From contig NZ_CP132942.1 of assembly GCF_040359615.1 (NCBI RefSeq), positions 2,046,001-2,110,000 on the forward strand: a DNA stretch of 64,000 nt, in the 5' to 3' direction. Below the pieces are notes generated by a model. The model did no database searches. It was not told the DNA's origin and saw only the letters and a program-made list of their open reading frames with translations. Shown one piece after another: positions 1 to 64,000 of this stretch (its first letter is position 1; every line of letters begins with the position of its first letter). The stretch is from Tunturibacter psychrotolerans. Lineage in GTDB: Bacteria > Acidobacteriota > Terriglobia > Terriglobales > Acidobacteriaceae. The translations under genes and the position numbers were made by a program.

Positions 1-201
1 ATCGACTGGTCCGATCAGACGATCGAAGTGCTGGAGACCTCCGAACAGGCCGTCGTCTCTAAATCGGCACGTGTTGCGGAAGAGGTTGTCGTCGGGAAGA
101 CCGGCTCTAATCGTGTCGAGACAGTGCACGATACGGTGCGGCGTCAACAGGTCGAAGTTGAACGCGTTCCGGGAAAGAACCCGCCAGCAGCCAGGACGTA
201 G
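1..201 (+). CDS. DUF2382 (YsnF/AvaK-type) stress protein, C-terminal part
   Basis: This is an open frame running in from the left edge, 66 codons before a TAG stop. The visible part has the acidic, Val/Glu-rich repeats of the DUF2382 domain: a conserved V-V-S-K-x-A-R-V-x-E-E-V-V-V-G-K stretch near residues 18-33 and a T-V-x-D-T-V-R-R ending. DUF2382 proteins (YsnF, AvaK) are soluble and often linked to general stress or photosynthetic-reaction-centre-like PRC-barrel domains. The N-terminus, where a PRC-barrel would sit, is outside the window. The exact role of the family is not established. A GC-rich hairpin follows the stop. Confidence 0.75.
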   Translation: MDWSDQTIEVLETSEQAVVSKSARVAEEVVVGKTGSNRVETVHDTVRRQQVEVERVPGKNPPAART

Positions 202-214
202 TTTCGCAGATGGA

Positions 215-249
215 CCCGCCCGGACGGGATCAACCCCGCACCGGGCGGG
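215..249. terminator. GC-rich hairpin after DUF2382 gene
   Basis: CCCGCCCGG at 215-223 pairs perfectly (9 bp) with CCGGGCGGG at 241-249 across a 17-nt loop. It lies just past the DUF2382 stop. There is no T-tract on either strand, so it would be an atypical terminator or an mRNA 3' stabiliser. Confidence 0.4.
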
Positions 250-373
250 ATCCAAACACGCATTCTAATGTCGGCTGTTTCTCGTTCGTTTTGAAGGCGA
301 GCGAACATCGACTCTTCGCACGCGACAGCTCAGTTTCCACTCTCTTTCGCGCGTCGACTGGAGCTACTCGCTC

Positions 374-553
374 TTAGTCCTGGACCAGCCGAATCGTCGT
401 TGACTCTCCATTGCCGATCGTCACCAGGTAACCCAACCGTGGAACGATTGCAACGTGAGAACGCGCGTCTTCGCTTCCGCCTTCGCGGAGCTCATGCTCG
501 ACGATTGCGGCCAGCCTGGCCCTCATAAATCTGCTCTTCAACTCATCCGCCAT
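374..553 (-). CDS. small hypothetical protein (59 aa)
   Basis: A short acidic/basic soluble protein of unknown function. The ATG at 553 is preferred over the one at 586 because GGAGCAGG lies about 5-9 nt upstream; the outer ATG has GAGGA directly abutting it with no spacer. The sequence has ordinary protein-like composition, with an amphipathic helical start and a C-terminal part rich in Val, Ile and Thr that could form strands. No signal peptide or TM segment is visible. A 7-bp palindrome (ATTCCTC, 6-nt spacer, GAGGAAT; 585-604) covers the outer start and may be a regulatory dyad. Confidence 0.45.
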   Translation of the reverse strand: MADELKSRFMRARLAAIVEHELREGGSEDARSHVAIVPRLGYLVTIGNGESTTIRLVQD

Positions 554-1140
554 AGGTACCTGCTCCAAACCAAGAGAGTTGGCCATTCCTCAAAATCGAG
601 GAATGTAGATACATCATCAACGCAGGGTTAATTTTGGCTATCATACAGAAGTTGCATACAAAGTGGTGCAATAAATATTCGGGGGACTACATTCGTATTC
701 CCTTCGGCGTGGACAATCGAGAATCTATTAGCGACCTCAAGGCACAGTCTTCGAGGAACCACACCATGAAGCTAGCCTTGCTTCAATTCAGTGGGGGAGG
801 TTCGAGATGGGCTTCAAGGTCCTTCCTCGTACATCGCCCCTTGGAACCTATCTTTTTGCCTGGATGGGTGCCGTCCTCAAATCTCGCATCACGATGTGCT
901 GGTTCAAACGAAGCAGTTCCGCGACTTCTCTGACGGTAATCCATGCTCTCTTTTTGGTCTGCATATTGGATCCAATCCTGCCCCTGTGTACCTGCCGGAA
1001 GAGAGGCCCGTGCTTCTTCGAAAGTGGTATCGAGACTTCTATAGAAAGTGGGTATTCACAAACGCCACGAGCTGAGTAAATCTAAATGGAGTTCAAGCAT
1101 CGTAGAGAATTGGCTACCTCCGCAATTCAAAAGGGGCAAC
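554..1140. other. gene-free stretch, no recognisable gene
   Basis: Overlapping short open frames occur here in several phases (for example 791-1075), but none has a convincing ribosome site, a recognisable motif or consistent codon use. It may hold a decayed gene; I cannot name one. Confidence 0.4.
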
Positions 1141-1737
1141 GTGAGTATTCATCACCGTTCAGTCATGATCGCTCTGCTAAGTTTGTGTCTGGCAGCGCCT
1201 GGACAGTTGGCCGCACAATCGCACCAGGATTCGGGCCCCGGGATGAATCAGACAGACAGTGCAATCCCAGGTCTTCACGACTTCGATTTCCTTGTGGGTC
1301 ACTGGCAGGCTCATCATCGAAAGCTGACGCACCGCCTCGCCAATAGTCACGAGTGGATTGAATTCGAAGGCACATTATTTAACCAACCGCTTATGGGAAG
1401 TCACAGCAACGTCGACGATACACTGCTCAATGTTCCGGGCGTACCGTATCGCGGTGTCGCACTGCGGTCCTTCGACCCGAAGGCCCAGCAGTGGTCAATC
1501 TGGTGGCTCGACAGCAGGACACCATCCGATCCACTGGATCCACCCATGATAGGAAGCTTCCACAATGGCGTAGGCACTTTCTATGGCGACGATACGGTCA
1601 ACGGAAAGCGAGTTCGAGCGCGCTTCATCTGGTCCAACATCACTCCGACATCCGGTCACTGGGAGCAAGCGGACTCGCCAGATGAGGGCAAGACTTGGGA
1701 GACAAATTGGGTGCAGGACATCCAGCGAATGCAGTAA
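1141..1737 (+). CDS. secreted DUF1579-like protein
   Basis: A 198-aa protein. The frame is open from 1048, but GTG at 1141 is chosen because AAAGGGGC sits just upstream and it begins a short basic segment followed by a hydrophobic stretch ending A-A-Q (about residues 9-25), which reads as a Sec signal peptide. After the export signal comes a conserved H-D-F-D-F-L-V-G-H-W motif near residue 47, typical of DUF1579-related proteins. The rest alternates short strands rich in W, G and D (S-I-W-W-L-D, T-F-Y-G-D-D), fitting a lipocalin-like small beta barrel. Function of the family is unknown. This is the last host gene before the island's left end. Confidence 0.65.
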   Translation: MSIHHRSVMIALLSLCLAAPGQLAAQSHQDSGPGMNQTDSAIPGLHDFDFLVGHWQAHHRKLTHRLANSHEWIEFEGTLFNQPLMGSHSNVDDTLLNVPGVPYRGVALRSFDPKAQQWSIWWLDSRTPSDPLDPPMIGSFHNGVGTFYGDDTVNGKRVRARFIWSNITPTSGHWEQADSPDEGKTWETNWVQDIQRMQ

Positions 1738-1944
1738 CCGAGACACCGGATGACATTAGGAACTCGGTCTGCGGGGATCACGCGCAAAACTGAATCAGCG
1801 CGGCATCTCGTCGCCGAGGGGTGGACCCTGGACAGGTGTCACGAGTGCTCGAAAAGGGGAGCGGGAAGGTTGAAAGCTATCACTACAATTTTCCCCACAG
1901 TGATAAGTTTGGACTCTGCCGTTATCGCTATAAATTATTGATTT

Positions 1945-1994
1945 ATTGGAGCACCGAATGGGATTTGAACCCATGAATACTGGTTTTGCAGACC
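1945..1994. repeat. left attachment site: copy of tRNA-Cys 3' part
   Basis: These 50 bases are identical to 22095-22144. They contain the 3' portion of a minus-strand tRNA-Cys, from the encoded CCA through T arm, variable loop and anticodon GCA into the anticodon stem; beyond 1994 similarity stops and no D arm or 5' acceptor is present. It is therefore the tRNA fragment left by site-specific integration. The 20 bases just outside (1925-1944 versus 22075-22094) are also similar but imperfect. Confidence 0.9.
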
Positions 1995-2097
1995 TACAAG
2001 GGGCGTTCGCAGTGGTTTGTTTGAGATTCGTTCCGATTGTCTATTCAATGGATTACCGCTTCCACTTCTAAACCAATACAAGCCAATCTAAACCGGC

Positions 2098-2120
2098 ACT
2101 CGCTACATTTCTCGCTACAG
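2098..2120 (+). repeat. left arm-type repeat (paired CGCTACA)
   Basis: Two CGCTACA heptamers, 13 bp start to start, lie 103 bp inside the left att core. A 23-bp element with the same spacing and orientation, 20/23 identical, lies 46 bp inside the right core (22026-22048). Such paired sites near both ends resemble arm-type integrase or excisionase binding sites; binding is inferred. Confidence 0.5.
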
Positions 2121-2124
2121 TGTA

Positions 2125-2945
2125 AGTGCCTAGACTCGACAAAAGAGATCTTTCGAAATCCGAACTTGACGTTCAGAGTGCTGTTGACGTCGATCTCGAA
2201 GACGTCTAGTTGATTTTGACTTCCAACGAAGCCATCTGCGGTGCCGAATTGCTGGGATACGGCAATAGACGTATTTGGCCAGAATGTTCCTTCGGCGCTG
2301 ATGATCTGACGCTTCCAAATGCCAGTATTGTCTACCGAATATGCGTTAAGAGCACCGGTTTTGTCGACGAAAAAAGCGTAGGTCTGGTTTGTTAGTTCCA
2401 CAAATCCACTGGATTGCGTGGCTGCCGCAACCGGAGTTCCTAGAGCGGCGATATGACGTGGCCAGAGTTCCACTTCCTGCCAAATTCCGCTCCCGAGGAC
2501 GAAGTGAACGTCCAATCCGCTCCGCGCCGATTACGAAGCCGTCGGTCTCGGGGAGAACTGAACTTTGAATGCCCCACGAACCTCGATGGCCAGTGGCAGC
2601 CACAGGTGCGCCCGGTAAATAGGTGTGGGAAGACCCGATCTCGAATCGCTGATAACTCGACCCCGGCGCCCCTGCGTAGGCGATGTTTAAGGTCCCTTGG
2701 ATATCCACTGCGGATACATTCTGTTTGCGGTGTCACTGTGCCGAATTGTTGGATTGCGGCCAAGTGGCCCGCCAGCGGAGACGTATTGATCGGCGTGAGG
2801 GGCAAAGGCTGATTCATGCCCCCGCGGCATTGGCCTAAGAGACCCCGATCTGTCCCGTGACTCCTGTGGAAAAGATATCTGTTTCAAGAGCGCCGAACCG
2901 CTGAGAGGCCACGATGGGAGCCCCGGAAAAGAAAAATGGCATGGA
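2125..2945 (-). pseudogene. beta-propeller lectin-like (PLL-type) gene, broken
   Basis: Three frames on the minus strand together encode about five repeats of roughly 48 residues. Each has a G-x-P-V-A-A start, a Q-F-G or similar turn, a D-x-F segment and an L-x-V strand (for example I-A-V-S-Q-Q-F-G-T-A-D-G-F-V followed by L-D-V-F). This pattern fits PLL/fucose-lectin-like beta propellers. The frame must change near 2945, 2710 and 2520, so no intact product can be made. The 5' end runs into a resolvase remnant, showing the locus was cut by rearrangement. Confidence 0.55.
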
Positions 2946-3040
2946 AGACCTCTCCTTGTCGCTGCACGATGAAGTGTACTTACCGTGCTCTGAAGGATTC
3001 TGGTCAATCTGCATAGTACGAAGTCGTGCCGTGTCCCTCA

Positions 3041-3110
3041 TTGCGTTACGACCCGAAATCATAGAGGCTTCGTGTTCTGCAACAGTGGTCAGGATGTGAA
3101 CGGTGTCCAA
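3041..3110 (-). pseudogene. serine recombinase remnant
   Basis: The minus strand encodes T-V-H-I-L-T-T-V-A-E-H-E-A-S-M-I-S, nearly identical to the segment T-V-H-I-L-A-A-V-A-E-H-E-A-S-M-I-S of the intact recombinase at 10195-10884. Only about 20 residues survive and then the frame enters lectin-like repeats. It shows a second copy of the recombinase once stood at this end of the island. Confidence 0.65.
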
Positions 3111-3124
3111 AAGCCCTTGTCACT

Positions 3125-4048
3125 TTATCGGCGGGTCACGGAGGCCGCCTCCTCGTTGTTGTGGGACTGGGGTGCACCCAGCGTACCCAAAACATTGGCG
3201 ATCAGGCGTTCACCGGCGAATCCGAAAAGAAATGCGACGGCCAACCCGCATCCGGGAAGGTTGTTATCGCCAATTTGTATCCCTAGCAGCTTGGACTGAT
3301 AGAACGCATAGCCTGCGAGCCCAGTACCCGACCCAAAAAAAGCGCGAGCGCTGGTCACGAATTGATTAGAAACCCGTTCGGGAATTTTCGCGGTAACGTC
3401 CGCGCGCATCAGAGATCCGGCGGCGCTGAACGCTGCTCCCAATAGGCCGAAGAACAACACACTTAGCACCATCTGGTAACCCCATGGAGCCGGCGCGCAA
3501 TATGGGTGCCGGGTAGAGAAGACAACCAGAGGAACCACCATAAGAACAGCTACGAAACAGCTAATAAGTAAGAGCATCAGCTGATCGCCCACGAGCCAAA
3601 TCTTATGGTACTGATTGGAAAAATACTCATCACGGATTGCCATGGCACTGATTATGTGATTGACTGTGGGCTTCTTCACGTTGGGCGAAAGCAGGTTGAG
3701 CATCTCCCTCCCGCGCCAGGATGCAATCTTTGGCGCTTCAGCCCGCAGAATCGAGGCACGTATCTCAAGTTCTTCGGGGTTAAGCGCGAGAGTAGCGTGC
3801 CGTCTCGCAGCATGCAGACTAAGCCAGCCGCCCTCCACGTTGTTCTTCTCATGGAGGTATTGAGAAACATTTGCAAGCTCCTTACGAGCCGCCGACGCCC
3901 AGGACTTGTCTGAAGGCTGATCGCGTGCCTCTAGAAGCGCGAGTTCAACATCAAATGACTTTGCCTCCCTTTGCAGGCGAAAATAGTCGCTTCTCTCTGA
4001 CCAAAACAACGGAATACGATGGCCGCCGGCTTCAGGTTGTTTATCCAC
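3125..4048 (-). CDS. hypothetical membrane protein (307 aa)
   Basis: It starts at GTG 4048 with AGGAG about 6 nt upstream. The first 165 residues are soluble, mostly helical and charged (E, R, K and A rich). The C-terminal half holds about four hydrophobic segments: W-L-V-G-D-Q-L-M-L-L-L-I-S onward, a second near M-V-L-S-V-L-F-F-G-L-L-G, a glycine-rich one around S-G-T-G-L-A-G-Y-A-F, and a last one near V-A-F-L-F-G-F-A-G-E. A cytosolic domain tethered to a small helical membrane bundle is the visible architecture. The family is not recognised. It is transcribed away from the RHS gene. Confidence 0.6.
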   Translation of the reverse strand: MDKQPEAGGHRIPLFWSERSDYFRLQREAKSFDVELALLEARDQPSDKSWASAARKELANVSQYLHEKNNVEGGWLSLHAARRHATLALNPEELEIRASILRAEAPKIASWRGREMLNLLSPNVKKPTVNHIISAMAIRDEYFSNQYHKIWLVGDQLMLLLISCFVAVLMVVPLVVFSTRHPYCAPAPWGYQMVLSVLFFGLLGAAFSAAGSLMRADVTAKIPERVSNQFVTSARAFFGSGTGLAGYAFYQSKLLGIQIGDNNLPGCGLAVAFLFGFAGERLIANVLGTLGAPQSHNNEEAASVTRR

Positions 4049-4876
4049 GGTTTGCTCCTAGGCGACGGCCCGGGAAAATCTTGAGCCGCAAATGCCACCA
4101 TCATGTGCTTTAGGCCCAGCCGGCAGTTACCAACTTATCTGACGGGCGTTGATACGGATAGTGCCGCAAATTACTTAGCCGTTACAGAGAAATTCGATCC
4201 TGGAAAGGCCGGATAAACTTTGACGACGAACCTGTGGCAGTAGCGTTGGCGTGATTTATCTTCAGGTGCGACATGGCTGCCTAGATTTGGCTTTTAGAAG
4301 CGTTCTAAACAAACACTATTTGGCCCTTGCGTACTACGGAATGAATTGCATTCTGTAATTTTACGCGGCGTCTGATTCCAAGAAGGATACCGGTGCAACG
4401 ATGCCTTTGCATGCTCTGCACTGCGCAGCAAAATATATTGTTATAGGGTGACAGCAGTCCAAAACAATTTTTATTGACCTATTGTGCCTCTTCTCATACT
4501 ATTCGGGGGTCAATGAACTACCAGATTCGTTATTCCTGAACGGCATAGTCCTTGGCAGTCTTGTTTCCTCTTCCAGAAAATCTGTCTGTGCGCAAGCGGA
4601 GCACTTCATTTCTTTTGTCTGGAGGTAGATCATGCCTTGGCCTTCGTTGAGCGCATGCGAGCGCGTCGGATGCCGTCGTCCCTCCGCAGAGATTGTGAAC
4701 GCCACACAACTTACTCTTCGTCGTAATTCACGGGGACATCCAGTCCTTTCCAATCTGAGTCGATCAGCAAAACTATGATTCCGCCGCTGCCAACACTCCA
4801 TTTGCCGAGAGTGTAACTATCCCTCTTGCGCCAACCTCGCCGGTCGCCGATTGCGTATTCTTCAAGGAGTAAACGG
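4049..4876. other. 828-bp AT-richer gap upstream of RHS gene
   Basis: No convincing gene is seen. Two weak minus-strand frames (4499-4801 and 4711-4893) lack a ribosome site, and the second overlaps the RHS start. The stretch separates divergently transcribed genes and should hold both promoters. Confidence 0.4.
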
Positions 4877-7800
4877 ATGAAATCGCTTTGCATTGCTTTC
4901 GCGTGCTTATTCTCGGTTACAACTTTTGCAACCGCGCAGTTTCCACAGCTGCCTGGGCTCGTCCCATATCAGTCATACGACGAATCGAATTTTGATACCG
5001 TGGACTTGGTTGGTGGCGGAGTGCAATTGCACATACCTATCATTTCCTACCCCCAAAAGGGCACATTGCCGCCACTAGGGCTTCAGCTTGTATATAACCC
5101 TCCCGTCTGGACCTCGACGGTAGAGACTTCAGGCGGCAGTCAATATGTAGCTTGGTTTTATACCAACCTTAACAAATCCGGTCTCGTGGCTACTCCGAAC
5201 TACGTCGGCGGCACTTTTCCGGACGGCACGGATAACAACCATAACCCGTTGTCTGGTACAACGGCTATAGACCCCACCGGCGCAAGCCATGAGATGTTTG
5301 GAGTGGTATCTCCGGCTGGCGTTCATACGACGACACTCGAGACTGTTGACGGTTCCGGGATTGCAATCATCCCGGGGAGCGGGTTCGTCGACCGCAACGG
5401 TATCTCATATACGGGCACATGTACTCTTTACAACCCGTACGTTTGTCCTACTCCCGCAACTAGCACGTTTATGAAAGACCCAAGCGGGAACACAGTCACC
5501 GTTACCACTACCGGTGGCACTTCCGGTATGGCAACTTTCAAGGACAGCGTAGGTAGAACAATCCCAGCATTTGGCAATATGTCTAGTTCCTCTGTAGTAG
5601 CCAAATGTGAAGCGCAACAGTTCCCGATTTTTGGGGGAACGACTGCTCCGATCACGATATGCTGGCAGCAGTTAAGTGCTGCAACTTCATTTGGGAATGG
5701 GACTCGCGAGGGTCAAGCCACGTTCGTAGCAATCTCCGGCATAACACTCCAAAATGGCGCCTCGTGGAGGTTTACATACGATAGCTGGGGTTTTCTGCAT
5801 AGTGTCACCACACCGACCGGGGCGGTGATGACATATGCTTACTACCCGCCCTCATATACTCAATATCCAGTAGGAGAACAGCCAGGCCAGCGGTTTATTC
5901 AATCAAGAACATTGAATATAAACGGCGTAATGTCCCAGTGGTCTTACGCGTATTCGCTAGTCCCACAACCCGGGAATGGAACTGGCTTTCAAACCACAGT
6001 GACAGATCCGCTTGGTAACACGATAGTCCACCTTTTTAATTCAAACGGGACTGAGGCGCAGACTGTTTATAACCAAGGTACATCTCCAGCTATCAAAACC
6101 GTGCAACACACGTATTTGGGTGGTGTGTTGGGTACCGGATATGGTGTTGCTGGTTTACATCTGCCGGAACAAACGACCACGATCTATAACGGACAATCCA
6201 CCACCACATGTGTGATTTACGACAACAATACAAACACTGCATGCACCGGTACGGACGGACCCATGTCTGGGGGATTGAAAGTGTACGACCCCAATGACAG
6301 TCTTAGAGGCATTCCCGGCTTCATTCCATATAGTGCTTCGCTTGTTTTGGGTAGTCCCATGTACTCCTACACCTACGACTACACAACATCAAGCGGGCCG
6401 GGTCCACTTCTTAGCGAGACAACTAACACCTATCAATGGCAGGCCAATGACAGTTATCGAGCTGCCAACCTGATAAATCTTAAGGCATCTACGTCAACAT
6501 CGTCCGGTGCCCAGCCATTAGCCAGTGTGACCATTACTTATGATGAGACGAGTTATAGCCCCGGCGGATTTCAGGGCAATGCGACCTCGGAAGTCGATGG
6601 TGGAACCGTTACAACCCATACCTATTACAATGCCAACGGAATGGTGGTTGGAGCAAAAGACGGCAATGGAAATATGACTAGCGTTGTTTACGACGGGACA
6701 GGTGCATACCCCACCACTGTCACAAGGCCAGTAACAAATGGCGTAAACCACATAGATGCCTATACTTACGACGCAAATACAGGCCTAGCCGCATCGCATA
6801 CGGACGAGAATCTGCAGAAGACGACCTATAGTTACGACTCGATGCGACGCATCGCGCAGATTGCCTATCCCGATGGGGGTCAGGAAAATCACACTTATAA
6901 TGACGCCGCGGCTCCTAGTCCAACCATCACATACACAAAGAAATTAACCGCGACTAGCCAATACCAGATCGTTACGACAGCCGATGCACTGGGACGCCAA
7001 GTTCAGGTCAAAGTTACTTCAGACCCCATTGGTCCCATATATACAAATACAATCTACGACGGCGATGGACGAACGCAGAGCGTTTCGAATCCATATCGGT
7101 CCTCGACAGATTCGAGCTATGGAATCACATCTTATGCATACGATGCTTTAGGAAGAAAGATCCGCCAATGTCAACCCGATAACGGGAGCACCGGGCCGTG
7201 CGTACCAGGACAATCCTATATCAGCTGGACGTATACAGGAAACGGATTGGCAAAGAGAAACGAACTTGGGAATGTGTGGACTCAAGTCTACGATGCGCTT
7301 GAGCATCTGACAAGAGTTACTGAGCCAACTACTGCCGTCACGAGTCTTAGTTTTGACGCGCTAGGCAACTTGCTAGGAATCAATCAGGCGGGCTTGTCGG
7401 GCGAAAGAGCACGTGTACGTAGCTATACCTATGATTCACTCTCTCGAATGATCTGCGAGGCAGACTCAGAGAATTCTCACGCACAGTGTCCAACGTCTTC
7501 GACTGCACCGCTTCCAGGTGGGGTCGTGACTTACTCTTATGATCTCAATGGAAACCTGAAGGTCAAGACCGATGCGCGTGGTTTGTCATCGAATTATTCC
7601 TATGATTCCTTAAATCGCTTGATCACAAAAAGTCCATCCAACAGCCACACAGCTACGGACACTTATAACTACGATGAAAAGACCGTGACTTGGAACACCT
7701 ACGGTATGGCCAACACGTCAGGGCGGCTAAGCTCTGCTTCTTCCTCTATATACGGTGTTTACTCGCGTTACACTTATTCCTACGATTCAATGGGCAGGCT

Positions 7801-9670
7801 GCTTACGCGTGTCTTTCAGAATCCAAACTCCACCGGGGCTTTAGATTCCGGTATAGGTAGCGGTGGCTATCAGTATGACTTGGCGGGAAACGTCACCTTT
7901 GAGACGCAGGCTGCCGGAGTTTACTTGTATGAGACACGCGACACGGCAGGACATGTAACCGCAATCAGCGCAAATAAGCACACTACCGGTACGTTGAATG
8001 GGATTTCCTCCCAGCAGATATTTGCAAATGCGACCTACGATCCGTTCGGCAATCCAGCGACACGACTCCTGGGAAACGGATTGAGCGAAAACAGAACTTA
8101 CGATAACCGAGGAAGATTGAGCTCAAGCACTCAATTCCAGGCAGGAGCATCGATTGGCTACACAACTGCGACAACGTACTATCACGACGGAAGCGCTGCA
8201 ACTTCAGCTGACACTGTCAATGGAAACTGGACTTACTCATATGACTCCCTCAGTCGACTTTCAGGTGCAACTTCAGCTGCGGGCCTAACACTTGCGTGGA
8301 CATATGATTCTTTTGGGAATCGTAAAACGCAAACCGCATCTGGAACTGGTTCTGCGCCGCAACCCAGTTTCTCTTTTACAGGAAACAATAACCACGCGGA
8401 TCCAAGCGGAGGTTTTGCTTATGATTATGCTGGAAACATTACCACTGATAATTTGGGACAGACCTACGCCTATGATGTGTATAGCCGAATGGTGGGTGTT
8501 AACAGCGGAGCAGTGACCTACCGATACGATTCAGAGGGACAATTAGTTTGGGAGTCTGGATCGACTGGCGTCCAGGTTTTTCAACGTAATTCTGCAGGAC
8601 AACCTACGTGGATCTACAACCCTACGCCAAATGGGCCTCCATATAGCCTAATTGGAGTCTACGTTGATGGTGAACAGATTGGCTCCTGGCAGCACGATCA
8701 GTTCCATTGGCTTGGGAAGGACTGGTTGGGCACAAAGCGGTATGAGACTGCGGGCAATGGAGATATTGGATCAAGTGCGCAACCTATCGAGCCGTTGCTA
8801 TATACCTCTTTACCCTATGGCGATGCGCTGAGTTCAATTGGAACCGATCCTACTCATTTCACAGGTAAAGAGAGAGATATCGAATCAGGAAATGACTATT
8901 TTGGGGGTAGGTACTACTCGTCCAGCACAGGTCGCTTCATGAATGTTGATCCGTCGGGGCTGGCATACGCTGATCCGACAAATCCACAGAGCTTCAATCT
9001 CTACAGCTACGTGCTGAATAACCCGCTTAGCTTCATTGATTCGACGGGCTTAACCTGCCAAACAAATTCATCTGATGGAACTGTCTACGACGACAATGAC
9101 GGTAATGGATGCTCGATTGTTGATGAAGCAGATAGAAAAGCTGCCCCAGCCGTTACCGTCTACGCCGATGGGAGTCGTAATCTGCTGCAAGAACAAAACG
9201 ACCAAGAGCAGAATCAATATGTGGTTGGTTGGCTCCAATCGCAGGCTGCTCCGGCGCAGATTTCCCTTGCCGGTCGGGAGTTTCTCAGTGCCGCAGCTAA
9301 AGATACCGCAGGAGTTCCAACCGTCTGTTCTGTAGGAGTATTTGGCCAAATCGGTCCCGGAGCTGGAGCTATTGGTGGTTCCTATGACTCGAACAGTGGA
9401 GGCAAAGGTTACCTCACGGTTCGACCCACGCCTGAAGGTGTTTCTGGTGACATTGCGCCAATTAGCTTATCTGTCAAGGGAGATACGAACAAAGGCTTCA
9501 GCGGAGGCGTAACAGTTCGTGATCCGGTTACCAGGATCGGTGGAGGTGTTTCAGTAAGCGATAAGGGCGTTCCTACAGTCAGCGCGAGTTGGGCTCCATT
9601 CATTTTTACGGTCGGAGCCACAGCAACGATTGGCACGATGGGAGATCCGAAATGTCAACCTCATCCATAG
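4877..9670 (+). CDS. secreted RHS/YD-repeat protein with unique C-terminal domain
   Basis: 1597 aa. ATG at 4877 is chosen over upstream starts because AAGGAG lies 7 nt before it and it opens a clear signal peptide (K-S-L-C-I-A-F-A-C-L-F, cleavage after A-T-A). Residues about 300-1300 hold many YD repeats (Y-T-Y-D-S-L-S-R and variants), which build a hollow beta-cage shell. The conserved RHS core follows: F-T-G-K-E-R-D near 1327, G-R-Y-Y-S-S-S-T-G-R-F, D-P-S-G-L and a Y-V-L-N-N-P-L closing element near 1380. The last 205 residues are unrelated to the core, glycine-rich and strand-rich, in the position where polymorphic RHS toxins sit. The next gene starts inside this one. Base composition is much less GC-rich than host genes. 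Toxin activity is inferred from architecture only. Confidence 0.85.
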   Translation: MKSLCIAFACLFSVTTFATAQFPQLPGLVPYQSYDESNFDTVDLVGGGVQLHIPIISYPQKGTLPPLGLQLVYNPPVWTSTVETSGGSQYVAWFYTNLNKSGLVATPNYVGGTFPDGTDNNHNPLSGTTAIDPTGASHEMFGVVSPAGVHTTTLETVDGSGIAIIPGSGFVDRNGISYTGTCTLYNPYVCPTPATSTFMKDPSGNTVTVTTTGGTSGMATFKDSVGRTIPAFGNMSSSSVVAKCEAQQFPIFGGTTAPITICWQQLSAATSFGNGTREGQATFVAISGITLQNGASWRFTYDSWGFLHSVTTPTGAVMTYAYYPPSYTQYPVGEQPGQRFIQSRTLNINGVMSQWSYAYSLVPQPGNGTGFQTTVTDPLGNTIVHLFNSNGTEAQTVYNQGTSPAIKTVQHTYLGGVLGTGYGVAGLHLPEQTTTIYNGQSTTTCVIYDNNTNTACTGTDGPMSGGLKVYDPNDSLRGIPGFIPYSASLVLGSPMYSYTYDYTTSSGPGPLLSETTNTYQWQANDSYRAANLINLKASTSTSSGAQPLASVTITYDETSYSPGGFQGNATSEVDGGTVTTHTYYNANGMVVGAKDGNGNMTSVVYDGTGAYPTTVTRPVTNGVNHIDAYTYDANTGLAASHTDENLQKTTYSYDSMRRIAQIAYPDGGQENHTYNDAAAPSPTITYTKKLTATSQYQIVTTADALGRQVQVKVTSDPIGPIYTNTIYDGDGRTQSVSNPYRSSTDSSYGITSYAYDALGRKIRQCQPDNGSTGPCVPGQSYISWTYTGNGLAKRNELGNVWTQVYDALEHLTRVTEPTTAVTSLSFDALGNLLGINQAGLSGERARVRSYTYDSLSRMICEADSENSHAQCPTSSTAPLPGGVVTYSYDLNGNLKVKTDARGLSSNYSYDSLNRLITKSPSNSHTATDTYNYDEKTVTWNTYGMANTSGRLSSASSSIYGVYSRYTYSYDSMGRLLTRVFQNPNSTGALDSGIGSGGYQYDLAGNVTFETQAAGVYLYETRDTAGHVTAISANKHTTGTLNGISSQQIFANATYDPFGNPATRLLGNGLSENRTYDNRGRLSSSTQFQAGASIGYTTATTYYHDGSAATSADTVNGNWTYSYDSLSRLSGATSAAGLTLAWTYDSFGNRKTQTASGTGSAPQPSFSFTGNNNHADPSGGFAYDYAGNITTDNLGQTYAYDVYSRMVGVNSGAVTYRYDSEGQLVWESGSTGVQVFQRNSAGQPTWIYNPTPNGPPYSLIGVYVDGEQIGSWQHDQFHWLGKDWLGTKRYETAGNGDIGSSAQPIEPLLYTSLPYGDALSSIGTDPTHFTGKERDIESGNDYFGGRYYSSSTGRFMNVDPSGLAYADPTNPQSFNLYSYVLNNPLSFIDSTGLTCQTNSSDGTVYDDNDGNGCSIVDEADRKAAPAVTVYADGSRNLLQEQNDQEQNQYVVGWLQSQAAPAQISLAGREFLSAAAKDTAGVPTVCSVGVFGQIGPGAGAIGGSYDSNSGGKGYLTVRPTPEGVSGDIAPISLSVKGDTNKGFSGGVTVRDPVTRIGGGVSVSDKGVPTVSASWAPFIFTVGATATIGTMGDPKCQPHP

Positions 9671-9906
9671 AGTTCCACTTATTTCATGGGCCACACTCTG
9701 GCTACCTACTGATTTTCGTCGGTGCATTAGCTTTGGCGGTGTATGCCTGTTTTGTTGATGTATTCATAGATGAATCTGAGTCTGCTCCTTCTGAGGAAGC
9801 GAGGGAGCGTTGGGGAATTAAGGCAACCAAAACCACTCGCGCTATAATGGTGTCACTTTTCTTGTTCATTGCCTTATTCGCAATTTGGAAGATGTGGCAG
9901 CCATAA
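9652..9906 (+). CDS. small two-TM protein, candidate partner of RHS C-terminus
   Basis: 84 aa. The ATG at 9652 overlaps the RHS stop by 19 bp, so the two are probably translationally coupled. It has a hydrophobic helix near residues 12-32 (Y-L-L-I-F-V-G-A-L-A-L-A-V-Y), an acidic linker (E-S-E-S-A-P-S-E-E), and a second helix near 63-80 (I-M-V-S-L-F-L-F-I-A-L-F-A-I). Genes placed directly after an RHS toxin tip are often cognate immunity proteins; a membrane location would suit a toxin acting on membranes or the periplasm. No family is recognised, so the immunity role is inference from position. Confidence 0.6.
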   Translation: MSTSSIEFHLFHGPHSGYLLIFVGALALAVYACFVDVFIDESESAPSEEARERWGIKATKTTRAIMVSLFLFIALFAIWKMWQP

Positions 9907-10194
9907 TCGTCCAGTTCCGCTAAATCCACGTAGGGCCGCTTCTGGACGGAGTGGGAAACGATTGGGAAGTCTCAGGGTACGTGTCCAATGTATATGTGTC
10001 TATGTGCGACGGACTTCGCCGTAAGTGCATTTGGTATTTCTCCAAACAACGGACCCGTTACAAGGACATATGTTGTCTCGTTTAAGAGAAGGGCAAAACA
10101 CTCATGGAAACCAGCAAAATCTGCGCCTACTCTGCGCTTTTTTGGGATCACTGAGCACCACCTAATGACGAAGGCCCGAAGTATGCAAGTAACT

Positions 10195-10884
10195 TCAGTG
10201 CGAATGAGAAGACAAGACCCGTTGAACCTGAGTAGCTGTCCATATGCATCCGCGCGCGGTTGTTAGTCCCGTCTTGTTCAGCTCATTTGCAATCGCGCGC
10301 AGTGAGGTCGCACCATCTACCCGCAGCCGTTCGATCACTGGAAACAAGTCGTCTCTCCGCTTGGCAGCGGATTGCCGGCGCACATTGGCGCTCGCGAGTG
10401 TTCCTTTAACTGCCATGCTCGCCATACGCTCTAAGCTGCCCCTCTGCCCACCTACGACCGTACCACGCGCCTTTGCGGCTGCTAGAGCCGCTTTCGTGCG
10501 GGACGAAATCATTGAAGCCTCATGCTCCGCGACTGCGGCCAAGATGTGAACGGTGAGGCGATTGGCTTCCGGGAAGTCACAAGCCAAGAAATCCACTCCC
10601 GATTCCATGAGCGAACTAATGAAATGGACATTGCGGGCGAGACGGTCAAGTTTAGCAATAATTAGTGTCGCTTTGTGCAGACGGCAGAGCCGGAGAGCTT
10701 CCGCAATTGCCGGACGATCATTGCGTCTCCCGCTCTCAACTTCTACGACTTCTTGAATGAGCTGCCACTGTCCGCCGTTTAGATAGCGCGATACGGCTTC
10801 TCTCTGTGCTTCCAGGCCGAGACCGCTCGCACCTTGTCGTGCCGTTGAGACTCTCAGGTAGGAAATGAATTTGCCGTTTGCCAC
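10195..10884 (-). CDS. serine recombinase (resolvase family)
   Basis: 229 aa. The N-terminal catalytic domain has the active-site serine at S13 in Y-L-R-V-S-T-A-R-Q, and the conserved arginines in K-L-D-R-L-A-R-N near residue 80 and around R-L-T-V-H-I-L-A-A-V-A-E-H-E. The C-terminus (about 175-225) is a short helix-turn-helix with S-L-R-A-I-A-N-E-L-N-K-T-G, as in Tn3-resolvase/invertase-size members. It cuts and rejoins DNA through a 5' phosphoserine link. It stands alone in the island with no transposase partner, and a fragment of a close paralogue is at 3041-3110. It could serve as resolvase, invertase or a relic of a larger transposon. Confidence 0.9.
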   Translation of the reverse strand: MANGKFISYLRVSTARQGASGLGLEAQREAVSRYLNGGQWQLIQEVVEVESGRRNDRPAIAEALRLCRLHKATLIIAKLDRLARNVHFISSLMESGVDFLACDFPEANRLTVHILAAVAEHEASMISSRTKAALAAAKARGTVVGGQRGSLERMASMAVKGTLASANVRRQSAAKRRDDLFPVIERLRVDGATSLRAIANELNKTGLTTARGCIWTATQVQRVLSSHSH

Positions 10885-11006
10885 TCTGCTTACCCGCTGT
10901 TACATTTGCTTCTGCCGACGTTGAAGTAAATGATAAATCGTCAGAACGCGAATTGAAAAGTGATAAAAAGGAGAAAATCCACTGCGTATTCGCTTATTCT
11001 TCGCCT

Positions 11007-11387
11007 ATGGGCGGAGAGCGAGGAACTACAACAGAGAAACGACTCGCAGGGGAGATTTGCTGTGCTTGCAAGAACTTCCTGCCACCGCCACATACCCGAG
11101 GTGAGCGTTATTGCGAAAAGTGCAAGCCGCCCGTGAAAGTCGTTTACGCGGCCTTCGAGCGAAAGAAGGCATGGGAAGTCGTCTTCTACGACAGCGCAAC
11201 TCAACAGTGTCTCCGCACGGTCATGTTTCAAGATGAAGAGAAGTTGGTGGAACTTGCCAAGCGCGGAGGTGCACTGACAAACCTCGAAGCGAAACAAACT
11301 GTAGAGAACGGAATCAGCAATGGGAAAGGCGGAGTCTTTCTCAAGCTTTCACCTGATCAATACAACAAATTGATAGGGAAAATCTGA
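11007..11387 (+). CDS. zinc-ribbon hypothetical protein, first of three-gene cassette
   Basis: 126 aa from ATG 11007; the frame is open further up but that part has no ribosome site and unusual composition. The N-terminal third has C-C-A-C and, after 16 residues, C-E-K-C, a four-cysteine zinc ribbon. The rest is a mixed strand/helix domain (V-K-V-V-Y-A-A-F, W-E-V-V-F-Y-D-S-A) ending with a lysine-rich tail. Not recognised beyond the ribbon. It is followed 3 nt after its stop by the next gene, and a third follows by 3 nt, so the three form one transcription unit. Confidence 0.55.
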   Translation: MGGERGTTTEKRLAGEICCACKNFLPPPHTRGERYCEKCKPPVKVVYAAFERKKAWEVVFYDSATQQCLRTVMFQDEEKLVELAKRGGALTNLEAKQTVENGISNGKGGVFLKLSPDQYNKLIGKI

Positions 11388-11390
11388 ACT

Positions 11391-11708
11391 GTGCCCGAAT
11401 TGCGTAATGTGCTTGAGTTGCTCATACGCCTTTACAAAATCGTTGCGATTCCAGGACTGCTAACCGTGGGCCCCTCCAAAGGCGAACTGGCGTATGTCAC
11501 TTTGAAAGCTTATGAGGGTGATCAGCCTCCCCGTCACCTGCGGGTATACGAGAGACAACTCCATCTGTTGCTGGGCCGACTAGCATTTCCTTTAACAGCT
11601 GCCGCGATCATCGATGGTTTACGTAAAGGCCGTGAAGTTGACGTTCCAGGGCTCTATACGGCGCGCCAGCTGGTAGAGTTGGGCTTCCGGAAATGTTTTG
11701 GAGACTAG
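11391..11708 (+). CDS. hypothetical protein, second of three-gene cassette
   Basis: 105 aa, GTG start 3 nt after the zinc-ribbon gene's stop. It is predicted helical and leucine-rich (N-V-L-E-L-L-I-R-L-Y-K-I-V at the start, Q-L-H-L-L-L-G-R-L-A-F-P-L in the middle), with a P-G-L-Y-T-A-R-Q-L-V-E-L-G motif near the C-terminus that may be a small helix-turn-helix. No signal peptide. Family unknown. Tight spacing implies co-translation with its neighbours. Confidence 0.5.
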   Translation: MPELRNVLELLIRLYKIVAIPGLLTVGPSKGELAYVTLKAYEGDQPPRHLRVYERQLHLLLGRLAFPLTAAAIIDGLRKGREVDVPGLYTARQLVELGFRKCFGD

Positions 11709-11711
11709 AGC

Positions 11712-12086
11712 GTGCCACCGAAGATCAAGTTTACGAAGCAATACAAGCCAATGGGATTCGGTGACAGAGATGATCGCGGATCTGTGGAGGCGCATCTGAG
11801 GTCAGTAGAGCGCGCGAAAGAGATGCGGCAGCTGAATAGAAGGCTGAAAGAACTAGAGGCCAGAGGACGCAAAGAAACGTGGTGGGATTCTATCGAAGGC
11901 AATGCGTTTCTTCTCTTCAAAGCATGGGACACGATGATGGAGGCTGCCGGCCTAATGAATCCTTGGCGGAATGACTTACCTGCTGAGCTATCAATGGTAT
12001 CGCTTGCCGCCCCCACTTATTGGCTTCTCTGGAAGAGCGGGCCTTTTGGGGTTGTAAGGGCTGTTTGGACTTCCCAAGCTGGTTGA
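11712..12086 (+). CDS. hypothetical protein, third of three-gene cassette
   Basis: 124 aa, GTG start 3 nt after the previous stop. Residues about 30-55 are charged and heptad-like (E-R-A-K-E-M-R-Q-L-N-R-R-L-K-E-L-E-A), a probable short coiled coil. The second half is more hydrophobic and aromatic (W-W-D, F-L-L-F-K-A-W, Y-W-L-L-W-K-S-G), possibly membrane-associating. The last 96 bp overlap the convergent gene 11991-12203 on the other strand. Family unknown. Confidence 0.5.
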   Translation: MPPKIKFTKQYKPMGFGDRDDRGSVEAHLRSVERAKEMRQLNRRLKELEARGRKETWWDSIEGNAFLLFKAWDTMMEAAGLMNPWRNDLPAELSMVSLAAPTYWLLWKSGPFGVVRAVWTSQAG

Positions 12087-12203
12087 ACTCTTCGGACTAC
12101 TTGTAGTGCCTACACCGCTTGGGTGGTGATTCGCGATTAGAGCGGCTAACACAACCCCGATGAGTCCAATGACTGCGACCGTTACCGATTTATCCTTGTT
12201 CAC
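11991..12203 (-). CDS. small single-TM protein overlapping antisense
   Basis: 70 aa from GTG 12203, with GAGGAGGG just upstream; an outer ATG at 12248 lacks a good ribosome site. It has a short charged N-terminus, one TM helix (V-A-V-I-G-L-I-G-V-V-L-A-A-L-I-A), then a Ser/Pro/Lys-rich low-complexity tail. Its 3' 96 bp overlap the end of the convergent gene 11712-12086, so the two mRNAs would be complementary there. Function unknown. Confidence 0.5.
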   Translation of the reverse strand: MNKDKSVTVAVIGLIGVVLAALIANHHPSGVGTTSSPKSSTSLGSPNSPYNPKRPALPEKPISGGGKRYH

Positions 12204-12371
12204 GGATCCCTCCTCGTCGTGAAGTGAGAATGATCGTCCTTTCTCCATAGTGACCGCGACAATAAATTTGTTTCATTTCAAGAGCCTGCTCCTCGTCGAA
12301 GGCGCGCCGGGTTCGGTAAACGGGCTTATGTCTAGACGCAAACCCTCGAGAGCTTGAGAAGCCCGCTGATC

Positions 12372-12472
12372 ATGCTCAAGCGCACTCTGAATGGAACATA
12401 CGTGGCAGTCGAGCCATTCCACATGGAACGCTACTTGACGAACAGATGATCCGCTTCAACAATCGCATCGAG
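12372..12472 (+). pseudogene. IS1595-type (ISXO2-like) transposase remnant
   Basis: The plus strand encodes L-K-R-T-L-N-G-T-Y-V-A-V-E-P-F-H-M-E-R-Y-L and then, one base shifted, D-E-Q-M-I-R-F-N-N-R-I-E. This matches the well-known end of ISXO2-like transposase domains (G-T-Y-x-x-V-E-P-F-H-x-x-R-Y-L-D-E-Q-x-F-R-F-N-N-R). Only about 33 codons remain, interrupted by a frameshift near 12440, with no ends or terminal repeats visible. A relic of insertion-sequence activity in the island. Confidence 0.75.
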
Positions 12473-12548
12473 CCGTCCTGCCGTTGTATCTGCTCGATAA
12501 AAGCTGTGTTTATCTGCGTTTGATCGTTTTGGATTAATGACATGACTT

Positions 12549-13169
12549 CTAGCTATGCTTACTCAATTTGCGTCGGACGAATCCGGCGAACCCTAAAAGC
12601 CCTGTACCCAAGAGGACGATGCTTGTAGGTTCTGGGGTGACACCGAGGCGGCTCGTGACGTCGATGTACTCTTCAAAGTTATTGCCATCGTCAAAAACTA
12701 TGTCACCATTACTGTCCATCAACGGATGGATGAAGCCGAAGTCACCACTCTTGACAATCGACAAGTCTGAAGAGGGTCCAGAGTAAAGAGTGTCGGCAGA
12801 GGGTGCAGGGCCATTAGCGATGAACGCTACCCTACCTGCATTACAAATCTCTACCGCGAAGTCCCTGGTGCCACATACTGTGCTGTTGTCGTAGTCAAGC
12901 GCCGGAGGGGTGAAACTGCTCGAACTCCGATCTCCCGAAATGAACGAGTAATAGCAAGTGTCATCGCGTCCGTCGCAATTGGGTCGGTCGGTCACGAAAT
13001 CTCCCTTGTTATCGATGCCGTACAGGAAGTAATCGTTTGAATTGGCAGCGCCGGCGCCGTGTATGGTCACAGATTGGTAAGTGTCAGCATGTGCTACAGA
13101 AGGCGAAAAGTCATTGAACCAGGCGAGAAAAGCGAAGAGAGCTATCAGGTACAAGCGTTTCATATCCAA
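12549..13169 (-). CDS. PEP-CTERM sorting-domain protein
   Basis: 206 aa. It has a signal peptide at residues 1-28 (L-Y-L-I-A-L-F-A-F-L-A-W, ending V-A-H-A) and a C-terminal PEP-CTERM signal: T-P-E-P-T-S-I-V, a short hydrophobic helix (L-L-G-T-G-L-L-G-F-A-G-F) and a basic tail R-R-K. Such proteins are exported and processed by an exosortase (XrtA-type), and are linked to extracellular polymer or surface layers. The body is rich in Asp, Ser, Tyr and Gly and has two Cys pairs; no catalytic motif is seen. No exosortase is in the window. A second PEP-CTERM protein lies at 44752-45315 in host DNA. Confidence 0.85.
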   Translation of the reverse strand: MDMKRLYLIALFAFLAWFNDFSPSVAHADTYQSVTIHGAGAANSNDYFLYGIDNKGDFVTDRPNCDGRDDTCYYSFISGDRSSSSFTPPALDYDNSTVCGTRDFAVEICNAGRVAFIANGPAPSADTLYSGPSSDLSIVKSGDFGFIHPLMDSNGDIVFDDGNNFEEYIDVTSRLGVTPEPTSIVLLGTGLLGFAGFVRRKLSKHS

Positions 13170-13419
13170 CTCCTCAGCGTGGATTTATGCTTCGACTGAT
13201 AGTGACCTTTCAGTTTGAAACGTATCAACGAAAAGTTTTTTCTGGAACGATATTGAGTTGAGTCAGGAACAGTTCGATGGGCTTAGGAGTCGGAAACAGA
13301 AGGTTCAGCGGAAAGGTTGAGGTGAAACACATTCGAGCCTCAAGTCACTATCAAGAGTGTCTGCTTTGCTCTCCCAGTCATCAGAATCGTGTGCAAAAAG
13401 TATAAAGAGGTAAAGAACT

Positions 13420-13641
13420 ATGCCAGTAAAGAACGAAGCCCTATCGCCCCTTTCCAATCCAGAAAAGATGCAAGCGTGCGATGAAAGAATGAAGCTTGCG
13501 CTGAGGTTCTTAGAAGCAGCTGCAGAGTGTGTCAACGCATCAAGTCGGGCACGGACAAGCACCAGCCACGCAGATCTTCTTTGGACGTATAACGCAATGG
13601 CGAATCACAGCGACAAGTGCGACAAGTGTTCTTTGCGCTAA
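13420..13641 (+). CDS. small hypothetical protein A of a related pair (73 aa)
   Basis: ATG 13420 follows AAAGAGGTAAAG. It is a short helical protein ending in a cysteine pair (C-D-K-C). The motif A-C-D-E-R-M-K-L-A-L-R-F-L (about residues 20-32) resembles A-C-P-E-G-M-K-L-A-Q-A-Y-L in the next gene, suggesting the two are diverged duplicates. Family not recognised. Confidence 0.5.
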   Translation: MPVKNEALSPLSNPEKMQACDERMKLALRFLEAAAECVNASSRARTSTSHADLLWTYNAMANHSDKCDKCSLR

Positions 13642-13683
13642 ACTGAGCACAACCGACGCCACGCGAGGGCAGTTGGTGCCAGT

Positions 13684-14007
13684 GTGAAGAAAGGTCATTG
13701 GGCGACTTCCTTCAACACACTCATAATGAACGCCATTGAGGTGGGCTTTTTCCGTCGGACCACATCGAATTTTCAATCAGCACCTGATATCGCCTGCATA
13801 CAAGCCCTAAACCCGCCTAAAATTCACAAACTGTTATCTCTATGGCACAATGACGATTTCCCAGCCTGTCCCGAAGGCATGAAGCTCGCCCAGGCATATC
13901 TGATCAGTTGCGGCGAAGGAGTCAAGCGGCTAGGCACCGAGGAACCCCTAGACCGCATGAACAACATCAAAGCCTCTTACATGGCCCTTGCCATAGTAGG
14001 CAGCTGA
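13684..14007 (+). CDS. small hypothetical protein B of a related pair (107 aa)
   Basis: GTG 13684 is assumed; an ATG at 13726 is an alternative. The C-terminal half, K-I-H-K-L-L-S-L-W-H-N-D-D-F-P-A-C-P-E-G-M-K-L-A, resembles the whole of the preceding 73-aa protein, so a tandem duplication followed by divergence is likely. Helical, soluble, function unknown. The secreted protein gene at 14040 starts 32 nt after its stop. Confidence 0.45.
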   Translation: MKKGHWATSFNTLIMNAIEVGFFRRTTSNFQSAPDIACIQALNPPKIHKLLSLWHNDDFPACPEGMKLAQAYLISCGEGVKRLGTEEPLDRMNNIKASYMALAIVGS

Positions 14008-14039
14008 ATCATACTAGGGCAGACGTATGGGAGAAAGAG

Positions 14040-14459
14040 ATGAAGAGACTAGCGATGTGCCTGGCAATCCTTTTGGCAATAATGACGGCGAAGGTTTTCG
14101 CCCAAGTCCCCGTTACAAAAATACCCGTGTTCTTCCAGTGCACATGCGATGATCCGGTCGGATCCCGAATTGCCACGGCGATCCGAGATTTGATTGCGAC
14201 CAGTCCCAGATACTTCAAGTCTGGAAGCGAATTCAATCGACAGGGTGCGAACGTATTTCCAATTTGGTCAATACGCGTGGTAACCAGAGACACAGATGAA
14301 AATGCCAGCCGATCCATGATTGCCGTAGCCTTCACTCGAGGGCTTTTCTTCGAAGCCCTCTCCGTTCAGATTTGTGGCTCGTCAAGGGTAAAAGAGTGTG
14401 CGGAGGGAATCTTGGCTGATTTAGATAGACAGATTACAGATCTTAATTCTGTTCAGTAG
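14040..14459 (+). CDS. small secreted hypothetical protein (139 aa)
   Basis: The start is set by GGGAGAAAGAG just upstream of the ATG and a clear signal peptide (K-R-L-A-M-C-L-A-I-L-L-A-I-M, cleavage after V-F-A). The mature part is about 120 residues with four or five cysteines (C-T-C-D-D near the N-terminus, C near residue 115 and again near 123) that could form disulphides in the periplasm. No known domain. The longer upstream frame overlaps the previous gene in another phase and is not used. Confidence 0.55.
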   Translation: MKRLAMCLAILLAIMTAKVFAQVPVTKIPVFFQCTCDDPVGSRIATAIRDLIATSPRYFKSGSEFNRQGANVFPIWSIRVVTRDTDENASRSMIAVAFTRGLFFEALSVQICGSSRVKECAEGILADLDRQITDLNSVQ

Positions 14460-14761
14460 GTCTCTGTCTCGATTTGCTAGGTCGAGGTGTACAGTTCCCG
14501 AGGTCCCGAGACGTCGCCGGTGTCGGGTCTAGAAATGGCACCCAACTACGAATGACCCAGAGATAGTGAAGGAAGCGATGATGCGGCAGTAGACGATATT
14601 ATCTAACGCGCAGGACGAGGGGCTTCATCTGTTGTCCCGTCGAACAGTAACTTTAGAAACAAGCGGACGATACCACCAGCGCTACGCTGATGCGATCAAT
14701 ATCCTACTGAAATTTGTGTTTCGTTGACGCTACCTCCAGTCAGAAACTTTCGCACAGCGAA
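14460..14761. other. gene-free interval
   Basis: 302 bp between convergent genes. No open frame of note, no clear terminator and no recognisable remnant. Confidence 0.4.
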
Positions 14762-15277
14762 TCAGTCATTCATATACGGTCTAAGAAGATTATTGAATTC
14801 ATCGCCCGTTTTACACTTCGTTCTCTCCACATCGCATGAGATCACTTCTTCATGCGTTTCAATCGTCGGCTTAAAATTAGTGATGTGGTTTTCTGCGAAG
14901 TAGGCGTACTTCGCGTTCTCATAGACATCAGTAAGACTCATGTCATTCGTCCAAGAATTTCCTCCTGGACCGGCGAACTGGGAGTTGTAGTGGTATTCGA
15001 CGAGGATGAGGCATTTATTATGCTTCGCGTTGTAATAATTGGTGAAATCGAGGAGGATAGTTTGCTTGTCTCGGGCACCTCCCCAATTCTCGTTGAACCA
15101 CACTCTGGCGTCCTTTGAACATTTCGCCTGGAGATCGAAATCGGCGGCTAGATTTTGCTTCGCTATCTGGTCTTTCAGTTCTTGGTTCTGCTTTTCCAAT
15201 TGGGCGATCTTATCTCCATCGCACCCGACAGTCACCAGCAGTATTAGTCCCACCACCATCGCTTGCAGACGTGCCAT
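14762..15277 (-). CDS. lipoprotein with coiled-coil start (171 aa)
   Basis: The N-terminus is a lipoprotein signal with lipobox L-V-T-V-G-C, cysteine 19, so the protein is likely anchored in a membrane after export. Directly after it comes a heptad stretch (I-A-Q-L-E-K-Q-N-Q-E-L-K-D-Q-I), a short coiled coil that may oligomerise the protein. The globular part has aromatic residues and several cysteines (C-S-K-D-A-R-V-W-F, N-K-C-L-I-L-V-E-Y, I-S-C-D-V, T-K-C-K). No family recognised. Confidence 0.65.
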   Translation of the reverse strand: MARLQAMVVGLILLVTVGCDGDKIAQLEKQNQELKDQIAKQNLAADFDLQAKCSKDARVWFNENWGGARDKQTILLDFTNYYNAKHNKCLILVEYHYNSQFAGPGGNSWTNDMSLTDVYENAKYAYFAENHITNFKPTIETHEEVISCDVERTKCKTGDEFNNLLRPYMND

Positions 15278-15488
15278 GTTGCCCTCAGAAACTCCGAATT
15301 ATTCCCACGCCAACTTTACAGTATCCTTTCCCGAGAGCGTCTAATGGAATGAGGAGCTTCGACGAGTAAAAACTATTTGGTGGCGGTGTCGAGCGAAAAA
15401 GTCTTAGAGTATGACATCGAGCCTCTATATCGCCTCAAATGCCATAGAAAAGCAATAGTCTGTTCCCGGATTGCAAGAGGTAGAATTT

Positions 15489-17133
15489 GTGTCCAGCAGA
15501 CCACAAGTCGGTGAGAACTTTGTCCAATCAGCTTTAGGTGTTGATCGAAATCTTTCTACTGCAGCAAGTCTCACAATTGTGATTCATGGTGTCGGTAAAG
15601 CAACCTCCCAGTCCATACTGGCAGCTGCGAGCAAGGGATATTTCGTATCACAATTCAGCGATGTCTCACAACGAATACCACTTCCCGATTGCCCGACACT
15701 CTCGGGGAAGCGAGACGCCGAGGCGCTGTTTCTTCAGGGCTCCGCTGGAAATCATTTCGTGATTGCGCTTCCTTGGACTGACCGTAAGTATCGCTTATCT
15801 CCAATTGCAGCGTTCTGCGGGAAGGTGCTGCTGCAGGTAACAGTAGTGATGCTTGTCGCTTTCGCGGCACGCGATCACTTGCAGAATTTGGAGGACTGGC
15901 TCAACTCGTCATGGTGGTCCCGCGGAATATTTGGCTACGTTACGATAGTCGGACTCTGGAACATTTGGAAAAACATCACGAGCGAACCCTCGGAGCGCCT
16001 ACCCAATTGGGGCTATTGGGTTTTTGCATCGCCGTTTTTGTTGACCATCGGGTTGAAGATCTTTCTCTTTTTTCACATTTTACTTTTGGTTCCCATTGGC
16101 ATTCTCATCGTGGCGCTGCTGTTGGTGGCCTGCATCAGCATCGTTCGATGTTTGCCATTAGCGCGTAGCTTTGGTTGGAAGGTCAGCTTGCTGGCACTCG
16201 TTATCGCTTTGAGCTTGCCCGCGGCGTCCTTGGTCGGAATCGTGTGTCAGGTTGGCTCGAGGTTTGCATCTCCTCCTGAGACTCAGGAACAGGTAGAAAG
16301 ACGTGCAGCAATGTTGAACACGTCCCAAATTCTAGGACCGGACACCCCGCCGCCTCAAGCGCCCCTTCGTCCAGCGTCGCACGCGCAAAAAGTAAAAGAG
16401 AAATTCGCTGATCGCTACGAATCACTAAGGGACCATTGGAGAGATTTCATACCTAGTTTGGCGGTCGCTGGGATATGTCTGCATAGTCGCAACCTTATTT
16501 AGCGGCCTAGTAGATTTTGGACTCGATGTCTTCGATTACGCAAACACTGAAAAGACCCGCGCCTCACTCGTTAGCCGAACGGTCGATGCGATGGTCTGGC
16601 TTAGGAGCCAAGCTCCGAGCGCTCCGCTGGTTATCGTAGGCCACAGCTTAGGTAGTGTCATAGCATCGCATGCTGTCAATTCGATGTGCCTGTCCGAGGA
16701 AATGACTAGTGAGATTAGCCTGGTCACATTAGGTTCGCCGCTTAATTATCTCTGTCGAGTATTTCCAAAGATTATCAAATCGCCGCGCGAAATCTCTTTA
16801 GCGATTCACCCGAACGTGCGCTGGGTAAACCTGTGGAGGGATGCCGATTTGATCGGCAAGCACTTGGATTTGGAACCACGGGCCACTGTGCAATTTTGTG
16901 TCGGTAAGGGTGGGCATTCAAATTACTGGTCTGATGGTGTGGTCTGGCGTGCAGTCGCTTTCGAATCACTCGGGTTAGGCACCTACAAAAAACCACTGGC
17001 CCCAGGAACCAGGCCTGAAAGATCTGTAGTCGAGGCTTGGCTGGGAACCCTTCTCTTCGCCGCTATCTCATTGTTGAGCATCATCGGTATGTTGGGATTC
17101 TGGTATCTGTTCCATTACTTAGTAAAGCTCTAA
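15489..17133 (+). pseudogene. multi-TM alpha/beta-hydrolase (lipase-like), one frameshift
   Basis: GTG 15489 follows AAGAGGT. Part one (to 16502) has T-I-V-I-H-G-V-G-K, an alpha/beta-hydrolase oxyanion strand, then about five TM helices and a charged linker. Part two (open from 16429, the other phase) continues with a TM segment, then the nucleophile elbow V-I-V-G-H-S-L-G-S, a likely acid in W-R-D-A-D-L-I-G, a likely histidine in G-G-H-S-N-Y-W, and a C-terminal TM helix. The parts only make sense joined: hydrolase start, membrane insert, hydrolase end. One frame change is needed between 16429 and 16470. It is either a real loss of function or a sequencing error. Substrate unknown; a membrane-embedded lipase or esterase is plausible. 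Confidence 0.65.
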
Positions 17134-17149
17134 TCTGTCTCAGCCGCTG

Positions 17150-17285
17150 AACGGAGCGCAAAGACACGTGAACACCGTCGCGCCATACAAGATCCCGCAC
17201 GACGGCCGCACGCAGGACAACGGAACCATGTGCGATTGCCTCCGCAGGGACAACGCGTCCATTCAACCGTGCGATGCTTGGGAAA
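17150..17285 (-). pseudogene. fragment duplicating part of the 18452-19000 gene
   Basis: About 105 bp here (17165-17275) resemble 18688-18800 at roughly 80 percent by eye. The minus strand encodes G-G-N-R-T-W-F-R-C-P-A-C-G-R-R-A, matching G-G-N-R-A-W-F-R-C-P-A-C-S-R-R-A of the intact gene, and then loses frame. A truncated second copy. Confidence 0.65.
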
Positions 17286-17374
17286 AGGCTTGCAACGTCG
17301 GGGGCGGCGGTCATTTCATTATGTGTTGACTGCGCGACGCCCACGCTGACTGGCGCACCCTGCCAGAAATGCGA

Positions 17375-17677
17375 TCAAGAAAACAATTTCTTGAGTGGTT
17401 CTTTGAACAAGAGGGATCCCGCACCCAAACCGCCCGTACCAACTGACCAGGCTGCGAGCGCCTCATACGATACGTCTACTTTATGTGTGAGACGCAACCA
17501 AAATGCGGCGACTACGGAAAGAGCATTTAGACAAATGATTAGCAAATACAGTGATAGGAGTATGTAAATGCGACCCTTGTTTTGGATGCGCTGCCGGTGT
17601 TCATCTTGATAGATGGAATGGTAGTCCGGCTCAGGTTGCTTTACGTCGGGTTCGGTTTTGTTCACGGTTTCGCTCAA
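17375..17677 (-). CDS. small membrane protein (100 aa)
   Basis: The start is uncertain: TTG 17677 gives 100 aa, GTG 17665 gives 96. An acidic, Pro-rich N-terminus precedes a long hydrophobic helix (I-Y-I-L-L-S-L-Y-L-L-I-I-C-L-N-A-L) and a second weaker one around L-A-A-W-S-V-G-T-G-G-L-G-A-G. The style resembles small holin-like or effector-anchor proteins but no family is recognised. Confidence 0.5.
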   Translation of the reverse strand: MSETVNKTEPDVKQPEPDYHSIYQDEHRQRIQNKGRIYILLSLYLLIICLNALSVVAAFWLRLTHKVDVSYEALAAWSVGTGGLGAGSLLFKEPLKKLFS

Positions 17678-17854
17678 CCCTCAAAGTAGTTCCCTATCCT
17701 ACACCCATTGATCCTCACCCCTTTTGGCTAGTGCAGATTTGAAAATCAACATTAATAAGCTGACGGCATCGCCGCCACAAACGTGCCATCCCGGCGGTAG
17801 ACGTTTCTAGCAAACATATTCGCTGTCATGCGCCCCTCGGTTAGCTCCCGATAC

Positions 17855-17968
17855 TCAGTGGCGACCGAGCCCAAGTTCCGGGCGATCGAGAGACGGCCCG
17901 GAGGCGCGATTAGGGTGGCGCCCGATCCTCCCGGAAGTGTCCGACTGCCACGACCAAAAAACCTTCAC
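17855..17968 (-). pseudogene. truncated start of an SWQSD-family (TIR-like?) gene
   Basis: GTG 17968 follows GAGGG and begins K-V-F-W-S-W-Q-S-D-T-S-G-R-I-G-R-H, the characteristic N-terminus of a family of bacterial proteins that I recall as having TIR-like nucleotide-binding folds. After 17 residues the similarity ends and a stop follows at codon 38. Another phase stays open to a stop near 17758, suggesting deletion. It lies 25 nt after the 17994-18401 gene, so the two were probably one operon. Defence-related function of the intact family is inference. Confidence 0.5.
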
Positions 17969-17993
17969 CCATCCCTCGATTCAAGCATATCCC

Positions 17994-18401
17994 TTAATCA
18001 CCGAGCCTCACGCTTAGCCCTCGCGCTTCGATCTCCGCCGTATTCTCCAAGAGCTTCTTTGTTGCTCTCGGCCTCTTGGCCTCACCACGAAAAACACCAC
18101 GCAGTTCCTTAGCCATCTCCGCAAACTGAACCGGGGCGCGCTCACGGAGCGGGAATGGCCCATCCAAGACCGATAATAATGGGATTGTCCAGGCCTCGCC
18201 TTCCCGGCTGAACCGCTGCTCACAATCGAAGCTGAAAAGACGATCGTGTATCTGTCTATTGGTAGGCATCATGACTTGTTCGGTCATGCGGACCGGCGGA
18301 AACTCATCTGTGCCGCAAAGGGCATAAAGCGATGCTGGCATAAAGTGGCTATTGAGAAGCGTTTTGCTCCGCGTGCACATCGGACATATCCCTACGGGCA
18401 T
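17994..18401 (-). CDS. cysteine-motif hypothetical protein, possibly truncated
   Basis: 135 aa. The start has I-C-P-M-C, then N-S-H-F-M-P-A-S-L-Y, then T-N-R-Q-I-H-D-R-L-F-S-F-D-C-E-Q-R-F-S, a pattern like HNH-adjacent zinc proteins in which two Cys-x2-Cys pairs hold a metal. Here the second pair reads F-S-F-D-C, with one cysteine apparently lost. Relatives, as I recall, are about twice as long; the last 50 residues (from about R-E-R-A-P-V) look unrelated and may come from a fusion after deletion. Function unknown. Confidence 0.5.
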   Translation of the reverse strand: MPVGICPMCTRSKTLLNSHFMPASLYALCGTDEFPPVRMTEQVMMPTNRQIHDRLFSFDCEQRFSREGEAWTIPLLSVLDGPFPLRERAPVQFAEMAKELRGVFRGEAKRPRATKKLLENTAEIEARGLSVRLGD

Positions 18402-18451
18402 TTACCGTTCACCTTCCTGAGAGTTTAGCGGCACGCAAGACTACTTTGTCA

Positions 18452-19000
18452 TTAGAAGTTTAGCGACCTCACGAGCCACGGCGGGATCGCTCTAGATTCC
18501 GCCTCCCGCATCTTTTTCATGCGGCGGTAGTAGGTTCGCCAGTGCATGCCTTTGGGTTTGAATATCGGTTCATGAATGATGCCCGTGCCGCCTAGTTTCT
18601 CGTGGATGCCTTGCGCCTTGTGCAGTGCGCGGTTGTGCGGAGCTTCCCGCTGTGATCCATAGGCGAGATGAAGGCAATGCCGACATGCGAACACCGTCGC
18701 GCCATACAAGATCGCCGCACGACGGCTACACGCGGGACACCGGAACCATGCGCGATTTCCTCCGAAGGCGCAAGGCCTCCATTCATCGCCTCTTGGACGC
18801 GTTCTGTATCGGAGAGTGATTTGGCCGTCCGCAGCTTCGATGCTGACACTCGCGAAGCGCTCTCCCCGTCGTGACCAATACACCATGCCGGCCCACCCCG
18901 GCCTCAAGTAGCCTTGGCGCTTGCACCACCGCACATCGAGGCGGACATAATTATCCGTGCAGTCCCGTCTTTGCGCACGGCCGCTGCCATACCCACCCAT
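18452..19000 (-). CDS. MGGYGSGR-type zinc-finger hypothetical protein
   Basis: 182 aa. It opens with M-G-G-Y-G-S-G-R, a signature start of a family common in mobile islands of many proteobacteria and acidobacteria. A central W-F-R-C-P-A-C and, after 13-14 residues, A-C-R-H-C form a four-cysteine zinc finger, followed by L-x-L-A-Y-x-S-Q-R-E, usual for the family. A basic C-terminus (Y-Y-R-R-M-K-K-M-R) suggests nucleic-acid contact. The family's job is unknown. A broken partial copy lies at 17150-17285. Confidence 0.65.
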   Translation of the reverse strand: MGGYGSGRAQRRDCTDNYVRLDVRWCKRQGYLRPGWAGMVYWSRRGERFASVSIEAADGQITLRYRTRPRGDEWRPCAFGGNRAWFRCPACSRRAAILYGATVFACRHCLHLAYGSQREAPHNRALHKAQGIHEKLGGTGIIHEPIFKPKGMHWRTYYRRMKKMREAESRAIPPWLVRSLNF

Positions 19001-19321
19001 TTACTCTCCACGATTTTCCGAAATCATTAGGCAAATCACGCTGTTATTCGATCCGCTCTGAATTGATTTCCATTTGATTTTTGAGGTCGATCAACGCGAT
19101 AAAAGGATTCATTTTCGGCTAATTTAAGTCTTATAAATCACTGAAACGATTGATTCTTAATTTTGGCCTGAGCGGAAGCCGAAGCCTCCGCCCTTTAGGT
19201 TTACTTTTGGGTTGGCGTTTACCTTCGCCCGGCTAAGGCGGAACCCGATGGCAACCTTGATTGATTGATTACTTGATTGGTTGATTGCGTGATTCCTGAT
19301 TCCTGATTGAAAGATTTCTGA
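19001..19321. repeat. gene-free stretch with TGATT-rich tract
   Basis: From 19257 to 19323 the sequence is a run of imperfect TGATT/TTGAT units (about twelve), preceded by an AT-rich stretch at 19080-19165. The tract sits between the 19322-19852 gene and the MGGYGSGR gene, within the island's end module. Iteron-like direct repeats beside mobile-element genes can be replication or protein-binding sites; this is only a suggestion. Confidence 0.5.
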
Positions 19322-19852
19322 TTACGGGCGCTCCGCAGAATGAAATTTTGCGATTGTGGAATAGACTTCAGCGTTAGTCTTCTCTGACCCATCGGTCTTA
19401 CGCTTTGAATCTTCCACTGTTACCCAGAAGAATTGTCCGTCAAGGAAGACTTCTGAACTCATCTGCTCACTCTTCCGGGGCGGCCCGCCATTGGCAAGTG
19501 TCCACGCATGAAAATACTTGCTCTGTCTCCCGATGTACTGCTTTAGCCTATCGCTGCCGAAATTGAAGAACGCGCTAACGCCGCCCGGCTCATGCACTGT
19601 CGCGAATTCAACTCGGAGAGACCAACGGCTGAAGGCTCGAACCCATTCCGGCCCTTGGACCTTCAATCCCCGCACCAAATAGCGTCCAGGCTCCATGCGG
19701 GGGTAATCGGCTCCCTCCCACACCAGTAATGGCACCGTGGCAAGCCCAGCATTGCCGTACGTGGGCTGCTTACGCCTCCTGGGTGCTGGAATTGACCCAG
19801 CAGATGACTTGGCGACAATGTGAGGCACTGTGATTACGGGAGAGGTTGCCAC
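19322..19852 (-). CDS. island-associated hypothetical protein downstream of excisionase
   Basis: 176 aa. GTG 19852 overlaps the excisionase stop by one base (TAGTG), so the two are co-translated. The central motif G-R-Y-L-V-R-G-L-K-V-Q-G-P-E-W-V, then W-S-L-R-V-E-F, G-x-V-S-A-F-F-N-F-G and G-R-Q-S-K-Y-F-H-A-W-T-L-A-N-G is, from memory, shared by proteins in other acidobacterial integrative elements next to similar excisionase and integrase genes. A basic N-terminus (P-R-R-R-K-Q) and beta-rich body suggest DNA or RNA binding. No characterised function. Confidence 0.6.
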   Translation of the reverse strand: MATSPVITVPHIVAKSSAGSIPAPRRRKQPTYGNAGLATVPLLVWEGADYPRMEPGRYLVRGLKVQGPEWVRAFSRWSLRVEFATVHEPGGVSAFFNFGSDRLKQYIGRQSKYFHAWTLANGGPPRKSEQMSSEVFLDGQFFWVTVEDSKRKTDGSEKTNAEVYSTIAKFHSAERP

Positions 19853-20058
19853 TAGGCGACCTCAGTCATATGTGAGCGGGTAACCGGCGATTTGCCGCCG
19901 TCCTCAATCACTCGTTGCAGCTCAGAAGCACGGATCATTGTCCGACTTCCCACCTTTGTACGGCGTAGCTTGCCCGAACTTAGCCATGCGTGAATCGTGT
20001 ACTTGCTCAGACCACCAAGCCTACGTGCCGCCTCGTCAACTGATAGCAACTCATCCAT
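19852..20058 (-). CDS. excisionase-type helix-turn-helix protein
   Basis: 68 aa from ATG 20058 (AGGTGAAGGA upstream); the longer frame to 20142 is rejected. It is a MerR-like/Xis HTH: L-L-S-V-D-E-A-A-R-R-L-G-G-L-S-K-Y-T-I-H-A-W-L then S-G-K-L-R-R-T-K-V-G-S-R-T-M-I, the classic recognition-helix and wing of excisionase family proteins. Such proteins bend DNA at att arms and steer the integrase toward excision. It is divergent from the zinc-finger/integrase pair, with a perfect inverted repeat between them. Confidence 0.8.
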   Translation of the reverse strand: MDELLSVDEAARRLGGLSKYTIHAWLSSGKLRRTKVGSRTMIRASELQRVIEDGGKSPVTRSHMTEVA

Positions 20059-20126
20059 TCCTTCACCTCTGTAGCTAAATAAATACAAGATGATTGTTGC
20101 GCAAAAAGACCAGAAACGTGTAATAC

Positions 20127-20167
20127 TTTCTAACCGACGCATACGATAATGAAGCGTCGGTTAGAAA
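20127..20167. promoter_or_regulatory. 14-bp perfect inverted repeat between divergent genes
   Basis: TTTCTAACCGACGC (20127-20140) and its exact reverse complement GCGTCGGTTAGAAA (20154-20167) flank a 13-bp spacer. It lies between the excisionase start (20058) and the 20188 gene start. The spacer contains GATAAT, a possible -10. Such a site is a good operator candidate for the HTH or zinc-finger protein. No T-run follows, so it is not a terminator. Confidence 0.65.
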
Positions 20168-20187
20168 ACCTTCACGAGAGGCTATAA

Positions 20188-20832
20188 ATGACAATTAAAG
20201 AGGACTTGCGGCAGCCGAACATGCTGGTCAGCTTTTTGAATCGGGAAGATCCCGTCACTATTTCAAATAGGGAAGACATGGTGCGTTTCTTGAAGAGCCA
20301 GGATTCGCGATCTTTCCCCCATCATCTCTATATAGCTAAGCCCTCAAAGGCGTCACACGTGAGAGTTTTGTACTTGATAAAGGCAATTCAAACCGCAGCC
20401 CAAGTTCTCAAAGAGGAACGTAGCTCAAATCCAAACCGCGGGGATCGACCCATGTCTTGGGCATTGAAGCAGGCGCTATGGGACGTGGACAATACTCTCC
20501 ATCAATACCCTTTGCGGACGACCATTGAAATCAGTGAGACAAGCGAACAAGATGAACTCTATTTCGATCGTCATATGGACGGAACTCGGCCAAGGCCGAC
20601 AGGCGAAGTCGATGCAGTGTCCGAAATAGTAAGCCTAGCCGAGACCAAGAGATTGTCTTTGTTGCGGCAGTGCATATGTCAAAGGTGGTTTTTTGCGAGG
20701 CGGCTCGATCAGAAGGCTTGCAGCGTGAATTGCAGACAAAAGGCGCATGGGCAGACAGAAACATTCAAGGCCAAACGCCGCGAATACATGCGCGATAACT
20801 ACGCCCTCAAGAAGTCAGGAAAGGTGAAGTGA
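20188..20832 (+). CDS. zinc-finger protein upstream of integrase (CGNR-like)
   Basis: 214 aa, ending 4 nt before the integrase start. The first two thirds are helical with no known motif. The C-terminus has C-I-C-Q-R-W-F-F-A-R-R-L-D-Q-K-A-C-S-V-N-C-R-Q-K, a zinc knuckle close to that of CGNR zinc-finger proteins, then a basic tail. It looks like a DNA-binding regulator of the element and, with the divergent excisionase gene, may bind the inverted repeat at 20127-20167. Exact role unknown. Confidence 0.6.
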   Translation: MTIKEDLRQPNMLVSFLNREDPVTISNREDMVRFLKSQDSRSFPHHLYIAKPSKASHVRVLYLIKAIQTAAQVLKEERSSNPNRGDRPMSWALKQALWDVDNTLHQYPLRTTIEISETSEQDELYFDRHMDGTRPRPTGEVDAVSEIVSLAETKRLSLLRQCICQRWFFARRLDQKACSVNCRQKAHGQTETFKAKRREYMRDNYALKKSGKVK

Positions 20833-20836
20833 GAAC

Positions 20837-21993
20837 ATGTCGATATTCAAACGTGGCAGCGTCTATTGGTATCACTTTCTGTTCAATGGGGAGCACATTC
20901 AGAAGAGTACGAAGCAGGGCAACCCCAGAACAGCCCGCCAGATTGAAGCGGCCTATAAAACGGCGCTTGCTAAGGGTGAAGTGGGCATCACGGAGCGGAA
21001 GAAGATTCCAGGGTTCAAAGCCGCGATGGCCGATTTCTTGAAGTGGGCAGCACAAGATCACCAGATGGCATCCAGTACGGCGGAACGCTATCGCTACAGC
21101 AGCTTTGCACTCCTCGGTTTCTTTGGCGACAAGCCGCTCGATAAAATCACTCCAGACGAGGTAGAGCGCTATAAGACGTCACGCGCGGCGGAGTTCAAGA
21201 CAGTGCGCGGTAAAGATAAGAAGCGTCTCCAGACAAAGCAACGGCTGCGGCCGGCTACGGTCAATCGTGAATTAGCGTGTTTGCGAGCGATGTTCAATCA
21301 CGCAATCAAGGGCGAAGTGCCTCTGAGGAATCCGATAAGCAAGACAGCGGCGAAGGTTCTCCGTGAAGACAACGAACAAACCCGAGTTCTCAGCTATGAC
21401 GAGCAGGGGAAGTATATGGAGAAGGCCACGCCAATGCTGCGGGATGTGGCAACGCTGATGCTCGAAACGGGCATGCGGCCGGAAGAGGTCTATAGGATTC
21501 AAGCTGTGAACGTTTATCTGATCGAAAACTATTTGTTCAACCCCTTCGGAAAGACCAAGGCGGCGAAGCGGCGTATCAAGCTCACGGAAACGGCCAAGAG
21601 CATCCTAACGCTGCGGATGAAAGCTGCCGCGGAGCGAGGCGCAAAGGACAAAGACAGCGGGTCATTCCTCTTTCCCTGCGAGGTGGACGCCACGCGACCA
21701 CTCCCCGGCATTCAGAGCGCCCACGCACGGGCTTGCGCGAAAGCAAAGTGGCTCAGTTTCGCCCCTACGATTGTCGCCATACCTGGGCTACCCGCGCGGT
21801 CGAAGCAGGAATCGACCTTGTGACACTGGCAGCGATGCTAGGCCATTCCAAGATCAATATGGTTCTCCGCTACGCCCACCCGACGCAAGAGCACCAATCG
21901 AAGGCGATGGACAAGATGGAGCAGTATGTTAGCGCACAGAAGATCGCCCATGCGGAGCGCACAGCACCGCAAACGTCATCCTCGATTCAATAG
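20837..21993 (+). pseudogene. int: tyrosine integrase with one frameshift
   Basis: Joined length is about 385 aa. Part one (20837-21823) has the N-terminal strand region, a SAM-like core-binding domain (about 55-165) and the first catalytic arginine in L-E-T-G-M-R-P-E-E. Part two, one base back, carries the rest of the active site: R-P-Y-D-C-R-H-T-W (H-x-x-R box is C-R-H), L-G-H-S and the tyrosine in V-L-R-Y-A-H-P-T-Q. The frames meet near 21745-21750 (around AAAGTGG); one missing G would restore the frame. As written, arginine I and the tyrosine box are on separate polypeptides, so the enzyme is dead. It lies 101 bp from the right att core and presumably recognises tRNA-Cys. Confidence 0.85.
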
Positions 21994-22025
21994 AGGTAGA
22001 GCAGGGCACGGACACAAAAAGCGCG

Positions 22026-22048
22026 GTACTCGCTACAATTTCCGCTAC
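22026..22048 (+). repeat. right arm-type repeat (paired CGCTACA)
   Basis: Counterpart of 2098-2120: CGCTACA at 22029 and CGCTACAG at 22041, with a related spacer, 20/23 identical and the same orientation, 46 bp inside the right core. It follows the integrase stop, outside coding sequence. Confidence 0.5.
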
Positions 22049-22094
22049 AGCGGGCGATGCCGCATTTGCGAGTTGCTTCCTAAGTTATTGAAAG

Positions 22095-22144
22095 ATTGGA
22101 GCACCGAATGGGATTTGAACCCATGAATACTGGTTTTGCAGACC
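22095..22144. repeat. right attachment site within tRNA-Cys
   Basis: 50 bases identical to 1945-1994. It spans the CCA end, T arm, variable loop and anticodon loop of the intact tRNA. Because the element carries this same 3' portion, integration leaves a working tRNA at this end. Confidence 0.9.
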
Positions 22145-22172
22145 AGCGCGTTAGCCACTTCGCCATCGGTGC
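22097..22172 (-). tRNA. tRNA-Cys (GCA)
   Basis: 76 nt with encoded CCA. A 7-bp acceptor stem (GCACCGA / TCGGTGC) is followed by discriminator T, D arm, a 5-bp anticodon stem CTGGT/ACCAG with loop CTGCAAA (anticodon GCA), variable TATTC, and T arm ATGGG-TTCAAAT-CCCAT. All stems pair. U73 is the usual discriminator for cysteine tRNA. It lies 47 nt after the peroxiredoxin stop, on the same strand, with no terminator visible between, so co-transcription is possible. It is the island's target gene. Confidence 0.97.
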
Positions 22173-22219
22173 CCTTGTTCGCCACGCAGCTGACGCGTTG
22201 TGGCGAGGTCAGTCTTACT

Positions 22220-22876
22220 TTACTCCGGTTGCGCTACTGTGCGTAGATACGGCTTTACCGTTTTGTAACCGGGAAAGATCTTATCAGCATCCTCATTCGA
22301 GACTGCTCCGGCGATAATGACGTCATCGCCCTGCTTCCAGTTTGCTGGCGTCGCCACCTTGTGCTTCGTCGTCAACTGAATCGAATCAAGCACGCGGATG
22401 ATCTCATCGAAGTTGCGCCCTGTTGTCATGGGATACGCGAGTGTGAGCTTGATCTTCTTATCCGGTCCGATCACAAAGACGGTTCGCACCGGCGCGTTGT
22501 TGGCTGGCGTCCGACCTTCGGACGTCTCGCCCGAATCCGCCGCGAGCATGTCATAGAGCTTCGCAATCTTCAGCTCCGGATCGCCGATCAACGGATAGTT
22601 CACCTTCGATCCACCGATCTCTTCAATATCGACAGCCCACTTGTGATGATTGCCGACCGGGTCCACACTAAGGCCGATGACCTTGGCGCCACGCCTGGCG
22701 AAGTCGCTCTCCAGATTCGCTACTGCGCCAAGTTCGGTCGTGCACACCGGAGTGAAGTCCTTTGGGTGCGAGAAGAGAACTGCCCAACTCTCGCCGATCC
22801 ACTCATGGAACTGAATCGTGCCATGAGTCGTTTCTGCAGTGAAATCAGGAGCAATATCGTTGATACGGAGTGACAT
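22220..22876 (-). CDS. 1-Cys peroxiredoxin (Prx6-type)
   Basis: 218 aa. It reduces hydrogen peroxide and organic hydroperoxides through one active cysteine. Cys45 sits in the conserved H-P-K-D-F-T-P-V-C-T-T-E-L; no other cysteine is present in the protein, so there is no internal resolving residue and an outside thiol must reduce it. The C-terminal dimerisation domain with P-A-N-W and P-Y-L-R-T is typical of Prx6. ATG 22876 matches the family start. The gene is preceded by a poly-Cys leader ORF and a terminator hairpin and followed by tRNA-Cys on the same strand, suggesting cysteine-linked control. Confidence 0.95.
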   Translation of the reverse strand: MSLRINDIAPDFTAETTHGTIQFHEWIGESWAVLFSHPKDFTPVCTTELGAVANLESDFARRGAKVIGLSVDPVGNHHKWAVDIEEIGGSKVNYPLIGDPELKIAKLYDMLAADSGETSEGRTPANNAPVRTVFVIGPDKKIKLTLAYPMTTGRNFDEIIRVLDSIQLTTKHKVATPANWKQGDDVIIAGAVSNEDADKIFPGYKTVKPYLRTVAQPE

Positions 22877-22963
22877 GTCGATTCGCTTTCTTTGGGGTTC
22901 ACCCAATTCGTCATTCTCTTGACTACTCGCCACATACGATTCTGGTTGCTGGGGCCTAAACGT

Positions 22964-23000
22964 AAAAAAACCACCCGGCTCATTCGCTCTGGGTGGGTTT
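22964..23000 (-). terminator. intrinsic terminator between poly-Cys leader and peroxiredoxin
   Basis: Reading the minus strand, AAACCCACCC (23000-22991) pairs with GGGTGGTTT (22976-22968) with one bulged base, followed by seven Ts (22970-22964). It lies 34 nt after the leader stop and 87 nt before the peroxiredoxin start, the place expected of an attenuator. The 5' arm contains ACCCAC, complementary to GTGGGT in the leader's coding end (top 23044-23049), so an alternative pairing is possible. Confidence 0.75.
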
Positions 23001-23033
23001 CTGTGCTGCTCGAAGATGCCTGCTTCGATTCGC

Positions 23034-23099
23034 TCATCCACACACCCACACTGGGCTACAGCAACAGCAGCAGCAGAGTGTGGTGATCGTGTTTGGCAT
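23034..23099 (-). CDS. poly-cysteine leader peptide (21 aa)
   Basis: The ATG at 23099 (or an in-frame ATG at 23108) opens a short ORF: M-P-N-T-I-T-T-L, then six consecutive cysteine codons (three TGC, TGT, TGC, TGT), then S-P-V-W-V-C-G and TGA at 23036-23034. Seven of 21 residues are cysteine. No other gene is on either strand here, and a terminator hairpin then peroxiredoxin follow. This is the design of a translation-coupled attenuator: a ribosome stalled for Cys-tRNA would expose alternative RNA pairing. No strong ribosome site is seen; AAATAT lies 6 nt before the ATG at 23108, compatible with a leaderless mRNA. Poly-Cys leaderless ORFs controlling downstream genes are known from mycobacteria. 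Function here is inference. Confidence 0.6.
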   Translation of the reverse strand: MPNTITTLCCCCCCSPVWVCG

Positions 23100-23144
23100 C
23101 GTCGTCATGGCTAAATATTTTGTGCCGCTGCCAGCTAAGCTAGC

Positions 23145-23164
23145 ATGAGGCTGGTTTGCCTCAT
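23145..23164. promoter_or_regulatory. 7-bp dyad upstream of leader and PhzF gene
   Basis: ATGAGGC (23145-23151) and GCCTCAT (23158-23164) form a perfect inverted repeat with a 6-bp spacer, in the divergent interval between the poly-Cys leader and the PhzF-like gene. It could be an operator for either; no known consensus is recognised. Confidence 0.4.
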
Positions 23165-23200
23165 CGCGGTCTTTCCAAACCATACTTCCGAGGAGCTTCC

Positions 23201-24175
23201 ATGTCAAATGACGATTCTGTTGTCGCCCCTACGCCTCTTACTGCATACCCAATTTCGGCCTCTCGCACTTACGACTTCGCTCAGGTGGACGTCTTCGCCG
23301 AACGCCCGCTCGAAGGCAACGCGCTCGCTATCTTCACCGACGCACGAGGCATCTCTTCCGACGAGATGCAAGCGCTGGCTCGCGAGACCAACCTGAGTGA
23401 AACCACCTTCATCCTCCCGCGCGCTGCGGAGATCGAACGCGAACGCGGTGTCCATGTTCGTATCTTCCTCACGACCGAAGAAGTCCCATTCGCTGGCCAT
23501 CCAACGCTGGGTACCGCCAGTTGGCTCTATCTGAATCATCCAGTCTTCCGCGGCGCAGAGGAGATCACACTTGATCTTGGTGTCGGGCCGATCAAGGTTC
23601 GTTTCAATCCGCCGCAGCCCAGGGAGATCGGTGTCTTCGGAACTATGCGACAAAACGACCCTATATTCGGAGAAGCTCTCAACAGCTCCGACGACCGCGC
23701 AGCGTTAGCCAACGCACTCAACCTCTCCATCGAAGATCTCGATCCAACTCTGCCCGCGCAGGTCGTATCCACGGGGATGGCGTTCTGCATCGTGCCCTTG
23801 CGATCAATGGAGGTTGCGAACCGCCTCCGCATCAACGCGCAAAATTCTCGGCAATTTCTTGGCCGCGTAGGCGCTAAGTTTTTCTTCTGCATTACTCCTG
23901 CTAATGCAAACTCAGGAGCGCAATGGCATGCGCGGATGCAGTTCGACTCAGGCGAAGATCCTGCGACCGGCTCTGCCTCGGGCTGCACGATCGCCTACCT
24001 CGTACGTCACGGCCGCGTCGCCAGCGGGCAGCAGATCATCCTCGAGCAGGGAATCGAGATGCTTCGCCCCAGTCGCATCCATGTCAGCGCCGACCTTGAA
24101 GACAACCGCGTGACAAAAGTGTTCGTCGGCGGTCGCACCATTTCTGTTGCAAGCGGACGCCTTTTCCTGCCGTGA
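23201..24175 (+). CDS. PhzF-family epimerase/isomerase
   Basis: 324 aa from ATG 23201 with GAGGAG 6 nt upstream. PhzF-like proteins have a diaminopimelate-epimerase fold of two similar halves and catalyse proton shifts on small acids. Visible signatures: Q-V-D-V-F-A-E-R-P-L-E-G-N-A-L-A near residue 26, the catalytic-glutamate region N-L-S-E-T-T-F, P-F-A-G-H-P-T-L-G-T-A, and the second-half G-E-D-P-A-T-G-S-A-S-G-C. All key parts are present, so it is probably active; the substrate is unknown. Divergent from the peroxiredoxin unit. Confidence 0.93.
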   Translation: MSNDDSVVAPTPLTAYPISASRTYDFAQVDVFAERPLEGNALAIFTDARGISSDEMQALARETNLSETTFILPRAAEIERERGVHVRIFLTTEEVPFAGHPTLGTASWLYLNHPVFRGAEEITLDLGVGPIKVRFNPPQPREIGVFGTMRQNDPIFGEALNSSDDRAALANALNLSIEDLDPTLPAQVVSTGMAFCIVPLRSMEVANRLRINAQNSRQFLGRVGAKFFFCITPANANSGAQWHARMQFDSGEDPATGSASGCTIAYLVRHGRVASGQQIILEQGIEMLRPSRIHVSADLEDNRVTKVFVGGRTISVASGRLFLP

Positions 24176-24831
24176 TGCACCAGATTTCAACAGGAGCGCA
24201 TCATGAATCGTCAATGAATACGCACCTTTTTATGTGGTCGGTGGATGTGCAAGTTCTAATATTTGACGTCTTCGCCCAAACTTCGCCGCTTGCCAAGTGA
24301 CCGACTCATTCGTACTGTTGGAAAGCGTTGACGACGACGTTCCATGCAATATGAAGCGTCGTTGGAGATGATTGCTTTCGCCTGTTTTCTGACAATTTGA
24401 GTTGAGAGAAGCCCGACTGCCCCGCAGTCGCGACTCCCCAGCGCACTCCGACTGTCTGCACACGCAGTGAGTCGATGCCAGCATCTTCGGCATCGACGCT
24501 CACTGTATCCGCAGCAGAGGGATCTCCTGCGCTTCTGGAACCGCGTGGCAACCTGCGTCGGCCTACGGCCTCTCTCGCACCCCGAGGTTCGGCAGCTAAA
24601 GCTCGCTGGACAATGGGCCCTGATCCCTTTGTGGAGCAGACGGGAGAGCTTTGCTCATTCCGTCATTCCCCTTCCGGAGCAGCGGACCCACTACGCGCCG
24701 AAGAGCCACAACCGGCCGAACCACGGGTCACCTTGAACACCAGACCGGCGCGCCTGCAAACCAGCAGACGCGTCAGGCTGGCTCATCAGCCGCGACCACC
24801 ACAAGGTGGCATCCGGCAGAAGCGAGACTGC
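24176..24831. other. 656-bp gap without recognisable gene
   Basis: Frames here are long only because the region is GC-rich; the plus frame that runs into the response regulator (from 24475) has low-complexity, Arg/Pro/Ala-rich translation and no ribosome site. A CGACG/CGTCG dyad near 24332-24355 is the only structure I see. Confidence 0.4.
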
Positions 24832-25278
24832 ATGCGCCCCAAGAAGACGATTCTCTGTGTAGATGACAATGAACAAATTCTCTCAGTTCGCACCTTCCTT
24901 CTCGAAACCCGTGGCTACCGTGTCGTCGCCGCTCACAGCGCGCAGGAGGCGCTGACCGTTCTCGATCAATATCTTCCTGGCACACTGGATCTGATCCTGT
25001 GTGACCTCATCATGCCGCAGATGGACGGCAACGAACTGGTCCGTCGCGCCAAACAACTTCATCCCGGCTTGCCCGCGATGATTGTCTCCGGCACCGTCAA
25101 TGCCTTCGATCGTGCTCTCCATGCCGACGTTTTTCTTCCGAAGGGAGCCTCTTCGCCGGCGGAGATGATCGAGAGAATCCGCGTCCTGGTTGCCCGCAAG
25201 CGTGGACCCAAAAAGGCTGTCCCGACCCCCTCGCAATCTGCATCGATTGGCGCCTTCACCCACGCCACTGCGAGCTGA
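24832..25278 (+). CDS. single-domain response regulator (receiver)
   Basis: 148 aa. A CheY-like receiver only: acidic pair D11-D12, phospho-acceptor D58 in L-I-L-C-D-L-I-M-P-Q-M-D-G, switch residue in I-V-S-G-T (S86/T88) and K104 in F-L-P-K-G-A. The last 30 residues are a basic, Ser/Pro-rich tail rather than an output domain, so it must act through protein contacts. ATG 24832 is chosen because the domain begins right there. No histidine kinase is adjacent. Confidence 0.9.
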   Translation: MRPKKTILCVDDNEQILSVRTFLLETRGYRVVAAHSAQEALTVLDQYLPGTLDLILCDLIMPQMDGNELVRRAKQLHPGLPAMIVSGTVNAFDRALHADVFLPKGASSPAEMIERIRVLVARKRGPKKAVPTPSQSASIGAFTHATAS

Positions 25279-25331
25279 ACGTTCTTCGCAGCAGAGAGCC
25301 ATCAAACGGCCTGCGTGACCGTCGTGAGATT

Positions 25332-27725
25332 TCAGGCTTCGACTAATCCATATTTTCTTTGCCATTGCATCTTCAGCCGGGCCCACACCGCATCTTTCTC
25401 CTCACTCGAAACGGTTGGATCCGGCTCTGACGCAAATCGCGCCGCCTCTACTTTAGCAAGCTCCAACAACGCGCGATCGCGGATCAGGTTGGCAACGCGA
25501 AACTCTGGCATTCCCGCCTGACGCGTTCCAAAGAACTCCCCTGGCCCACGCTGCTGCAGGTCAAGCTCTGCAAGTTCGAATCCATTCTGGGTGCGTACCA
25601 TCGCATCCAGTCTAGCCTCGGCCTGCTCACTCAGTCTGCCGCCCGTCATCAACACGCAGTAGCTCTTCGCCGCTCCACGACCAACACGTCCCCGCAACTG
25701 ATGCATCTGCGCCAAACCGAACCGCTCTGCATGTTCGATCACCATCACCGACGCATTGGGAACATCCACACCAACTTCTATGACCGTCGTCGCAATCAGT
25801 ACGTCGAGGTCCCCCCTCTGAAATCGCCGCATAGTCACGTCTTTGTCATCTGCACTCAACCGTCCATGTAGCAACCCTAGGCGAAGTCCGCTCAGTGGTC
25901 CTAGCCTCAGCTCCTCATACATATCCGTCGCGGCTCGCAGTGCCTTCTTCGGTTCGAATAACTTCTCCGTCTTCGACGATGGCTTTGTGGCCTTGGCCTT
26001 CGTGCTTCTGGCCTTCGCAGCTTTGTTCTTCTTGCTCGCCCCAGATTTTTCGCCGCCATTCCGCAACGCAGCGGAGGACGTTGCTCCCGCTTTCAGGCTT
26101 GCCTCAGCCGCATCCGGTTCCGGGTCCTGAGGAAAGTCCAGCTCCGGTTGATCATCCTTTGCCCCTTCGATTACTGGATAGACGATATAAGCCTGTCGTC
26201 CAGCTTCAACTTGTTTGCGGACGAAACTCCAAACGTCCTCTGCTCGTTCCTCTGTTGTCCGTCTAGTCACAATCGGGGTGCGCCCAGGAGGCAGTTCATC
26301 GATCACACTCGCATCAAGGTCGCCGTACAGTGTCAACGCAAGCGTTCTTGGAATTGGCGTTGCCGTCATCACCAGCACATCCGGATCAAGCGCCCCCGGC
26401 TTCTTCATCAAACGAAACCGCTGCTGCACGCCGAACCTATGCTGTTCATCGACGATCACCAAACCGAGATTTTGGAAGTCAACTTTGTCTTCGATAAGTG
26501 CGTGAGTTCCAATCGCAAGATCGGTCTCGCCGCGAAAGATTCTTCCGCGTGCCTCTCGTTTCGTCGCCTCATCGAGAGATCCGGTTAGCAAGGTCACATG
26601 GTAAGGTTTTCCAGTTCGCGGCGACAGCACATCTCCCAACAGCTTCCTGGCCGAAAGGTAGTGTTGCGTTGCCAGAATCTCAGTGGGGGCCATCAAGACT
26701 GTCTGGTAGCCATTCTCGATCGCGACCAGCGCCGCCTGCATTGCAACGATTGTCTTGCCCGATCCCACATCGCCCTGCAGCAATCGCCGCATGGGCTGAG
26801 GCCGGCGCATATCACCGGCAATCTCACCCAACACCCGCTTTTGCGCGGCCGTCGGATGGAAAGGGAGTACCTGCTTGATCGCTTCTCGTACCTTCACATT
26901 CGTAACAAACGCGGTCCCCACACGCTCTCGCATCCGTCGCCGCTTCAACTCCAGGCCTAACTCGAGGTAAAAGAACTCCTCGAAGATCAATCGCCGATGT
27001 CCCCGGGTTGTTGCCGACATCAGCTCTACCATCGGCGTGCCGGCCTCAGGAAAATGCACCGCCTTCAGGGCCTTCAACCGATCCGGAAACGAGAGCCTCG
27101 CACGCATCGCACCCGGCAAGGTTTCGATCTGCTGACTCGCCGACTCGCTGATGTGTTGCTTTTCAAATTCCTCGAATAGAGTCCAGATCACGCGCCTCAA
27201 CCACTTCGAGCCCAGCTTTGCGCCCCACGCCGTAGTTCCTCCCAACGACTCATACACTGGCACGATTCGCCCGACCTCGAGCATCGAAAACTCGGCGTCT
27301 GCGCCGCCACCAGAAGGTAAGATCTCAAATTGCGGCTGAATCATCTTGAATTTGCCTGCGCTACTTCGCGACGGCTCAAGTTTTCCGTACAGAGCAACCA
27401 TCTGCCCCACATGAAACTTGTCCCGCAGATACGTCCCGCGAAACCACATACACTTCACCGTGCTGAGCCCTTGTCCCACGGTCATCTCGAACAACGGCAT
27501 GTTTCGTGTCTGGAGCAGCACCGATCCTCTCACCTCGCCAATCACCGAGGCCATTGTGCCCGCCTGCAACGCACTCATCGGCACCGGATTCAGCCGATCC
27601 TCATACCGAAAGGGCAAGTGATAAAGCAAATCCTCCACGGTTTCAACGCCGCGCTTGGCAAGCTCGACGGCAATACGCTCTCCCACGAGCTTCACAAACT
27701 TGATCGGTGTAGAAAGTTCCAGCAC
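25332..27725 (-). CDS. recG: ATP-dependent DNA helicase RecG
   Basis: 797 aa. RecG remodels stalled forks and Holliday junctions. The N-terminal wedge/OB domain (about 1-240) is followed by helicase domain 1 with Walker A G-D-V-G-S-G-K-T near 316 and D-E-Q-H near 424, motif III M-T-A-T-P-I-P-R-T, and helicase domain 2 with H-G-R-L, A-T-T-V-I-E-V-G-V-D-V-P and Q-L-R-G-R-V-G-R-G. Unusual: residues about 525-587 are an Ala/Lys/Ser-rich insert (A-S-K-K-N-K-A-A-K-A-R and similar), absent from E. coli RecG (693 aa), probably a disordered basic loop. The start gives the usual family N-terminus. Confidence 0.97.
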   Translation of the reverse strand: MLELSTPIKFVKLVGERIAVELAKRGVETVEDLLYHLPFRYEDRLNPVPMSALQAGTMASVIGEVRGSVLLQTRNMPLFEMTVGQGLSTVKCMWFRGTYLRDKFHVGQMVALYGKLEPSRSSAGKFKMIQPQFEILPSGGGADAEFSMLEVGRIVPVYESLGGTTAWGAKLGSKWLRRVIWTLFEEFEKQHISESASQQIETLPGAMRARLSFPDRLKALKAVHFPEAGTPMVELMSATTRGHRRLIFEEFFYLELGLELKRRRMRERVGTAFVTNVKVREAIKQVLPFHPTAAQKRVLGEIAGDMRRPQPMRRLLQGDVGSGKTIVAMQAALVAIENGYQTVLMAPTEILATQHYLSARKLLGDVLSPRTGKPYHVTLLTGSLDEATKREARGRIFRGETDLAIGTHALIEDKVDFQNLGLVIVDEQHRFGVQQRFRLMKKPGALDPDVLVMTATPIPRTLALTLYGDLDASVIDELPPGRTPIVTRRTTEERAEDVWSFVRKQVEAGRQAYIVYPVIEGAKDDQPELDFPQDPEPDAAEASLKAGATSSAALRNGGEKSGASKKNKAAKARSTKAKATKPSSKTEKLFEPKKALRAATDMYEELRLGPLSGLRLGLLHGRLSADDKDVTMRRFQRGDLDVLIATTVIEVGVDVPNASVMVIEHAERFGLAQMHQLRGRVGRGAAKSYCVLMTGGRLSEQAEARLDAMVRTQNGFELAELDLQQRGPGEFFGTRQAGMPEFRVANLIRDRALLELAKVEAARFASEPDPTVSSEEKDAVWARLKMQWQRKYGLVEA

Positions 27726-27789
27726 AGACCGATGCTACCAAGAACCGGCCGCGACCAAATCCTGGACTCTCACAACAATTTCTTCGTCT

Positions 27790-27826
27790 TGACACGTATT
27801 GACAAGAGATATGTTGGAATAAAAGA
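27790..27826 (+). promoter_or_regulatory. candidate promoter of the MFS gene
   Basis: Two TTGACA hexamers (27790 and near 27801) precede AT-rich TATGTT/AATAAA sequence just before ATG 27827. Spacing is not ideal for either pair, so this is tentative. Confidence 0.35.
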
Positions 27827-29059
27827 ATGCCAGGCTTTGAAGGGAGTCCAGAAACGACGGCGGAGCGCAAAAACATCCTGCTGCATACGCCTCTGATGGC
27901 GCTGGCCATAGCCGCCTTCGGCATCGGCACCTCCGAGTTCATCATCATGGGCCTATTGCCCAACCTTGCCGACGACTTTCACGTCAGCATCCCCAAGGCA
28001 GGCGTCCTCGTCACCGGCTACGCGCTCTCTGTCACCATAGGCGCGCCCATCGTAGCCATCGCCACCGCCCGTCTGGAACGCAAATTAGCACTCCTTCTCC
28101 TCATGGGTGTTTTCACCCTCGGCAACCTGGCCTGCGCCATCGCCCCCACCTATAATCTCCTCTTCGCAGCGCGCGTCCTCACTGCCCTCTGCCACGGAGC
28201 CTTCTTCGGCATTGGCAGTGTCGTCGCCGCAGGTCTCGTCCCCCGCAATCAACGCGCCCAGGCGATCGCCCTCATGTTCTCTGGCCTCACTCTGGCCAAC
28301 GTCCTAGGAGTTCCCGTCGGAACGGCCTTAGGCCAGGCTTACGGCTGGAGATTCGCATTCTGGGCGATAGTCCCAATTGGCCTTCTCGCAGCCACGGCAG
28401 TTTTCTTCTTCGTCCCCAAACAGGCCGCAGGATCCGGCGGCCTGCTCCACGAGTTCCGCGTCCTGCGCAAGCCGCAGGTTTTGCTGGTTCTGGCCATGAG
28501 CGTCTTCACCTCGGCCTCGCTCTTCTGCGTCCTTACCTACATTGCCCCGGCACTCGAAGTCGTCACGTTAGTCTCTCCCCATACCGTCACGCTGACGCTT
28601 TTGCTCTTCGGGGTGGGCATCACTGTCGGCAACTTTCTCGGTGGCACCCTCAGCGACTGGCGCCCCATGACCTTCCTCATCGGCGCGCTCCTCACCCTCA
28701 TCGCCTCCCTCATCGCCCTCTACTACGCCGAACCTCACGTCGTCCCCGCCATCACGATGATCCTTCTCTGGGGAGCCATTCAGTTCGCCGCGGGAGCCCC
28801 ACTGCAATCCCGCATCGTGGACCAGGCCGCAGCCGCACCGAACCTGGCCTCGACTCTCAACCAGGGAGCCTTCAACTTCGGAAACGCAACCGGAGCCTCC
28901 CTCGGTGGCATGATGCTCACCGCCGGCTACACCTATCGTCAGCTCCCGATCGCCAGCATTCTAGTAACCTCTCTAACCCTTCTGCTAGCTCTGATCTCGG
29001 CAAGGTTAGACCGCAAACATCGCGACGCTCATATCGCGGAGGAGCTCTCTGTCCTGTAA
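27827..29059 (+). CDS. MFS transporter, DHA1/AraJ-like exporter
   Basis: 410 aa with about 12 TM helices. It begins with G-T-S-E-F-I-I-M-G-L-L-P near residue 38, the hallmark of AraJ/YdhP/CmlR-type drug and sugar efflux proteins, and has the loop 2-3 motif R-L-E-R-K. The middle cytosolic loop is short, at about residues 195-210. Cytoplasmic membrane, proton-driven export; substrate not predictable. Divergent from recG. Codons are strongly C-ended, as in its neighbours. Confidence 0.92.
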   Translation: MPGFEGSPETTAERKNILLHTPLMALAIAAFGIGTSEFIIMGLLPNLADDFHVSIPKAGVLVTGYALSVTIGAPIVAIATARLERKLALLLLMGVFTLGNLACAIAPTYNLLFAARVLTALCHGAFFGIGSVVAAGLVPRNQRAQAIALMFSGLTLANVLGVPVGTALGQAYGWRFAFWAIVPIGLLAATAVFFFVPKQAAGSGGLLHEFRVLRKPQVLLVLAMSVFTSASLFCVLTYIAPALEVVTLVSPHTVTLTLLLFGVGITVGNFLGGTLSDWRPMTFLIGALLTLIASLIALYYAEPHVVPAITMILLWGAIQFAAGAPLQSRIVDQAAAAPNLASTLNQGAFNFGNATGASLGGMMLTAGYTYRQLPIASILVTSLTLLLALISARLDRKHRDAHIAEELSVL

Positions 29060-29128
29060 CCACGAAGAGCCTATAATTCCGTCACCTCCTCAGGCGCCTT
29101 CGACGCCCAGAGGTCGCGGAGGACCCAA

Positions 29129-29527
29129 ATGACATTCGCAGAGCGTTGGTTCGAAGAAGTTTGGAATAAGGGCCGCGAAGAAGCCATCGACGAGATGATG
29201 TCCCCTCAAACCGTAGGCCACGGCCTCACGCATCCCGAGGGAAGAGAGGTAGACGGAATGACCGCCTTCCGCTCCTTCCACAAGTCGTTCCGTTCTGCCT
29301 TTCCGGACCTTCACATCAACCTGGAAGACACCATCATCGACGGAGACAGGACCGCAGCACGCTGCCTCGTCACCGGCACGCACACCGGGGAAGCTCTCGC
29401 CGGCAAGCCCGCCACAGGCAAGCCCATCAAGTTCCACGGCATGACGATGTTCCGCGTGAAAGACGGAAAGATTGTCGAGTCATGGAACAACTTCGATTTC
29501 ACCACGATGTACAAACAGCTCGAATAA
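29129..29527 (+). CDS. SnoaL-like ester cyclase family protein
   Basis: 132 aa, ATG 29129 with GGAGGA about 6 nt upstream. A single NTF2-fold domain of the SnoaL/ester-cyclase type: W-F-E-E-V-W-N-K-G-R-E-E-A-I-D-E-M at the start, F-P-D-L-H-I-N-L-E-D in the middle, and D-G-K-I-V-E-S-W-N-N-F-D at the end, all usual for the family. Many members have no known substrate; some are polyketide cyclases, others bind small ligands. Stand-alone gene. Confidence 0.9.
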   Translation: MTFAERWFEEVWNKGREEAIDEMMSPQTVGHGLTHPEGREVDGMTAFRSFHKSFRSAFPDLHINLEDTIIDGDRTAARCLVTGTHTGEALAGKPATGKPIKFHGMTMFRVKDGKIVESWNNFDFTTMYKQLE

Positions 29528-29614
29528 ACTATCCCCGGATAGATTGAATTCTCACGGGCTGCCCCACCGCTACGCTGCAGAATCGCCTGATAAACTCAGC
29601 ATAGAAGAGAACCC

Positions 29615-30547
29615 ATGTCCATCGTAGAACTGCAACATGTCCGCAAAGCCTACGACACCAAGATCGCCGTAGCCGACCTCAGCTTCACCATCGAACCCGG
29701 CAGCATGTTCGGCCTCCTGGGCCCCAACGGCTCAGGCAAGACCTCCTCCATCCGCATGGTGATCGGCATCACGGTCCCCGACTCCGGAACCATCAGCCTC
29801 TTCGGTCAACCGTTTCATCGCAGCCTTCTCAAGCGCGTCGGCTATCTCCCCGAAGAGCGTGGCCTCTACAAAAAGATGAAGGTGATGGATCAACTCATCT
29901 TCCTCGGGCAGCTCCACGGCCTCGACGCCACTACCGCCTCGAAACGCGCACACATCTGGTGCGAAAAGCTGCAGATCACGGAAGCGATCCACAAAAAGAC
30001 CGAAGAGCTCTCAAAAGGGATGCAGCAAAAAATCCAGTTCATCTCCACCCTCCTCCACGAGCCTGAGCTCATCATCATGGACGAGCCGTTCAGCGGCCTG
30101 GATCCCGTCAACGCCGTCCTTCTCATGGACACCCTCGTCGACCTTCGCAAACAAGGCCGCACCATCCTCTTCTCCACCCATCGCATGGATCAGGTCGAAA
30201 AGCTCTGCGACAACATCTGCCTCATTCACAACAGCCACCTGGTACTGTCCGGCTCCATGCGTGAGATCAAGTCCCGCTATCCCGTCAACCGCGTTCTCAT
30301 CAACTTCACCGGCGATGACTCCTTCCTCAATCACCCCACCATCCATTCGGCAAAGAACTACGGTGGACACGCAGAGATCCGTCTCAACGAAGGCGCCGAC
30401 GCGCAGGCGCTCCTCGCCGCGGCGATCGTCAAAGCCCGCGTCACTCGCTTCGAAGTCATGGAGCCGACGCTTGAAGAGATCTTCATCGAAAAGGTAACTG
30501 AAACATCGCAGGCCTCGCAGTCTACAGGAGTTCACGTCAATGCATAA
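29615..30547 (+). CDS. ABC transporter ATP-binding protein (NatA-like)
   Basis: 310 aa. Walker A G-P-N-G-S-G-K-T near residue 37, signature L-S-K-G-M-Q-Q-K-I, Walker B L-I-I-M-D-E-P-F-S-G-L-D-P and switch His in F-S-T-H-R-M. The C-terminal 80 residues form the accessory domain of NatA/ABC-2 ATPases. The next gene, the permease, overlaps by 8 bp. Together they likely form an ABC-2 exporter like NatAB (sodium, drug or polymer export); cargo unknown. Confidence 0.95.
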   Translation: MSIVELQHVRKAYDTKIAVADLSFTIEPGSMFGLLGPNGSGKTSSIRMVIGITVPDSGTISLFGQPFHRSLLKRVGYLPEERGLYKKMKVMDQLIFLGQLHGLDATTASKRAHIWCEKLQITEAIHKKTEELSKGMQQKIQFISTLLHEPELIIMDEPFSGLDPVNAVLLMDTLVDLRKQGRTILFSTHRMDQVEKLCDNICLIHNSHLVLSGSMREIKSRYPVNRVLINFTGDDSFLNHPTIHSAKNYGGHAEIRLNEGADAQALLAAAIVKARVTRFEVMEPTLEEIFIEKVTETSQASQSTGVHVNA

Positions 30548-31781
30548 CATCTGGCTCATCGCCAGGCGCGAGTATCTGGAGCGCATTCGCACCAAGGCGT
30601 TCCTCGTCGCTACCATCCTTATTCCGCTTCTCATGGGTGGCTTCGTCTTCGGCAGCGGCTATCTCGCATCGCGCACAAAATCCTCCGCGCACATCGCCAT
30701 CGTCTCGTCCGATACCAACTTTGCCGCTGATCTCAAGCATGAGCTTCTGACCGGGAAGAACAGCAGTATGACGGTCGACCTTCTCGCCCCATCAACGTCG
30801 AACAGCGACTCCACTCGCGCCACTCTCGATCAGAATCTGACCAGCAAGCACGGCGACCTTACGGGCTATCTCTGGATTACACCGCCCTCGCAGAGCAACG
30901 CGCGCCCGGCTTTCACCTACGTCCCACGCTCGGCAGGCGACGTCACGACGGAAGACGATCTTTCGACCGCCATCAAGAACGTCATCACTCGCGAAGGGCT
31001 CACGCGACAGGGAATGGGCGCTTCCGACATCGCAGCCCTCATGGCACCAGTTGTCATCGACACGAGCAAAACCGGAGACAGCCGCACTGCCTTTGGCGCC
31101 GCCTATCTTCTCTTCTTCCTCATGTACATGGTCATCATGCTCTATGGCATGAACACGGCACGCTCCATCATCGAAGAGAAGACCAGCCGCGTCTTCGAGG
31201 TTATGCTTTCGACCATCAAGCCCGACGAGATGCTCGCCGGCAAGATTCTTGGCGTCGGCTCGGTAGGCATAACTCAGATCGCAGTATGGATGCTCGCTGC
31301 TGCCGTCCTCGGCGCAACCCCTCTCGCGACCAACCTGATAGGTGGAGGCCACGCCCCCATCAGCGCCACGCAGATCTTCTTCTTCATCATCTATTTCATC
31401 TTCGGGTTTCTGGTCTACTCGAGCATTGCGGCCGCCCTGGGTGCGATGACCAACTCCGAACAAGAGTTGCAGCAACTGAACATGTTCCTCGTCCTGCCTC
31501 TGGCTTTTTGCTTCCTTATGATCTTTGTCATCACTCGCGCCCCTGATTCAACCCTCGCGCAGATCGTGTCACTGATTCCATTCTGCAGTCCTTTGCTGAT
31601 GAACTTCCGCATCTCGCTCACCACCGTGCCACCCTGGCAGATTGGCCTCTCCTTCGTTCTGATGAGCCTCACGATAGTCAGCATTCTCTGGGTCGCCAGC
31701 CGCATCTATCGCGTCGGGATTCTGATGTACGGCAAAAAGCCCAATCTCCCCGAACTCCTGCGCTGGCTCAAATACAGCTAG
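30540..31781 (+). CDS. ABC-2 family permease (NatB-like)
   Basis: 413 aa. TM1 near residues 20-40, then a large extracytoplasmic domain to about 180, then five TM helices with the conserved I-I-E-E-K-T-S-R-V-F-E-V-M-L-S-T between TM2 and TM3, a NatB/YhaP family mark. Start overlaps the ATPase gene by 8 bp, so the two are coupled. Partner of 29615-30547. Confidence 0.93.
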   Translation: MHNIWLIARREYLERIRTKAFLVATILIPLLMGGFVFGSGYLASRTKSSAHIAIVSSDTNFAADLKHELLTGKNSSMTVDLLAPSTSNSDSTRATLDQNLTSKHGDLTGYLWITPPSQSNARPAFTYVPRSAGDVTTEDDLSTAIKNVITREGLTRQGMGASDIAALMAPVVIDTSKTGDSRTAFGAAYLLFFLMYMVIMLYGMNTARSIIEEKTSRVFEVMLSTIKPDEMLAGKILGVGSVGITQIAVWMLAAAVLGATPLATNLIGGGHAPISATQIFFFIIYFIFGFLVYSSIAAALGAMTNSEQELQQLNMFLVLPLAFCFLMIFVITRAPDSTLAQIVSLIPFCSPLLMNFRISLTTVPPWQIGLSFVLMSLTIVSILWVASRIYRVGILMYGKKPNLPELLRWLKYS

Positions 31782-31802
31782 AACTTCGCCGAAGCGTAAA
31801 AC

Positions 31803-33299
31803 TCACCAGGCCCCTTGCTTGCCTCCAACCCACCACACCATGCCCACGGTCATCGTGGGCTGATCAGCCGTTAGCACCCCAGGCTTGTTCGTCAAAAAGT
31901 ACGGAACATTGCTCCAGTCTCTTCGATACTCCGCGCGCGCCAGGAAGCCCTCGCCGAATTTGTACTCATAGGTTCCTGTGAATTCTTTCAACGCCTGCGT
32001 CGTCCCGCTAAACAAACCGCCACGATCCGACAGATACTCTGTCCGTCCTCCCAACGCCATCTTCGGTGTCAGTTGGTAACGCGCGTAGGCCGCCCCGCCA
32101 TCGACATGGGATGGGGCGGAAGACTCGCCCGGCTCCGCGTGCGCCCATTCACGCTCAATGACATAGTCACCCTCGAGCGAGAACGTCAGCTTCGGCGTCG
32201 CGTTCCAGGTCACATAGCTGTCGAAGATGTGTATCTTTCCATCCGGCGCAGGGTTGATCGCCTGTAGGCACAACCCTGGCTGTACCGGCGCCGTGCAATT
32301 TGTAGCAGGCTGACTATCGGGATGATCTTGTCCGAGGTAATAGTTGAAATTCCACAAAATCTTTTTCGTAGGCTGCGCCGTAAATCCAAACAGCTCGTCT
32401 TTGAACGAGTTATTCGGCTCAGTTTGATTGGTTCCATTCACCACCCAGTAGTTCAGAGCAAGCTTGTCGTTTACCTTGAAACTGGTTCGAAGCCCCGCCT
32501 GGTAGAAAGGCAAATAGTTAAAAAAGAACGACCGCGAGTAGTTGACCTGGTCTTTCGTATAGTTCCCCTCGATTCCCAGCGAACTTGACCACTTGCCGAA
32601 GTCCACCGTAAGGCCCTTGCCTAACGGAACAACATAAGTCCCATATGCCTGAAAGATATTCCTATAAATATCCGGCCGTGCTTCGTTCGCTGGATTTCCC
32701 TGCAAGGTCGAGGTAGCTTGTCCAAACTGCAGATCCACTCGAACTCCATACCGCCGCCCATTTGCGACATCAGGGTCAAGCGCGAACACCACATCGGCTT
32801 GGTTGACGCTAAACGCGTTGCTCAGCACATCGTAGGCCCTCAAATACAACACTCGCCCGATAGGATGATTAAGGTCGTAGCCGTAATACCCATCGAACAT
32901 ATAGTTCAACGTGGCGCCCCCGGGTAGTTGGGTCGGCAGGACGGCGGCAACAGGCGAACTTTGCGCTGCCGGAGCCTGGGGAGTTGCCGCGATCGTTGCC
33001 GGCACCGGAGCCGCGCCGCTGCTGGACACAGCTTCCACGCTTCTTCGAATGTCTGCAGCCGGAGCGAGGGTCAGCGCCGCAGGCCTCAGCGTCGCAATCT
33101 CTGTCGTCTGCACGGTCCGTTGCTTCTGCAGCTCCGCCTCGAGCGCACTCACCCGCAAAGCGAGGTCACGCACCGTCTGCTTCAGTTCCTCAACATCTGC
33201 ATTTGGAGGCGGGGCGACCGTCGTCTGTGCGTTTCCGACAATCCCGGAAAGCAGAGCAGCGAAAAGAGAGAGAAGAAAGAACCGATTGAAGCGGCGCAT
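31803..33299 (-). CDS. bbp2-family outer-membrane beta-barrel porin
   Basis: 498 aa. Signal peptide 1-24 (F-F-L-L-S-L-F-A-A-L-L-S-G), then a coiled coil (V-E-E-L-K-Q-T-V-R-D-L-A-L-R-V-S-A-L-E) of the kind that anchors porins to peptidoglycan, a Pro/Ala linker, then from about residue 125 alternating strands typical of the putative beta-barrel porin-2 family (Y-M-F-D-G-Y-Y-G-Y-D-L-N at its start, V-D-F-G-K-W and closing W-W-V-G-G). Outer membrane, passive uptake of small solutes. Convergent with the ABC permease. Confidence 0.9.
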   Translation of the reverse strand: MRRFNRFFLLSLFAALLSGIVGNAQTTVAPPPNADVEELKQTVRDLALRVSALEAELQKQRTVQTTEIATLRPAALTLAPAADIRRSVEAVSSSGAAPVPATIAATPQAPAAQSSPVAAVLPTQLPGGATLNYMFDGYYGYDLNHPIGRVLYLRAYDVLSNAFSVNQADVVFALDPDVANGRRYGVRVDLQFGQATSTLQGNPANEARPDIYRNIFQAYGTYVVPLGKGLTVDFGKWSSSLGIEGNYTKDQVNYSRSFFFNYLPFYQAGLRTSFKVNDKLALNYWVVNGTNQTEPNNSFKDELFGFTAQPTKKILWNFNYYLGQDHPDSQPATNCTAPVQPGLCLQAINPAPDGKIHIFDSYVTWNATPKLTFSLEGDYVIEREWAHAEPGESSAPSHVDGGAAYARYQLTPKMALGGRTEYLSDRGGLFSGTTQALKEFTGTYEYKFGEGFLARAEYRRDWSNVPYFLTNKPGVLTADQPTMTVGMVWWVGGKQGAW

Positions 33300-33438
33300 A
33301 GGGCAGGCCTCTCGCGAACAGGGTGATCAAACCACGTTCCCAGTAAATTGATCGTAAACGGGAGCAAACCTTTTCCAGATTTTCGCCGAATCTTTTCCAT
33401 AACTTCTGCGAGCAGAGGGCGCAGGTAAACTGGACGAA

Positions 33439-34089
33439 GTGTCCTCCACCTACACCTTGAAGCAAAGGCTCGCCCTCGCTATCGTCCCGCGCCTCGCGAG
33501 CGCCGCGATCCGTTTCCTTGGCATGACCCTCCGGTTCGAAGATGTTCGCGACCCCGGCGCCTCACTGGGCTTCGACGCGCCACCGCCGGCTATCTATGCC
33601 TTCTGGCATCGGTGCCTGCTCACCAGCGCCTGGCACTTCCGCAACCACAACATCGCCATCCTCATCAGCCCCAGCTTCGACGGGGAACTCATAGCTCGAA
33701 CCGTGGAGCGCCTCGGTTACGTCGCCATCCGCGGCTCAAGCTCACGGTCAGGCTCTCTTGGCCTGCGCAACATGCACCGCGCCTATCTGGCGGGCCAGTA
33801 CTGCGCCATTACGGCCGACGGCCCTCGCGGCCCCGCCATGATTGCCAAACCCGGCGTCACACAGCTGGCCCAACTCGTCGACAGCCCGGTCGGGACCTTC
33901 TATGTCCTCCCTGAGCGTGCCTGGCAACTTCGCTCCTGGGACCGCTTCCTCATCCCTAAACCGTTCTCCCGAGTCTTCATAGGCTGGCCCCTCCTAACTA
34001 CCGCCGACGAGTCGGCCGTTCAAGCCGCCCTCGATCGCTCCGTCGAACTGGCCGAATCCCGAAAGAATAATTCCCGAAAAAAAAGTTAG
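33439..34089 (+). CDS. DUF374 lysophospholipid-acyltransferase-like protein
   Basis: 216 aa, GTG start. DUF374 (LPLAT superfamily) proteins are bacterial relatives of lipid A/glycerolipid acyltransferases. The acceptor motif reads F-W-H-R-C (HX4D replaced by H and downstream D in S-F-D-G-E-L-I), followed by G-S-S-S-R-S-G and I-T-A-D-G-P-R-G-P, the two conserved blocks of the family. The N-terminal hydrophobic helix likely anchors it at the inner membrane. Reaction unproven; acyl transfer to a lipid is inferred. Confidence 0.88.
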   Translation: MSSTYTLKQRLALAIVPRLASAAIRFLGMTLRFEDVRDPGASLGFDAPPPAIYAFWHRCLLTSAWHFRNHNIAILISPSFDGELIARTVERLGYVAIRGSSSRSGSLGLRNMHRAYLAGQYCAITADGPRGPAMIAKPGVTQLAQLVDSPVGTFYVLPERAWQLRSWDRFLIPKPFSRVFIGWPLLTTADESAVQAALDRSVELAESRKNNSRKKS

Positions 34090-34121
34090 AAAAGTTGGCA
34101 TATTTTTCGAAGACGAAAATT

Positions 34122-34182
34122 CACCATGCAAAACACCATCTCTTCACCACGTTTCACCACACAACTCACCACGTTTTCACCG
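34122..34182 (+). repeat. six helically phased CACCR motifs upstream of queA
   Basis: CACCA starts at 34122, 34134, 34145, 34155 and 34167, and CACCG at 34178: spacings 12, 11, 10, 12 and 11 bp, close to one DNA turn. The longer unit CACCACGTTT occurs twice. It lies directly upstream of the queA start. It could be a phased protein-binding array or bent DNA. Confidence 0.6.
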
Positions 34183-34198
34183 CTAAAATTGACATAGA

Positions 34199-35288
34199 TT
34201 GCTCGTATCCGACTTCCATTTCGACCTCCCCGAAGAGCTGATAGCCCAGTCCCCACCGGAGATTCGCGGCTCCAGCCGCATGCTCCTCTTCGACCGAGCT
34301 ACCGGCCGCTACCAGGACAAGTTTTTTCGTAATCTCCCCGAAATTCTCCAACCCGGCGACCTGCTTATCCTCAACGATAGCCGTGTTTTACCCGCCCGCC
34401 TCTACGCGACGCGCGCGCAGCCAACAAACTCAACAAAACTCCCCCGACCCTTCAGGCCGCATCGAAGTCCTGTTGACCCAACAACTTGCCGATAGGGAGT
34501 GGACCGCGCTTGTTCGCCCCAGCAGAAAAATCCAACCCGGCGAACGCCTCCTTTTTCATGCCGCTGATGAGGTCGAACCCGTGCTGGAAGCCGAAGTCCT
34601 CTCGGCTTCCGAGTTCGGCGAACGCACCCTCCGCTTCTCCCCAGCGCCAGACTTCCTCGCCGTCCTCAACAAGATAGGCCACATGCCTCTACCGCCCTAT
34701 ATCCATCGCGAGGATAGGGCCGATCGCGAACGTTACCAGACGGTGTACTCTCGACAATCCGGAAGCGCCGCTGCTCCGACTGCGGGCCTGCACTTTACGC
34801 CGGCAATCATCGCCGAACTCAAAGAAAATGGCATACAGATTGAGACCATTACCCTGCATGTTGGTCTCGGCACCTTCCAGCCGGTCCGCGCAAAAAAGGT
34901 CGAAGACATCCGCCTCCACTCCGAGCACTACACACTTCCTGCTGCTACGGCTAAAGCCATCAACACAGCCCTCAGAGAGGGCCGACGAATCATTGCAGCT
35001 GGAACCACAACGACTCGTACACTTGAACATTGCGCCCTGACATCCGCAGGGAATGTTCTCACGCCTCACTCTGGCCAGACCAGCATCTTCATCAGCCCCG
35101 GTCACGAGTTCAAGATCGTGGGAGGTCTCCTCACAAACTTCCATCTCCCAGAATCGACGTTGCTTATGCTGGTAAGCGCTTTTGCAGGAAGCCAGATCGG
35201 AAAAGAACTGATAAGGGCAGCGTATGTACACGCCATCCAGGAAAAGTACCGATTCTTCAGCTATGGTGACTGCATGCTGCTTCTCTAA
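34199..35288 (+). pseudogene. queA: QueA, S-adenosylmethionine:tRNA ribosyltransferase-isomerase (frameshifted)
   Basis: QueA adds the cyclopentene ring precursor (from SAM ribose) to preQ1 at tRNA position 34, the penultimate queuosine step. TTG 34199 gives the family start [26 protein letters not shown] follows at about residue 60. The frame then must shift near 34440, in a CCCCC run, after which [27 protein letters not shown] and T-T-T-R-T-L-E continue to the normal end. Joined length is about 363 aa, normal for QueA. A homopolymer sequencing error is a real possibility, in which case the gene is functional. Confidence 0.9.
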
Positions 35289-35361
35289 ACCGCGATTCGA
35301 CCGTCACTACTCTCGCAGGCGAATCCTTATTGAGCCCGTACGCGCTACCATCTAACGAGTC

Positions 35362-38205
35362 ATGTCGAACATATTAAATCAAGCAAATCCAACCGCATCG
35401 TCGGCCAAGCCTCCTATCTACCTGCTTGACAGCATGGCCTTTATCTTCCGTGCATATCACGCAATGCAGCGTCAGCGCCCGATGTCAACGCGGACGGGGA
35501 TACCTACTGCGGCGACCTATGTCTTTGTGAATATGATCAACAAGCTACGTAAAGACTTTTCTCCGCATTATCTTGCGGCCATCTACGACTTGTCTGGGCC
35601 CGTTTTTCGAGACGAACGCGCGCGCGAGATGAAGGCGGTTAAGAAGTTCAATATCAAGACCCAGCAGTTCGAGGAAATCGACTATCTCGGTTACAAGGCC
35701 AATCGAACAGAAATGCCCGCCGATCTTACCCAACAGCTTCCTTTCATCCGCCGAGCCCTTGAGGCTTTTCGCATCCCGATCCTTAGTTACGAGGGATTCG
35801 AGGCCGACGACGTTATAGGGACGCTTTCCTGTAAGCTCTCTGCTCTGGGCCACAAAGTCTACGTCGTTTCTTCTGACAAGGATATGATGCAGCTCGTTAC
35901 CAACGACGTGTTCATTCTCAATCCAACCAAAGACAATCTCATTCTTGATCCTCCCGGCGTTGAAGCTGCGCTTGGTGTCCCGCCGGAGCGTGTGATTGAC
36001 GTGATGGCGCTCCGCGGCGATTCGATCGACAACATTCCCGGTGCCCCAGGCATCGGCGATAAAGGTTCCGTCGAGCTCATCCAACAGTTTGGTAACGTCG
36101 AGGCCGCGCTCGATCGCGCCGATGAGGTAAAGCGCAAAACGTATCGTGAATCGTTACAAAACAATCGCGACAATATTCTTCTGTCAAAAGAACTCGTTAC
36201 GATCCATACGAGCGTGCCTATCGATTACGACTTGGACGATATGCTCACCCAGCCTCCCGATAATGCAGCATGTCGTGAACTCTTCTCGGAGCTTGAATTC
36301 ACAACTTTGCTAAAGGAACTGGCGCCATCTAACGTAAGCGCCCCCATCTCGTACAATTTGTCACCGACATCAGAACAAATAAGTGAATTGCTGGACGACG
36401 CCAGATCGGTAGATGTTTCGGGAAACATCAAAGGGTTGACTCTAGCCGTCTTTGAAGATGCCCGAGCTCTTGCAGAAGAAGTCTCCACGGACGTGTCTGT
36501 GGAAGAAGAGGCAGAACCCGAACCGCCGCCGTCCAAGTCTATGTCTCTCTTCGGAACCCAGGAGTCGGAGCCGCAGAACCAGCGCATGTCGAACGTTTCG
36601 ACCACTCTACAAATTGGTCTCACGACGTCGGCTAACTCCGCGATGGTCGTATCGCTCCGCGCGCTCGGCCTAAAAGAGGCGCTTGAAGACCCAACCCTCC
36701 CAAAGCATGTCCATGATCTCAAAGCCGTGCTCCGTGCACTTGAAGCTCATCAAACCGTCTTGGCCGGTATCCGCGATGATGTGATGTTATATAGCTATCT
36801 CATCAACCCGACACATGGTTCTCACATTCTTCCTGATGTCACGGCCCGCTTTACTGACCGTGCCCTATCCCACCCCTCAAAGATGCCAAGTGACGCGGAG
36901 ATTGCTAATCTCTTGCCCGAAGCTGCGAACGCTGTACATCGCCTCTCCGATGTTCTTCGGAGTCAGATCGAATCAGCTCACCTTACACGTATCTACGAGA
37001 CCATGGATCTCCCGCTGGTACCTGTTTTACTGCGTATGGAGCAGGCTGGTGTTCGGATCGATTCTGCTGTTCTCGGCGAGATGTCGACTCGACTCGCTGT
37101 GGATATAGATAATCTGGCCGAACGTATTTATAGGGATTCTGGCCATCGTTTCAATATCAACTCGCCTAAGCAACTCGGCGATGTCCTCTTCAACAAGATG
37201 CTTCTTCCAAAACCGATGAAGTATGGCAAGGGCAAAGTTGTTTCTACTGCTCAAGATGTGCTTGAGGAGCTCGCAGAACATCATGCGGTTCCTGCGCTCG
37301 TACTCGAATATCGCCAACTAGCGAAGCTGAAATCAACCTATATCGATTCTTTGCCGCAGCTCACCGATGGCGTGGGGCGTATTCATACTACCTTCAACCA
37401 AGTAGGCACAGCGACTGGCCGCCTCTCCAGTACCAACCCAAACCTGCAGAATATTCCCATCCGCACTGCTCTCGGCCGGGAGATTCGCGCCGCATTTATC
37501 CCAGCGCAAGGCAATGTGTTGATGTCCGCGGACTACTCGCAGATAGAGTTGCGTTTGATGGCACACTTCTCACAGGACCCTTTGCTGCTCGATGCCTACC
37601 GGACAGGCAAAGACATTCACGCGCTGACCGCTAGTGAGGTCTTCGGTGTTGACATGGCCACAATGGATAAAGAGACTCGCGCTCGTGCTAAGGCAGTTAA
37701 CTTCGGCATCGTATACGGCATTAGTCCATTCGGCCTCGCTGCACAACTTAACATCGACCAGAAGACCGCGAAGACTTACATCGAGACCTATTTCGACCGC
37801 TACAAGGGCGTTCAGCGCTTCATCAAGGAGACGCTCGAAAGTGTGCGTCTAGATCAATCAGTGAAGACGTATTTCGGCCGCATTCGACCAATTCCGGATA
37901 TTCAATCTCGCAATCCCAACATGCGCGGCTTTGCGGAGCGGACTGCGATCAATACGCCGCTACAAGGTACCGCCGCCGACCTCATTAAACTGGCAATGCT
38001 CAGAATCGACCAGCTCATCCGTGACCGCAAACTCAGATCGCAGATGACTCTGCAGGTCCACGACGAGCTACTCTTCGATGTTGTTCCTGAAGAAGTTGAA
38101 GAACTGCAGCTGCTTGTTAAACAAGAGATGGAACACGTCGCTGAGTTCTCAATCCCAATCGTGGCTGAGGTAGGCGTCGGCAGGAACTGGCGCGACATGA
38201 AATAG
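35362..38205 (+). CDS. polA: DNA polymerase I
   Basis: 947 aa. Order: 5'-3' exonuclease/flap domain (about 15-310; Y-L-L-D-S-M-A-F-I-F-R, Y-E-G-F-E-A-D-D, S-S-D-K-D), a middle domain (330-600), and the polymerase with D-Y-S-Q-I-E-L-R near 723, R-A-K-A-V-N-F-G-I-V-Y-G in the fingers and Q-V-H-D-E-L-L near 898. The proofreading domain lacks the usual D-x-E metal residues (the matching place reads V-S-G-N-I-K-G-L), and there is an acidic linker with E-E-E-A-E-P-E-P-P-P, so 3'-5' proofreading is probably lost, as in Taq-like enzymes. Repairs gaps and removes RNA primers. Confidence 0.97.
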   Translation: MSNILNQANPTASSAKPPIYLLDSMAFIFRAYHAMQRQRPMSTRTGIPTAATYVFVNMINKLRKDFSPHYLAAIYDLSGPVFRDERAREMKAVKKFNIKTQQFEEIDYLGYKANRTEMPADLTQQLPFIRRALEAFRIPILSYEGFEADDVIGTLSCKLSALGHKVYVVSSDKDMMQLVTNDVFILNPTKDNLILDPPGVEAALGVPPERVIDVMALRGDSIDNIPGAPGIGDKGSVELIQQFGNVEAALDRADEVKRKTYRESLQNNRDNILLSKELVTIHTSVPIDYDLDDMLTQPPDNAACRELFSELEFTTLLKELAPSNVSAPISYNLSPTSEQISELLDDARSVDVSGNIKGLTLAVFEDARALAEEVSTDVSVEEEAEPEPPPSKSMSLFGTQESEPQNQRMSNVSTTLQIGLTTSANSAMVVSLRALGLKEALEDPTLPKHVHDLKAVLRALEAHQTVLAGIRDDVMLYSYLINPTHGSHILPDVTARFTDRALSHPSKMPSDAEIANLLPEAANAVHRLSDVLRSQIESAHLTRIYETMDLPLVPVLLRMEQAGVRIDSAVLGEMSTRLAVDIDNLAERIYRDSGHRFNINSPKQLGDVLFNKMLLPKPMKYGKGKVVSTAQDVLEELAEHHAVPALVLEYRQLAKLKSTYIDSLPQLTDGVGRIHTTFNQVGTATGRLSSTNPNLQNIPIRTALGREIRAAFIPAQGNVLMSADYSQIELRLMAHFSQDPLLLDAYRTGKDIHALTASEVFGVDMATMDKETRARAKAVNFGIVYGISPFGLAAQLNIDQKTAKTYIETYFDRYKGVQRFIKETLESVRLDQSVKTYFGRIRPIPDIQSRNPNMRGFAERTAINTPLQGTAADLIKLAMLRIDQLIRDRKLRSQMTLQVHDELLFDVVPEEVEELQLLVKQEMEHVAEFSIPIVAEVGVGRNWRDMK

Positions 38206-38380
38206 TGCCTCTTCGCTTTTCAACATGTCGGTGAGAACTTCTACCGCATTGGGCAATTGTCCGACCATACTTTCTTGCACCTTCTGCCCATTAATTGTGG
38301 ATCCAGTAATCGACGGCACGTGGAAAGATGTCAGGGCGAGTTTTCCTAGGCTGTTGGCGGTAGGATTGCTAAACAAGTAT

Positions 38381-40717
38381 ATGACTGACGCACGTACTCT
38401 CCCTCCCCCAGTTTTGCTGCACATCGCCCAAATTCTCAACCTTCCAATGCAAGGCACGATCGCAGTGATTTCGCTGCTGGATGAAGGTGGAACCGTCCCG
38501 TTCATCGCTCGATATCGCAAGGAGGCTACCGGGAATCTCGATGAGGTGCAGATTCGCGATATCGAGGAAAAGGTCGCTTACTTTCGCGATCTCGAGGCGC
38601 GGCGAGCGACAATTGTCGCTTCGATTGCGGAGCAGGGCAAGTTGACGGACGATTTGAAGGCGAGAATTGAAGCGACTTTGGATAAGAGTGAGCTGGAAGA
38701 TCTGTATCTGCCATATCGGCCGAAGCGAAGGACGAAGGCGACAATTGCGCGGGAGAAGGGACTGGAGCCACTCGCGCTGTATCTGTGGGAGCAGAGAATC
38801 TCGGATGAACCGCTGAGCGCGATGGTCCTGAGATTTGTCGATGGTGAGAAGGGCGTTGCCTCTGTTGAGGAGGCACTCGAGGGCGCAAGGCACATTGTGG
38901 CGGAGATTATCAGCGAGAGTGCCGACTTGCGAAAAGCGGCGCGTGCGCTGATGTTTGATGAAGGTGTGGTGGTGAGCCGCAGAGCGATGGATGCGGTGGA
39001 TGAGCAGGAAAAGTTCAAGATGTACTACGAGTATCGCGAGCCGGTGAAGACGATTCCGTCGCATCGAATGTTGGCGATTCGTCGGGGTGAGAGTGAGAAT
39101 GTACTTTATTTTTTGATCGAGTTGGAGGCTGCACGGGCAGTGAGTGTGCTGCGGCGCGGGGTTTTGCGGGAGCAGGGGGATTGGACGCCGCAGTTGGAGT
39201 TGGCGATTGAGGATTGCTGGTCACGGCTCTTGAACTCATCCATTCAGGGGGAGCTGCGGTTGGAGCTGAAGAAGCGCTCGGATCTCGATGCGATCCAGGT
39301 GTTCCGGGACAATCTGCACCATCTGCTGCTGGCTCCTCCGGCGGGGCCGATCTCGGTGCTGGGGATTGATCCGGGGCAGAGGACCGGGTGCAAGGTTGCG
39401 GTGGTGGATGAGACAGGGAAGTTCCTGGCCAATGATGTGCTGTATCTGCATACGTCGAAGGGCGCTGCGGAGGCGGCGGCGAAGACGCTTGAGGCTCTTG
39501 TGGTGAAGCATCAGGTTCGGGCGATTGCTATTGGGAATGGAACGGCTTCGCGGGAGACGGATGCGTTTGTGCGTGAGTTCCTGCGTGAGCGCGGGTTGGA
39601 GAACATCTTCTCGGTGACGGTGAGCGAGTCGGGAGCGAGTATCTATTCGGCTTCGGATGTGGCAAGGCAGGAGTTTCCGGATCTGGATCTTACGGTGCGT
39701 GGAGCGATCTCGATCGCGCGGCGATTGCAGGATCCGTTGTCGGAGTTGGTGAAGGTCGATCCGAAGTCGATTGGTGTTGGTCAGTATCAGCATGATGTGG
39801 ATCAGAGACAGTTGCAGCAGTCGCTCGAGACGGTGATTGAGAGCTGCGTGAATCGTGTTGGAGTTGACCTGAATACTTCGTCGTGGACTTTGCTGCGGTA
39901 TGTTTCGGGTGTGACGGAAAGAACCGCGTTGAACATCGTGAGTTATCGGAATGAGCATGGACGGTTTCGCTCGCGGACTCAATTGATGAAGGTTCCTGGG
40001 ATTGGCGCGAAGACGTTTGAGCAGGCTGCGGGATTTCTGCGGATTCGGGATGGTGAGAATCCACTGGATATGACTGCGGTTCATCCTGAATCGTACGCGG
40101 TTGTGGAGCAGATTGCGGCTTCGCTGAAGGCTCCGGTTGAGGAGTTGATCAAGAGTCCGCAGCTGCTGGAGAAGGTGGATAAGAGCGCAGTTTCGGCAGG
40201 AAGTTTTACGCTGAATGACATTCTGGAGGAGTTGAAAAAGCCGGGGCGGGATCCGCGGGATAAATTTGTTGCACCGAGCTTCAACGAAAGTGTCCGCGAG
40301 TTGTCGGATGTGATGCCGGACATGGTGCTTGAAGGTGTGGTGACGAACGTGACGAAGTTTGGTGCGTTCGTCGATATAGGGGTGCACCAGGATGGGCTGG
40401 TGCATATCAGTGAGCTGTCGGTGAAGTTCATCAAGGATCCGTCTGAGGCGGTGAAGGCGGGGCAGATCGTGAAGGTGAAGGTGCTGTCTGCCGATGCGAA
40501 GACGAAGCGTATTGCGTTGTCGATCAAGGCGCTGCATGAGGCGGGGCCTCGAGGGCCGCGGCAAACACCAAATTTGCAGGCTGCGGCGAAGGGGCAAGGC
40601 GGGCCGATGTTGAAGACGCAGGTCCGCGTGAAGACTATTGCGCCCGAACCGGTGAAGGCTCCGGTTTCTATGGATGACAAGTTGGCGATGCTGTCCTCTA
40701 AGTGGAAGGGGCGTTAG
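38381..40717 (+). CDS. tex: Tex-family RNA-binding transcription protein
   Basis: 778 aa. ATG 38381 is preferred over a longer frame from 38225, because M-T-D-A-R begins close to the family's usual start. Order: Tex N-terminal helical domain, YqgF-like RNase H domain near 320-420 (V-L-G-I-D-P-G-Q-R-T-G-C-K), helix-hairpin-helix region near 490-560 (V-P-G-I-G-A-K-T-F), and a C-terminal S1 domain (about 645-717; G-V-V-T-N-V-T-K-F-G-A-F-V-D-I-G). It binds RNA and nucleic acids and affects transcription. Codon third bases change from mixed to strongly G-ended along this gene. Confidence 0.95.
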   Translation: MTDARTLPPPVLLHIAQILNLPMQGTIAVISLLDEGGTVPFIARYRKEATGNLDEVQIRDIEEKVAYFRDLEARRATIVASIAEQGKLTDDLKARIEATLDKSELEDLYLPYRPKRRTKATIAREKGLEPLALYLWEQRISDEPLSAMVLRFVDGEKGVASVEEALEGARHIVAEIISESADLRKAARALMFDEGVVVSRRAMDAVDEQEKFKMYYEYREPVKTIPSHRMLAIRRGESENVLYFLIELEAARAVSVLRRGVLREQGDWTPQLELAIEDCWSRLLNSSIQGELRLELKKRSDLDAIQVFRDNLHHLLLAPPAGPISVLGIDPGQRTGCKVAVVDETGKFLANDVLYLHTSKGAAEAAAKTLEALVVKHQVRAIAIGNGTASRETDAFVREFLRERGLENIFSVTVSESGASIYSASDVARQEFPDLDLTVRGAISIARRLQDPLSELVKVDPKSIGVGQYQHDVDQRQLQQSLETVIESCVNRVGVDLNTSSWTLLRYVSGVTERTALNIVSYRNEHGRFRSRTQLMKVPGIGAKTFEQAAGFLRIRDGENPLDMTAVHPESYAVVEQIAASLKAPVEELIKSPQLLEKVDKSAVSAGSFTLNDILEELKKPGRDPRDKFVAPSFNESVRELSDVMPDMVLEGVVTNVTKFGAFVDIGVHQDGLVHISELSVKFIKDPSEAVKAGQIVKVKVLSADAKTKRIALSIKALHEAGPRGPRQTPNLQAAAKGQGGPMLKTQVRVKTIAPEPVKAPVSMDDKLAMLSSKWKGR

Positions 40718-41193
40718 TTGCATTCGATTCCTTAGGGGGGTGCCCCCCCCGGGTGGTGTAGCTAAGTCCCTTAGGGTCAATTATTTGCAAATTTTGTTCT
40801 CTGCAAATTCGTCTTAATAAAAGGTTTATAGTCAAATTCGTCATTCCAAACGGCTTATGTTCGTTTGCGGTTACAAAAGGATGCCCCGCTGGTCGCGGGG
40901 CATTTTTTTGTTCCTTATTTCTAGTCTAGTGAATTAGGTGGAACTGATGCGCAACGCTAATTCTCTTGATTGGCGCGGGTTTTGGTGAGTTTGGGGCTTG
41001 ACACGTGTTTTTGCGGGCAAATTTGCAGATTAATAATCGGTTTCGCGAAAGGAAACAATAAAGGAAAAAGCAGATTCTCTTCGAGGACGACAGCAAGAAA
41101 GATTACGGCAAAAAAACAAAGGCAAATACAGTGATCCTTCCCCATTCGACTTCGCTCAGGGTCAGGATGACGACCCGAAAAGAGGCGGATCAC
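40718..41193. repeat. AT-rich intergenic region with short repeats
   Basis: 476 bp between tex and the permease gene. It starts with a G-run and C-run (GGGGGGTGCCCCCCC, about 40733-40747), then AT-rich sequence with repeated TTTGCAAATT / CTGCAAATTCGTC / AAATTCGTC and, later, GCAAATTTGCAG near 41020. A terminator lies at 40883-40911. Near 41142 the stretch CATTCGACTTCGCTCAGG matches a palindromic intergenic motif I recall from many bacterial genomes. Looks like a nest of REP-like elements; no gene seen. Confidence 0.5.
40883..40911 (+). terminator. intrinsic terminator downstream of tex
   Basis: ATGCCCCGC (40883-40891) and GCGGGGCAT (40897-40905) form a perfect 9-bp stem with a 5-nt loop, followed by a seven-T run. 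It is 165 bp after the tex stop, so it may end the tex mRNA or a small RNA from the preceding repeat region. Confidence 0.85.
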
Positions 41194-42255
41194 TTAGGCT
41201 GATAGCGTTTGATTGGTGCGGGCGTGCCAGATGTTGAGGAGGCTGGCGGCAATGCTGAAGATGACCGGGCCGAGGATGATGCCGAGGGGGCCGAAGACCG
41301 CGATGCCGCCGAGGATGGTGATGAGGATGATGGCGGTGTGGGAGCGAAGATGTCCGCCGATGAGGATGGGGTAGAGGATGTTGTCGATGGTGCTGACGAT
41401 GAGTCCGCCCCAGATGACGAGAAGAGCTGCTTTGCCCCAATGGCCGTTGAGGCCGAGGTAGGTGGCGATGGGTCCCCAGACGAGGAAGGCACCGAACGCG
41501 GGGATCATGGCGAAGGCGGTGAGGGTGGTGGCCCAGAGCAGGACGCCGGGGACGCCGAGCACCCAGAAGGCGAGACCGGCGAGAACTCCCTGTACAAGGG
41601 CGATGGCGAGGCGGCCGAGGAAGGTGGCGTAGATAGTGTCGTCGACGCGATTGAGGAGTTCCGCGGTCTCGTCTTCGCGGAGGGGGATGAGGGCGCGGAG
41701 GCCCTCGAGCGCGACCTGGCGGTCACGAAAGAGGAAGAAGAGAAGGAAGAGCATGACGACAAGTTCGGTGATGAAGTGGATGGAGTTGGCGAGGATCACT
41801 GCGGCTTTCCCGCCCACATAGGTGGCGGTGGAGCGGGCTGCGGTGTTGACGTCGATGGAGGCGGAGAAGGCTTCGATGCGGTTGGCGAGGGCGGGATGGT
41901 TGCCGATGTAGTCGGTGATTAGATTTTGCGCGTTGGGGTTGCGAAGAGAGACGATGGCTTTGAGGGCATGTTCACTCAGTTCCTGCATGAGAAAGAAGCC
42001 TGGGACGATGACGGCGAGGATGACGAGGAAGAGTGCGACGGTAGCACTGAGGGTGCGGTTGCGAATGCGGGCGGAGAGCCAGTTGTAGGGGACTTCGGTG
42101 ACGACGGCGAGGACGATGGCTCCAACGATGGCGGTGAAGAAGGGCTGGAGGATGAGGGCGCAGAGGATCAGGATGGCGATGGTGAGAAGGAAGAGGGTGA
42201 TCTGTCTCCAAGGCGGGGCTTCTCGGTTTTGTCTGTCTTCTCGGCCTTCTTGCAT
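41194..42255 (-). CDS. AI-2E family (PerM/DUF20) membrane protein
   Basis: 353 aa with about eight TM helices: two near the N-terminus (L-F-L-L-T-I-A-I-L-I-L-C-A-L), then A-I-V-G-A-I-V-L-A-V, and a set from I-H-F-I-T-E-L-V-V-M-L-F-L-L-F-F-L-F to the end with G-V-P-G-V-L-L-W and N-I-L-Y-P-I-L-I-G-G. These blocks mark the PerM/AI-2E transporter superfamily. Members move autoinducer-2 or act as antiporters; substrate here is not predictable. Minus-strand gene in a G-rich-top-strand region. Confidence 0.92.
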   Translation of the reverse strand: MQEGREDRQNREAPPWRQITLFLLTIAILILCALILQPFFTAIVGAIVLAVVTEVPYNWLSARIRNRTLSATVALFLVILAVIVPGFFLMQELSEHALKAIVSLRNPNAQNLITDYIGNHPALANRIEAFSASIDVNTAARSTATYVGGKAAVILANSIHFITELVVMLFLLFFLFRDRQVALEGLRALIPLREDETAELLNRVDDTIYATFLGRLAIALVQGVLAGLAFWVLGVPGVLLWATTLTAFAMIPAFGAFLVWGPIATYLGLNGHWGKAALLVIWGGLIVSTIDNILYPILIGGHLRSHTAIILITILGGIAVFGPLGIILGPVIFSIAASLLNIWHARTNQTLSA

Positions 42256-42368
42256 GTGGGGAGCGCTCTCCGATGGTCTTTGTTCGATGCGTGTCTGTTA
42301 TGGGTTGAGATTAGAATACGTGCTCGCTGGTTGATTTTGTTCTGTGAATGATGGAGGAGGTTTGGCCT

Positions 42369-42650
42369 ATGGTGCATCTAGAACCATGGCTTGCGGTGGG
42401 TGTGTTGGTGTCCACGGCGGCTACGGATGCGGTTTATGTGATGTTCAATGCGGCGGTGTCGTCGCAGAGACGGTTGCCGGCAGCTACCTGGAGTAGTGTC
42501 TGGTATCTGCTGTCGGCGTTTGCGGTGATCAGTTATACGAAGAACTGGGTTTATGTTTGCTTTGCTGCGGTGGGGTCGTGGATAGGGGCTTATGTATCGA
42601 TGACGGTGTTGCGGCGGGCTAAGGGGCCGCGGGGGCCGGAGGCTGTTTGA
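42369..42650 (+). CDS. small multi-TM protein (93 aa)
   Basis: ATG 42369 follows GGAGGAGG by 8 nt; an upstream ATG at 42348 lies before that ribosome site and is rejected. Three likely TM helices (W-L-A-V-G-V-L-V-S-T-A-A, W-Y-L-L-S-A-F-A-V-I-S-Y, V-C-F-A-A-V-G-S-W-I-G-A-Y-V) and a basic tail. Possibly related to YebN/DUF2179-type small membrane proteins, but I cannot name it. Confidence 0.6.
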   Translation: MVHLEPWLAVGVLVSTAATDAVYVMFNAAVSSQRRLPAATWSSVWYLLSAFAVISYTKNWVYVCFAAVGSWIGAYVSMTVLRRAKGPRGPEAV

Positions 42651-42701
42651 TTGTGTGGAATGGCGGATCGCTTGACGATTACAAGAGGAGGTACTAGCTG
42701 G

Positions 42702-43601
42702 TTAGCGTTTTTTGAGGGCTTCCAGTTCGTCGAGTGTGCGAGGCCAGTCTTTGCCCAGGAGGCGGGAGAGACTGCGGTCGGCGAGAACCTTGCCGTTGGT
42801 CTGGCATTGGGCGCAGTAGTTGGTCTCGTTGTCGGCGTAGCGGATGCGCTGGATGGGCTGGCCGCAGGTGGGGCAGGGTTGGCCGAAGCGACCGTGGACG
42901 GCCATGTCTTTGCGGAAGGCTGTGACTTTTTCAGGGAAGGCTTGGGCGGCTTCGGCGTTGAGGCGGTCGATCCAGAGTTGGAGGGTTTCGCGGGTGGCGG
43001 TGAAGAGGCGCTGCCATTGGGCGGGATCGAGCTTCGCGGTTTGTTGGATCGGTGACAGTTGGGCGGCGTGGAGGATCTCGTCGGAGTAGGCGTTGCCGAT
43101 GCCAGAGAGAATGCGCGGGTCGGTGAGGGCTCGCTTGAGAGTGCGGTTTTCGGCGGTGAGGGCAGTGCGGAAGGCTTCGAGATCAGTGGCGAAGACGTCG
43201 ATTCCTCCGGGGTCTGTTTCTTGTGCGGCCGCTTCGTTGGCGAAGAGATGGAGGGAGGCTCGGCGCTTGGAGCCTGCTTCGGTGAGGACGAGGGAGCCGT
43301 TGGGGAAGTCGAAAGCGGCGAGGTTGTTGCGGCCTCCGAGCTTTGCGCCAAGAGGGCGCCAGTGGAGACGACCTGCGATCATGAGGTGAAGGACGAGGTA
43401 GAGGCCGTTGTCGAACTCGAAGACGATGCGCTTGCCGATGCGATGGAGTGCGCGGATGGTGTGGCCTTCGGTCTCTTCGATGCGGGGCTGGACGGTGCGG
43501 AGAAGGAAGGGGCTGGCGATGCGGAGGTGGGTTAGCGGCTGTCCTACGACGCGTGGGGCAAGGGCCGAGAGGTAGGCGGTGATGTCGGGAAGTTCCGGCA
43601 T
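42702..43601 (-). CDS. mutM: Fpg/Nei-family DNA glycosylase
   Basis: 299 aa. Starts M-P-E-L-P-D, so Pro2 (nucleophile) and Glu3 are present. It has the beta-strand lysine in I-G-K-R-I-V-F-E-F, a helix-two-turn-helix (I-L-S-G-I-G-N-A-Y-S-D-E-I-L) and the C-terminal zinc finger C-P-T-C-G-Q-P-I and C-A-Q-C-Q (about residues 245-270). It removes oxidised bases such as 8-oxoguanine and cuts the backbone. The P-D instead of P-E-V after P-E-L marks a diverged subgroup; whether it prefers 8-oxoG or oxidised pyrimidines is unclear. Follows the sulfurtransferase gene by 33 nt. Confidence 0.9.
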   Translation of the reverse strand: MPELPDITAYLSALAPRVVGQPLTHLRIASPFLLRTVQPRIEETEGHTIRALHRIGKRIVFEFDNGLYLVLHLMIAGRLHWRPLGAKLGGRNNLAAFDFPNGSLVLTEAGSKRRASLHLFANEAAAQETDPGGIDVFATDLEAFRTALTAENRTLKRALTDPRILSGIGNAYSDEILHAAQLSPIQQTAKLDPAQWQRLFTATRETLQLWIDRLNAEAAQAFPEKVTAFRKDMAVHGRFGQPCPTCGQPIQRIRYADNETNYCAQCQTNGKVLADRSLSRLLGKDWPRTLDELEALKKR

Positions 43602-43634
43602 GTGTTTGCAGAGATGATAACGATTGCGGCGGGA

Positions 43635-44480
43635 TTAGCTGCTTTTTTCTATGACTGAGTCGGGGTGTTGGGCGTACTCGGCCCAAGAGCCGTCGTAGAG
43701 GGTTACGTTTTGAGCGCCGACTACTTCGAGGCTTAGGGCGATGACCGCGGCTGTCACGCCGGAGCCGCAGGTGGTGGTGATTGGTTGATGTAGGTCCACG
43801 TTTTTGGCGGCGAAGTATTCGTGGAGTTTTTCGGCTGGTTTGAGGCGACCGTCTTCGACGAGGTCGGTGAAGGGTGTGCTGGTGGCGCCGGGCATGTGGC
43901 CTGAGCTTAGTCCGGGGCGCGGCTCGGGTGCGGTGCCGTTGAAGCGTGTGGCGGATCGGGCGTCGAGGACTTGCTGGTGGCGGGCGAGTCGATCTTTGAG
44001 CTGGGCGAGGTCTGCTATGGCGTTGCGGTTCAGGTTGGCGTGGAAGGTTGCGGGAGCGCGATGGACGGGACCGGATTCGGTGGGGAGGCCGGAGTCTATC
44101 CATGTGCGGAGGCTGCTGTTGAGGACGTAGACGTTTTGGGCGCCGAAGGTGCGGAGCATCCACCAGGCGCGGGGGGCGGAGAAGACGCCGTGCTGCTCAT
44201 AGATGACGATGGTGTTGCTGTCGGAGACGCCGAGGGCGGACATGCGGCGGGAGAAGCTCTCGGGCGTGGGGAGCATGTGAGGGAGTGGTGTGGCGTGGTC
44301 GGAGAGATCCTCGATGTCGAAGAAAAGTGCGCCGGGGATGTGGCGCTCGAGATAGTGGGCGCGGGTGTCGACCGGGGGTGTAACGCCGACGGGTGGGAGT
44401 GTGGCGTCGAGGACGATGGTCGAGGGGTCTTCGAGGCGCGCGGCCAGCCAGGAGGGGGCGACGAGAGGGTTCATGGACAT
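43635..44480 (-). CDS. sseA: 3-mercaptopyruvate/thiosulfate sulfurtransferase
   Basis: 281 aa, two rhodanese domains. The N-terminal one is inactive; the C-terminal loop has catalytic Cys237 in C-G-S-G-V-T-A, the variant typical of 3-mercaptopyruvate sulfurtransferase (SseA) rather than thiosulfate rhodanese. Family signatures Y-x-x-x-H-I-P-G-A-L-F-F-D-I and F-x-A-P-R-A-W-W-M-L-R-T-F-G are present. It transfers sulfur from mercaptopyruvate to thiols or cyanide in cysteine breakdown. Same strand as and probably co-transcribed with the glycosylase gene. Confidence 0.93.
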   Translation of the reverse strand: MSMNPLVAPSWLAARLEDPSTIVLDATLPPVGVTPPVDTRAHYLERHIPGALFFDIEDLSDHATPLPHMLPTPESFSRRMSALGVSDSNTIVIYEQHGVFSAPRAWWMLRTFGAQNVYVLNSSLRTWIDSGLPTESGPVHRAPATFHANLNRNAIADLAQLKDRLARHQQVLDARSATRFNGTAPEPRPGLSSGHMPGATSTPFTDLVEDGRLKPAEKLHEYFAAKNVDLHQPITTTCGSGVTAAVIALSLEVVGAQNVTLYDGSWAEYAQHPDSVIEKSS

Positions 44481-44751
44481 AGATTACTGTGTGGGCCGGG
44501 AAGGGGATGAACCAGGAGGTGGGGCGGCTATGTGAATGTGGGTCAGCGGTTGGCGGACTATCTCGGAATGTCTTTGCACATTTGCATGCAAGTTCGTGCA
44601 TAAGAGCAAGGGGCAATCGCCTTGCAACTACAAGACCGAATGAATAAACGCCATTTCGACGCAGCGAGTTGCACTAGTTGGCGCTCGCTTCCTCTGTGGA
44701 TTTTCTTTGGCTGGCTAATTGCTTTTAGAAGGACTGTATCGAGGTAAAACC

Positions 44752-45315
44752 ATGAAAAAAATCTTGTCTATCTTTGCGGTGGGAGTGCTGTCTCTATCTG
44801 CTAATACGGTTCTCGCTGACGGCATCGGTACATCGGTCACCGGGTCTCTTGCATTCCAGGGGCTCCCAATCAATTTCTTTGATCCAGCAAACAAAGGGGT
44901 CCCTCCGGGTTTTGGCAACCATGTGAGGACCAAGGTGACTATAGGGTCCGGGACTGAGTTCGGCTATAGTGACTCAGATAATTTGGATACTGCGAATTTC
45001 ACCGGCTCGACTCTCACCATCACGGATACAGGATTTCGTGACGGCCAGGCACCGTTTGAAATGAAGTTCACTGATCCCGACTTCAAGAGCTTTTCGCTGA
45101 TGTCGAATGATCTGGGTGTGGACTTTTCGTTTGCGGGAGATACGCTGACAGTCAAATTTGCTGGTGGGGATTTCACGGGTGAAGAGACGACGGTGCTGTC
45201 TTATGTTCCCAATCAAACTCAAACCGGCATCACTCCGGAGCCTGCGACGTTGGCTCTGCTGGGAACTGGGATGCTTGCAGTTGCGGGCGTTGTTCGCAAA
45301 AGATTGGTCTCTTAG
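44752..45315 (+). CDS. PEP-CTERM sorting-domain protein (host)
   Basis: 187 aa from ATG 44752 with GAGGTAAAACC just upstream. Signal peptide K-K-I-L-S-I-F-A-V-G-V-L-S-L, cleavage after L-A. The mature body is beta-strand rich, Asp/Gly/Thr heavy, with no catalytic motif. PEP-CTERM: T-P-E-P-A-T-L-A-L-L-G-T-G-M-L, then R-K-R. Exported and likely sorted by an exosortase. The tail is similar to that of the island protein at 12549-13169, otherwise unrelated. Confidence 0.88.
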   Translation: MKKILSIFAVGVLSLSANTVLADGIGTSVTGSLAFQGLPINFFDPANKGVPPGFGNHVRTKVTIGSGTEFGYSDSDNLDTANFTGSTLTITDTGFRDGQAPFEMKFTDPDFKSFSLMSNDLGVDFSFAGDTLTVKFAGGDFTGEETTVLSYVPNQTQTGITPEPATLALLGTGMLAVAGVVRKRLVS

Positions 45316-45401
45316 TTTCTGCGCGACGAAATTACGGTGAGGAGCCGGGTGGCGAAGTCCGGCCTCTTTCCTCTAGTTCGACGCGGCTTATCCGAGAGCT
45401 G

Positions 45402-46547
45402 CTATGACAGTTCTATGGCGAATTGTTGGGAGGGGTCGTAGGTGTTGGGTTTGGGTTCGGTGGAGAGGTCGAGGATAAGGCGCTCGAGCACGAGCAGTTT
45501 GTTGGCGGGGGAGCTGCGGAGTTCGAGGTCGGCGCGGGCGACTAGGCGGATGGCGCGGGTGAGCTCGCGGCGGGATTTGTAGCGGCGCGCCTGCTTGATG
45601 AGGTCTTCGGCGGCGAAGGGAGGCATGCGGAAGCCCTGCCAGAGTACCTGCCAGATGGCGCGGGGGTCGCGCACGTTTTTTTCGGAGATGATGAGCATCT
45701 GGCGGAAGGTGCGGGCGAGCATATAGAGGTGGCCGATGGCCGCGTCTTCGCCACCGTCGGAGGCATTGAGGAGGCCGTGGAGGAGGAGAAGCGCACGGGG
45801 GCGGTCCTTGGCGGAGATGGCGTCGGTGAGTTCGTAGAGGGAGCGCTGCTTGGCGGCCAGGACCATGGTTTCTACGTCGCCGAGGGTGACGCGGTTCTTT
45901 CCTTCGACGTACAGGAGGAGCTTTTCGAATTCGCTGGCGATGAGCATCATGTCGGCGCCGAGGGCGTCGACTAGTTCGCGGGCGGCGTCGGGGTCAAACT
46001 TTACGTTGCGGGACTCGGCGGTCGTTGTGACCCACTTGATGGCGTCGTTTTCGTCGACGCGGGCTAGCTCGACGGTGCCGCACCAGTCGCCCAGCGTTTC
46101 GCGGATCTTTTCGAAGCGCTCTTTGTCTTGATAGTCCATCTTGCGGAGGTCAGTGGGAATGCGGAGATGGTCGGCGACGAAGAGGATGAGAGCTTGTGGA
46201 TTTGGTGAGCGGAAGTAGGCGTCGATGGCAGCGAACTCTTCCTTTTTGCTGCCGCGACCGTAGAGAGTTTTGAGGTTGCGGACGAAGAGGACCTGGAAGG
46301 GCGCCATGAGGGATGGGGTTTGGGCGCGGTCGAGGACTTCAAAGATGCTGGTCTCGGCGAGGTCGAGGTCCTGGAGGCAAAAGTCGCGGGTGTCTTCGGG
46401 GGCGAGAGTGGCGAGGACGGCTTTGCGGCAACGATCGTAAAGGAAGACCTCGTCGCCGAGAAGGAGGTAGGCGGGTCGGAGGGTAGCTGGGGAGGCGATC
46501 TCTGCGATGAATCGGTCGACGGAGGCGAAGGATTTGAGAGAGGCCAT
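45402..46547 (-). CDS. holA: DNA polymerase III delta subunit
   Basis: 381 aa. The delta subunit of the clamp loader opens the beta clamp. It has the AAA-like fold without Walker motifs: A-Y-L-L-L-G-D-E-V-F-L-Y-D-R near the start, V-R-N-L-K-T-L in the middle and the helical lid and collar (Y-E-L-T-D-A-I-S-A-K-D, L-L-L-H-G-L-L) later, as in HolA. Its start codon overlaps the lptE stop by one base (TAATG), so the pair is coupled. This lptE-holA linkage is common. Confidence 0.95.
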   Translation of the reverse strand: MASLKSFASVDRFIAEIASPATLRPAYLLLGDEVFLYDRCRKAVLATLAPEDTRDFCLQDLDLAETSIFEVLDRAQTPSLMAPFQVLFVRNLKTLYGRGSKKEEFAAIDAYFRSPNPQALILFVADHLRIPTDLRKMDYQDKERFEKIRETLGDWCGTVELARVDENDAIKWVTTTAESRNVKFDPDAARELVDALGADMMLIASEFEKLLLYVEGKNRVTLGDVETMVLAAKQRSLYELTDAISAKDRPRALLLLHGLLNASDGGEDAAIGHLYMLARTFRQMLIISEKNVRDPRAIWQVLWQGFRMPPFAAEDLIKQARRYKSRRELTRAIRLVARADLELRSSPANKLLVLERLILDLSTEPKPNTYDPSQQFAIELS

Positions 46548-47056
46548 TAGAACGACTCCAGCATATCGCTTACGACGGCCTGAGCGAAGTCTTTTGCGAC
46601 GCGGTTGACGGCGTGGTTATCTTCCTGGATGAAGCCGCTGAGGTCCTGGGTGGACTGATACTGCTCGTGATAGACGAAGCCGTCGTTGCGGTAGAGGACG
46701 TGGCCATCGTGGGCGGTGAGGAGGACTTTGGCGGTGATGGTGATGAGGTAGCTGGAGGATTGGCCGGTGGCGCCGTCGTAGGTGAGGGGGGCGACGGTCT
46801 GGCTGACGATGGTGCCCTTGAGAGTGGCGTCGGCGGAGTCGGAGTCAGAGGTGAGGATGCGGTATTTGGTGCGGGTGTTGAGCTCGCGGATGGTGGCTTG
46901 GGTGAAAGCCATCTCGGTGTGGAAGGCCTGCGCGTTGGTGGTGAAGACGGGGACGGCGAGGGTGCGGACGCTGGCGGGGATATTGGTCGCGGAGCCAGCC
47001 TGGTGATAGCCGCAGCCGGTGAGCGTGAGGAGAAGGATCGGGGTGAGGAGGCGCAT
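46547..47056 (-). CDS. lptE: LptE, LPS-assembly lipoprotein
   Basis: 169 aa from ATG 47056. Lipoprotein signal with Cys15 in L-T-L-T-G-C-G-Y. The body has the LptE pattern: I-R-T/V-R-T-L-A-V-P-V-F near residue 30, T-E-M-A-F-T-Q-A-T, then D-A-T-L-K-G-T-I-V. It plugs LptD and helps deliver lipopolysaccharide to the outer leaflet, confirming a diderm with LPS-type outer membrane. Directly upstream of holA, downstream of the 47124-47525 gene. Confidence 0.92.
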   Translation of the reverse strand: MRLLTPILLLTLTGCGYHQAGSATNIPASVRTLAVPVFTTNAQAFHTEMAFTQATIRELNTRTKYRILTSDSDSADATLKGTIVSQTVAPLTYDGATGQSSSYLITITAKVLLTAHDGHVLYRNDGFVYHEQYQSTQDLSGFIQEDNHAVNRVAKDFAQAVVSDMLESF

Positions 47057-47123
47057 GCGTTCTTCTTCTATTGTCGCATTGGGGGCGCTGTTGATGGCGG
47101 GGTTTGCTGATCGTGGCGATGGT

Positions 47124-47525
47124 TCATGGAGTGGCGCTGCTGCGCGCGGGAATGTGCTGGAGGTGGGTGTCTTTGAAACGGGTGGGATATTTGAGGCCGA
47201 AGCCAAGGAGGCGGTCGATGGCGATATGGGCGATCCATATGAGCGCGATCTCTGAGGGGAGATGCCAGTGCTTGATGTAACCGGTTAGAAGCAAGACGAA
47301 GGGGAGGGTCAGGGTATGGACGAGGTTGTAAGTTGCGGCACCAAGGCGAACGTTGGCCAGGTAGCCGAGCATGAAAAGGTCGGGAGTGAGGAAGAGGATG
47401 GTGAATAGGAGCCAGCTGTAGTGGAGATGCTGGTAGGCGAAGATGGGGAGGATGAGGAGGGCGGCTTCCTCGATTCGGAGGAGGATGGGCGGGTGGGTGA
47501 GCATAGGAGATTTATACGCGCTCAT
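47124..47525 (-). CDS. DUF4260 membrane protein
   Basis: 133 aa from ATG 47525 (an inner ATG at 47504 is possible). Four TM helices; motifs L-F-T-I-L-F-L-T-P-D-L-F-M-L-G-Y and N-L-V-H-T-L-T-L-P match the DUF4260 family, with a further W-I-A-H-I-A-I-D-R-L-L-G-F-G-L-K-Y. Conserved Asp/His within the membrane suggest metal or proton handling; function unknown. Confidence 0.85.
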   Translation of the reverse strand: MSAYKSPMLTHPPILLRIEEAALLILPIFAYQHLHYSWLLFTILFLTPDLFMLGYLANVRLGAATYNLVHTLTLPFVLLLTGYIKHWHLPSEIALIWIAHIAIDRLLGFGLKYPTRFKDTHLQHIPARSSATP

Positions 47526-47615
47526 TTGGGGATTCCGCGGTGCGGAGCGACCGATTGCATCATACGGGTAGTACGCAGAACGGAAGAACGACAAATCAAT
47601 TTTTAAGGACTTCCT

Positions 47616-48497
47616 ATGTATCACCATGTAAAGAAGCTGATGTATACGGTCAATATCGGGGAGCCGGATGTTCGTTTCGGCAACATGTTGCTGGAGCAGT
47701 TTGGCGGAGCGAACGGGGAGCTTGCGGCTGCGATGCAGTACACGATTCAAGGGTGGAATTGCGTGGACGATCTGGGGCGGAGAGATCTGCTGTTGGATAT
47801 TGGCACGGAGGAGTTGAGCCATCTGGAGGTTGTTGGAGCGTTGATTCGGATGCACCTGAAGCCGCTGAAGACGAATCGTGAGGCTGCGGAAGCCGATCCG
47901 CTGGTGACGATCGCCGGAGGTGGCGGCGTTGGGCTGTTTGATTCGATGGGGAACGCGTGGACTGCGAACTACCTGAAGATTACCGGCGAAATTGATGTCG
48001 ATCTACGGAGCAACATCGCGGCGGAGGCTCGGGCGAAGATTGTGTATGAGCGATTGATCGACCATACGGACGATCCCGGATCGATCGATACGCTGCAGTT
48101 CCTGATGACTCGTGAGATTACACACATGAAGGCGTTTCAGGCGGCGCTGGATAGCATTGAGAAGTCGCCGTTCTCGGTTGGATTGTTGAAGCCTACGCCG
48201 GGGATTGTGGATGAATACTTCAATGGGTCTACAGGTGACGGTAGTGAGGGGGAGACGGATATGCATGGGCCGTGGACCTCATCGTTTGGCCTGCATGCTG
48301 TGGAATCGCAGATGAACGGTGGCAAGGGTCTTTCGGTCGGCGACATTGACGGGAAGATCAATGGCGAAGATCGCGGCAAGCAGGACGATGCGCAGAAGGC
48401 TACGACTTCAGTGGCGGATGAGGCTATCGGGAAGCAGCTTGCTGGCGTTGGAAGTAATGGACATGGATCCGGCCGGAGTTCGCGGACTCGGGAGTAA
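47616..48497 (+). CDS. manganese catalase
   Basis: 293 aa, ATG 47616 with AAGGA upstream. Non-haem catalase that disproportionates hydrogen peroxide with a dimanganese centre in a four-helix bundle. Ligands visible: E35 in N-G-E-L-A-A-A-M, E65/E66 and H69 in T-E-E-L-S-H-L-E-V, then E-A-R-A-K-I-V-Y-E-R and R-E-I-T-H-M-K-A-F (about 165-173). The Gly/Asp-rich C-terminal tail is typical. Its presence next to Prx shows more than one peroxide defence in the cell. Confidence 0.95.
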   Translation: MYHHVKKLMYTVNIGEPDVRFGNMLLEQFGGANGELAAAMQYTIQGWNCVDDLGRRDLLLDIGTEELSHLEVVGALIRMHLKPLKTNREAAEADPLVTIAGGGGVGLFDSMGNAWTANYLKITGEIDVDLRSNIAAEARAKIVYERLIDHTDDPGSIDTLQFLMTREITHMKAFQAALDSIEKSPFSVGLLKPTPGIVDEYFNGSTGDGSEGETDMHGPWTSSFGLHAVESQMNGGKGLSVGDIDGKINGEDRGKQDDAQKATTSVADEAIGKQLAGVGSNGHGSGRSSRTRE

Positions 48498-48584
48498 AGG
48501 CAACGGCGTGCTGCGCGCACGGCGCGATCTGCCATCGAGGCTGACGCGCCTTCGGCGCCTTTTGATGACGTTGTGGGAAAAGAA

Positions 48585-48610
48585 AATGGCAGCCTTTGCG
48601 GGCTGCCATT
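48585..48610. terminator. bidirectional terminator between Mn-catalase and ftsH
   Basis: AATGGCAGCC (48585-48594) and GGCTGCCATT (48601-48610) form a perfect 10-bp stem around a 6-nt loop, with T-rich sequence on the plus side and A-rich on the other. It lies between convergent genes and can serve both. Confidence 0.88.
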
Positions 48611-48634
48611 CTTTGTTTCTTGTTTGGTTGCTGA

Positions 48635-50557
<1,923 letters not shown>

Positions 50558-50912
50558 GCGAATTTCCTCATTTTTCTAGTCTGCGTCGGCCTCGAAATCG
50601 GCTGGCACTTGTCAGACAGAGTCTTCGCAAGCGAAGACGTGCAACGGTTAGACGGCGGCTGTGAGGGAAGGTTCTGTGCTGGTGGGGTATTCCTGTTTGT
50701 CAGCAAAAACCCTGCCTCGGTCAAGTATTTAGATTCTACTCTTGGCGGAAGGATTCGTGGGTCTGAAGCGGGAAATAATGATGTGACTTTAGGGTGATGG
50801 AGGTTGGGTTGATTTGGGGGTGTTCGTGCCTGTGTATTGGGGTTTTCTGGCGACGATGATGGGGTGGAGAGCGGATTACTCGCTTCGGTTCTAGGTGATG
50901 ATTTGATGGGAG
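50558..50912. other. 355-bp interval between tilS and ftsH
   Basis: No gene is seen. It contains the 18-bp palindrome at 50621-50638 and should hold the ftsH promoter and 5' leader. Confidence 0.5.
50621..50638. promoter_or_regulatory. 18-bp perfect palindrome upstream of ftsH
   Basis: GTCTTCGCAAGCGAAGAC reads the same on both strands. It is 64 bp upstream of the ftsH start. A 2-nt loop makes a stable RNA hairpin unlikely, so a dimer-bound operator is the better reading. GCAC/GTGC just outside extend the symmetry with bulges. No known regulator consensus matches. Confidence 0.5.
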
Positions 50913-51956
50913 TTATTTCTCGCGGTAGAGGCGGAGTTCGCGGGGGGAGCGATCGGCACGGAGGCCGCTGGGCAGATGAAGGATTGTGCCGGTGCGTGCG
51001 GCAACGGTGGGGTCGGGGCGGAAACCGCAGAGGGCGAGGAGGCGGGAGGTCTCGTCGAAGCTTAGGCGGGCGCCGAGTTGGCGGGCCGCGGCGCGGAGGA
51101 CTCGGCGGCGGAGGGCGGGATCGAGGGCGCGGAGGCGGTCGAGTTCGATGGAGACGGCGGATTGGCCTGGGGTGGTACTGACGGCTCGGCCGCCGCCTCG
51201 GACGGGCTTGCCGGGGAGGAGGAGTTGGGGGAGGATGCGGGTTAGTTCTGATTGCCAGCGGGACTCTTCTTCGCGGGCCAGCTCAGCCATATTGGAGAGG
51301 GCCTGGTCGAGGTTGGGATTGTAGGTGCGGAGCTGGGGGAGTAGTTCGTGGCGGATTTTGTTGCGGGTGTAGGCGGTGTCGACGTTGGTGGAGTCGGTGC
51401 GCCAGGGTTGGTTGAGTTGTGTGAGGTAGGCTTCGATGTCGGCGCGGCGGCTGCTGAGGAAGGGGCGGAGGATCTTTCCTTTTTGGAGGGTGATGACGGG
51501 ATGGATGGCGCTGAGGCCTTCGGTCCAGGCTCCGCGAAGGATCTTCATGAGGACGGTTTCGGCCTGATCGTCGAGGGTGTGGGCAGTGAGGATGGTGTCG
51601 GCGTGGCCGGAGGCGAGGAGTGTCGCGAAGAACTCGTAGCGGAGGTTGCGGGCTGCCTCTTCGATGGTCTCGTGGGTTTGGGCGACGCGTGCGGGGACGC
51701 TGGCTTGGTGGAGGTGGAGGGGGATGTCGAGGGCGATGCAGAGATCTTCTACGAAGCGCTGGTCGGTGTCGGCCTCTTCGCCGCGCAGGCCGTGGTGGAC
51801 GTGGACGGCGGAGAGGCCGATGCCGAGGGACTCGCGTGCAGCGTGGAGGGTGAGGAGGAGGGCGACGGAGTCCGCACCGCCGGAGATGGCTACGCAGATG
51901 CGGTCGCCGGGTCGGATTTGGGTGCGGTCGAAGGGGAGGGTAGCGGCGACTGACAT
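50913..51956 (-). CDS. tilS: tRNA(Ile)-lysidine synthase
   Basis: 347 aa. It modifies C34 of the minor tRNA-Ile to lysidine so AUA is read correctly; essential. PP-loop S-G-G-A-D-S near residue 25, then H-V-H-H-G-L-R and A-H-T-L-D-D-Q-A-E-T, all key TilS residues. The C-terminus is shorter than in E. coli (347 versus about 430), so it is the compact form. Only 5 nt separate its start from the end of 51962-52444. Confidence 0.95.
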   Translation of the reverse strand: MSVAATLPFDRTQIRPGDRICVAISGGADSVALLLTLHAARESLGIGLSAVHVHHGLRGEEADTDQRFVEDLCIALDIPLHLHQASVPARVAQTHETIEEAARNLRYEFFATLLASGHADTILTAHTLDDQAETVLMKILRGAWTEGLSAIHPVITLQKGKILRPFLSSRRADIEAYLTQLNQPWRTDSTNVDTAYTRNKIRHELLPQLRTYNPNLDQALSNMAELAREEESRWQSELTRILPQLLLPGKPVRGGGRAVSTTPGQSAVSIELDRLRALDPALRRRVLRAAARQLGARLSFDETSRLLALCGFRPDPTVAARTGTILHLPSGLRADRSPRELRLYREK

Positions 51957-51961
51957 CAGCT

Positions 51962-52444
51962 TTATGTTACGTGGAGATTCTTAGGACTTCTCGGACGGAA
52001 CTTGAATGGGGGAAGCGGTTTCAGAGGCAGGAGCAAGTTGAGTGGCTCGTCGAGCAACTGGATTGGTTCTGTTTGAACCACACAGACGCCGCATCCGTTT
52101 GAGCCAACCTGAAGTACAAGTTGTTTTTCGGTACTGGCGTTCGCCGTGAGGTGAACCGTTTCAGTGAAAATCTCGAATCCTTGAGAAGAAGCGGTCAGCG
52201 CGTACTGTCCGGGAGTGCCTTCGATCGTAAAACTGCCTGAGTTGTCAGCGGTTGTTTTAAGAACCTGGCCATTGTCATCCTTCAAGTCGATCTCGGCTTT
52301 GGGAATTACTGCGCCAGAGGCGTCTTTTACGATTCCAGTGAGAATGGCGCTCTGGGACTGCGCCTGGAGGAAGCAGGAGACAATTAACACAAAAATGGCA
52401 GATGATCCGCGAAGTATGAACGTGCGTCGGGTATTGGATCGCAT
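51962..52444 (-). CDS. secreted carboxypeptidase-regulatory-like domain protein
   Basis: 160 aa. A signal peptide (I-F-V-L-I-V-S-C-F-L-Q-A) is followed by a single CarboxypepD_reg/Cna-B-like beta domain: L-T-G-I-V-K-D-A-S-G-A-V-I-P-K-A, T-T-A-D-N-S-G-S-F-T-I-E-G-T-P-G-Q-Y. Such domains sit at the start of many Acidobacteria TonB-type outer-membrane proteins; here it stands alone with a short Cys-pair (C-G-V-C) and Pro-rich tail. Possibly a surface adhesion or truncated relative. Confidence 0.8.
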   Translation of the reverse strand: MRSNTRRTFILRGSSAIFVLIVSCFLQAQSQSAILTGIVKDASGAVIPKAEIDLKDDNGQVLKTTADNSGSFTIEGTPGQYALTASSQGFEIFTETVHLTANASTEKQLVLQVGSNGCGVCVVQTEPIQLLDEPLNLLLPLKPLPPFKFRPRSPKNLHVT

Positions 52445-52503
52445 ATCAGCCCAACCTCGATGTGTCGATGATAGCTCCGCTCAGTCATTTCTATACTGAA
52501 GAT

Positions 52504-52971
52504 ATGGCAGATATGTTCGAGACGAGATTGGCTACGGTTGGGGATGCGGAGTTGATTGCGCGGCAGCGGCGGCAGATGTTTGTGGATGCGGGACAGGCGG
52601 AGGATGTTCTGCTGCAGCCTATGATGGAGAACTTTGTGGCTTGGGTTCGGCCGCGGTTGATGGATGGCAGTTACGTTGGGTGGATGGTGGAGCAGGATGG
52701 CAGCGTGGTGGCTGGGGCGGGGATGTGGATGATGGATTTTCCGCCGCACTGGATGGATGCGAAGCCGATGCGGGCTTACTTGCTGAACTTCTATGTCGAT
52801 CCTGCGTTTCGTGGCCATGGATTGGCGTGGAAGCTGCTGAAGACTTCGGTGGAGGAGGCGCGGCAGCGGGGCGTGAAGGTGGTTTCGCTGCATGCTTCAA
52901 AGTTTGGCAGGCCTATTTATGAGCGGAACGGATTTGAAGTTTCTACGGAGATGATGCTGCGGCTCGACTAG
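52504..52971 (+). CDS. GNAT-family acetyltransferase
   Basis: 155 aa from ATG 52504 (a longer GTG start at 52462 is possible). Acetyl-CoA binding signature in F-R-G-H-G-L-A-W-K-L-L (R/Q-x-x-G-x-G/A type) near residue 107, preceded by L-L-N-F-Y-V-D-P-A and followed by R-Q-R-G-V-K-V-V-S-L-H-A-S and Y-E-R-N-G-F. Transfers an acetyl group to a small molecule or protein; substrate unknown. Confidence 0.88.
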   Translation: MADMFETRLATVGDAELIARQRRQMFVDAGQAEDVLLQPMMENFVAWVRPRLMDGSYVGWMVEQDGSVVAGAGMWMMDFPPHWMDAKPMRAYLLNFYVDPAFRGHGLAWKLLKTSVEEARQRGVKVVSLHASKFGRPIYERNGFEVSTEMMLRLD

Positions 52972-52972
52972 A

Positions 52973-53017
52973 ACGTGTAGAAACGGGACGCGTAGAAGCA
53001 GGACGCGTAGAAGTTCG
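52973..53017. repeat. three tandem 15-bp repeats
   Basis: ACGTGTAGAAACGGG, ACGCGTAGAAGCAGG and ACGCGTAGAAGTTCG follow each other exactly, 15 bp each, between the acetyltransferase stop and ispD. Core: ACGCGTAGAA. May be a microsatellite or protein-binding array. Confidence 0.7.
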
Positions 53018-53043
53018 TGAGCATCTTGTATACTTCGCAGGTT

Positions 53044-53760
53044 ATGCGAGTATTTGTAATTCTTCCGGCAGCAGGGATTGGGACGCGGATGGCCGCGGGT
53101 GGTGCGTCGACGGCGGCGCCGAAACAGTTTCTCGAGATTGGCGGGGTACCGGTGTTGGTGCGGTCGGTGCGGGCGTTTCTTGCGGTGCCAAGAGTGGATG
53201 CGGTTTGTCTGGCGGTGCGGGCGCATGAGCGCGACCGGGTAGAGGCGCAGATGGTGGAGTACAAGCTGGGGCCGCGCGTGCATATGGTGGAGGGTGGGGA
53301 TAACCGTCAACATTCCGTCGCGAATGCTCTGGCTGCGCTGGAGTGCGATGCGGACGATGTGGTGCTGGTGCATGATGCGGTGAGGCCGTTGATCGATCCG
53401 GCGACGATTGAACGGACGATCGATGCAGTGGTAAAGCATGGCGCGGCGATCGTTGGGCTGCCGGCGGTGGACACGATCAAGCAGGTGGAGCGGACGGCGG
53501 ATGGAGCTATTGTGACGGCGACGATTCCGAGGGAGCGCATTGTGCAGGCGCAGACGCCGCAGGGTGCACGGTTCGGGTTGTTGCGGGCGGCGTTTGCGGA
53601 GGCCGAGGTGGATGGGTTTTCGGGCACCGACGAGGCGAGTCTACTGGAGCGGGCCGGGGTTGAGGTGGCCGTGGTGCAGGGCGCGGCGAGGAACTTCAAG
53701 ATTACGCAGCCGGGAGATATTGAACTGGCGGAGTTTTATCTGGGATTGGCGAAGGCTTGA
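53044..53760 (+). CDS. ispD: IspD, 2-C-methyl-D-erythritol 4-phosphate cytidylyltransferase
   Basis: 238 aa from ATG 53044. Third step of the MEP isoprenoid pathway: joins CTP to MEP. CTP-binding P-A-A-G-I-G-T-R-M near residue 8, then A-P-K-Q-F, H-D-A-V-R-P-L-I and the substrate loop T-D-E-A-S-L-L-E. Usual length. Followed 57 nt later by ispF, as in many bacteria. Confidence 0.97.
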   Translation: MRVFVILPAAGIGTRMAAGGASTAAPKQFLEIGGVPVLVRSVRAFLAVPRVDAVCLAVRAHERDRVEAQMVEYKLGPRVHMVEGGDNRQHSVANALAALECDADDVVLVHDAVRPLIDPATIERTIDAVVKHGAAIVGLPAVDTIKQVERTADGAIVTATIPRERIVQAQTPQGARFGLLRAAFAEAEVDGFSGTDEASLLERAGVEVAVVQGAARNFKITQPGDIELAEFYLGLAKA

Positions 53761-53816
53761 TGGATCTGGCTGGGCTGCGATGACGCTCCATTTCGCGGAA
53801 CGTGGGAAGATAGCTT

Positions 53817-54428
53817 ATGGGTATGAGGATTGGCTACGGATATGACTCGCATGCGTTCAAGGCAGGCGTGCCGCTGGTGATTGGCGGACTTGCGATTGAG
53901 CATCCCGAGGGACTGGCTGGGCACTCGGATGGAGATGTGTTGCTGCATGCGATTACTGACGCCCTGCTGGGTGCGGTGAGCGCGGGGGACATCGGGACGT
54001 TCTTTCCGCCGAGCGATCCGCGGTGGAAGGGGGCTGCGTCGAGCGTGTTTTTGCAGACGGCGCTGGAAGAGGTGGCGACGGCTGGATACAAGATTGTGAA
54101 TATCGACACGGTGCTGGTGATGGCGAAGCCGAAGATCGTGCCGATTGCCGGGGAGCTGCGGGAGAGTGTGGCGACGCTTCTGGGTGTGAAGCCGGGCGAA
54201 GTGGGGATCAAGGCGAAGACGCCTGAGGGTTTGGACCAGGACCACGTTGCGGTGGCGCATGCGACGGTGCTTTTGGAGAGTCTGGGGATTCCGGAGCCTG
54301 TGGGCGCGATGGCTGCGACGGCTGAGAATGAAATCGATGTTGTCGTGAAGACACTGGTGGGGGAGACGCGGAGCGTTTCGGCGCTCGGGCGGAAGGTAAC
54401 TCCGTTTGATACGGATGATCTGACTTAG
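53817..54428 (+). CDS. ispF: IspF, 2-C-methyl-D-erythritol 2,4-cyclodiphosphate synthase
   Basis: 203 aa, longer than the usual 155-160 because the C-terminus has about 40 extra residues after G-L-D-Q-D-H-V-A-V-A-H-A-T-V-L-L. Metal ligands D-S-H near residue 10 and H-S-D-G-D-V-L-L-H are present, as is G-D-I-G-T-F-F-P. The usual E-x-G-x-G near the end reads T-P-E-G-L-D. It closes the cyclodiphosphate in the MEP pathway. Its stop overlaps the convergent O-methyltransferase stop by 4 bp. Confidence 0.95.
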   Translation: MGMRIGYGYDSHAFKAGVPLVIGGLAIEHPEGLAGHSDGDVLLHAITDALLGAVSAGDIGTFFPPSDPRWKGAASSVFLQTALEEVATAGYKIVNIDTVLVMAKPKIVPIAGELRESVATLLGVKPGEVGIKAKTPEGLDQDHVAVAHATVLLESLGIPEPVGAMAATAENEIDVVVKTLVGETRSVSALGRKVTPFDTDDLT

Positions 54429-55132
54429 TGCCGTTCTCCGTTTTGTGAGTGATGCCTCGCGGCTCGGTTTTTGACGATGGCGAGAGCGAATCCGTCGTAG
54501 CCTTTGTTGCCGACGGTCTGGAGCGCGGTTGCGTCGAGGCGTGGGTGACTGCCGAGGCGTTCGAGGAAAGTTCGAGTTCCGATGACGCTGGCGTCAGTAC
54601 TGGTGGCGTCGAGGATTTCGCCGTCGCGAATGACGTTGTCTCCGATGATGACGGTGCCGGGGCGTGAGAGTTTGAGTGCCCATTCAAGATAGTTGGGATT
54701 GTTGGGCTTGTCGGCGTCCAGGAAGATAAGGTCGAAGGGTTCGGTCTTGTCTGCGTGCAGGCGGGCGAGGGATTCGAGTGCGCTGCCGACCCTGATTTCT
54801 ACGAGTGAGGATAGACCGGCGCGCTCGATGTTTTCGGCGGCAACACTGGCGTGTGTTGGGTCGAGCTCGAGTGTGATGAGACGGCCGAAGGGCGGGAGAG
54901 CACGGGCGAGCCAGATGGTGCTGTAGCCGCCGAGGGTGCCGATTTCGAGAATTCGTCTGGCTCCCTGGATGCGAGCCAGCAAATGAAGGAGCTTGCCCTC
55001 GTTGGGAGAGACGTCGATGGCGGGAAGCCCGGTGCGTGTGTTGGCCGCGACGGCTTCGTTGAGCGCTAGATCGGGATGGACGAGTGTGTCTGTGAGGAAG
55101 CGTTCGACGGAGGTCCAGAGATCCTGATTCAT
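54425..55132 (-). CDS. SAM-dependent O-methyltransferase (family 3)
   Basis: 235 aa. Class I methyltransferase: motif I L-E-I-G-T-L-G-G-Y-S-T near residue 61, motif with L-I-T-L-E-L-D, and D-L-I-F-L-D-A-D-K near 139 that binds a catalytic metal, then I-G-D-N-V-I-R-D-G. Typical catechol-O-methyltransferase-like size and order. Substrate probably a small phenol or catechol. Convergent with ispF, ends overlap. Confidence 0.92.
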   Translation of the reverse strand: MNQDLWTSVERFLTDTLVHPDLALNEAVAANTRTGLPAIDVSPNEGKLLHLLARIQGARRILEIGTLGGYSTIWLARALPPFGRLITLELDPTHASVAAENIERAGLSSLVEIRVGSALESLARLHADKTEPFDLIFLDADKPNNPNYLEWALKLSRPGTVIIGDNVIRDGEILDATSTDASVIGTRTFLERLGSHPRLDATALQTVGNKGYDGFALAIVKNRAARHHSQNGERH

Positions 55133-55245
55133 ATGGTGATGAGAATAAAGGCGAGCGGCTGCGCGGGCAAATTGCGTTTCGGAGGCGGCCTGGCACGCGA
55201 AGATGCTAGCGTGTTCGTAGAGAGTTGTTAGTACGAGGAGTCGGG

Positions 55246-57144
55246 ATGCGAGTGGGTTCGAGATTTGGCTTGGGTTTGATGGCGGCTTTGGCTTTAAGTG
55301 GAGCGGCGAAGGGGCAAACGGTCAGTGAGGCGAGTTTGCAGCCTCGTGCGAGCAAGGTCGCAAATTGTTCGCCTGGTGGCGACTCGGAGTGGCTTACGCC
55401 AGCTGAGAAGACCTGCTATGCGACGACACCGGACTATACGGAGACGATGGCCTATTTGAAGCGTGTGCAAGCGGCAACCCCGGGGCAGGTGCGGATTGAG
55501 TCGTTTGGGAAGACGGGCGAGGGGCGAGAGCTTGATGTGGTGGTGGTTTCGCGGGATGGGGTGTTCGATCCGGCGGCGATTCATGCGGCTAAGAGGCCGA
55601 TTTTGTTGGTGCAGAACTCGATTCATGCGGGTGAGATGGATGGGAAGGATGCTTGTCTCGCGCTGTTGCGGGATATGGTGATCGCGAAGACGAAGGCTGG
55701 CCTGTTGGAGCGGGCGGTGTTTGTGTTTATTCCGATCTACAACGCGGATGGGCATGAGCGGAGGAGTGCGTACAACCGGATCAATCAGGACGGGCCGGCG
55801 GAGATGGGGTGGCGGGGGAATGGGACCAACCTGAATTTGAACCGCGACTATCTGAAGGCAGATACGCCGGAGACGAGGGCGTTTATGGCGATGTTTCATC
55901 GCTGGATGCCGGATTTTTTTGTGGATGACCATGTGACCGATGGGGCGGACTATCAGTACGACGTGACGTTCACGATCGACGATGGGCCGAATGTGCCGAG
56001 CGGCACGGCGAAGTGGGTAGATGAGGTTGCGACGCCGACGCTTGAGAAGTATGTGGATGCGCATGGGCATCTGGCTTCGCCGACGTACATCAATTTGGTG
56101 AATGACAATGATCCGGCGGATGGGCTGGGGTTCAATGATGATCCGCCAAGATTTTCGACGGGGTATGTGGTCTTGGAAGGCCGGCCGGGGATGCTGGTTG
56201 AGCTACATATGTTGAAGGATTACAAGACTCGTGTGACGGGGAACTACGAGATTCTTGCGGGGCTGATGGAGTTGATGAATCGCGATGCGGATAAGGTGAT
56301 TGCACTGAATGCTGCCGCGGATAAAGAGGCTGAGAATCTGGGGGCTCATCCGTTGGGCAATGTGAGGTATCCGCTGGCGTTGGGTTGGGGCGGGGAGACG
56401 ACGCCGTTTTTGTTTCGCGGATACAGGTATACGCGGGAGCTAAGCGCGGTTTCGGGGGCGATGCGGGTGGAGTATTCTCATGAGCCGTGGAACGTTTCGC
56501 TGCCGTTTCAGAAGGGCTTCAAGGTGACGGTGGATACGAAGGTGCCGGCCGCTTACATTATTCCTGTGCAGTGGACGAAGGTGATTGATGTGTTGGCTGC
56601 GCACCAGGTCCAGATGGAGCGGACTACGGCCGCGTGGACGGGGGATGTCGAGACGTACCAGTGCGCGGGGATGGCGTGGCAGGAACCTCCGTTTGAGGGA
56701 CGGCATCCGACGTTCAATGGCGAGGCGGCGCATGATCCGGGGAAGTATGGGAGCTGCGTGGTGGTGCGGGAGAAGATGAATTTTCCAGCGGGGTCGGCGG
56801 TGGTGCGGCTGAATCAGAGGTTGTCGAAGGTGGCGCTAGAGTGGCTGGAGCCGGCGGCGCCTGACTCTGCGCTGCAGTGGGGGTTCTTCGATTCAATCTT
56901 TGAGCAGAAGGAGTATGGCGAGGCGTATGTGTTGGAGTCTCTGGCGCGGGAGATGATGGCGAAGGATCCGAAGTTGAAGGCGGAGTTTGAGAAGAAGGTG
57001 GCGAGCGATCCGGCGTTTGCGGGAAACTCGTATGCGCGGCTGGAGTTTTTTTATGACCGCACACCATGGTTTGCAGCGAATCGGGTCGGGCAATATCCGG
57101 TGGGGCGTTTGCTGAGTCTTGATGGAGTACCAATGGCGTGGTGA
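55246..57144 (+). CDS. secreted M14-family metallocarboxypeptidase
   Basis: 632 aa from ATG 55246 with GAGGAG upstream. Signal peptide (L-G-L-M-A-A-L-A-L-S-G-A-A-K-G-Q). Zinc ligands H and E in N-S-I-H-A-G-E-M-D-G near residue 130, followed by I-P-I-Y-N-A-D-G-H-E-R and the third-ligand region D-D-H-V-T-D-G near 229. The C-terminal 300 residues are an extra domain seen in acidobacterial M14 peptidases. Likely trims peptides or peptidoglycan outside the cytoplasm. First of a run of exported hydrolases here. Confidence 0.88.
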   Translation: MRVGSRFGLGLMAALALSGAAKGQTVSEASLQPRASKVANCSPGGDSEWLTPAEKTCYATTPDYTETMAYLKRVQAATPGQVRIESFGKTGEGRELDVVVVSRDGVFDPAAIHAAKRPILLVQNSIHAGEMDGKDACLALLRDMVIAKTKAGLLERAVFVFIPIYNADGHERRSAYNRINQDGPAEMGWRGNGTNLNLNRDYLKADTPETRAFMAMFHRWMPDFFVDDHVTDGADYQYDVTFTIDDGPNVPSGTAKWVDEVATPTLEKYVDAHGHLASPTYINLVNDNDPADGLGFNDDPPRFSTGYVVLEGRPGMLVELHMLKDYKTRVTGNYEILAGLMELMNRDADKVIALNAAADKEAENLGAHPLGNVRYPLALGWGGETTPFLFRGYRYTRELSAVSGAMRVEYSHEPWNVSLPFQKGFKVTVDTKVPAAYIIPVQWTKVIDVLAAHQVQMERTTAAWTGDVETYQCAGMAWQEPPFEGRHPTFNGEAAHDPGKYGSCVVVREKMNFPAGSAVVRLNQRLSKVALEWLEPAAPDSALQWGFFDSIFEQKEYGEAYVLESLAREMMAKDPKLKAEFEKKVASDPAFAGNSYARLEFFYDRTPWFAANRVGQYPVGRLLSLDGVPMAW

Positions 57145-57191
57145 TTGCTGGTGATGGTCTAAGATGGTGGCCTTCGGGAACGAGGTGAGCG

Positions 57192-57623
57192 ATGCACGAT
57201 CTTGTGGTCGATCTTGTGATTGTTGCAGTGTGCGGAGCGGTTGGCGGCTTCGTGAATGTGTTCATTGGCGACTCCGGGCTTCACCTGCCGACAATAGAAC
57301 AGGGTATCTTTCGCCCTGGATACATCGGAGTTGTGCTTGTTGGATTGGTTGCTGCACTTGGAGCGTGGCTTGCGACGCAGACGGCTACTCTGACTGGCAA
57401 CATGACGCCGTCACCGCCGGTTGTACTGAGGTTGTCTGAGCTGAGCACCGCGATTATTGTGGGTTTTGGCGGGGCGCGATGGTTCAAGTCGGAAACGGAG
57501 ACTACGGTCTTTCGCAAGACGGCGGCGGTTGCTGCGGGGAAGTCGGCCGATAGCGAAGCGGCTGCAACGATCGCTTCGGGAACGGCGTTTGAGGCTCTGT
57601 CGGCGGCGAATCGAATGCTTTGA
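57192..57623 (+). CDS. hypothetical membrane protein (143 aa)
   Basis: ATG 57192 with GAGGTGA upstream. A TM helix at the start (V-V-D-L-V-I-V-A-V-C-G-A-V-G-G-F), another near G-V-V-L-V-G-L-V-A-A-L-G-A-W, then a soluble Ala/Thr/Lys-rich tail. Unknown family; located 47 nt after the M14 gene on the same strand. Confidence 0.6.
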   Translation: MHDLVVDLVIVAVCGAVGGFVNVFIGDSGLHLPTIEQGIFRPGYIGVVLVGLVAALGAWLATQTATLTGNMTPSPPVVLRLSELSTAIIVGFGGARWFKSETETTVFRKTAAVAAGKSADSEAAATIASGTAFEALSAANRML

Positions 57624-57734
57624 CCGAAATGACAAGGCTTCCTGGGTGGCCAAGCCTGGCGTGAAATATCGTATGTCAGAAGTGGTGTGGCCACTATAGA
57701 CTTTTTCTATTCTGTTTTTTCCTTCGAGGGATTG

Positions 57735-59648
57735 ATGAGAAGCAAGATCGTGCTGGTGCTTTGTTTGTTGGCGGTTGGTCGAGGAGTGCTTGGGCAGGCT
57801 GCTGCGGCGCCGAGTGAAGAAGAGTTCGTCAAGACGCACTATGCGAAGTATGAGTACCGGATCCCGATGCGGGACGGGGTGAAGTTGTTCGTGTCGGTGT
57901 ATACGCCACTGGCTGGAGCGTTCAAAGATGCAGGGCCGTATCCATTTTTGATGACGCGGACACCGTATAGCTGCGCGCCCTATGGTGAAGACCAGATGCC
58001 GAAGCGTTTGGCGCCCAGCCAGGAGTTGTTAGAGTCGGGCTATATCTTCGTTTGTGGGGATGCGCGCGGGCGGTACGAGAGCGAGGGCGTATTTCAGGAG
58101 ATGAATGCGCATATCGACGATAAGAAGTCGAACAAGGATGTGGATGAGTCGACGGACATGTACGACACTGTCGAGTTTCTGCTGAAGCACGTGGAAAATA
58201 ACAACGGCAAGGTTGGGATTACAGGAATCAGCTATCCGGGGTTCTATACGTCGGCGAGCATCATCGATTCGCATCCGGCGATCAAGGCGGCTAGTCCACA
58301 GGCTCCGATGACGGATCTGTTTTTCAACGACGATGCGTACCATGGCGGCGCGTTTATGTTGTCGGCCAACTATGGGTTTTATGTGTTCTTCAAGCCACAG
58401 AAAAATCCGACGCTGCCAGATAAGGGAGAGTATTCGGAACCTAGTGGGCCTGATAGTTACAAGTTTTATTTGAAGGCAGGGCCGACAGAAAATCTGGATA
58501 AGAAGTTCGACGGGACGAACTTCTTATTTCATGACCAACTGGTGCATACGACGTATGACGATTATTGGAAGAAGCGCAATCTGTCGGTGCACATGAAGAA
58601 TGTTCATGCGGCGGTGATGACGGTCGGCGGGTGGTTTGACGCAGAGGATCTTTCGGGGCCATTCAAGACGTTTCATGCGATCGATGAGTTCAATCCGGGG
58701 TCAGTGAATACGCTGGTGGTTGGTCCCTGGACGCATGGTGGATGGGCTCGAGCAGACGGTGATCGTCTTGGAGATGTGACTTTTAATTCGAAGACGTCTC
58801 TGTTTTTCAGGGAGCAGATTCAGTTTCCGTTCTTCGAACACTATCTGAAGGGGCACGACGGCGGGGTATTGCCGAAGGCTTATGTATTTGAGACGGGCAG
58901 TAATGTCTGGAAAAAATATGATGCGTGGCCACCTAAGTCTGCGTCGGCGAAGACACTTTACTTTCGTGATGGCGGCAAGTTGAGCTTCGAGGCTCCTTCA
59001 GAGAACACAGGAGTGGATGAGTATGTGAGCGATCCGGCGCATCCGGTGCCGTTTGTGGGTTACACAACGGATACGGTGCCGCAGCGGTATATGGACGACG
59101 ATCAGCGGTTCGCTTCGCGGCGGCCGGATGTGTTGACCTACGAGACCGAGCCGCTGACCGAAGACGTGACGATCGCGGGGCCCGTGCGGCCTAAGTTGAA
59201 GGTGGCTTCTACCGGGACCGATGCGGATTTTGTGGTGAAGCTGATTGATGTCTATCCGAATGATTATCCCGATCCGCCTGCCGATGCTGTCGGCAAGCGA
59301 GTGTTGGGAGCGGCTCCGATTTTGATGGGCGGATATGAGCAGTTAGTGCGGGGCGAGCCGATGCGCGCGAAGTTTCGCGATAGCTGGGAGAAGCCAACGG
59401 CACTGACGCCAGGGAAGATGGTGGAGGTGAACTCGGAGATGCCGGATGTTAACCACACGTTCCGCACGGGGCACCGAATTATGGTGCAGGTGCAGAGCTC
59501 GTGGTTTCCGTTGGTCGATCGGAATCCGCAGACGTTCGTCGATATACCCTTCGCGAAGCCGGGGCAGTTTGTGAAGGCGACGGAGAGTGTTTATCGCAAT
59601 GCTGGCGCGGCGAGTGGAGTTGAGGTGCTGGTGGTGCCGCAGCACTGA
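57735..59648 (+). CDS. secreted CocE/NonD-family hydrolase
   Basis: 637 aa from ATG 57735. Signal peptide (V-L-V-L-C-L-L-A-V-G-R-G-V-L-G-Q). Alpha/beta-hydrolase of the X-Pro dipeptidyl-peptidase (S15)/cocaine-esterase group: M-R-D-G-V-K-L near residue 44, G-D-A-R-G-R-Y-E-S-E-G oxyanion segment, nucleophile Ser in G-I-S-Y-P-G-F-Y-T (about 161), and V-G-P-W-T-H-G-G-W carrying the histidine. C-terminal jelly-roll as in CocE. Probably an esterase or acyl-peptide hydrolase in the periplasm. Ends just before a bidirectional terminator. Confidence 0.92.
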   Translation: MRSKIVLVLCLLAVGRGVLGQAAAAPSEEEFVKTHYAKYEYRIPMRDGVKLFVSVYTPLAGAFKDAGPYPFLMTRTPYSCAPYGEDQMPKRLAPSQELLESGYIFVCGDARGRYESEGVFQEMNAHIDDKKSNKDVDESTDMYDTVEFLLKHVENNNGKVGITGISYPGFYTSASIIDSHPAIKAASPQAPMTDLFFNDDAYHGGAFMLSANYGFYVFFKPQKNPTLPDKGEYSEPSGPDSYKFYLKAGPTENLDKKFDGTNFLFHDQLVHTTYDDYWKKRNLSVHMKNVHAAVMTVGGWFDAEDLSGPFKTFHAIDEFNPGSVNTLVVGPWTHGGWARADGDRLGDVTFNSKTSLFFREQIQFPFFEHYLKGHDGGVLPKAYVFETGSNVWKKYDAWPPKSASAKTLYFRDGGKLSFEAPSENTGVDEYVSDPAHPVPFVGYTTDTVPQRYMDDDQRFASRRPDVLTYETEPLTEDVTIAGPVRPKLKVASTGTDADFVVKLIDVYPNDYPDPPADAVGKRVLGAAPILMGGYEQLVRGEPMRAKFRDSWEKPTALTPGKMVEVNSEMPDVNHTFRTGHRIMVQVQSSWFPLVDRNPQTFVDIPFAKPGQFVKATESVYRNAGAASGVEVLVVPQH

Positions 59649-59670
59649 TTGCTGGGAAGTCGTAGAACTG

Positions 59671-59704
59671 ACGGGCGATCGTGAGAGTTTTCGCGATCGC
59701 CCGT
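59671..59704. terminator. bidirectional terminator between CocE and SDR genes
   Basis: ACGGGCGATCG (59671-59681) and CGATCGCCCGT (59694-59704) form a perfect 11-bp stem with a 12-nt loop, T-rich on the plus side, between convergent genes. Confidence 0.85.
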
Positions 59705-59709
59705 TGTGT

Positions 59710-60483
59710 TTAACCGCGGAACGCTGGTCCACCGAAGGGCGTGCCTACGGATCCACCGTCTACGAAAAACTCGACAGCGTTGACGTAGGAGGAGTCATCG
59801 GAGGCGAGAAAGAGGATTGCTTTTGCGAGCTCTTCTACTTTGCCGAAGCGACCCAGGGGAATGGTGGAGGCGATACGCTTTGCGAGCTCACCGGCTTCTT
59901 CTGCGGAGCGTTCGTTGCGGCTCCAGATGGGGGTTTCCGTAGCGCCGGGTGCGACGACGTTGACGCGGATATTTCGTGGGGCTAGATCGCCGGCGATGGA
60001 GCGGGCCATGCCGCGGAGTCCGGCTTTGCTGGCAGCGTAGGCGGCGTAGCCGGGTTGGCCCAGGGTGCCGATGACGGAGCCGTTGAAGATGATTGAGGCG
60101 CCATCGTTGAGGAGTGGGACCGCTGCTTCGACGGTGAAGAAGGCTCCGGTGAGATTGATGCGGATGATGTTTTCGAAGACGGCTTCGTCGGTGCTGCCAG
60201 TTTTGGTCTGTCCCGCGATTCCTGCATTGGCGAAGACGATGTCGAGATGGCCGAAGTCTTTGGCGATTTTGGCGAAGAGGTCTTTGCGAGCAGCCGAGTC
60301 GGTGACGTCGGCGCGGTAGGCTTTCGCTTTTGGCCCGAGCAGCTTGACGGCTTCGTCGAGAGTCTTCTGGTCACGGCCTGTGATGGCGACTTCTGCGCCT
60401 TCTTTTATGAAGAGCTGAGCGGTGGCGAGGCCGATGCCGCTGTTTCCGCCTGTGATGAGAGCTTTCTTTCCTGCGAGTTTCAT
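59710..60483 (-). CDS. short-chain dehydrogenase/reductase (SDR)
   Basis: 257 aa. Cofactor motif T-G-G-N-S-G-I-G near residue 11, N-A-G-I near 87, catalytic Ser in F-N-G-S-V-I, and Y-A-A-Y-A-A-S-K-A (Y-x-x-x-K) near 151. Classical SDR, NAD(P)-dependent oxidation or reduction of an unknown carbonyl or alcohol. Divergent from the TetR regulator, whose paired operators lie between them, so it is the likely regulated gene. Confidence 0.95.
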   Translation of the reverse strand: MKLAGKKALITGGNSGIGLATAQLFIKEGAEVAITGRDQKTLDEAVKLLGPKAKAYRADVTDSAARKDLFAKIAKDFGHLDIVFANAGIAGQTKTGSTDEAVFENIIRINLTGAFFTVEAAVPLLNDGASIIFNGSVIGTLGQPGYAAYAASKAGLRGMARSIAGDLAPRNIRVNVVAPGATETPIWSRNERSAEEAGELAKRIASTIPLGRFGKVEELAKAILFLASDDSSYVNAVEFFVDGGSVGTPFGGPAFRG

Positions 60484-60568
60484 TGGTTCCTACTCCTTTA
60501 CCTTCGAGGTCACTGAATTTGAGTATGGGCCGTTTGAGTTGGTGGCGACTCAGAGCTAATATTTTATA

Positions 60569-60617
60569 CATGATGATTGTCATGCATAACGTTCTTGTAA
60601 GCATGATGCTTGTCATG
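60569..60617. promoter_or_regulatory. two palindromic operators, TetR-type
   Basis: CATGATGATTGTCATG (60569-60584) and CATGATGCTTGTCATG (60602-60617) are nearly identical palindromes (CATGA-6-TCATG), and the match extends into a following ATAA. Centres are 33 bp apart, three helical turns, so two dimers could bind the same face. They lie in the interval between the divergent SDR and TetR genes, beside AT-rich sequence (ATATTTTATA) fit for a -10. Confidence 0.8.
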
Positions 60618-60653
60618 AATAATGTCAAGAGCAGGGATTTGGGAGGTGGTGTG

Positions 60654-61208
60654 ATGAGATATCCGGCGGTTGAGACGGCTGAGAAACACGAGAGGATTTT
60701 GAATGAAGCGGCGCGGCTATTTCGCGAGCGAGGGTTTTCAGGTGTGAGCGTGAGCGAGATTATGAAGGCGACCGGTTTGACGCACGGACCTTTTTATAAC
60801 CACTTCGATTCGAAGGAAGCGTTGATGGCAGACAGCGTGATGCACGGAATGCAGACGACGCTCGACGGGCTGGAGGAGACGGAGGGTTCGGCGAAGGGTT
60901 GGACGGACTATCTCAAGCGCTATCTGAGCGTGGCTCACCGCGATGCTTGTGGCGCGGGATGCACGATGGCGGCTCTTGCAGCGGAAGTGCGGCAGGAGCC
61001 GCTTGTGCGGGGCCCGTTCACGGCGCGGTTGAAGGCGGTGGTGGAGGCAATGGCATCGCATTTTCCGTGGAGCTCGAAGCGCGCGGCGCGGGGGGATTCG
61101 ATTCGGGCGCTGTCGTCGATGGTTGGTGCGATGGTGCTGGCTCGGGCGGTGGATGATGATGCTTTTTCGGAAGAGATTCTGAAAGAGGCGCGGAAGGGGT
61201 TGGTGTGA
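60654..61208 (+). CDS. TetR-family transcriptional regulator
   Basis: 184 aa from ATG 60654 with GGGAGGTGG just upstream; longer frames upstream would cover the operators and are rejected. HTH at residues 12-55: I-L-N-E-A-A-R-L-F-R-E-R-G-F-S-G-V-S-V-S-E-I-M-K-A-T-G-L then T-H-G-P-F-Y-N-H-F-D-S-K-E-A-L. The C-terminal ligand domain has C-G-A-G-C-T-M-A-A-L-A, as in NemR/AcrR-like YcdC groups that sense electrophiles or thiol-reactive compounds. Likely represses itself and the divergent SDR. Confidence 0.92.
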   Translation: MRYPAVETAEKHERILNEAARLFRERGFSGVSVSEIMKATGLTHGPFYNHFDSKEALMADSVMHGMQTTLDGLEETEGSAKGWTDYLKRYLSVAHRDACGAGCTMAALAAEVRQEPLVRGPFTARLKAVVEAMASHFPWSSKRAARGDSIRALSSMVGAMVLARAVDDDAFSEEILKEARKGLV

Positions 61209-61233
61209 CCCGCTTCCGCTTCGCTTCGAAGAA

Positions 61234-62532
61234 TCAGGCCTTGGCGAAGGGATGTTCGAGGGATGGGCTTTGTGGAGTGAACATCTTGCCGCCTGTTTCG
61301 GTTAGGTGCCAGTCGTCTTCGAGGCGGACGCCGAACTCGCCGGGGAGGTAGATGCCGGGTTCGTCGGAGAAGCACATGCCGGGTGCGAGCGGGGTCGTGT
61401 TGCCGCGGACGAGATAGGGCCATTCGTGGCCGTCCATGCCGATACCGTGGCCGAGGCGGTGAGTGAAGTGTTTGTAGTCGGGGCCATAGCCTGCGGCGGT
61501 GATGAGGTCGCGTGCAGCGGCGTCGATGGCCTGGCATTGGACACCGGGGCGAGCTGCGGCGAGGGCCGCGGATTGGGCTTTGAGAACGATATCGAAGACC
61601 TTGCGGGCTTTGTCGAGTTTGGCAATGGTGGGATCACCGAGGACGAACGTGCGTGAGATGTCGGATTGATAGCCTTCGACGGTGCAGCCGTCATCGATGA
61701 GGATGATCTCGCCTTCGCGGATGATTTGCGGTTGCAGGGAGCCGTGGGGAAGCGCGGAGTACTCGCCAACCTGACAGCTGGCGTCGCCGGTGACGCCGCA
61801 GCGGGTGTATGCGGCGTCGACGAGTTGTGAGAATTGGCGGTTGGTCATGCCGGGTTGTGCGGATTCGTAGCAGGCTTTGTAGACGGAGAGGGTGATGTTG
61901 TTGGCGAGCTGCATGAGAGCTAGCTCGGCGGGGGTTTTGATGCTGCGGCAGCCGTAGGTGATGGGGGTGGCGCTGGTGGTGGTGAGGGTGGGGCTGGTGT
62001 GGGCGATGCCGTCGGCGAAGACGAATTGGGTGCGTTCTTCGATGCCGATCTTCCCGGAGGCGAGGCCCGATTCCTTAAGGGCTTTGGCGAGGAGTTGGTA
62101 GGGGTCCTCGTCTTCGTTCCAGGTGTAGACACGGGTGGTGGAGGCGGAGGGTAGGGTGGCGGGTTTGGCTTCCATGCGTTCGCGTACGCGGCCTTCTTCA
62201 AAGACGGGGCAGACGATGAAGGGAGCGCCAGTTGCGGGGAGGGTCCATGCGAAGAAGCGCTCGGACTGGCCCCAGCGGAGGCCGGTGAAGTAGGTGAGCG
62301 ACGTGCCGGTGGTGATGACGATGGCGTCGATTTTGTTCTGGTGCATGAGGGCGCGTGCGCGGTCGAGGCGCTGCTCGCGCTCGGCGAGGGTGATGGGGAC
62401 GGCTTCGGCGCGGCGGTTTGTCAGGGCGGCGATGGCGGGAGGGAGTTTCTCTGATTGCTGAGCTTGTGCGGTGAGCGTGAGGGCGGGAGTGGCTGCTGCG
62501 GCGGCTAGGAGGAAGCGGCGGCGTGTGGGCAT
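61234..62532 (-). CDS. M24-family Xaa-Pro peptidase, Tat-exported
   Basis: 432 aa from ATG 62532. The N-terminus M-P-T-R-R-R-F-L-L-A-A-A-A-A has the twin-arginine pattern, so folded export is likely. The creatinase/prolidase N-domain (about 50-200) is followed by the pita-bread catalytic domain with metal ligands D-D-G and D-I-S-R-T near 290-300, H-R-L-G-H-G-I-G-M near 370, E-P-G and E-D. Cuts peptides before proline. A longer frame to 62631 lies over the fbp start and is not used. Confidence 0.9.
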   Translation of the reverse strand: MPTRRRFLLAAAAATPALTLTAQAQQSEKLPPAIAALTNRRAEAVPITLAEREQRLDRARALMHQNKIDAIVITTGTSLTYFTGLRWGQSERFFAWTLPATGAPFIVCPVFEEGRVRERMEAKPATLPSASTTRVYTWNEDEDPYQLLAKALKESGLASGKIGIEERTQFVFADGIAHTSPTLTTTSATPITYGCRSIKTPAELALMQLANNITLSVYKACYESAQPGMTNRQFSQLVDAAYTRCGVTGDASCQVGEYSALPHGSLQPQIIREGEIILIDDGCTVEGYQSDISRTFVLGDPTIAKLDKARKVFDIVLKAQSAALAAARPGVQCQAIDAAARDLITAAGYGPDYKHFTHRLGHGIGMDGHEWPYLVRGNTTPLAPGMCFSDEPGIYLPGEFGVRLEDDWHLTETGGKMFTPQSPSLEHPFAKA

Positions 62533-62599
62533 GGGTGGGAATAGTGTACGGGGAGTTGGCGGGGCGTGAACTAAGATTAGTGGTGAGGATATTTGATCG

Positions 62600-63616
62600 A
62601 TGGCGATGATAACGACGGTGCAGCAGCACATTTTGCAGCAGCAGCAGGAGATGCTGAAATCTACGGGGCGCGAGGCTACAGGGACATTCAGCTGGTTGCT
62701 GAGTGGGATTACTTTGGCCGCGAAGATGGTGGAGGCGAAGATTCGGTCGGCGGGGTTGAGCGATGTGCTGGGTGCCTTTGGCGCGGAGAATGTACAGGGG
62801 GAGGAGCAGCAGAAGCTGGATGTGTATGCGAATCAGGCACTGCTACATTGCCTGGGGCTAAGGGATAGCGTTGCTGCGCTGGTCAGCGAAGAGGATGAGC
62901 AGCCGGTGACGTTCAATCGCGATCCTGAGACGGGGAAGTACATCATTGTTTTCGATCCTCTGGATGGCTCATCGAACATTGATGTGAATGTGAATGTGGG
63001 GACGATCTTCAGCGTGTTGCGCAGGATGCCTACAGAGATTGGCACGCTCGAGGAGTCGATTTTGCAACCGGGGTTTCGGCAGGTGGCGGCGGGGTATGTG
63101 GTGTATGGGCCTTCGACGGTGCTGGTGTATACGACGGGGAATGGCGTGCATGGGTTCACACTCGATCCGACGATCGGGGCATTTGTGTTGAGCAACGAGA
63201 AGATGAAGATGCCGGAGCAGGGAAGTTACTACTCGGTGAATGAGGCGAATGCGGCGGGGTGGCCGGAGGAGTATCGCGGGTATGTGGAGATGCTGCGGAC
63301 AGGTGGATTGCAAAAGGAGTACAGCTCGCGCTATATCGGGAGCCTGGTGGCGGACTTTCACCGGACGCTGCTGAAGGGGGGAGTGTTTTTGTATCCGCCA
63401 ACGTTGAAGCAGCCGAAGGGCAAGCTGCGGTTGTTGTATGAGGCGAATCCGCTGGCGTTTATCGCGGAGCAGGCGGGCGGGATGGCGACCAGTGGTGCCG
63501 GGAGGATTCTGGATATCAAGCCGGAGGGGATTCATCAGCGGACGCCGTTTTGTGTTGGTAGTAAGCGCGAGATGGAGGCGCTGGTTGCGGCAGTGAGTCC
63601 GGCGAGGGCGAAGTGA
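62600..63616 (+). CDS. fbp: class I fructose-1,6-bisphosphatase
   Basis: 338 aa. Gluconeogenic enzyme that releases phosphate from fructose-1,6-bisphosphate. Metal site: S-E-E-D-E near residue 94 and D-P-L-D-G-S-S-N-I-D near 118 (class I signature), plus Y-S-S-R-Y-I-G-S-L-V-A-D, K-G-G-V-F-L-Y-P and L-L-Y-E-A-N-P-L-A-F. Its stop overlaps the next gene's GTG by 3 bp (GTGA). Divergent from the M24 peptidase. Confidence 0.97.
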   Translation: MAMITTVQQHILQQQQEMLKSTGREATGTFSWLLSGITLAAKMVEAKIRSAGLSDVLGAFGAENVQGEEQQKLDVYANQALLHCLGLRDSVAALVSEEDEQPVTFNRDPETGKYIIVFDPLDGSSNIDVNVNVGTIFSVLRRMPTEIGTLEESILQPGFRQVAAGYVVYGPSTVLVYTTGNGVHGFTLDPTIGAFVLSNEKMKMPEQGSYYSVNEANAAGWPEEYRGYVEMLRTGGLQKEYSSRYIGSLVADFHRTLLKGGVFLYPPTLKQPKGKLRLLYEANPLAFIAEQAGGMATSGAGRILDIKPEGIHQRTPFCVGSKREMEALVAAVSPARAK

Positions 63617-63876
63617 GTTCTTTTGTCGCAGAAGTGATTGATATTCGTGAAGAGTCGCGCGTGGCGGGGCGGCAGCGATGGCAGATGGCGTTGGACCGGA
63701 CGGAGTTTGGCACTGGCGATGTTGGTGTGCTGGAGGCTGTGGCTCGGAGTGGGGCGAAGTTGGTGGTGCCGGTGCTTGGGGTAGTGATTGAAGCTGGTGA
63801 GGTGTGGCACTTGGTGGAGAAGCCGCTGGCTGCGGGTACCGCGGTGACTGGGCGGGTGGGCGCGTCGGTGGAGTGA
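63613..63876 (+). CDS. small hypothetical protein coupled to fbp (87 aa)
   Basis: GTG 63613 overlaps the fbp stop, so translation is likely coupled. The N-terminus is basic/acidic (V-A-E-V-I-D-I-R-E-E-S-R-V-A-G-R-Q-R-W); the rest is Val/Gly-rich and possibly beta (L-V-V-P-V-L-G-V-V-I). No known family. The tight link suggests a role with or after fructose-bisphosphatase, unproved. Confidence 0.55.
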   Translation: MSSFVAEVIDIREESRVAGRQRWQMALDRTEFGTGDVGVLEAVARSGAKLVVPVLGVVIEAGEVWHLVEKPLAAGTAVTGRVGASVE

Positions 63877-64000
63877 CGCCGGGCTTTTTGGGTTTAAGCG
63901 CGGTTGAGTCGTGAGGGTTGTTGCTGATACACTCGGAGATGTTGTTTCGGCTGCGTTGTGCCTGCGAAAGCGGTGTGCGATGCGGGTTAGGTGGGGGGCT

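Follow-up and report, generated by a model that had tools for sequence, protein, structure and literature searches.

A predicted cysteine-codon transcription attenuator before a peroxiredoxin and tRNA-Cys gene in Acidobacteriaceae

A short open reading frame (ORF) with six consecutive cysteine codons, followed by an intrinsic terminator, lies upstream of a peroxiredoxin gene in Tunturibacter psychrotolerans. What does this arrangement regulate, in response to which signal, and at which step of gene expression? A preliminary description of the locus proposed a peroxiredoxin attenuator that responds to scarcity or oxidation of cysteine. Here, we revisit that proposal using the surrounding stretch of 64,000 nt (“the window”, to which coordinates refer unless a genome position is given; the leader and its target genes are on the minus strand), the orthologous loci of the family, and similar leaders elsewhere. 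We favor, with a probability of roughly 0.8, a cysteine-specific, ribosome-mediated transcription attenuator of the trp/his type that precedes a unit of two genes, the peroxiredoxin and a tRNA-Cys.

The leader, its terminator, and their conservation

The locus begins with a promoter-like (sigma-70-like) sequence, TTGACA-17-TATGGT (23207-23179), that matches 10 of 12 consensus bases and agrees with the earlier expectation of a transcript start upstream of 23108. Its TTGACAT and TATG are invariant across seven aligned close relatives. The leader ORF, MTTMPNTITTLCCCCCCSPVWVCG (23034..23108), has seven Cys codons in total, of which the six consecutive ones (TGC TGC TGC TGT TGC TGT, 23075-23058) can be read directly, and it ends in TGA (23036-23034). 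The preliminary description was correct about the Cys codons but probably not about the length: it counted 21 codons from the second ATG, at 23099, whereas 24 codons from the ATG at 23108 are likelier because the leaders of relatives align at 23108. No Shine-Dalgarno sequence was seen ahead of the window's leader ORF on inspection.

An intrinsic terminator separates the leader from the peroxiredoxin, as first described, with arms ACCCACCC (22998-22991) and GGGTGG (22976-22971) and a tail of seven T (22970-22964). The stretch from 22998 to 22964 has a folding energy of −15.2 kcal/mol, compared with a mean of −9.1 for shuffled versions, 3/200 of which were equally good. A simple terminator scan of the window reported no terminator at the leader, because the scan's loop limit is 8. 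The peroxiredoxin gene (22220..22876) starts 87 nt past the T run, again as reported before. It encodes 218 aa with one cysteine and matches the Pfam models AhpC-TSA (101.5 bits) and 1-cysPrx_C (45.2 bits), both above cut-off; an NCBIfam search of the protein gave no model at its cut-off. A PhzF-family gene in divergent orientation borders the locus on the other side.

From a search for the peroxiredoxin across 150 family genomes, 90 matches were taken, with small fragments and most low-identity paralogues excluded. Eighty-five loci were kept at a peroxiredoxin identity of at least 60%; L121 (the same as L032) and L117-L120 (<60%) were dropped. Candidate leaders were present at 57/85 loci. Two of them were rejected, L064 and L022 (where tRNA-Cys is present, the leader is degenerate, and there is no terminator), which leaves 55 Cys-rich, in-frame leaders; the 28/85 loci counted as lacking a leader include L104, for which there are only 121 nt of upstream sequence. 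Two types can be distinguished. Type A, to which the window belongs (n = 25; peroxiredoxin identity 72-100%), has 4-9 Cys from the run to the stop; type B (n = 30; identity 68-77%) has 2-6, with a run of only two in ten loci. Both TGC and TGT occur within the run in 21/25 type A and 9/30 type B leaders, and the type B runs comprise 76 TGT and 10 TGC. The Cys run is thus conserved as codons, with TGC and TGT exchanged among relatives; the leader is real and conserved.

The terminator hairpin is likewise kept in relatives, being found in 50/55 leader loci (25/25 type A, 25/30 type B). The script detected 48 of these, and two, both type B, were found on inspection; the terminator of L028 was placed on inspection after the script had picked a shifted one. 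A promoter-like site with at least 9/12 consensus bases lies no more than 160 nt upstream of the Cys run in 24/24 type A and 25/25 type B loci, a count that excludes L032 and five type B loci. The −10 box of type B loci is usually 5-9 nt ahead of the first start codon, i.e., these leaders look leaderless. A CCC+ test applied to 80 named loci gave a leader in four, which are the best matches, and none in 76, with a criterion that misses type B leaders with two Cys only (e.g., L174, the same place as L029). All four are acidobacterial, being from MAGs or from Terriglobus albidus, which NCBI places in Acidobacteriaceae.

Competing RNA structures

The preliminary description pointed out that GTGGGT near the end of the leader's coding sequence (23049-23044) is complementary to the 5′ arm of the terminator. 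This complementarity is conserved across relatives, and the coding end can pair with the terminator arm. We refer to four regions. Region 1 (23076..23090, limits approximate) is the 5′ arm of a putative protector helix in the minimum-energy fold. Region 2 (23038..23052), placed by its duplex with region 3, contains the GTGGGT and would be the 5′ arm of an antiterminator. Region 3 is the terminator 5′ arm given above, for which sequence, folding, and alignments suggest a second role as the 3′ arm of the antiterminator. Region 4 (22964..22976) is the rest of the intrinsic terminator, i.e., GGGTGG and the seven-U tail.

Relative to shuffled leader ends, the region 2:3 duplex has a mean z of −1.18 in type A (15/25 below −1) and −1.71 in type B (21/30 below −1); in the window alone it is not significant (z −1.03, p 0.135). 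Mean z for the region 1:2 helix is −0.92 in type A and −1.07 in type B, and the window's value is −1.71 (p 0.04). In the alignments, 98.3% of terminator helix cells are paired for type A (25 loci) and 93.8% for type B. The corresponding values for the antiterminator are 78.0% and 95.6%, and slid versions reach 28.9-56.8%. Covariation between paired positions is weak, since the core is nearly invariant: double-sided changes in the type A antiterminator involve four pairs and seven cells, numbers reached by 70 and 44 of 500 shuffles, respectively. Run without constraints, RNAalifold folded type A into the terminator and type B into the antiterminator.

Equilibrium folding of the window RNA gave no switch, with terminator probabilities of 0.90, 0.87, 0.90, and 0.90 in four ribosome states, and a shift of >0.3 was seen in only 5/25 type A and 1/25 type B loci. 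In a co-transcriptional estimate, i.e., before region 4 is made, the probability that the window's region 3 pairs with the leader is 0.85 for a stalled ribosome and 0.02 for ribosome-free RNA; the value for a ribosome at the stop codon is zero by construction. For the window, the stalled value is a small gain over shuffled leaders (0.76). Stalled pairing averages 0.79 vs 0.59 for shuffled leaders in type A and 0.92 vs 0.64 in type B, and it is above the shuffled value in 23/25 and 25/25 loci, respectively.

The tRNA-Cys gene and other leaders

The preliminary description overlooked a tRNA-Cys gene (22172-22097, minus strand; anticodon GCA by ARAGORN; Rfam tRNA 68.8 bits) that begins 47 nt past the peroxiredoxin. 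A tRNA-Cys is present downstream, on the same strand, in 25/25 type A loci. In 24 of them it lies within about 180 nt of the peroxiredoxin; in L032 it is farther away, behind a second peroxiredoxin. A scan of the final 400 nt of the peroxiredoxin gene, extended by 45 nt, gave no promoter of at least 9/12 (0/24 type A, 0/25 type B). Between peroxiredoxin and tRNA is a hairpin without a U-tract (22179..22206 in the window, folding z −1.7); z is < −1.5 in 20/24 type A gaps, with a mean of −3.05, and the hairpin probably serves as the 3′ end of the mRNA or as a processing element.

Five genomes (L321, L322, L326, L328, L333) have tRNA-Cys 14-84 nt behind a Cys-rich leader and terminator, and no protein-coding gene intervenes. 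In L313, L316, L323, L325, and L332, the intervening gene encodes a distant peroxiredoxin paralogue; L313 and L323 belong to one genome. With tRNA-Cys after every type A locus and as the first gene behind the leader in five genomes, the view of the peroxiredoxin as the essential target is not supported. Upstream of the leaders of L321 and L322 is a divergent PhzF-like gene (named on inspection), as in the window, and these two may represent the window's locus minus the peroxiredoxin.

The window's genome has two tRNA-Cys among 48 tRNA matches. The other (G000:C1:4274614-4274685) lies beside a tRNA-Gly, with both in G000:C1:4274472-4274685, and is strongly diverged from the putatively attenuated one, which would therefore be a supplementary gene. 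A DNA search had made the window's tRNA-Cys appear to be the only one in the genome, an idea that was dropped when a tRNA-model search gave the second, diverged gene. Querying 26 genomes with DNA of the attenuated tRNA-Cys gave one match in 24, two in one, and none in one; all 26 matched places are attenuator loci, a result that covers this tRNA type only. In type B genomes, the tRNA-Cys DNA query matched 1/24, weakly.

Two further observations concern tRNA genes. A tRNA-Sec is found downstream of the peroxiredoxin on the same strand in 9/30 type B loci, as well as at three loci without a leader (L093, L094, L115) and behind L318 and L357; Rfam confirmed 10/10 of those submitted. An exact 48-nt copy of the 3′ part of the window's tRNA-Cys (1947-1994 vs 22097-22144) lies 20 kb away, so an element of about 20 kb has probably integrated with this tRNA as its attachment site. 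The tyrosine-recombinase gene that adjoins the tRNA-Cys (20837-21993) seems to be divided between two frames (20837-21823 and 21733-21993).

Leaders of this kind are not confined to peroxiredoxin loci. Covariance models R1 (from type B) and R2 (from type A) were built on leader and terminator only. Over 150 family genomes, 116 matched R2 at E ≤ 0.005, with other attenuators among the matches. We read 46 R2 matches away from the orthologous peroxiredoxins, 40 of them hand-chosen among the matches listed, and 36/46 have a Cys-rich leader (35 with at least four Cys in ten codons; L357 in part). Behind these 36 leaders are 14 NirA-type nitrite/sulfite reductases, seven distant peroxiredoxins, five tRNA-Cys directly, three cysK, two siroheme synthases, and one each of sulfide:quinone reductase-like (SQR), SsuA, YeiH-like, CysD, and rhodanese/mercaptopyruvate sulfurtransferase-like genes. 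HMMs were used to check 14/31 of the protein genes, and the rest were named on inspection. The NirA, SQR, YeiH, and sulfurtransferase matches are below NCBIfam cut-offs, so it is the context that suggests sulfite as the substrate. The remaining 10/46 comprise nine without a Cys leader (seven before aspartate kinase, one before ilvB, and one before his) and one false match (L350). Terminator-like leader regions precede the aspartate kinase, ilvB, and his genes at these nine loci, which suggests that amino-acid attenuators are common in the family.

Among 299 genomes of the class, 63 matched R1 at E ≤ 0.01. Cys leaders are present in 18 of the 26 loci that were read, 12 before NirA-type reductases in other families (three Pfam-checked) and one before a TauE/SafE exporter. 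The window's own genome has a second leader with terminator, found by R2 (21.9 bits, E 5.9e-4; L290, G000:C1:65442-69144), before genes for a rhodanese, a family 2A encapsulin shell (506 bits, cut-off 380), and a cargo cysteine desulfurase (864 bits, cut-off 800). A third, MMVSTSPRMSNACRTCCYISVRCCLCPFRGLTQ plus terminator, precedes a NirA-type reductase and was not matched by R2.

Mechanism, alternatives, and comparison with known systems

Sequence evidence covers the leader, its codon conservation, the terminator, the alternative pairing, the promoter position, and the gene order, and from these we infer the following course of events. Transcription would start behind 23179, and a ribosome would translate the leader ORF. 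With ample Cys-tRNA, the ribosome would reach the stop codon and cover region 2, such that regions 3 and 4 would form the terminator and transcription would end at ~22964. With Cys-tRNA in short supply, the ribosome would stall in the Cys run, region 2 would be free to pair with region 3, and polymerase would read through into the peroxiredoxin and tRNA-Cys. If there were no ribosome, region 1 would hold region 2 in the protector helix. The read-through RNA would be cut at the tRNA, leaving an mRNA capped by the hairpin. This would be a closed loop, in that the output includes the tRNA cognate to the sensing codons, while the tRNA-Cys gene beside tRNA-Gly could supply a basal level.

Could the Cys run instead be a chance CAG/TGC microsatellite beside an unrelated terminator? 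TGY repeats are somewhat over-represented in the genome, with 98 matches to TGYx4 vs 61 to the reversed pattern. In the sequence stretches around these matches there are 70 distinct TGY4+ runs, 27 of them in short ORFs near the stop, and 3/27 have a terminator-like match within 220 nt. The two besides the window's lie inside ORFs of at least 120 aa; the window's is the only run of that make-up (short ORF near stop plus terminator) outside a long overlapping gene, its sole overlap being with the peroxiredoxin frame when this is extended from stop to stop. Start, stop, and frame are conserved across the family, however, as is the partner arm, and the TGT-rich runs of type B are not a TGC repeat. 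On the in-frame conservation and the TGT-rich runs we reject the microsatellite, to which we give almost no credence. A different alternative retains the leader and lets it act on translation: stalling would make the downstream start site more or less accessible, and the terminator would play a minor part. The leaderless look of type B, the five type B loci with a Cys leader and no terminator, and a statement in the available part of PMC13236596 that mycobacterial Cys genes are under translation attenuation are consistent with this. Nevertheless, control of translation seems unlikely to us given that most leaders, of both types, are followed by an intrinsic terminator and that, in five genomes, the direct output is a tRNA, whose gene offers no start codon for such control.

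The alternative closest to the preliminary description is a peroxiredoxin attenuator triggered under peroxide, by oxidation of cysteine or through tRNA-Cys charging, with the tRNA-Cys a mere neighbor. The leader does precede two peroxiredoxin families, i.e., 55 ortholog loci and seven distant paralogues among the 46 further matches. However, tRNA-Cys follows whichever peroxiredoxin is present and is alone in five genomes, and the remaining targets of such leaders belong to sulfur assimilation, all of which makes a peroxide trigger very unlikely. At the loci analyzed, no evidence was found for oxidation or peroxide as the signal. Because tRNA-Cys lies directly behind some leaders and cysteine and sulfur genes lie behind others, the evidence points to the supply of charged tRNA-Cys, i.e., cysteine supply, as the signal for transcription attenuation.

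The class of leaders as a whole points to an undescribed way to sense cysteine supply. We think it reasonably likely that Acidobacteriota use regulon-wide Cys-codon attenuation of sulfur assimilation, and that in Acidobacteriaceae the device captured a second, inducible tRNA-Cys, answering low charged tRNA-Cys with more tRNA-Cys and with a co-transcribed low-cysteine peroxidase, while a sister clade has tRNA-Sec there. If true, this would assign a role to one class of attenuators in a soil phylum that is large but little studied, and would add both a transcription attenuator that is specific for cysteine and carries its own terminator and a leader peptide that regulates the tRNA gene for its own sensor codons. 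One predicted regulon would join sulfur assimilation, an encapsulin-borne cysteine desulfurase, thiol peroxidases, and tRNA supply.

Several known systems invite comparison. T-box riboswitches sense tRNA charging and act on termination. The proposed attenuator would share both properties, with the difference that its sensor is a translated codon run; a T-box or other Rfam regulatory element was rejected, since the only Rfam match above the gathering score in the window is the tRNA. Leaderless poly-Cys ORFs are reportedly the subject, by its title, of a mycobacterial study by Canestrari from 2020, and the type B leaders look alike. That study is cited in the available parts of PMC13236596 and PMC9094748. 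Leader peptides with Cys runs have been described before cys operons of Mycobacterium and others, and the available portion of the article states that conserved terminator hairpins were not found there (Seliverstov 2005, PMC1262725). As here, the actinobacterial run is near the stop and before cys genes; unlike there, a terminator is present in 50/55 leader loci. The same portion of PMC1262725 notes no peroxiredoxin or tRNA target. Naville and Gautheret (PMC2965389) state that hardly any attenuator predicted in Acidobacteria has an associated function. Among the search results listed, drawn from literature with few subscription papers, nothing describes cysteine attenuators in Acidobacteriota or attenuation of a tRNA gene by a leader peptide.

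The closest likeness is to the trp, his, and ilv attenuators, which have a short ORF rich in codons for the regulated amino acid, alternative 2:3 and 3:4 hairpins (the 2:3 one being a candidate here), an intrinsic terminator, and downstream genes that supply the same amino acid, the counterparts here being tRNA-Cys, cysK, cysD, the NirA-type reductase, siroheme synthase, and cysteine desulfurase. The leaders of Acidobacteriota differ from these in being cysteine-specific and in having a predicted output that includes a tRNA gene.
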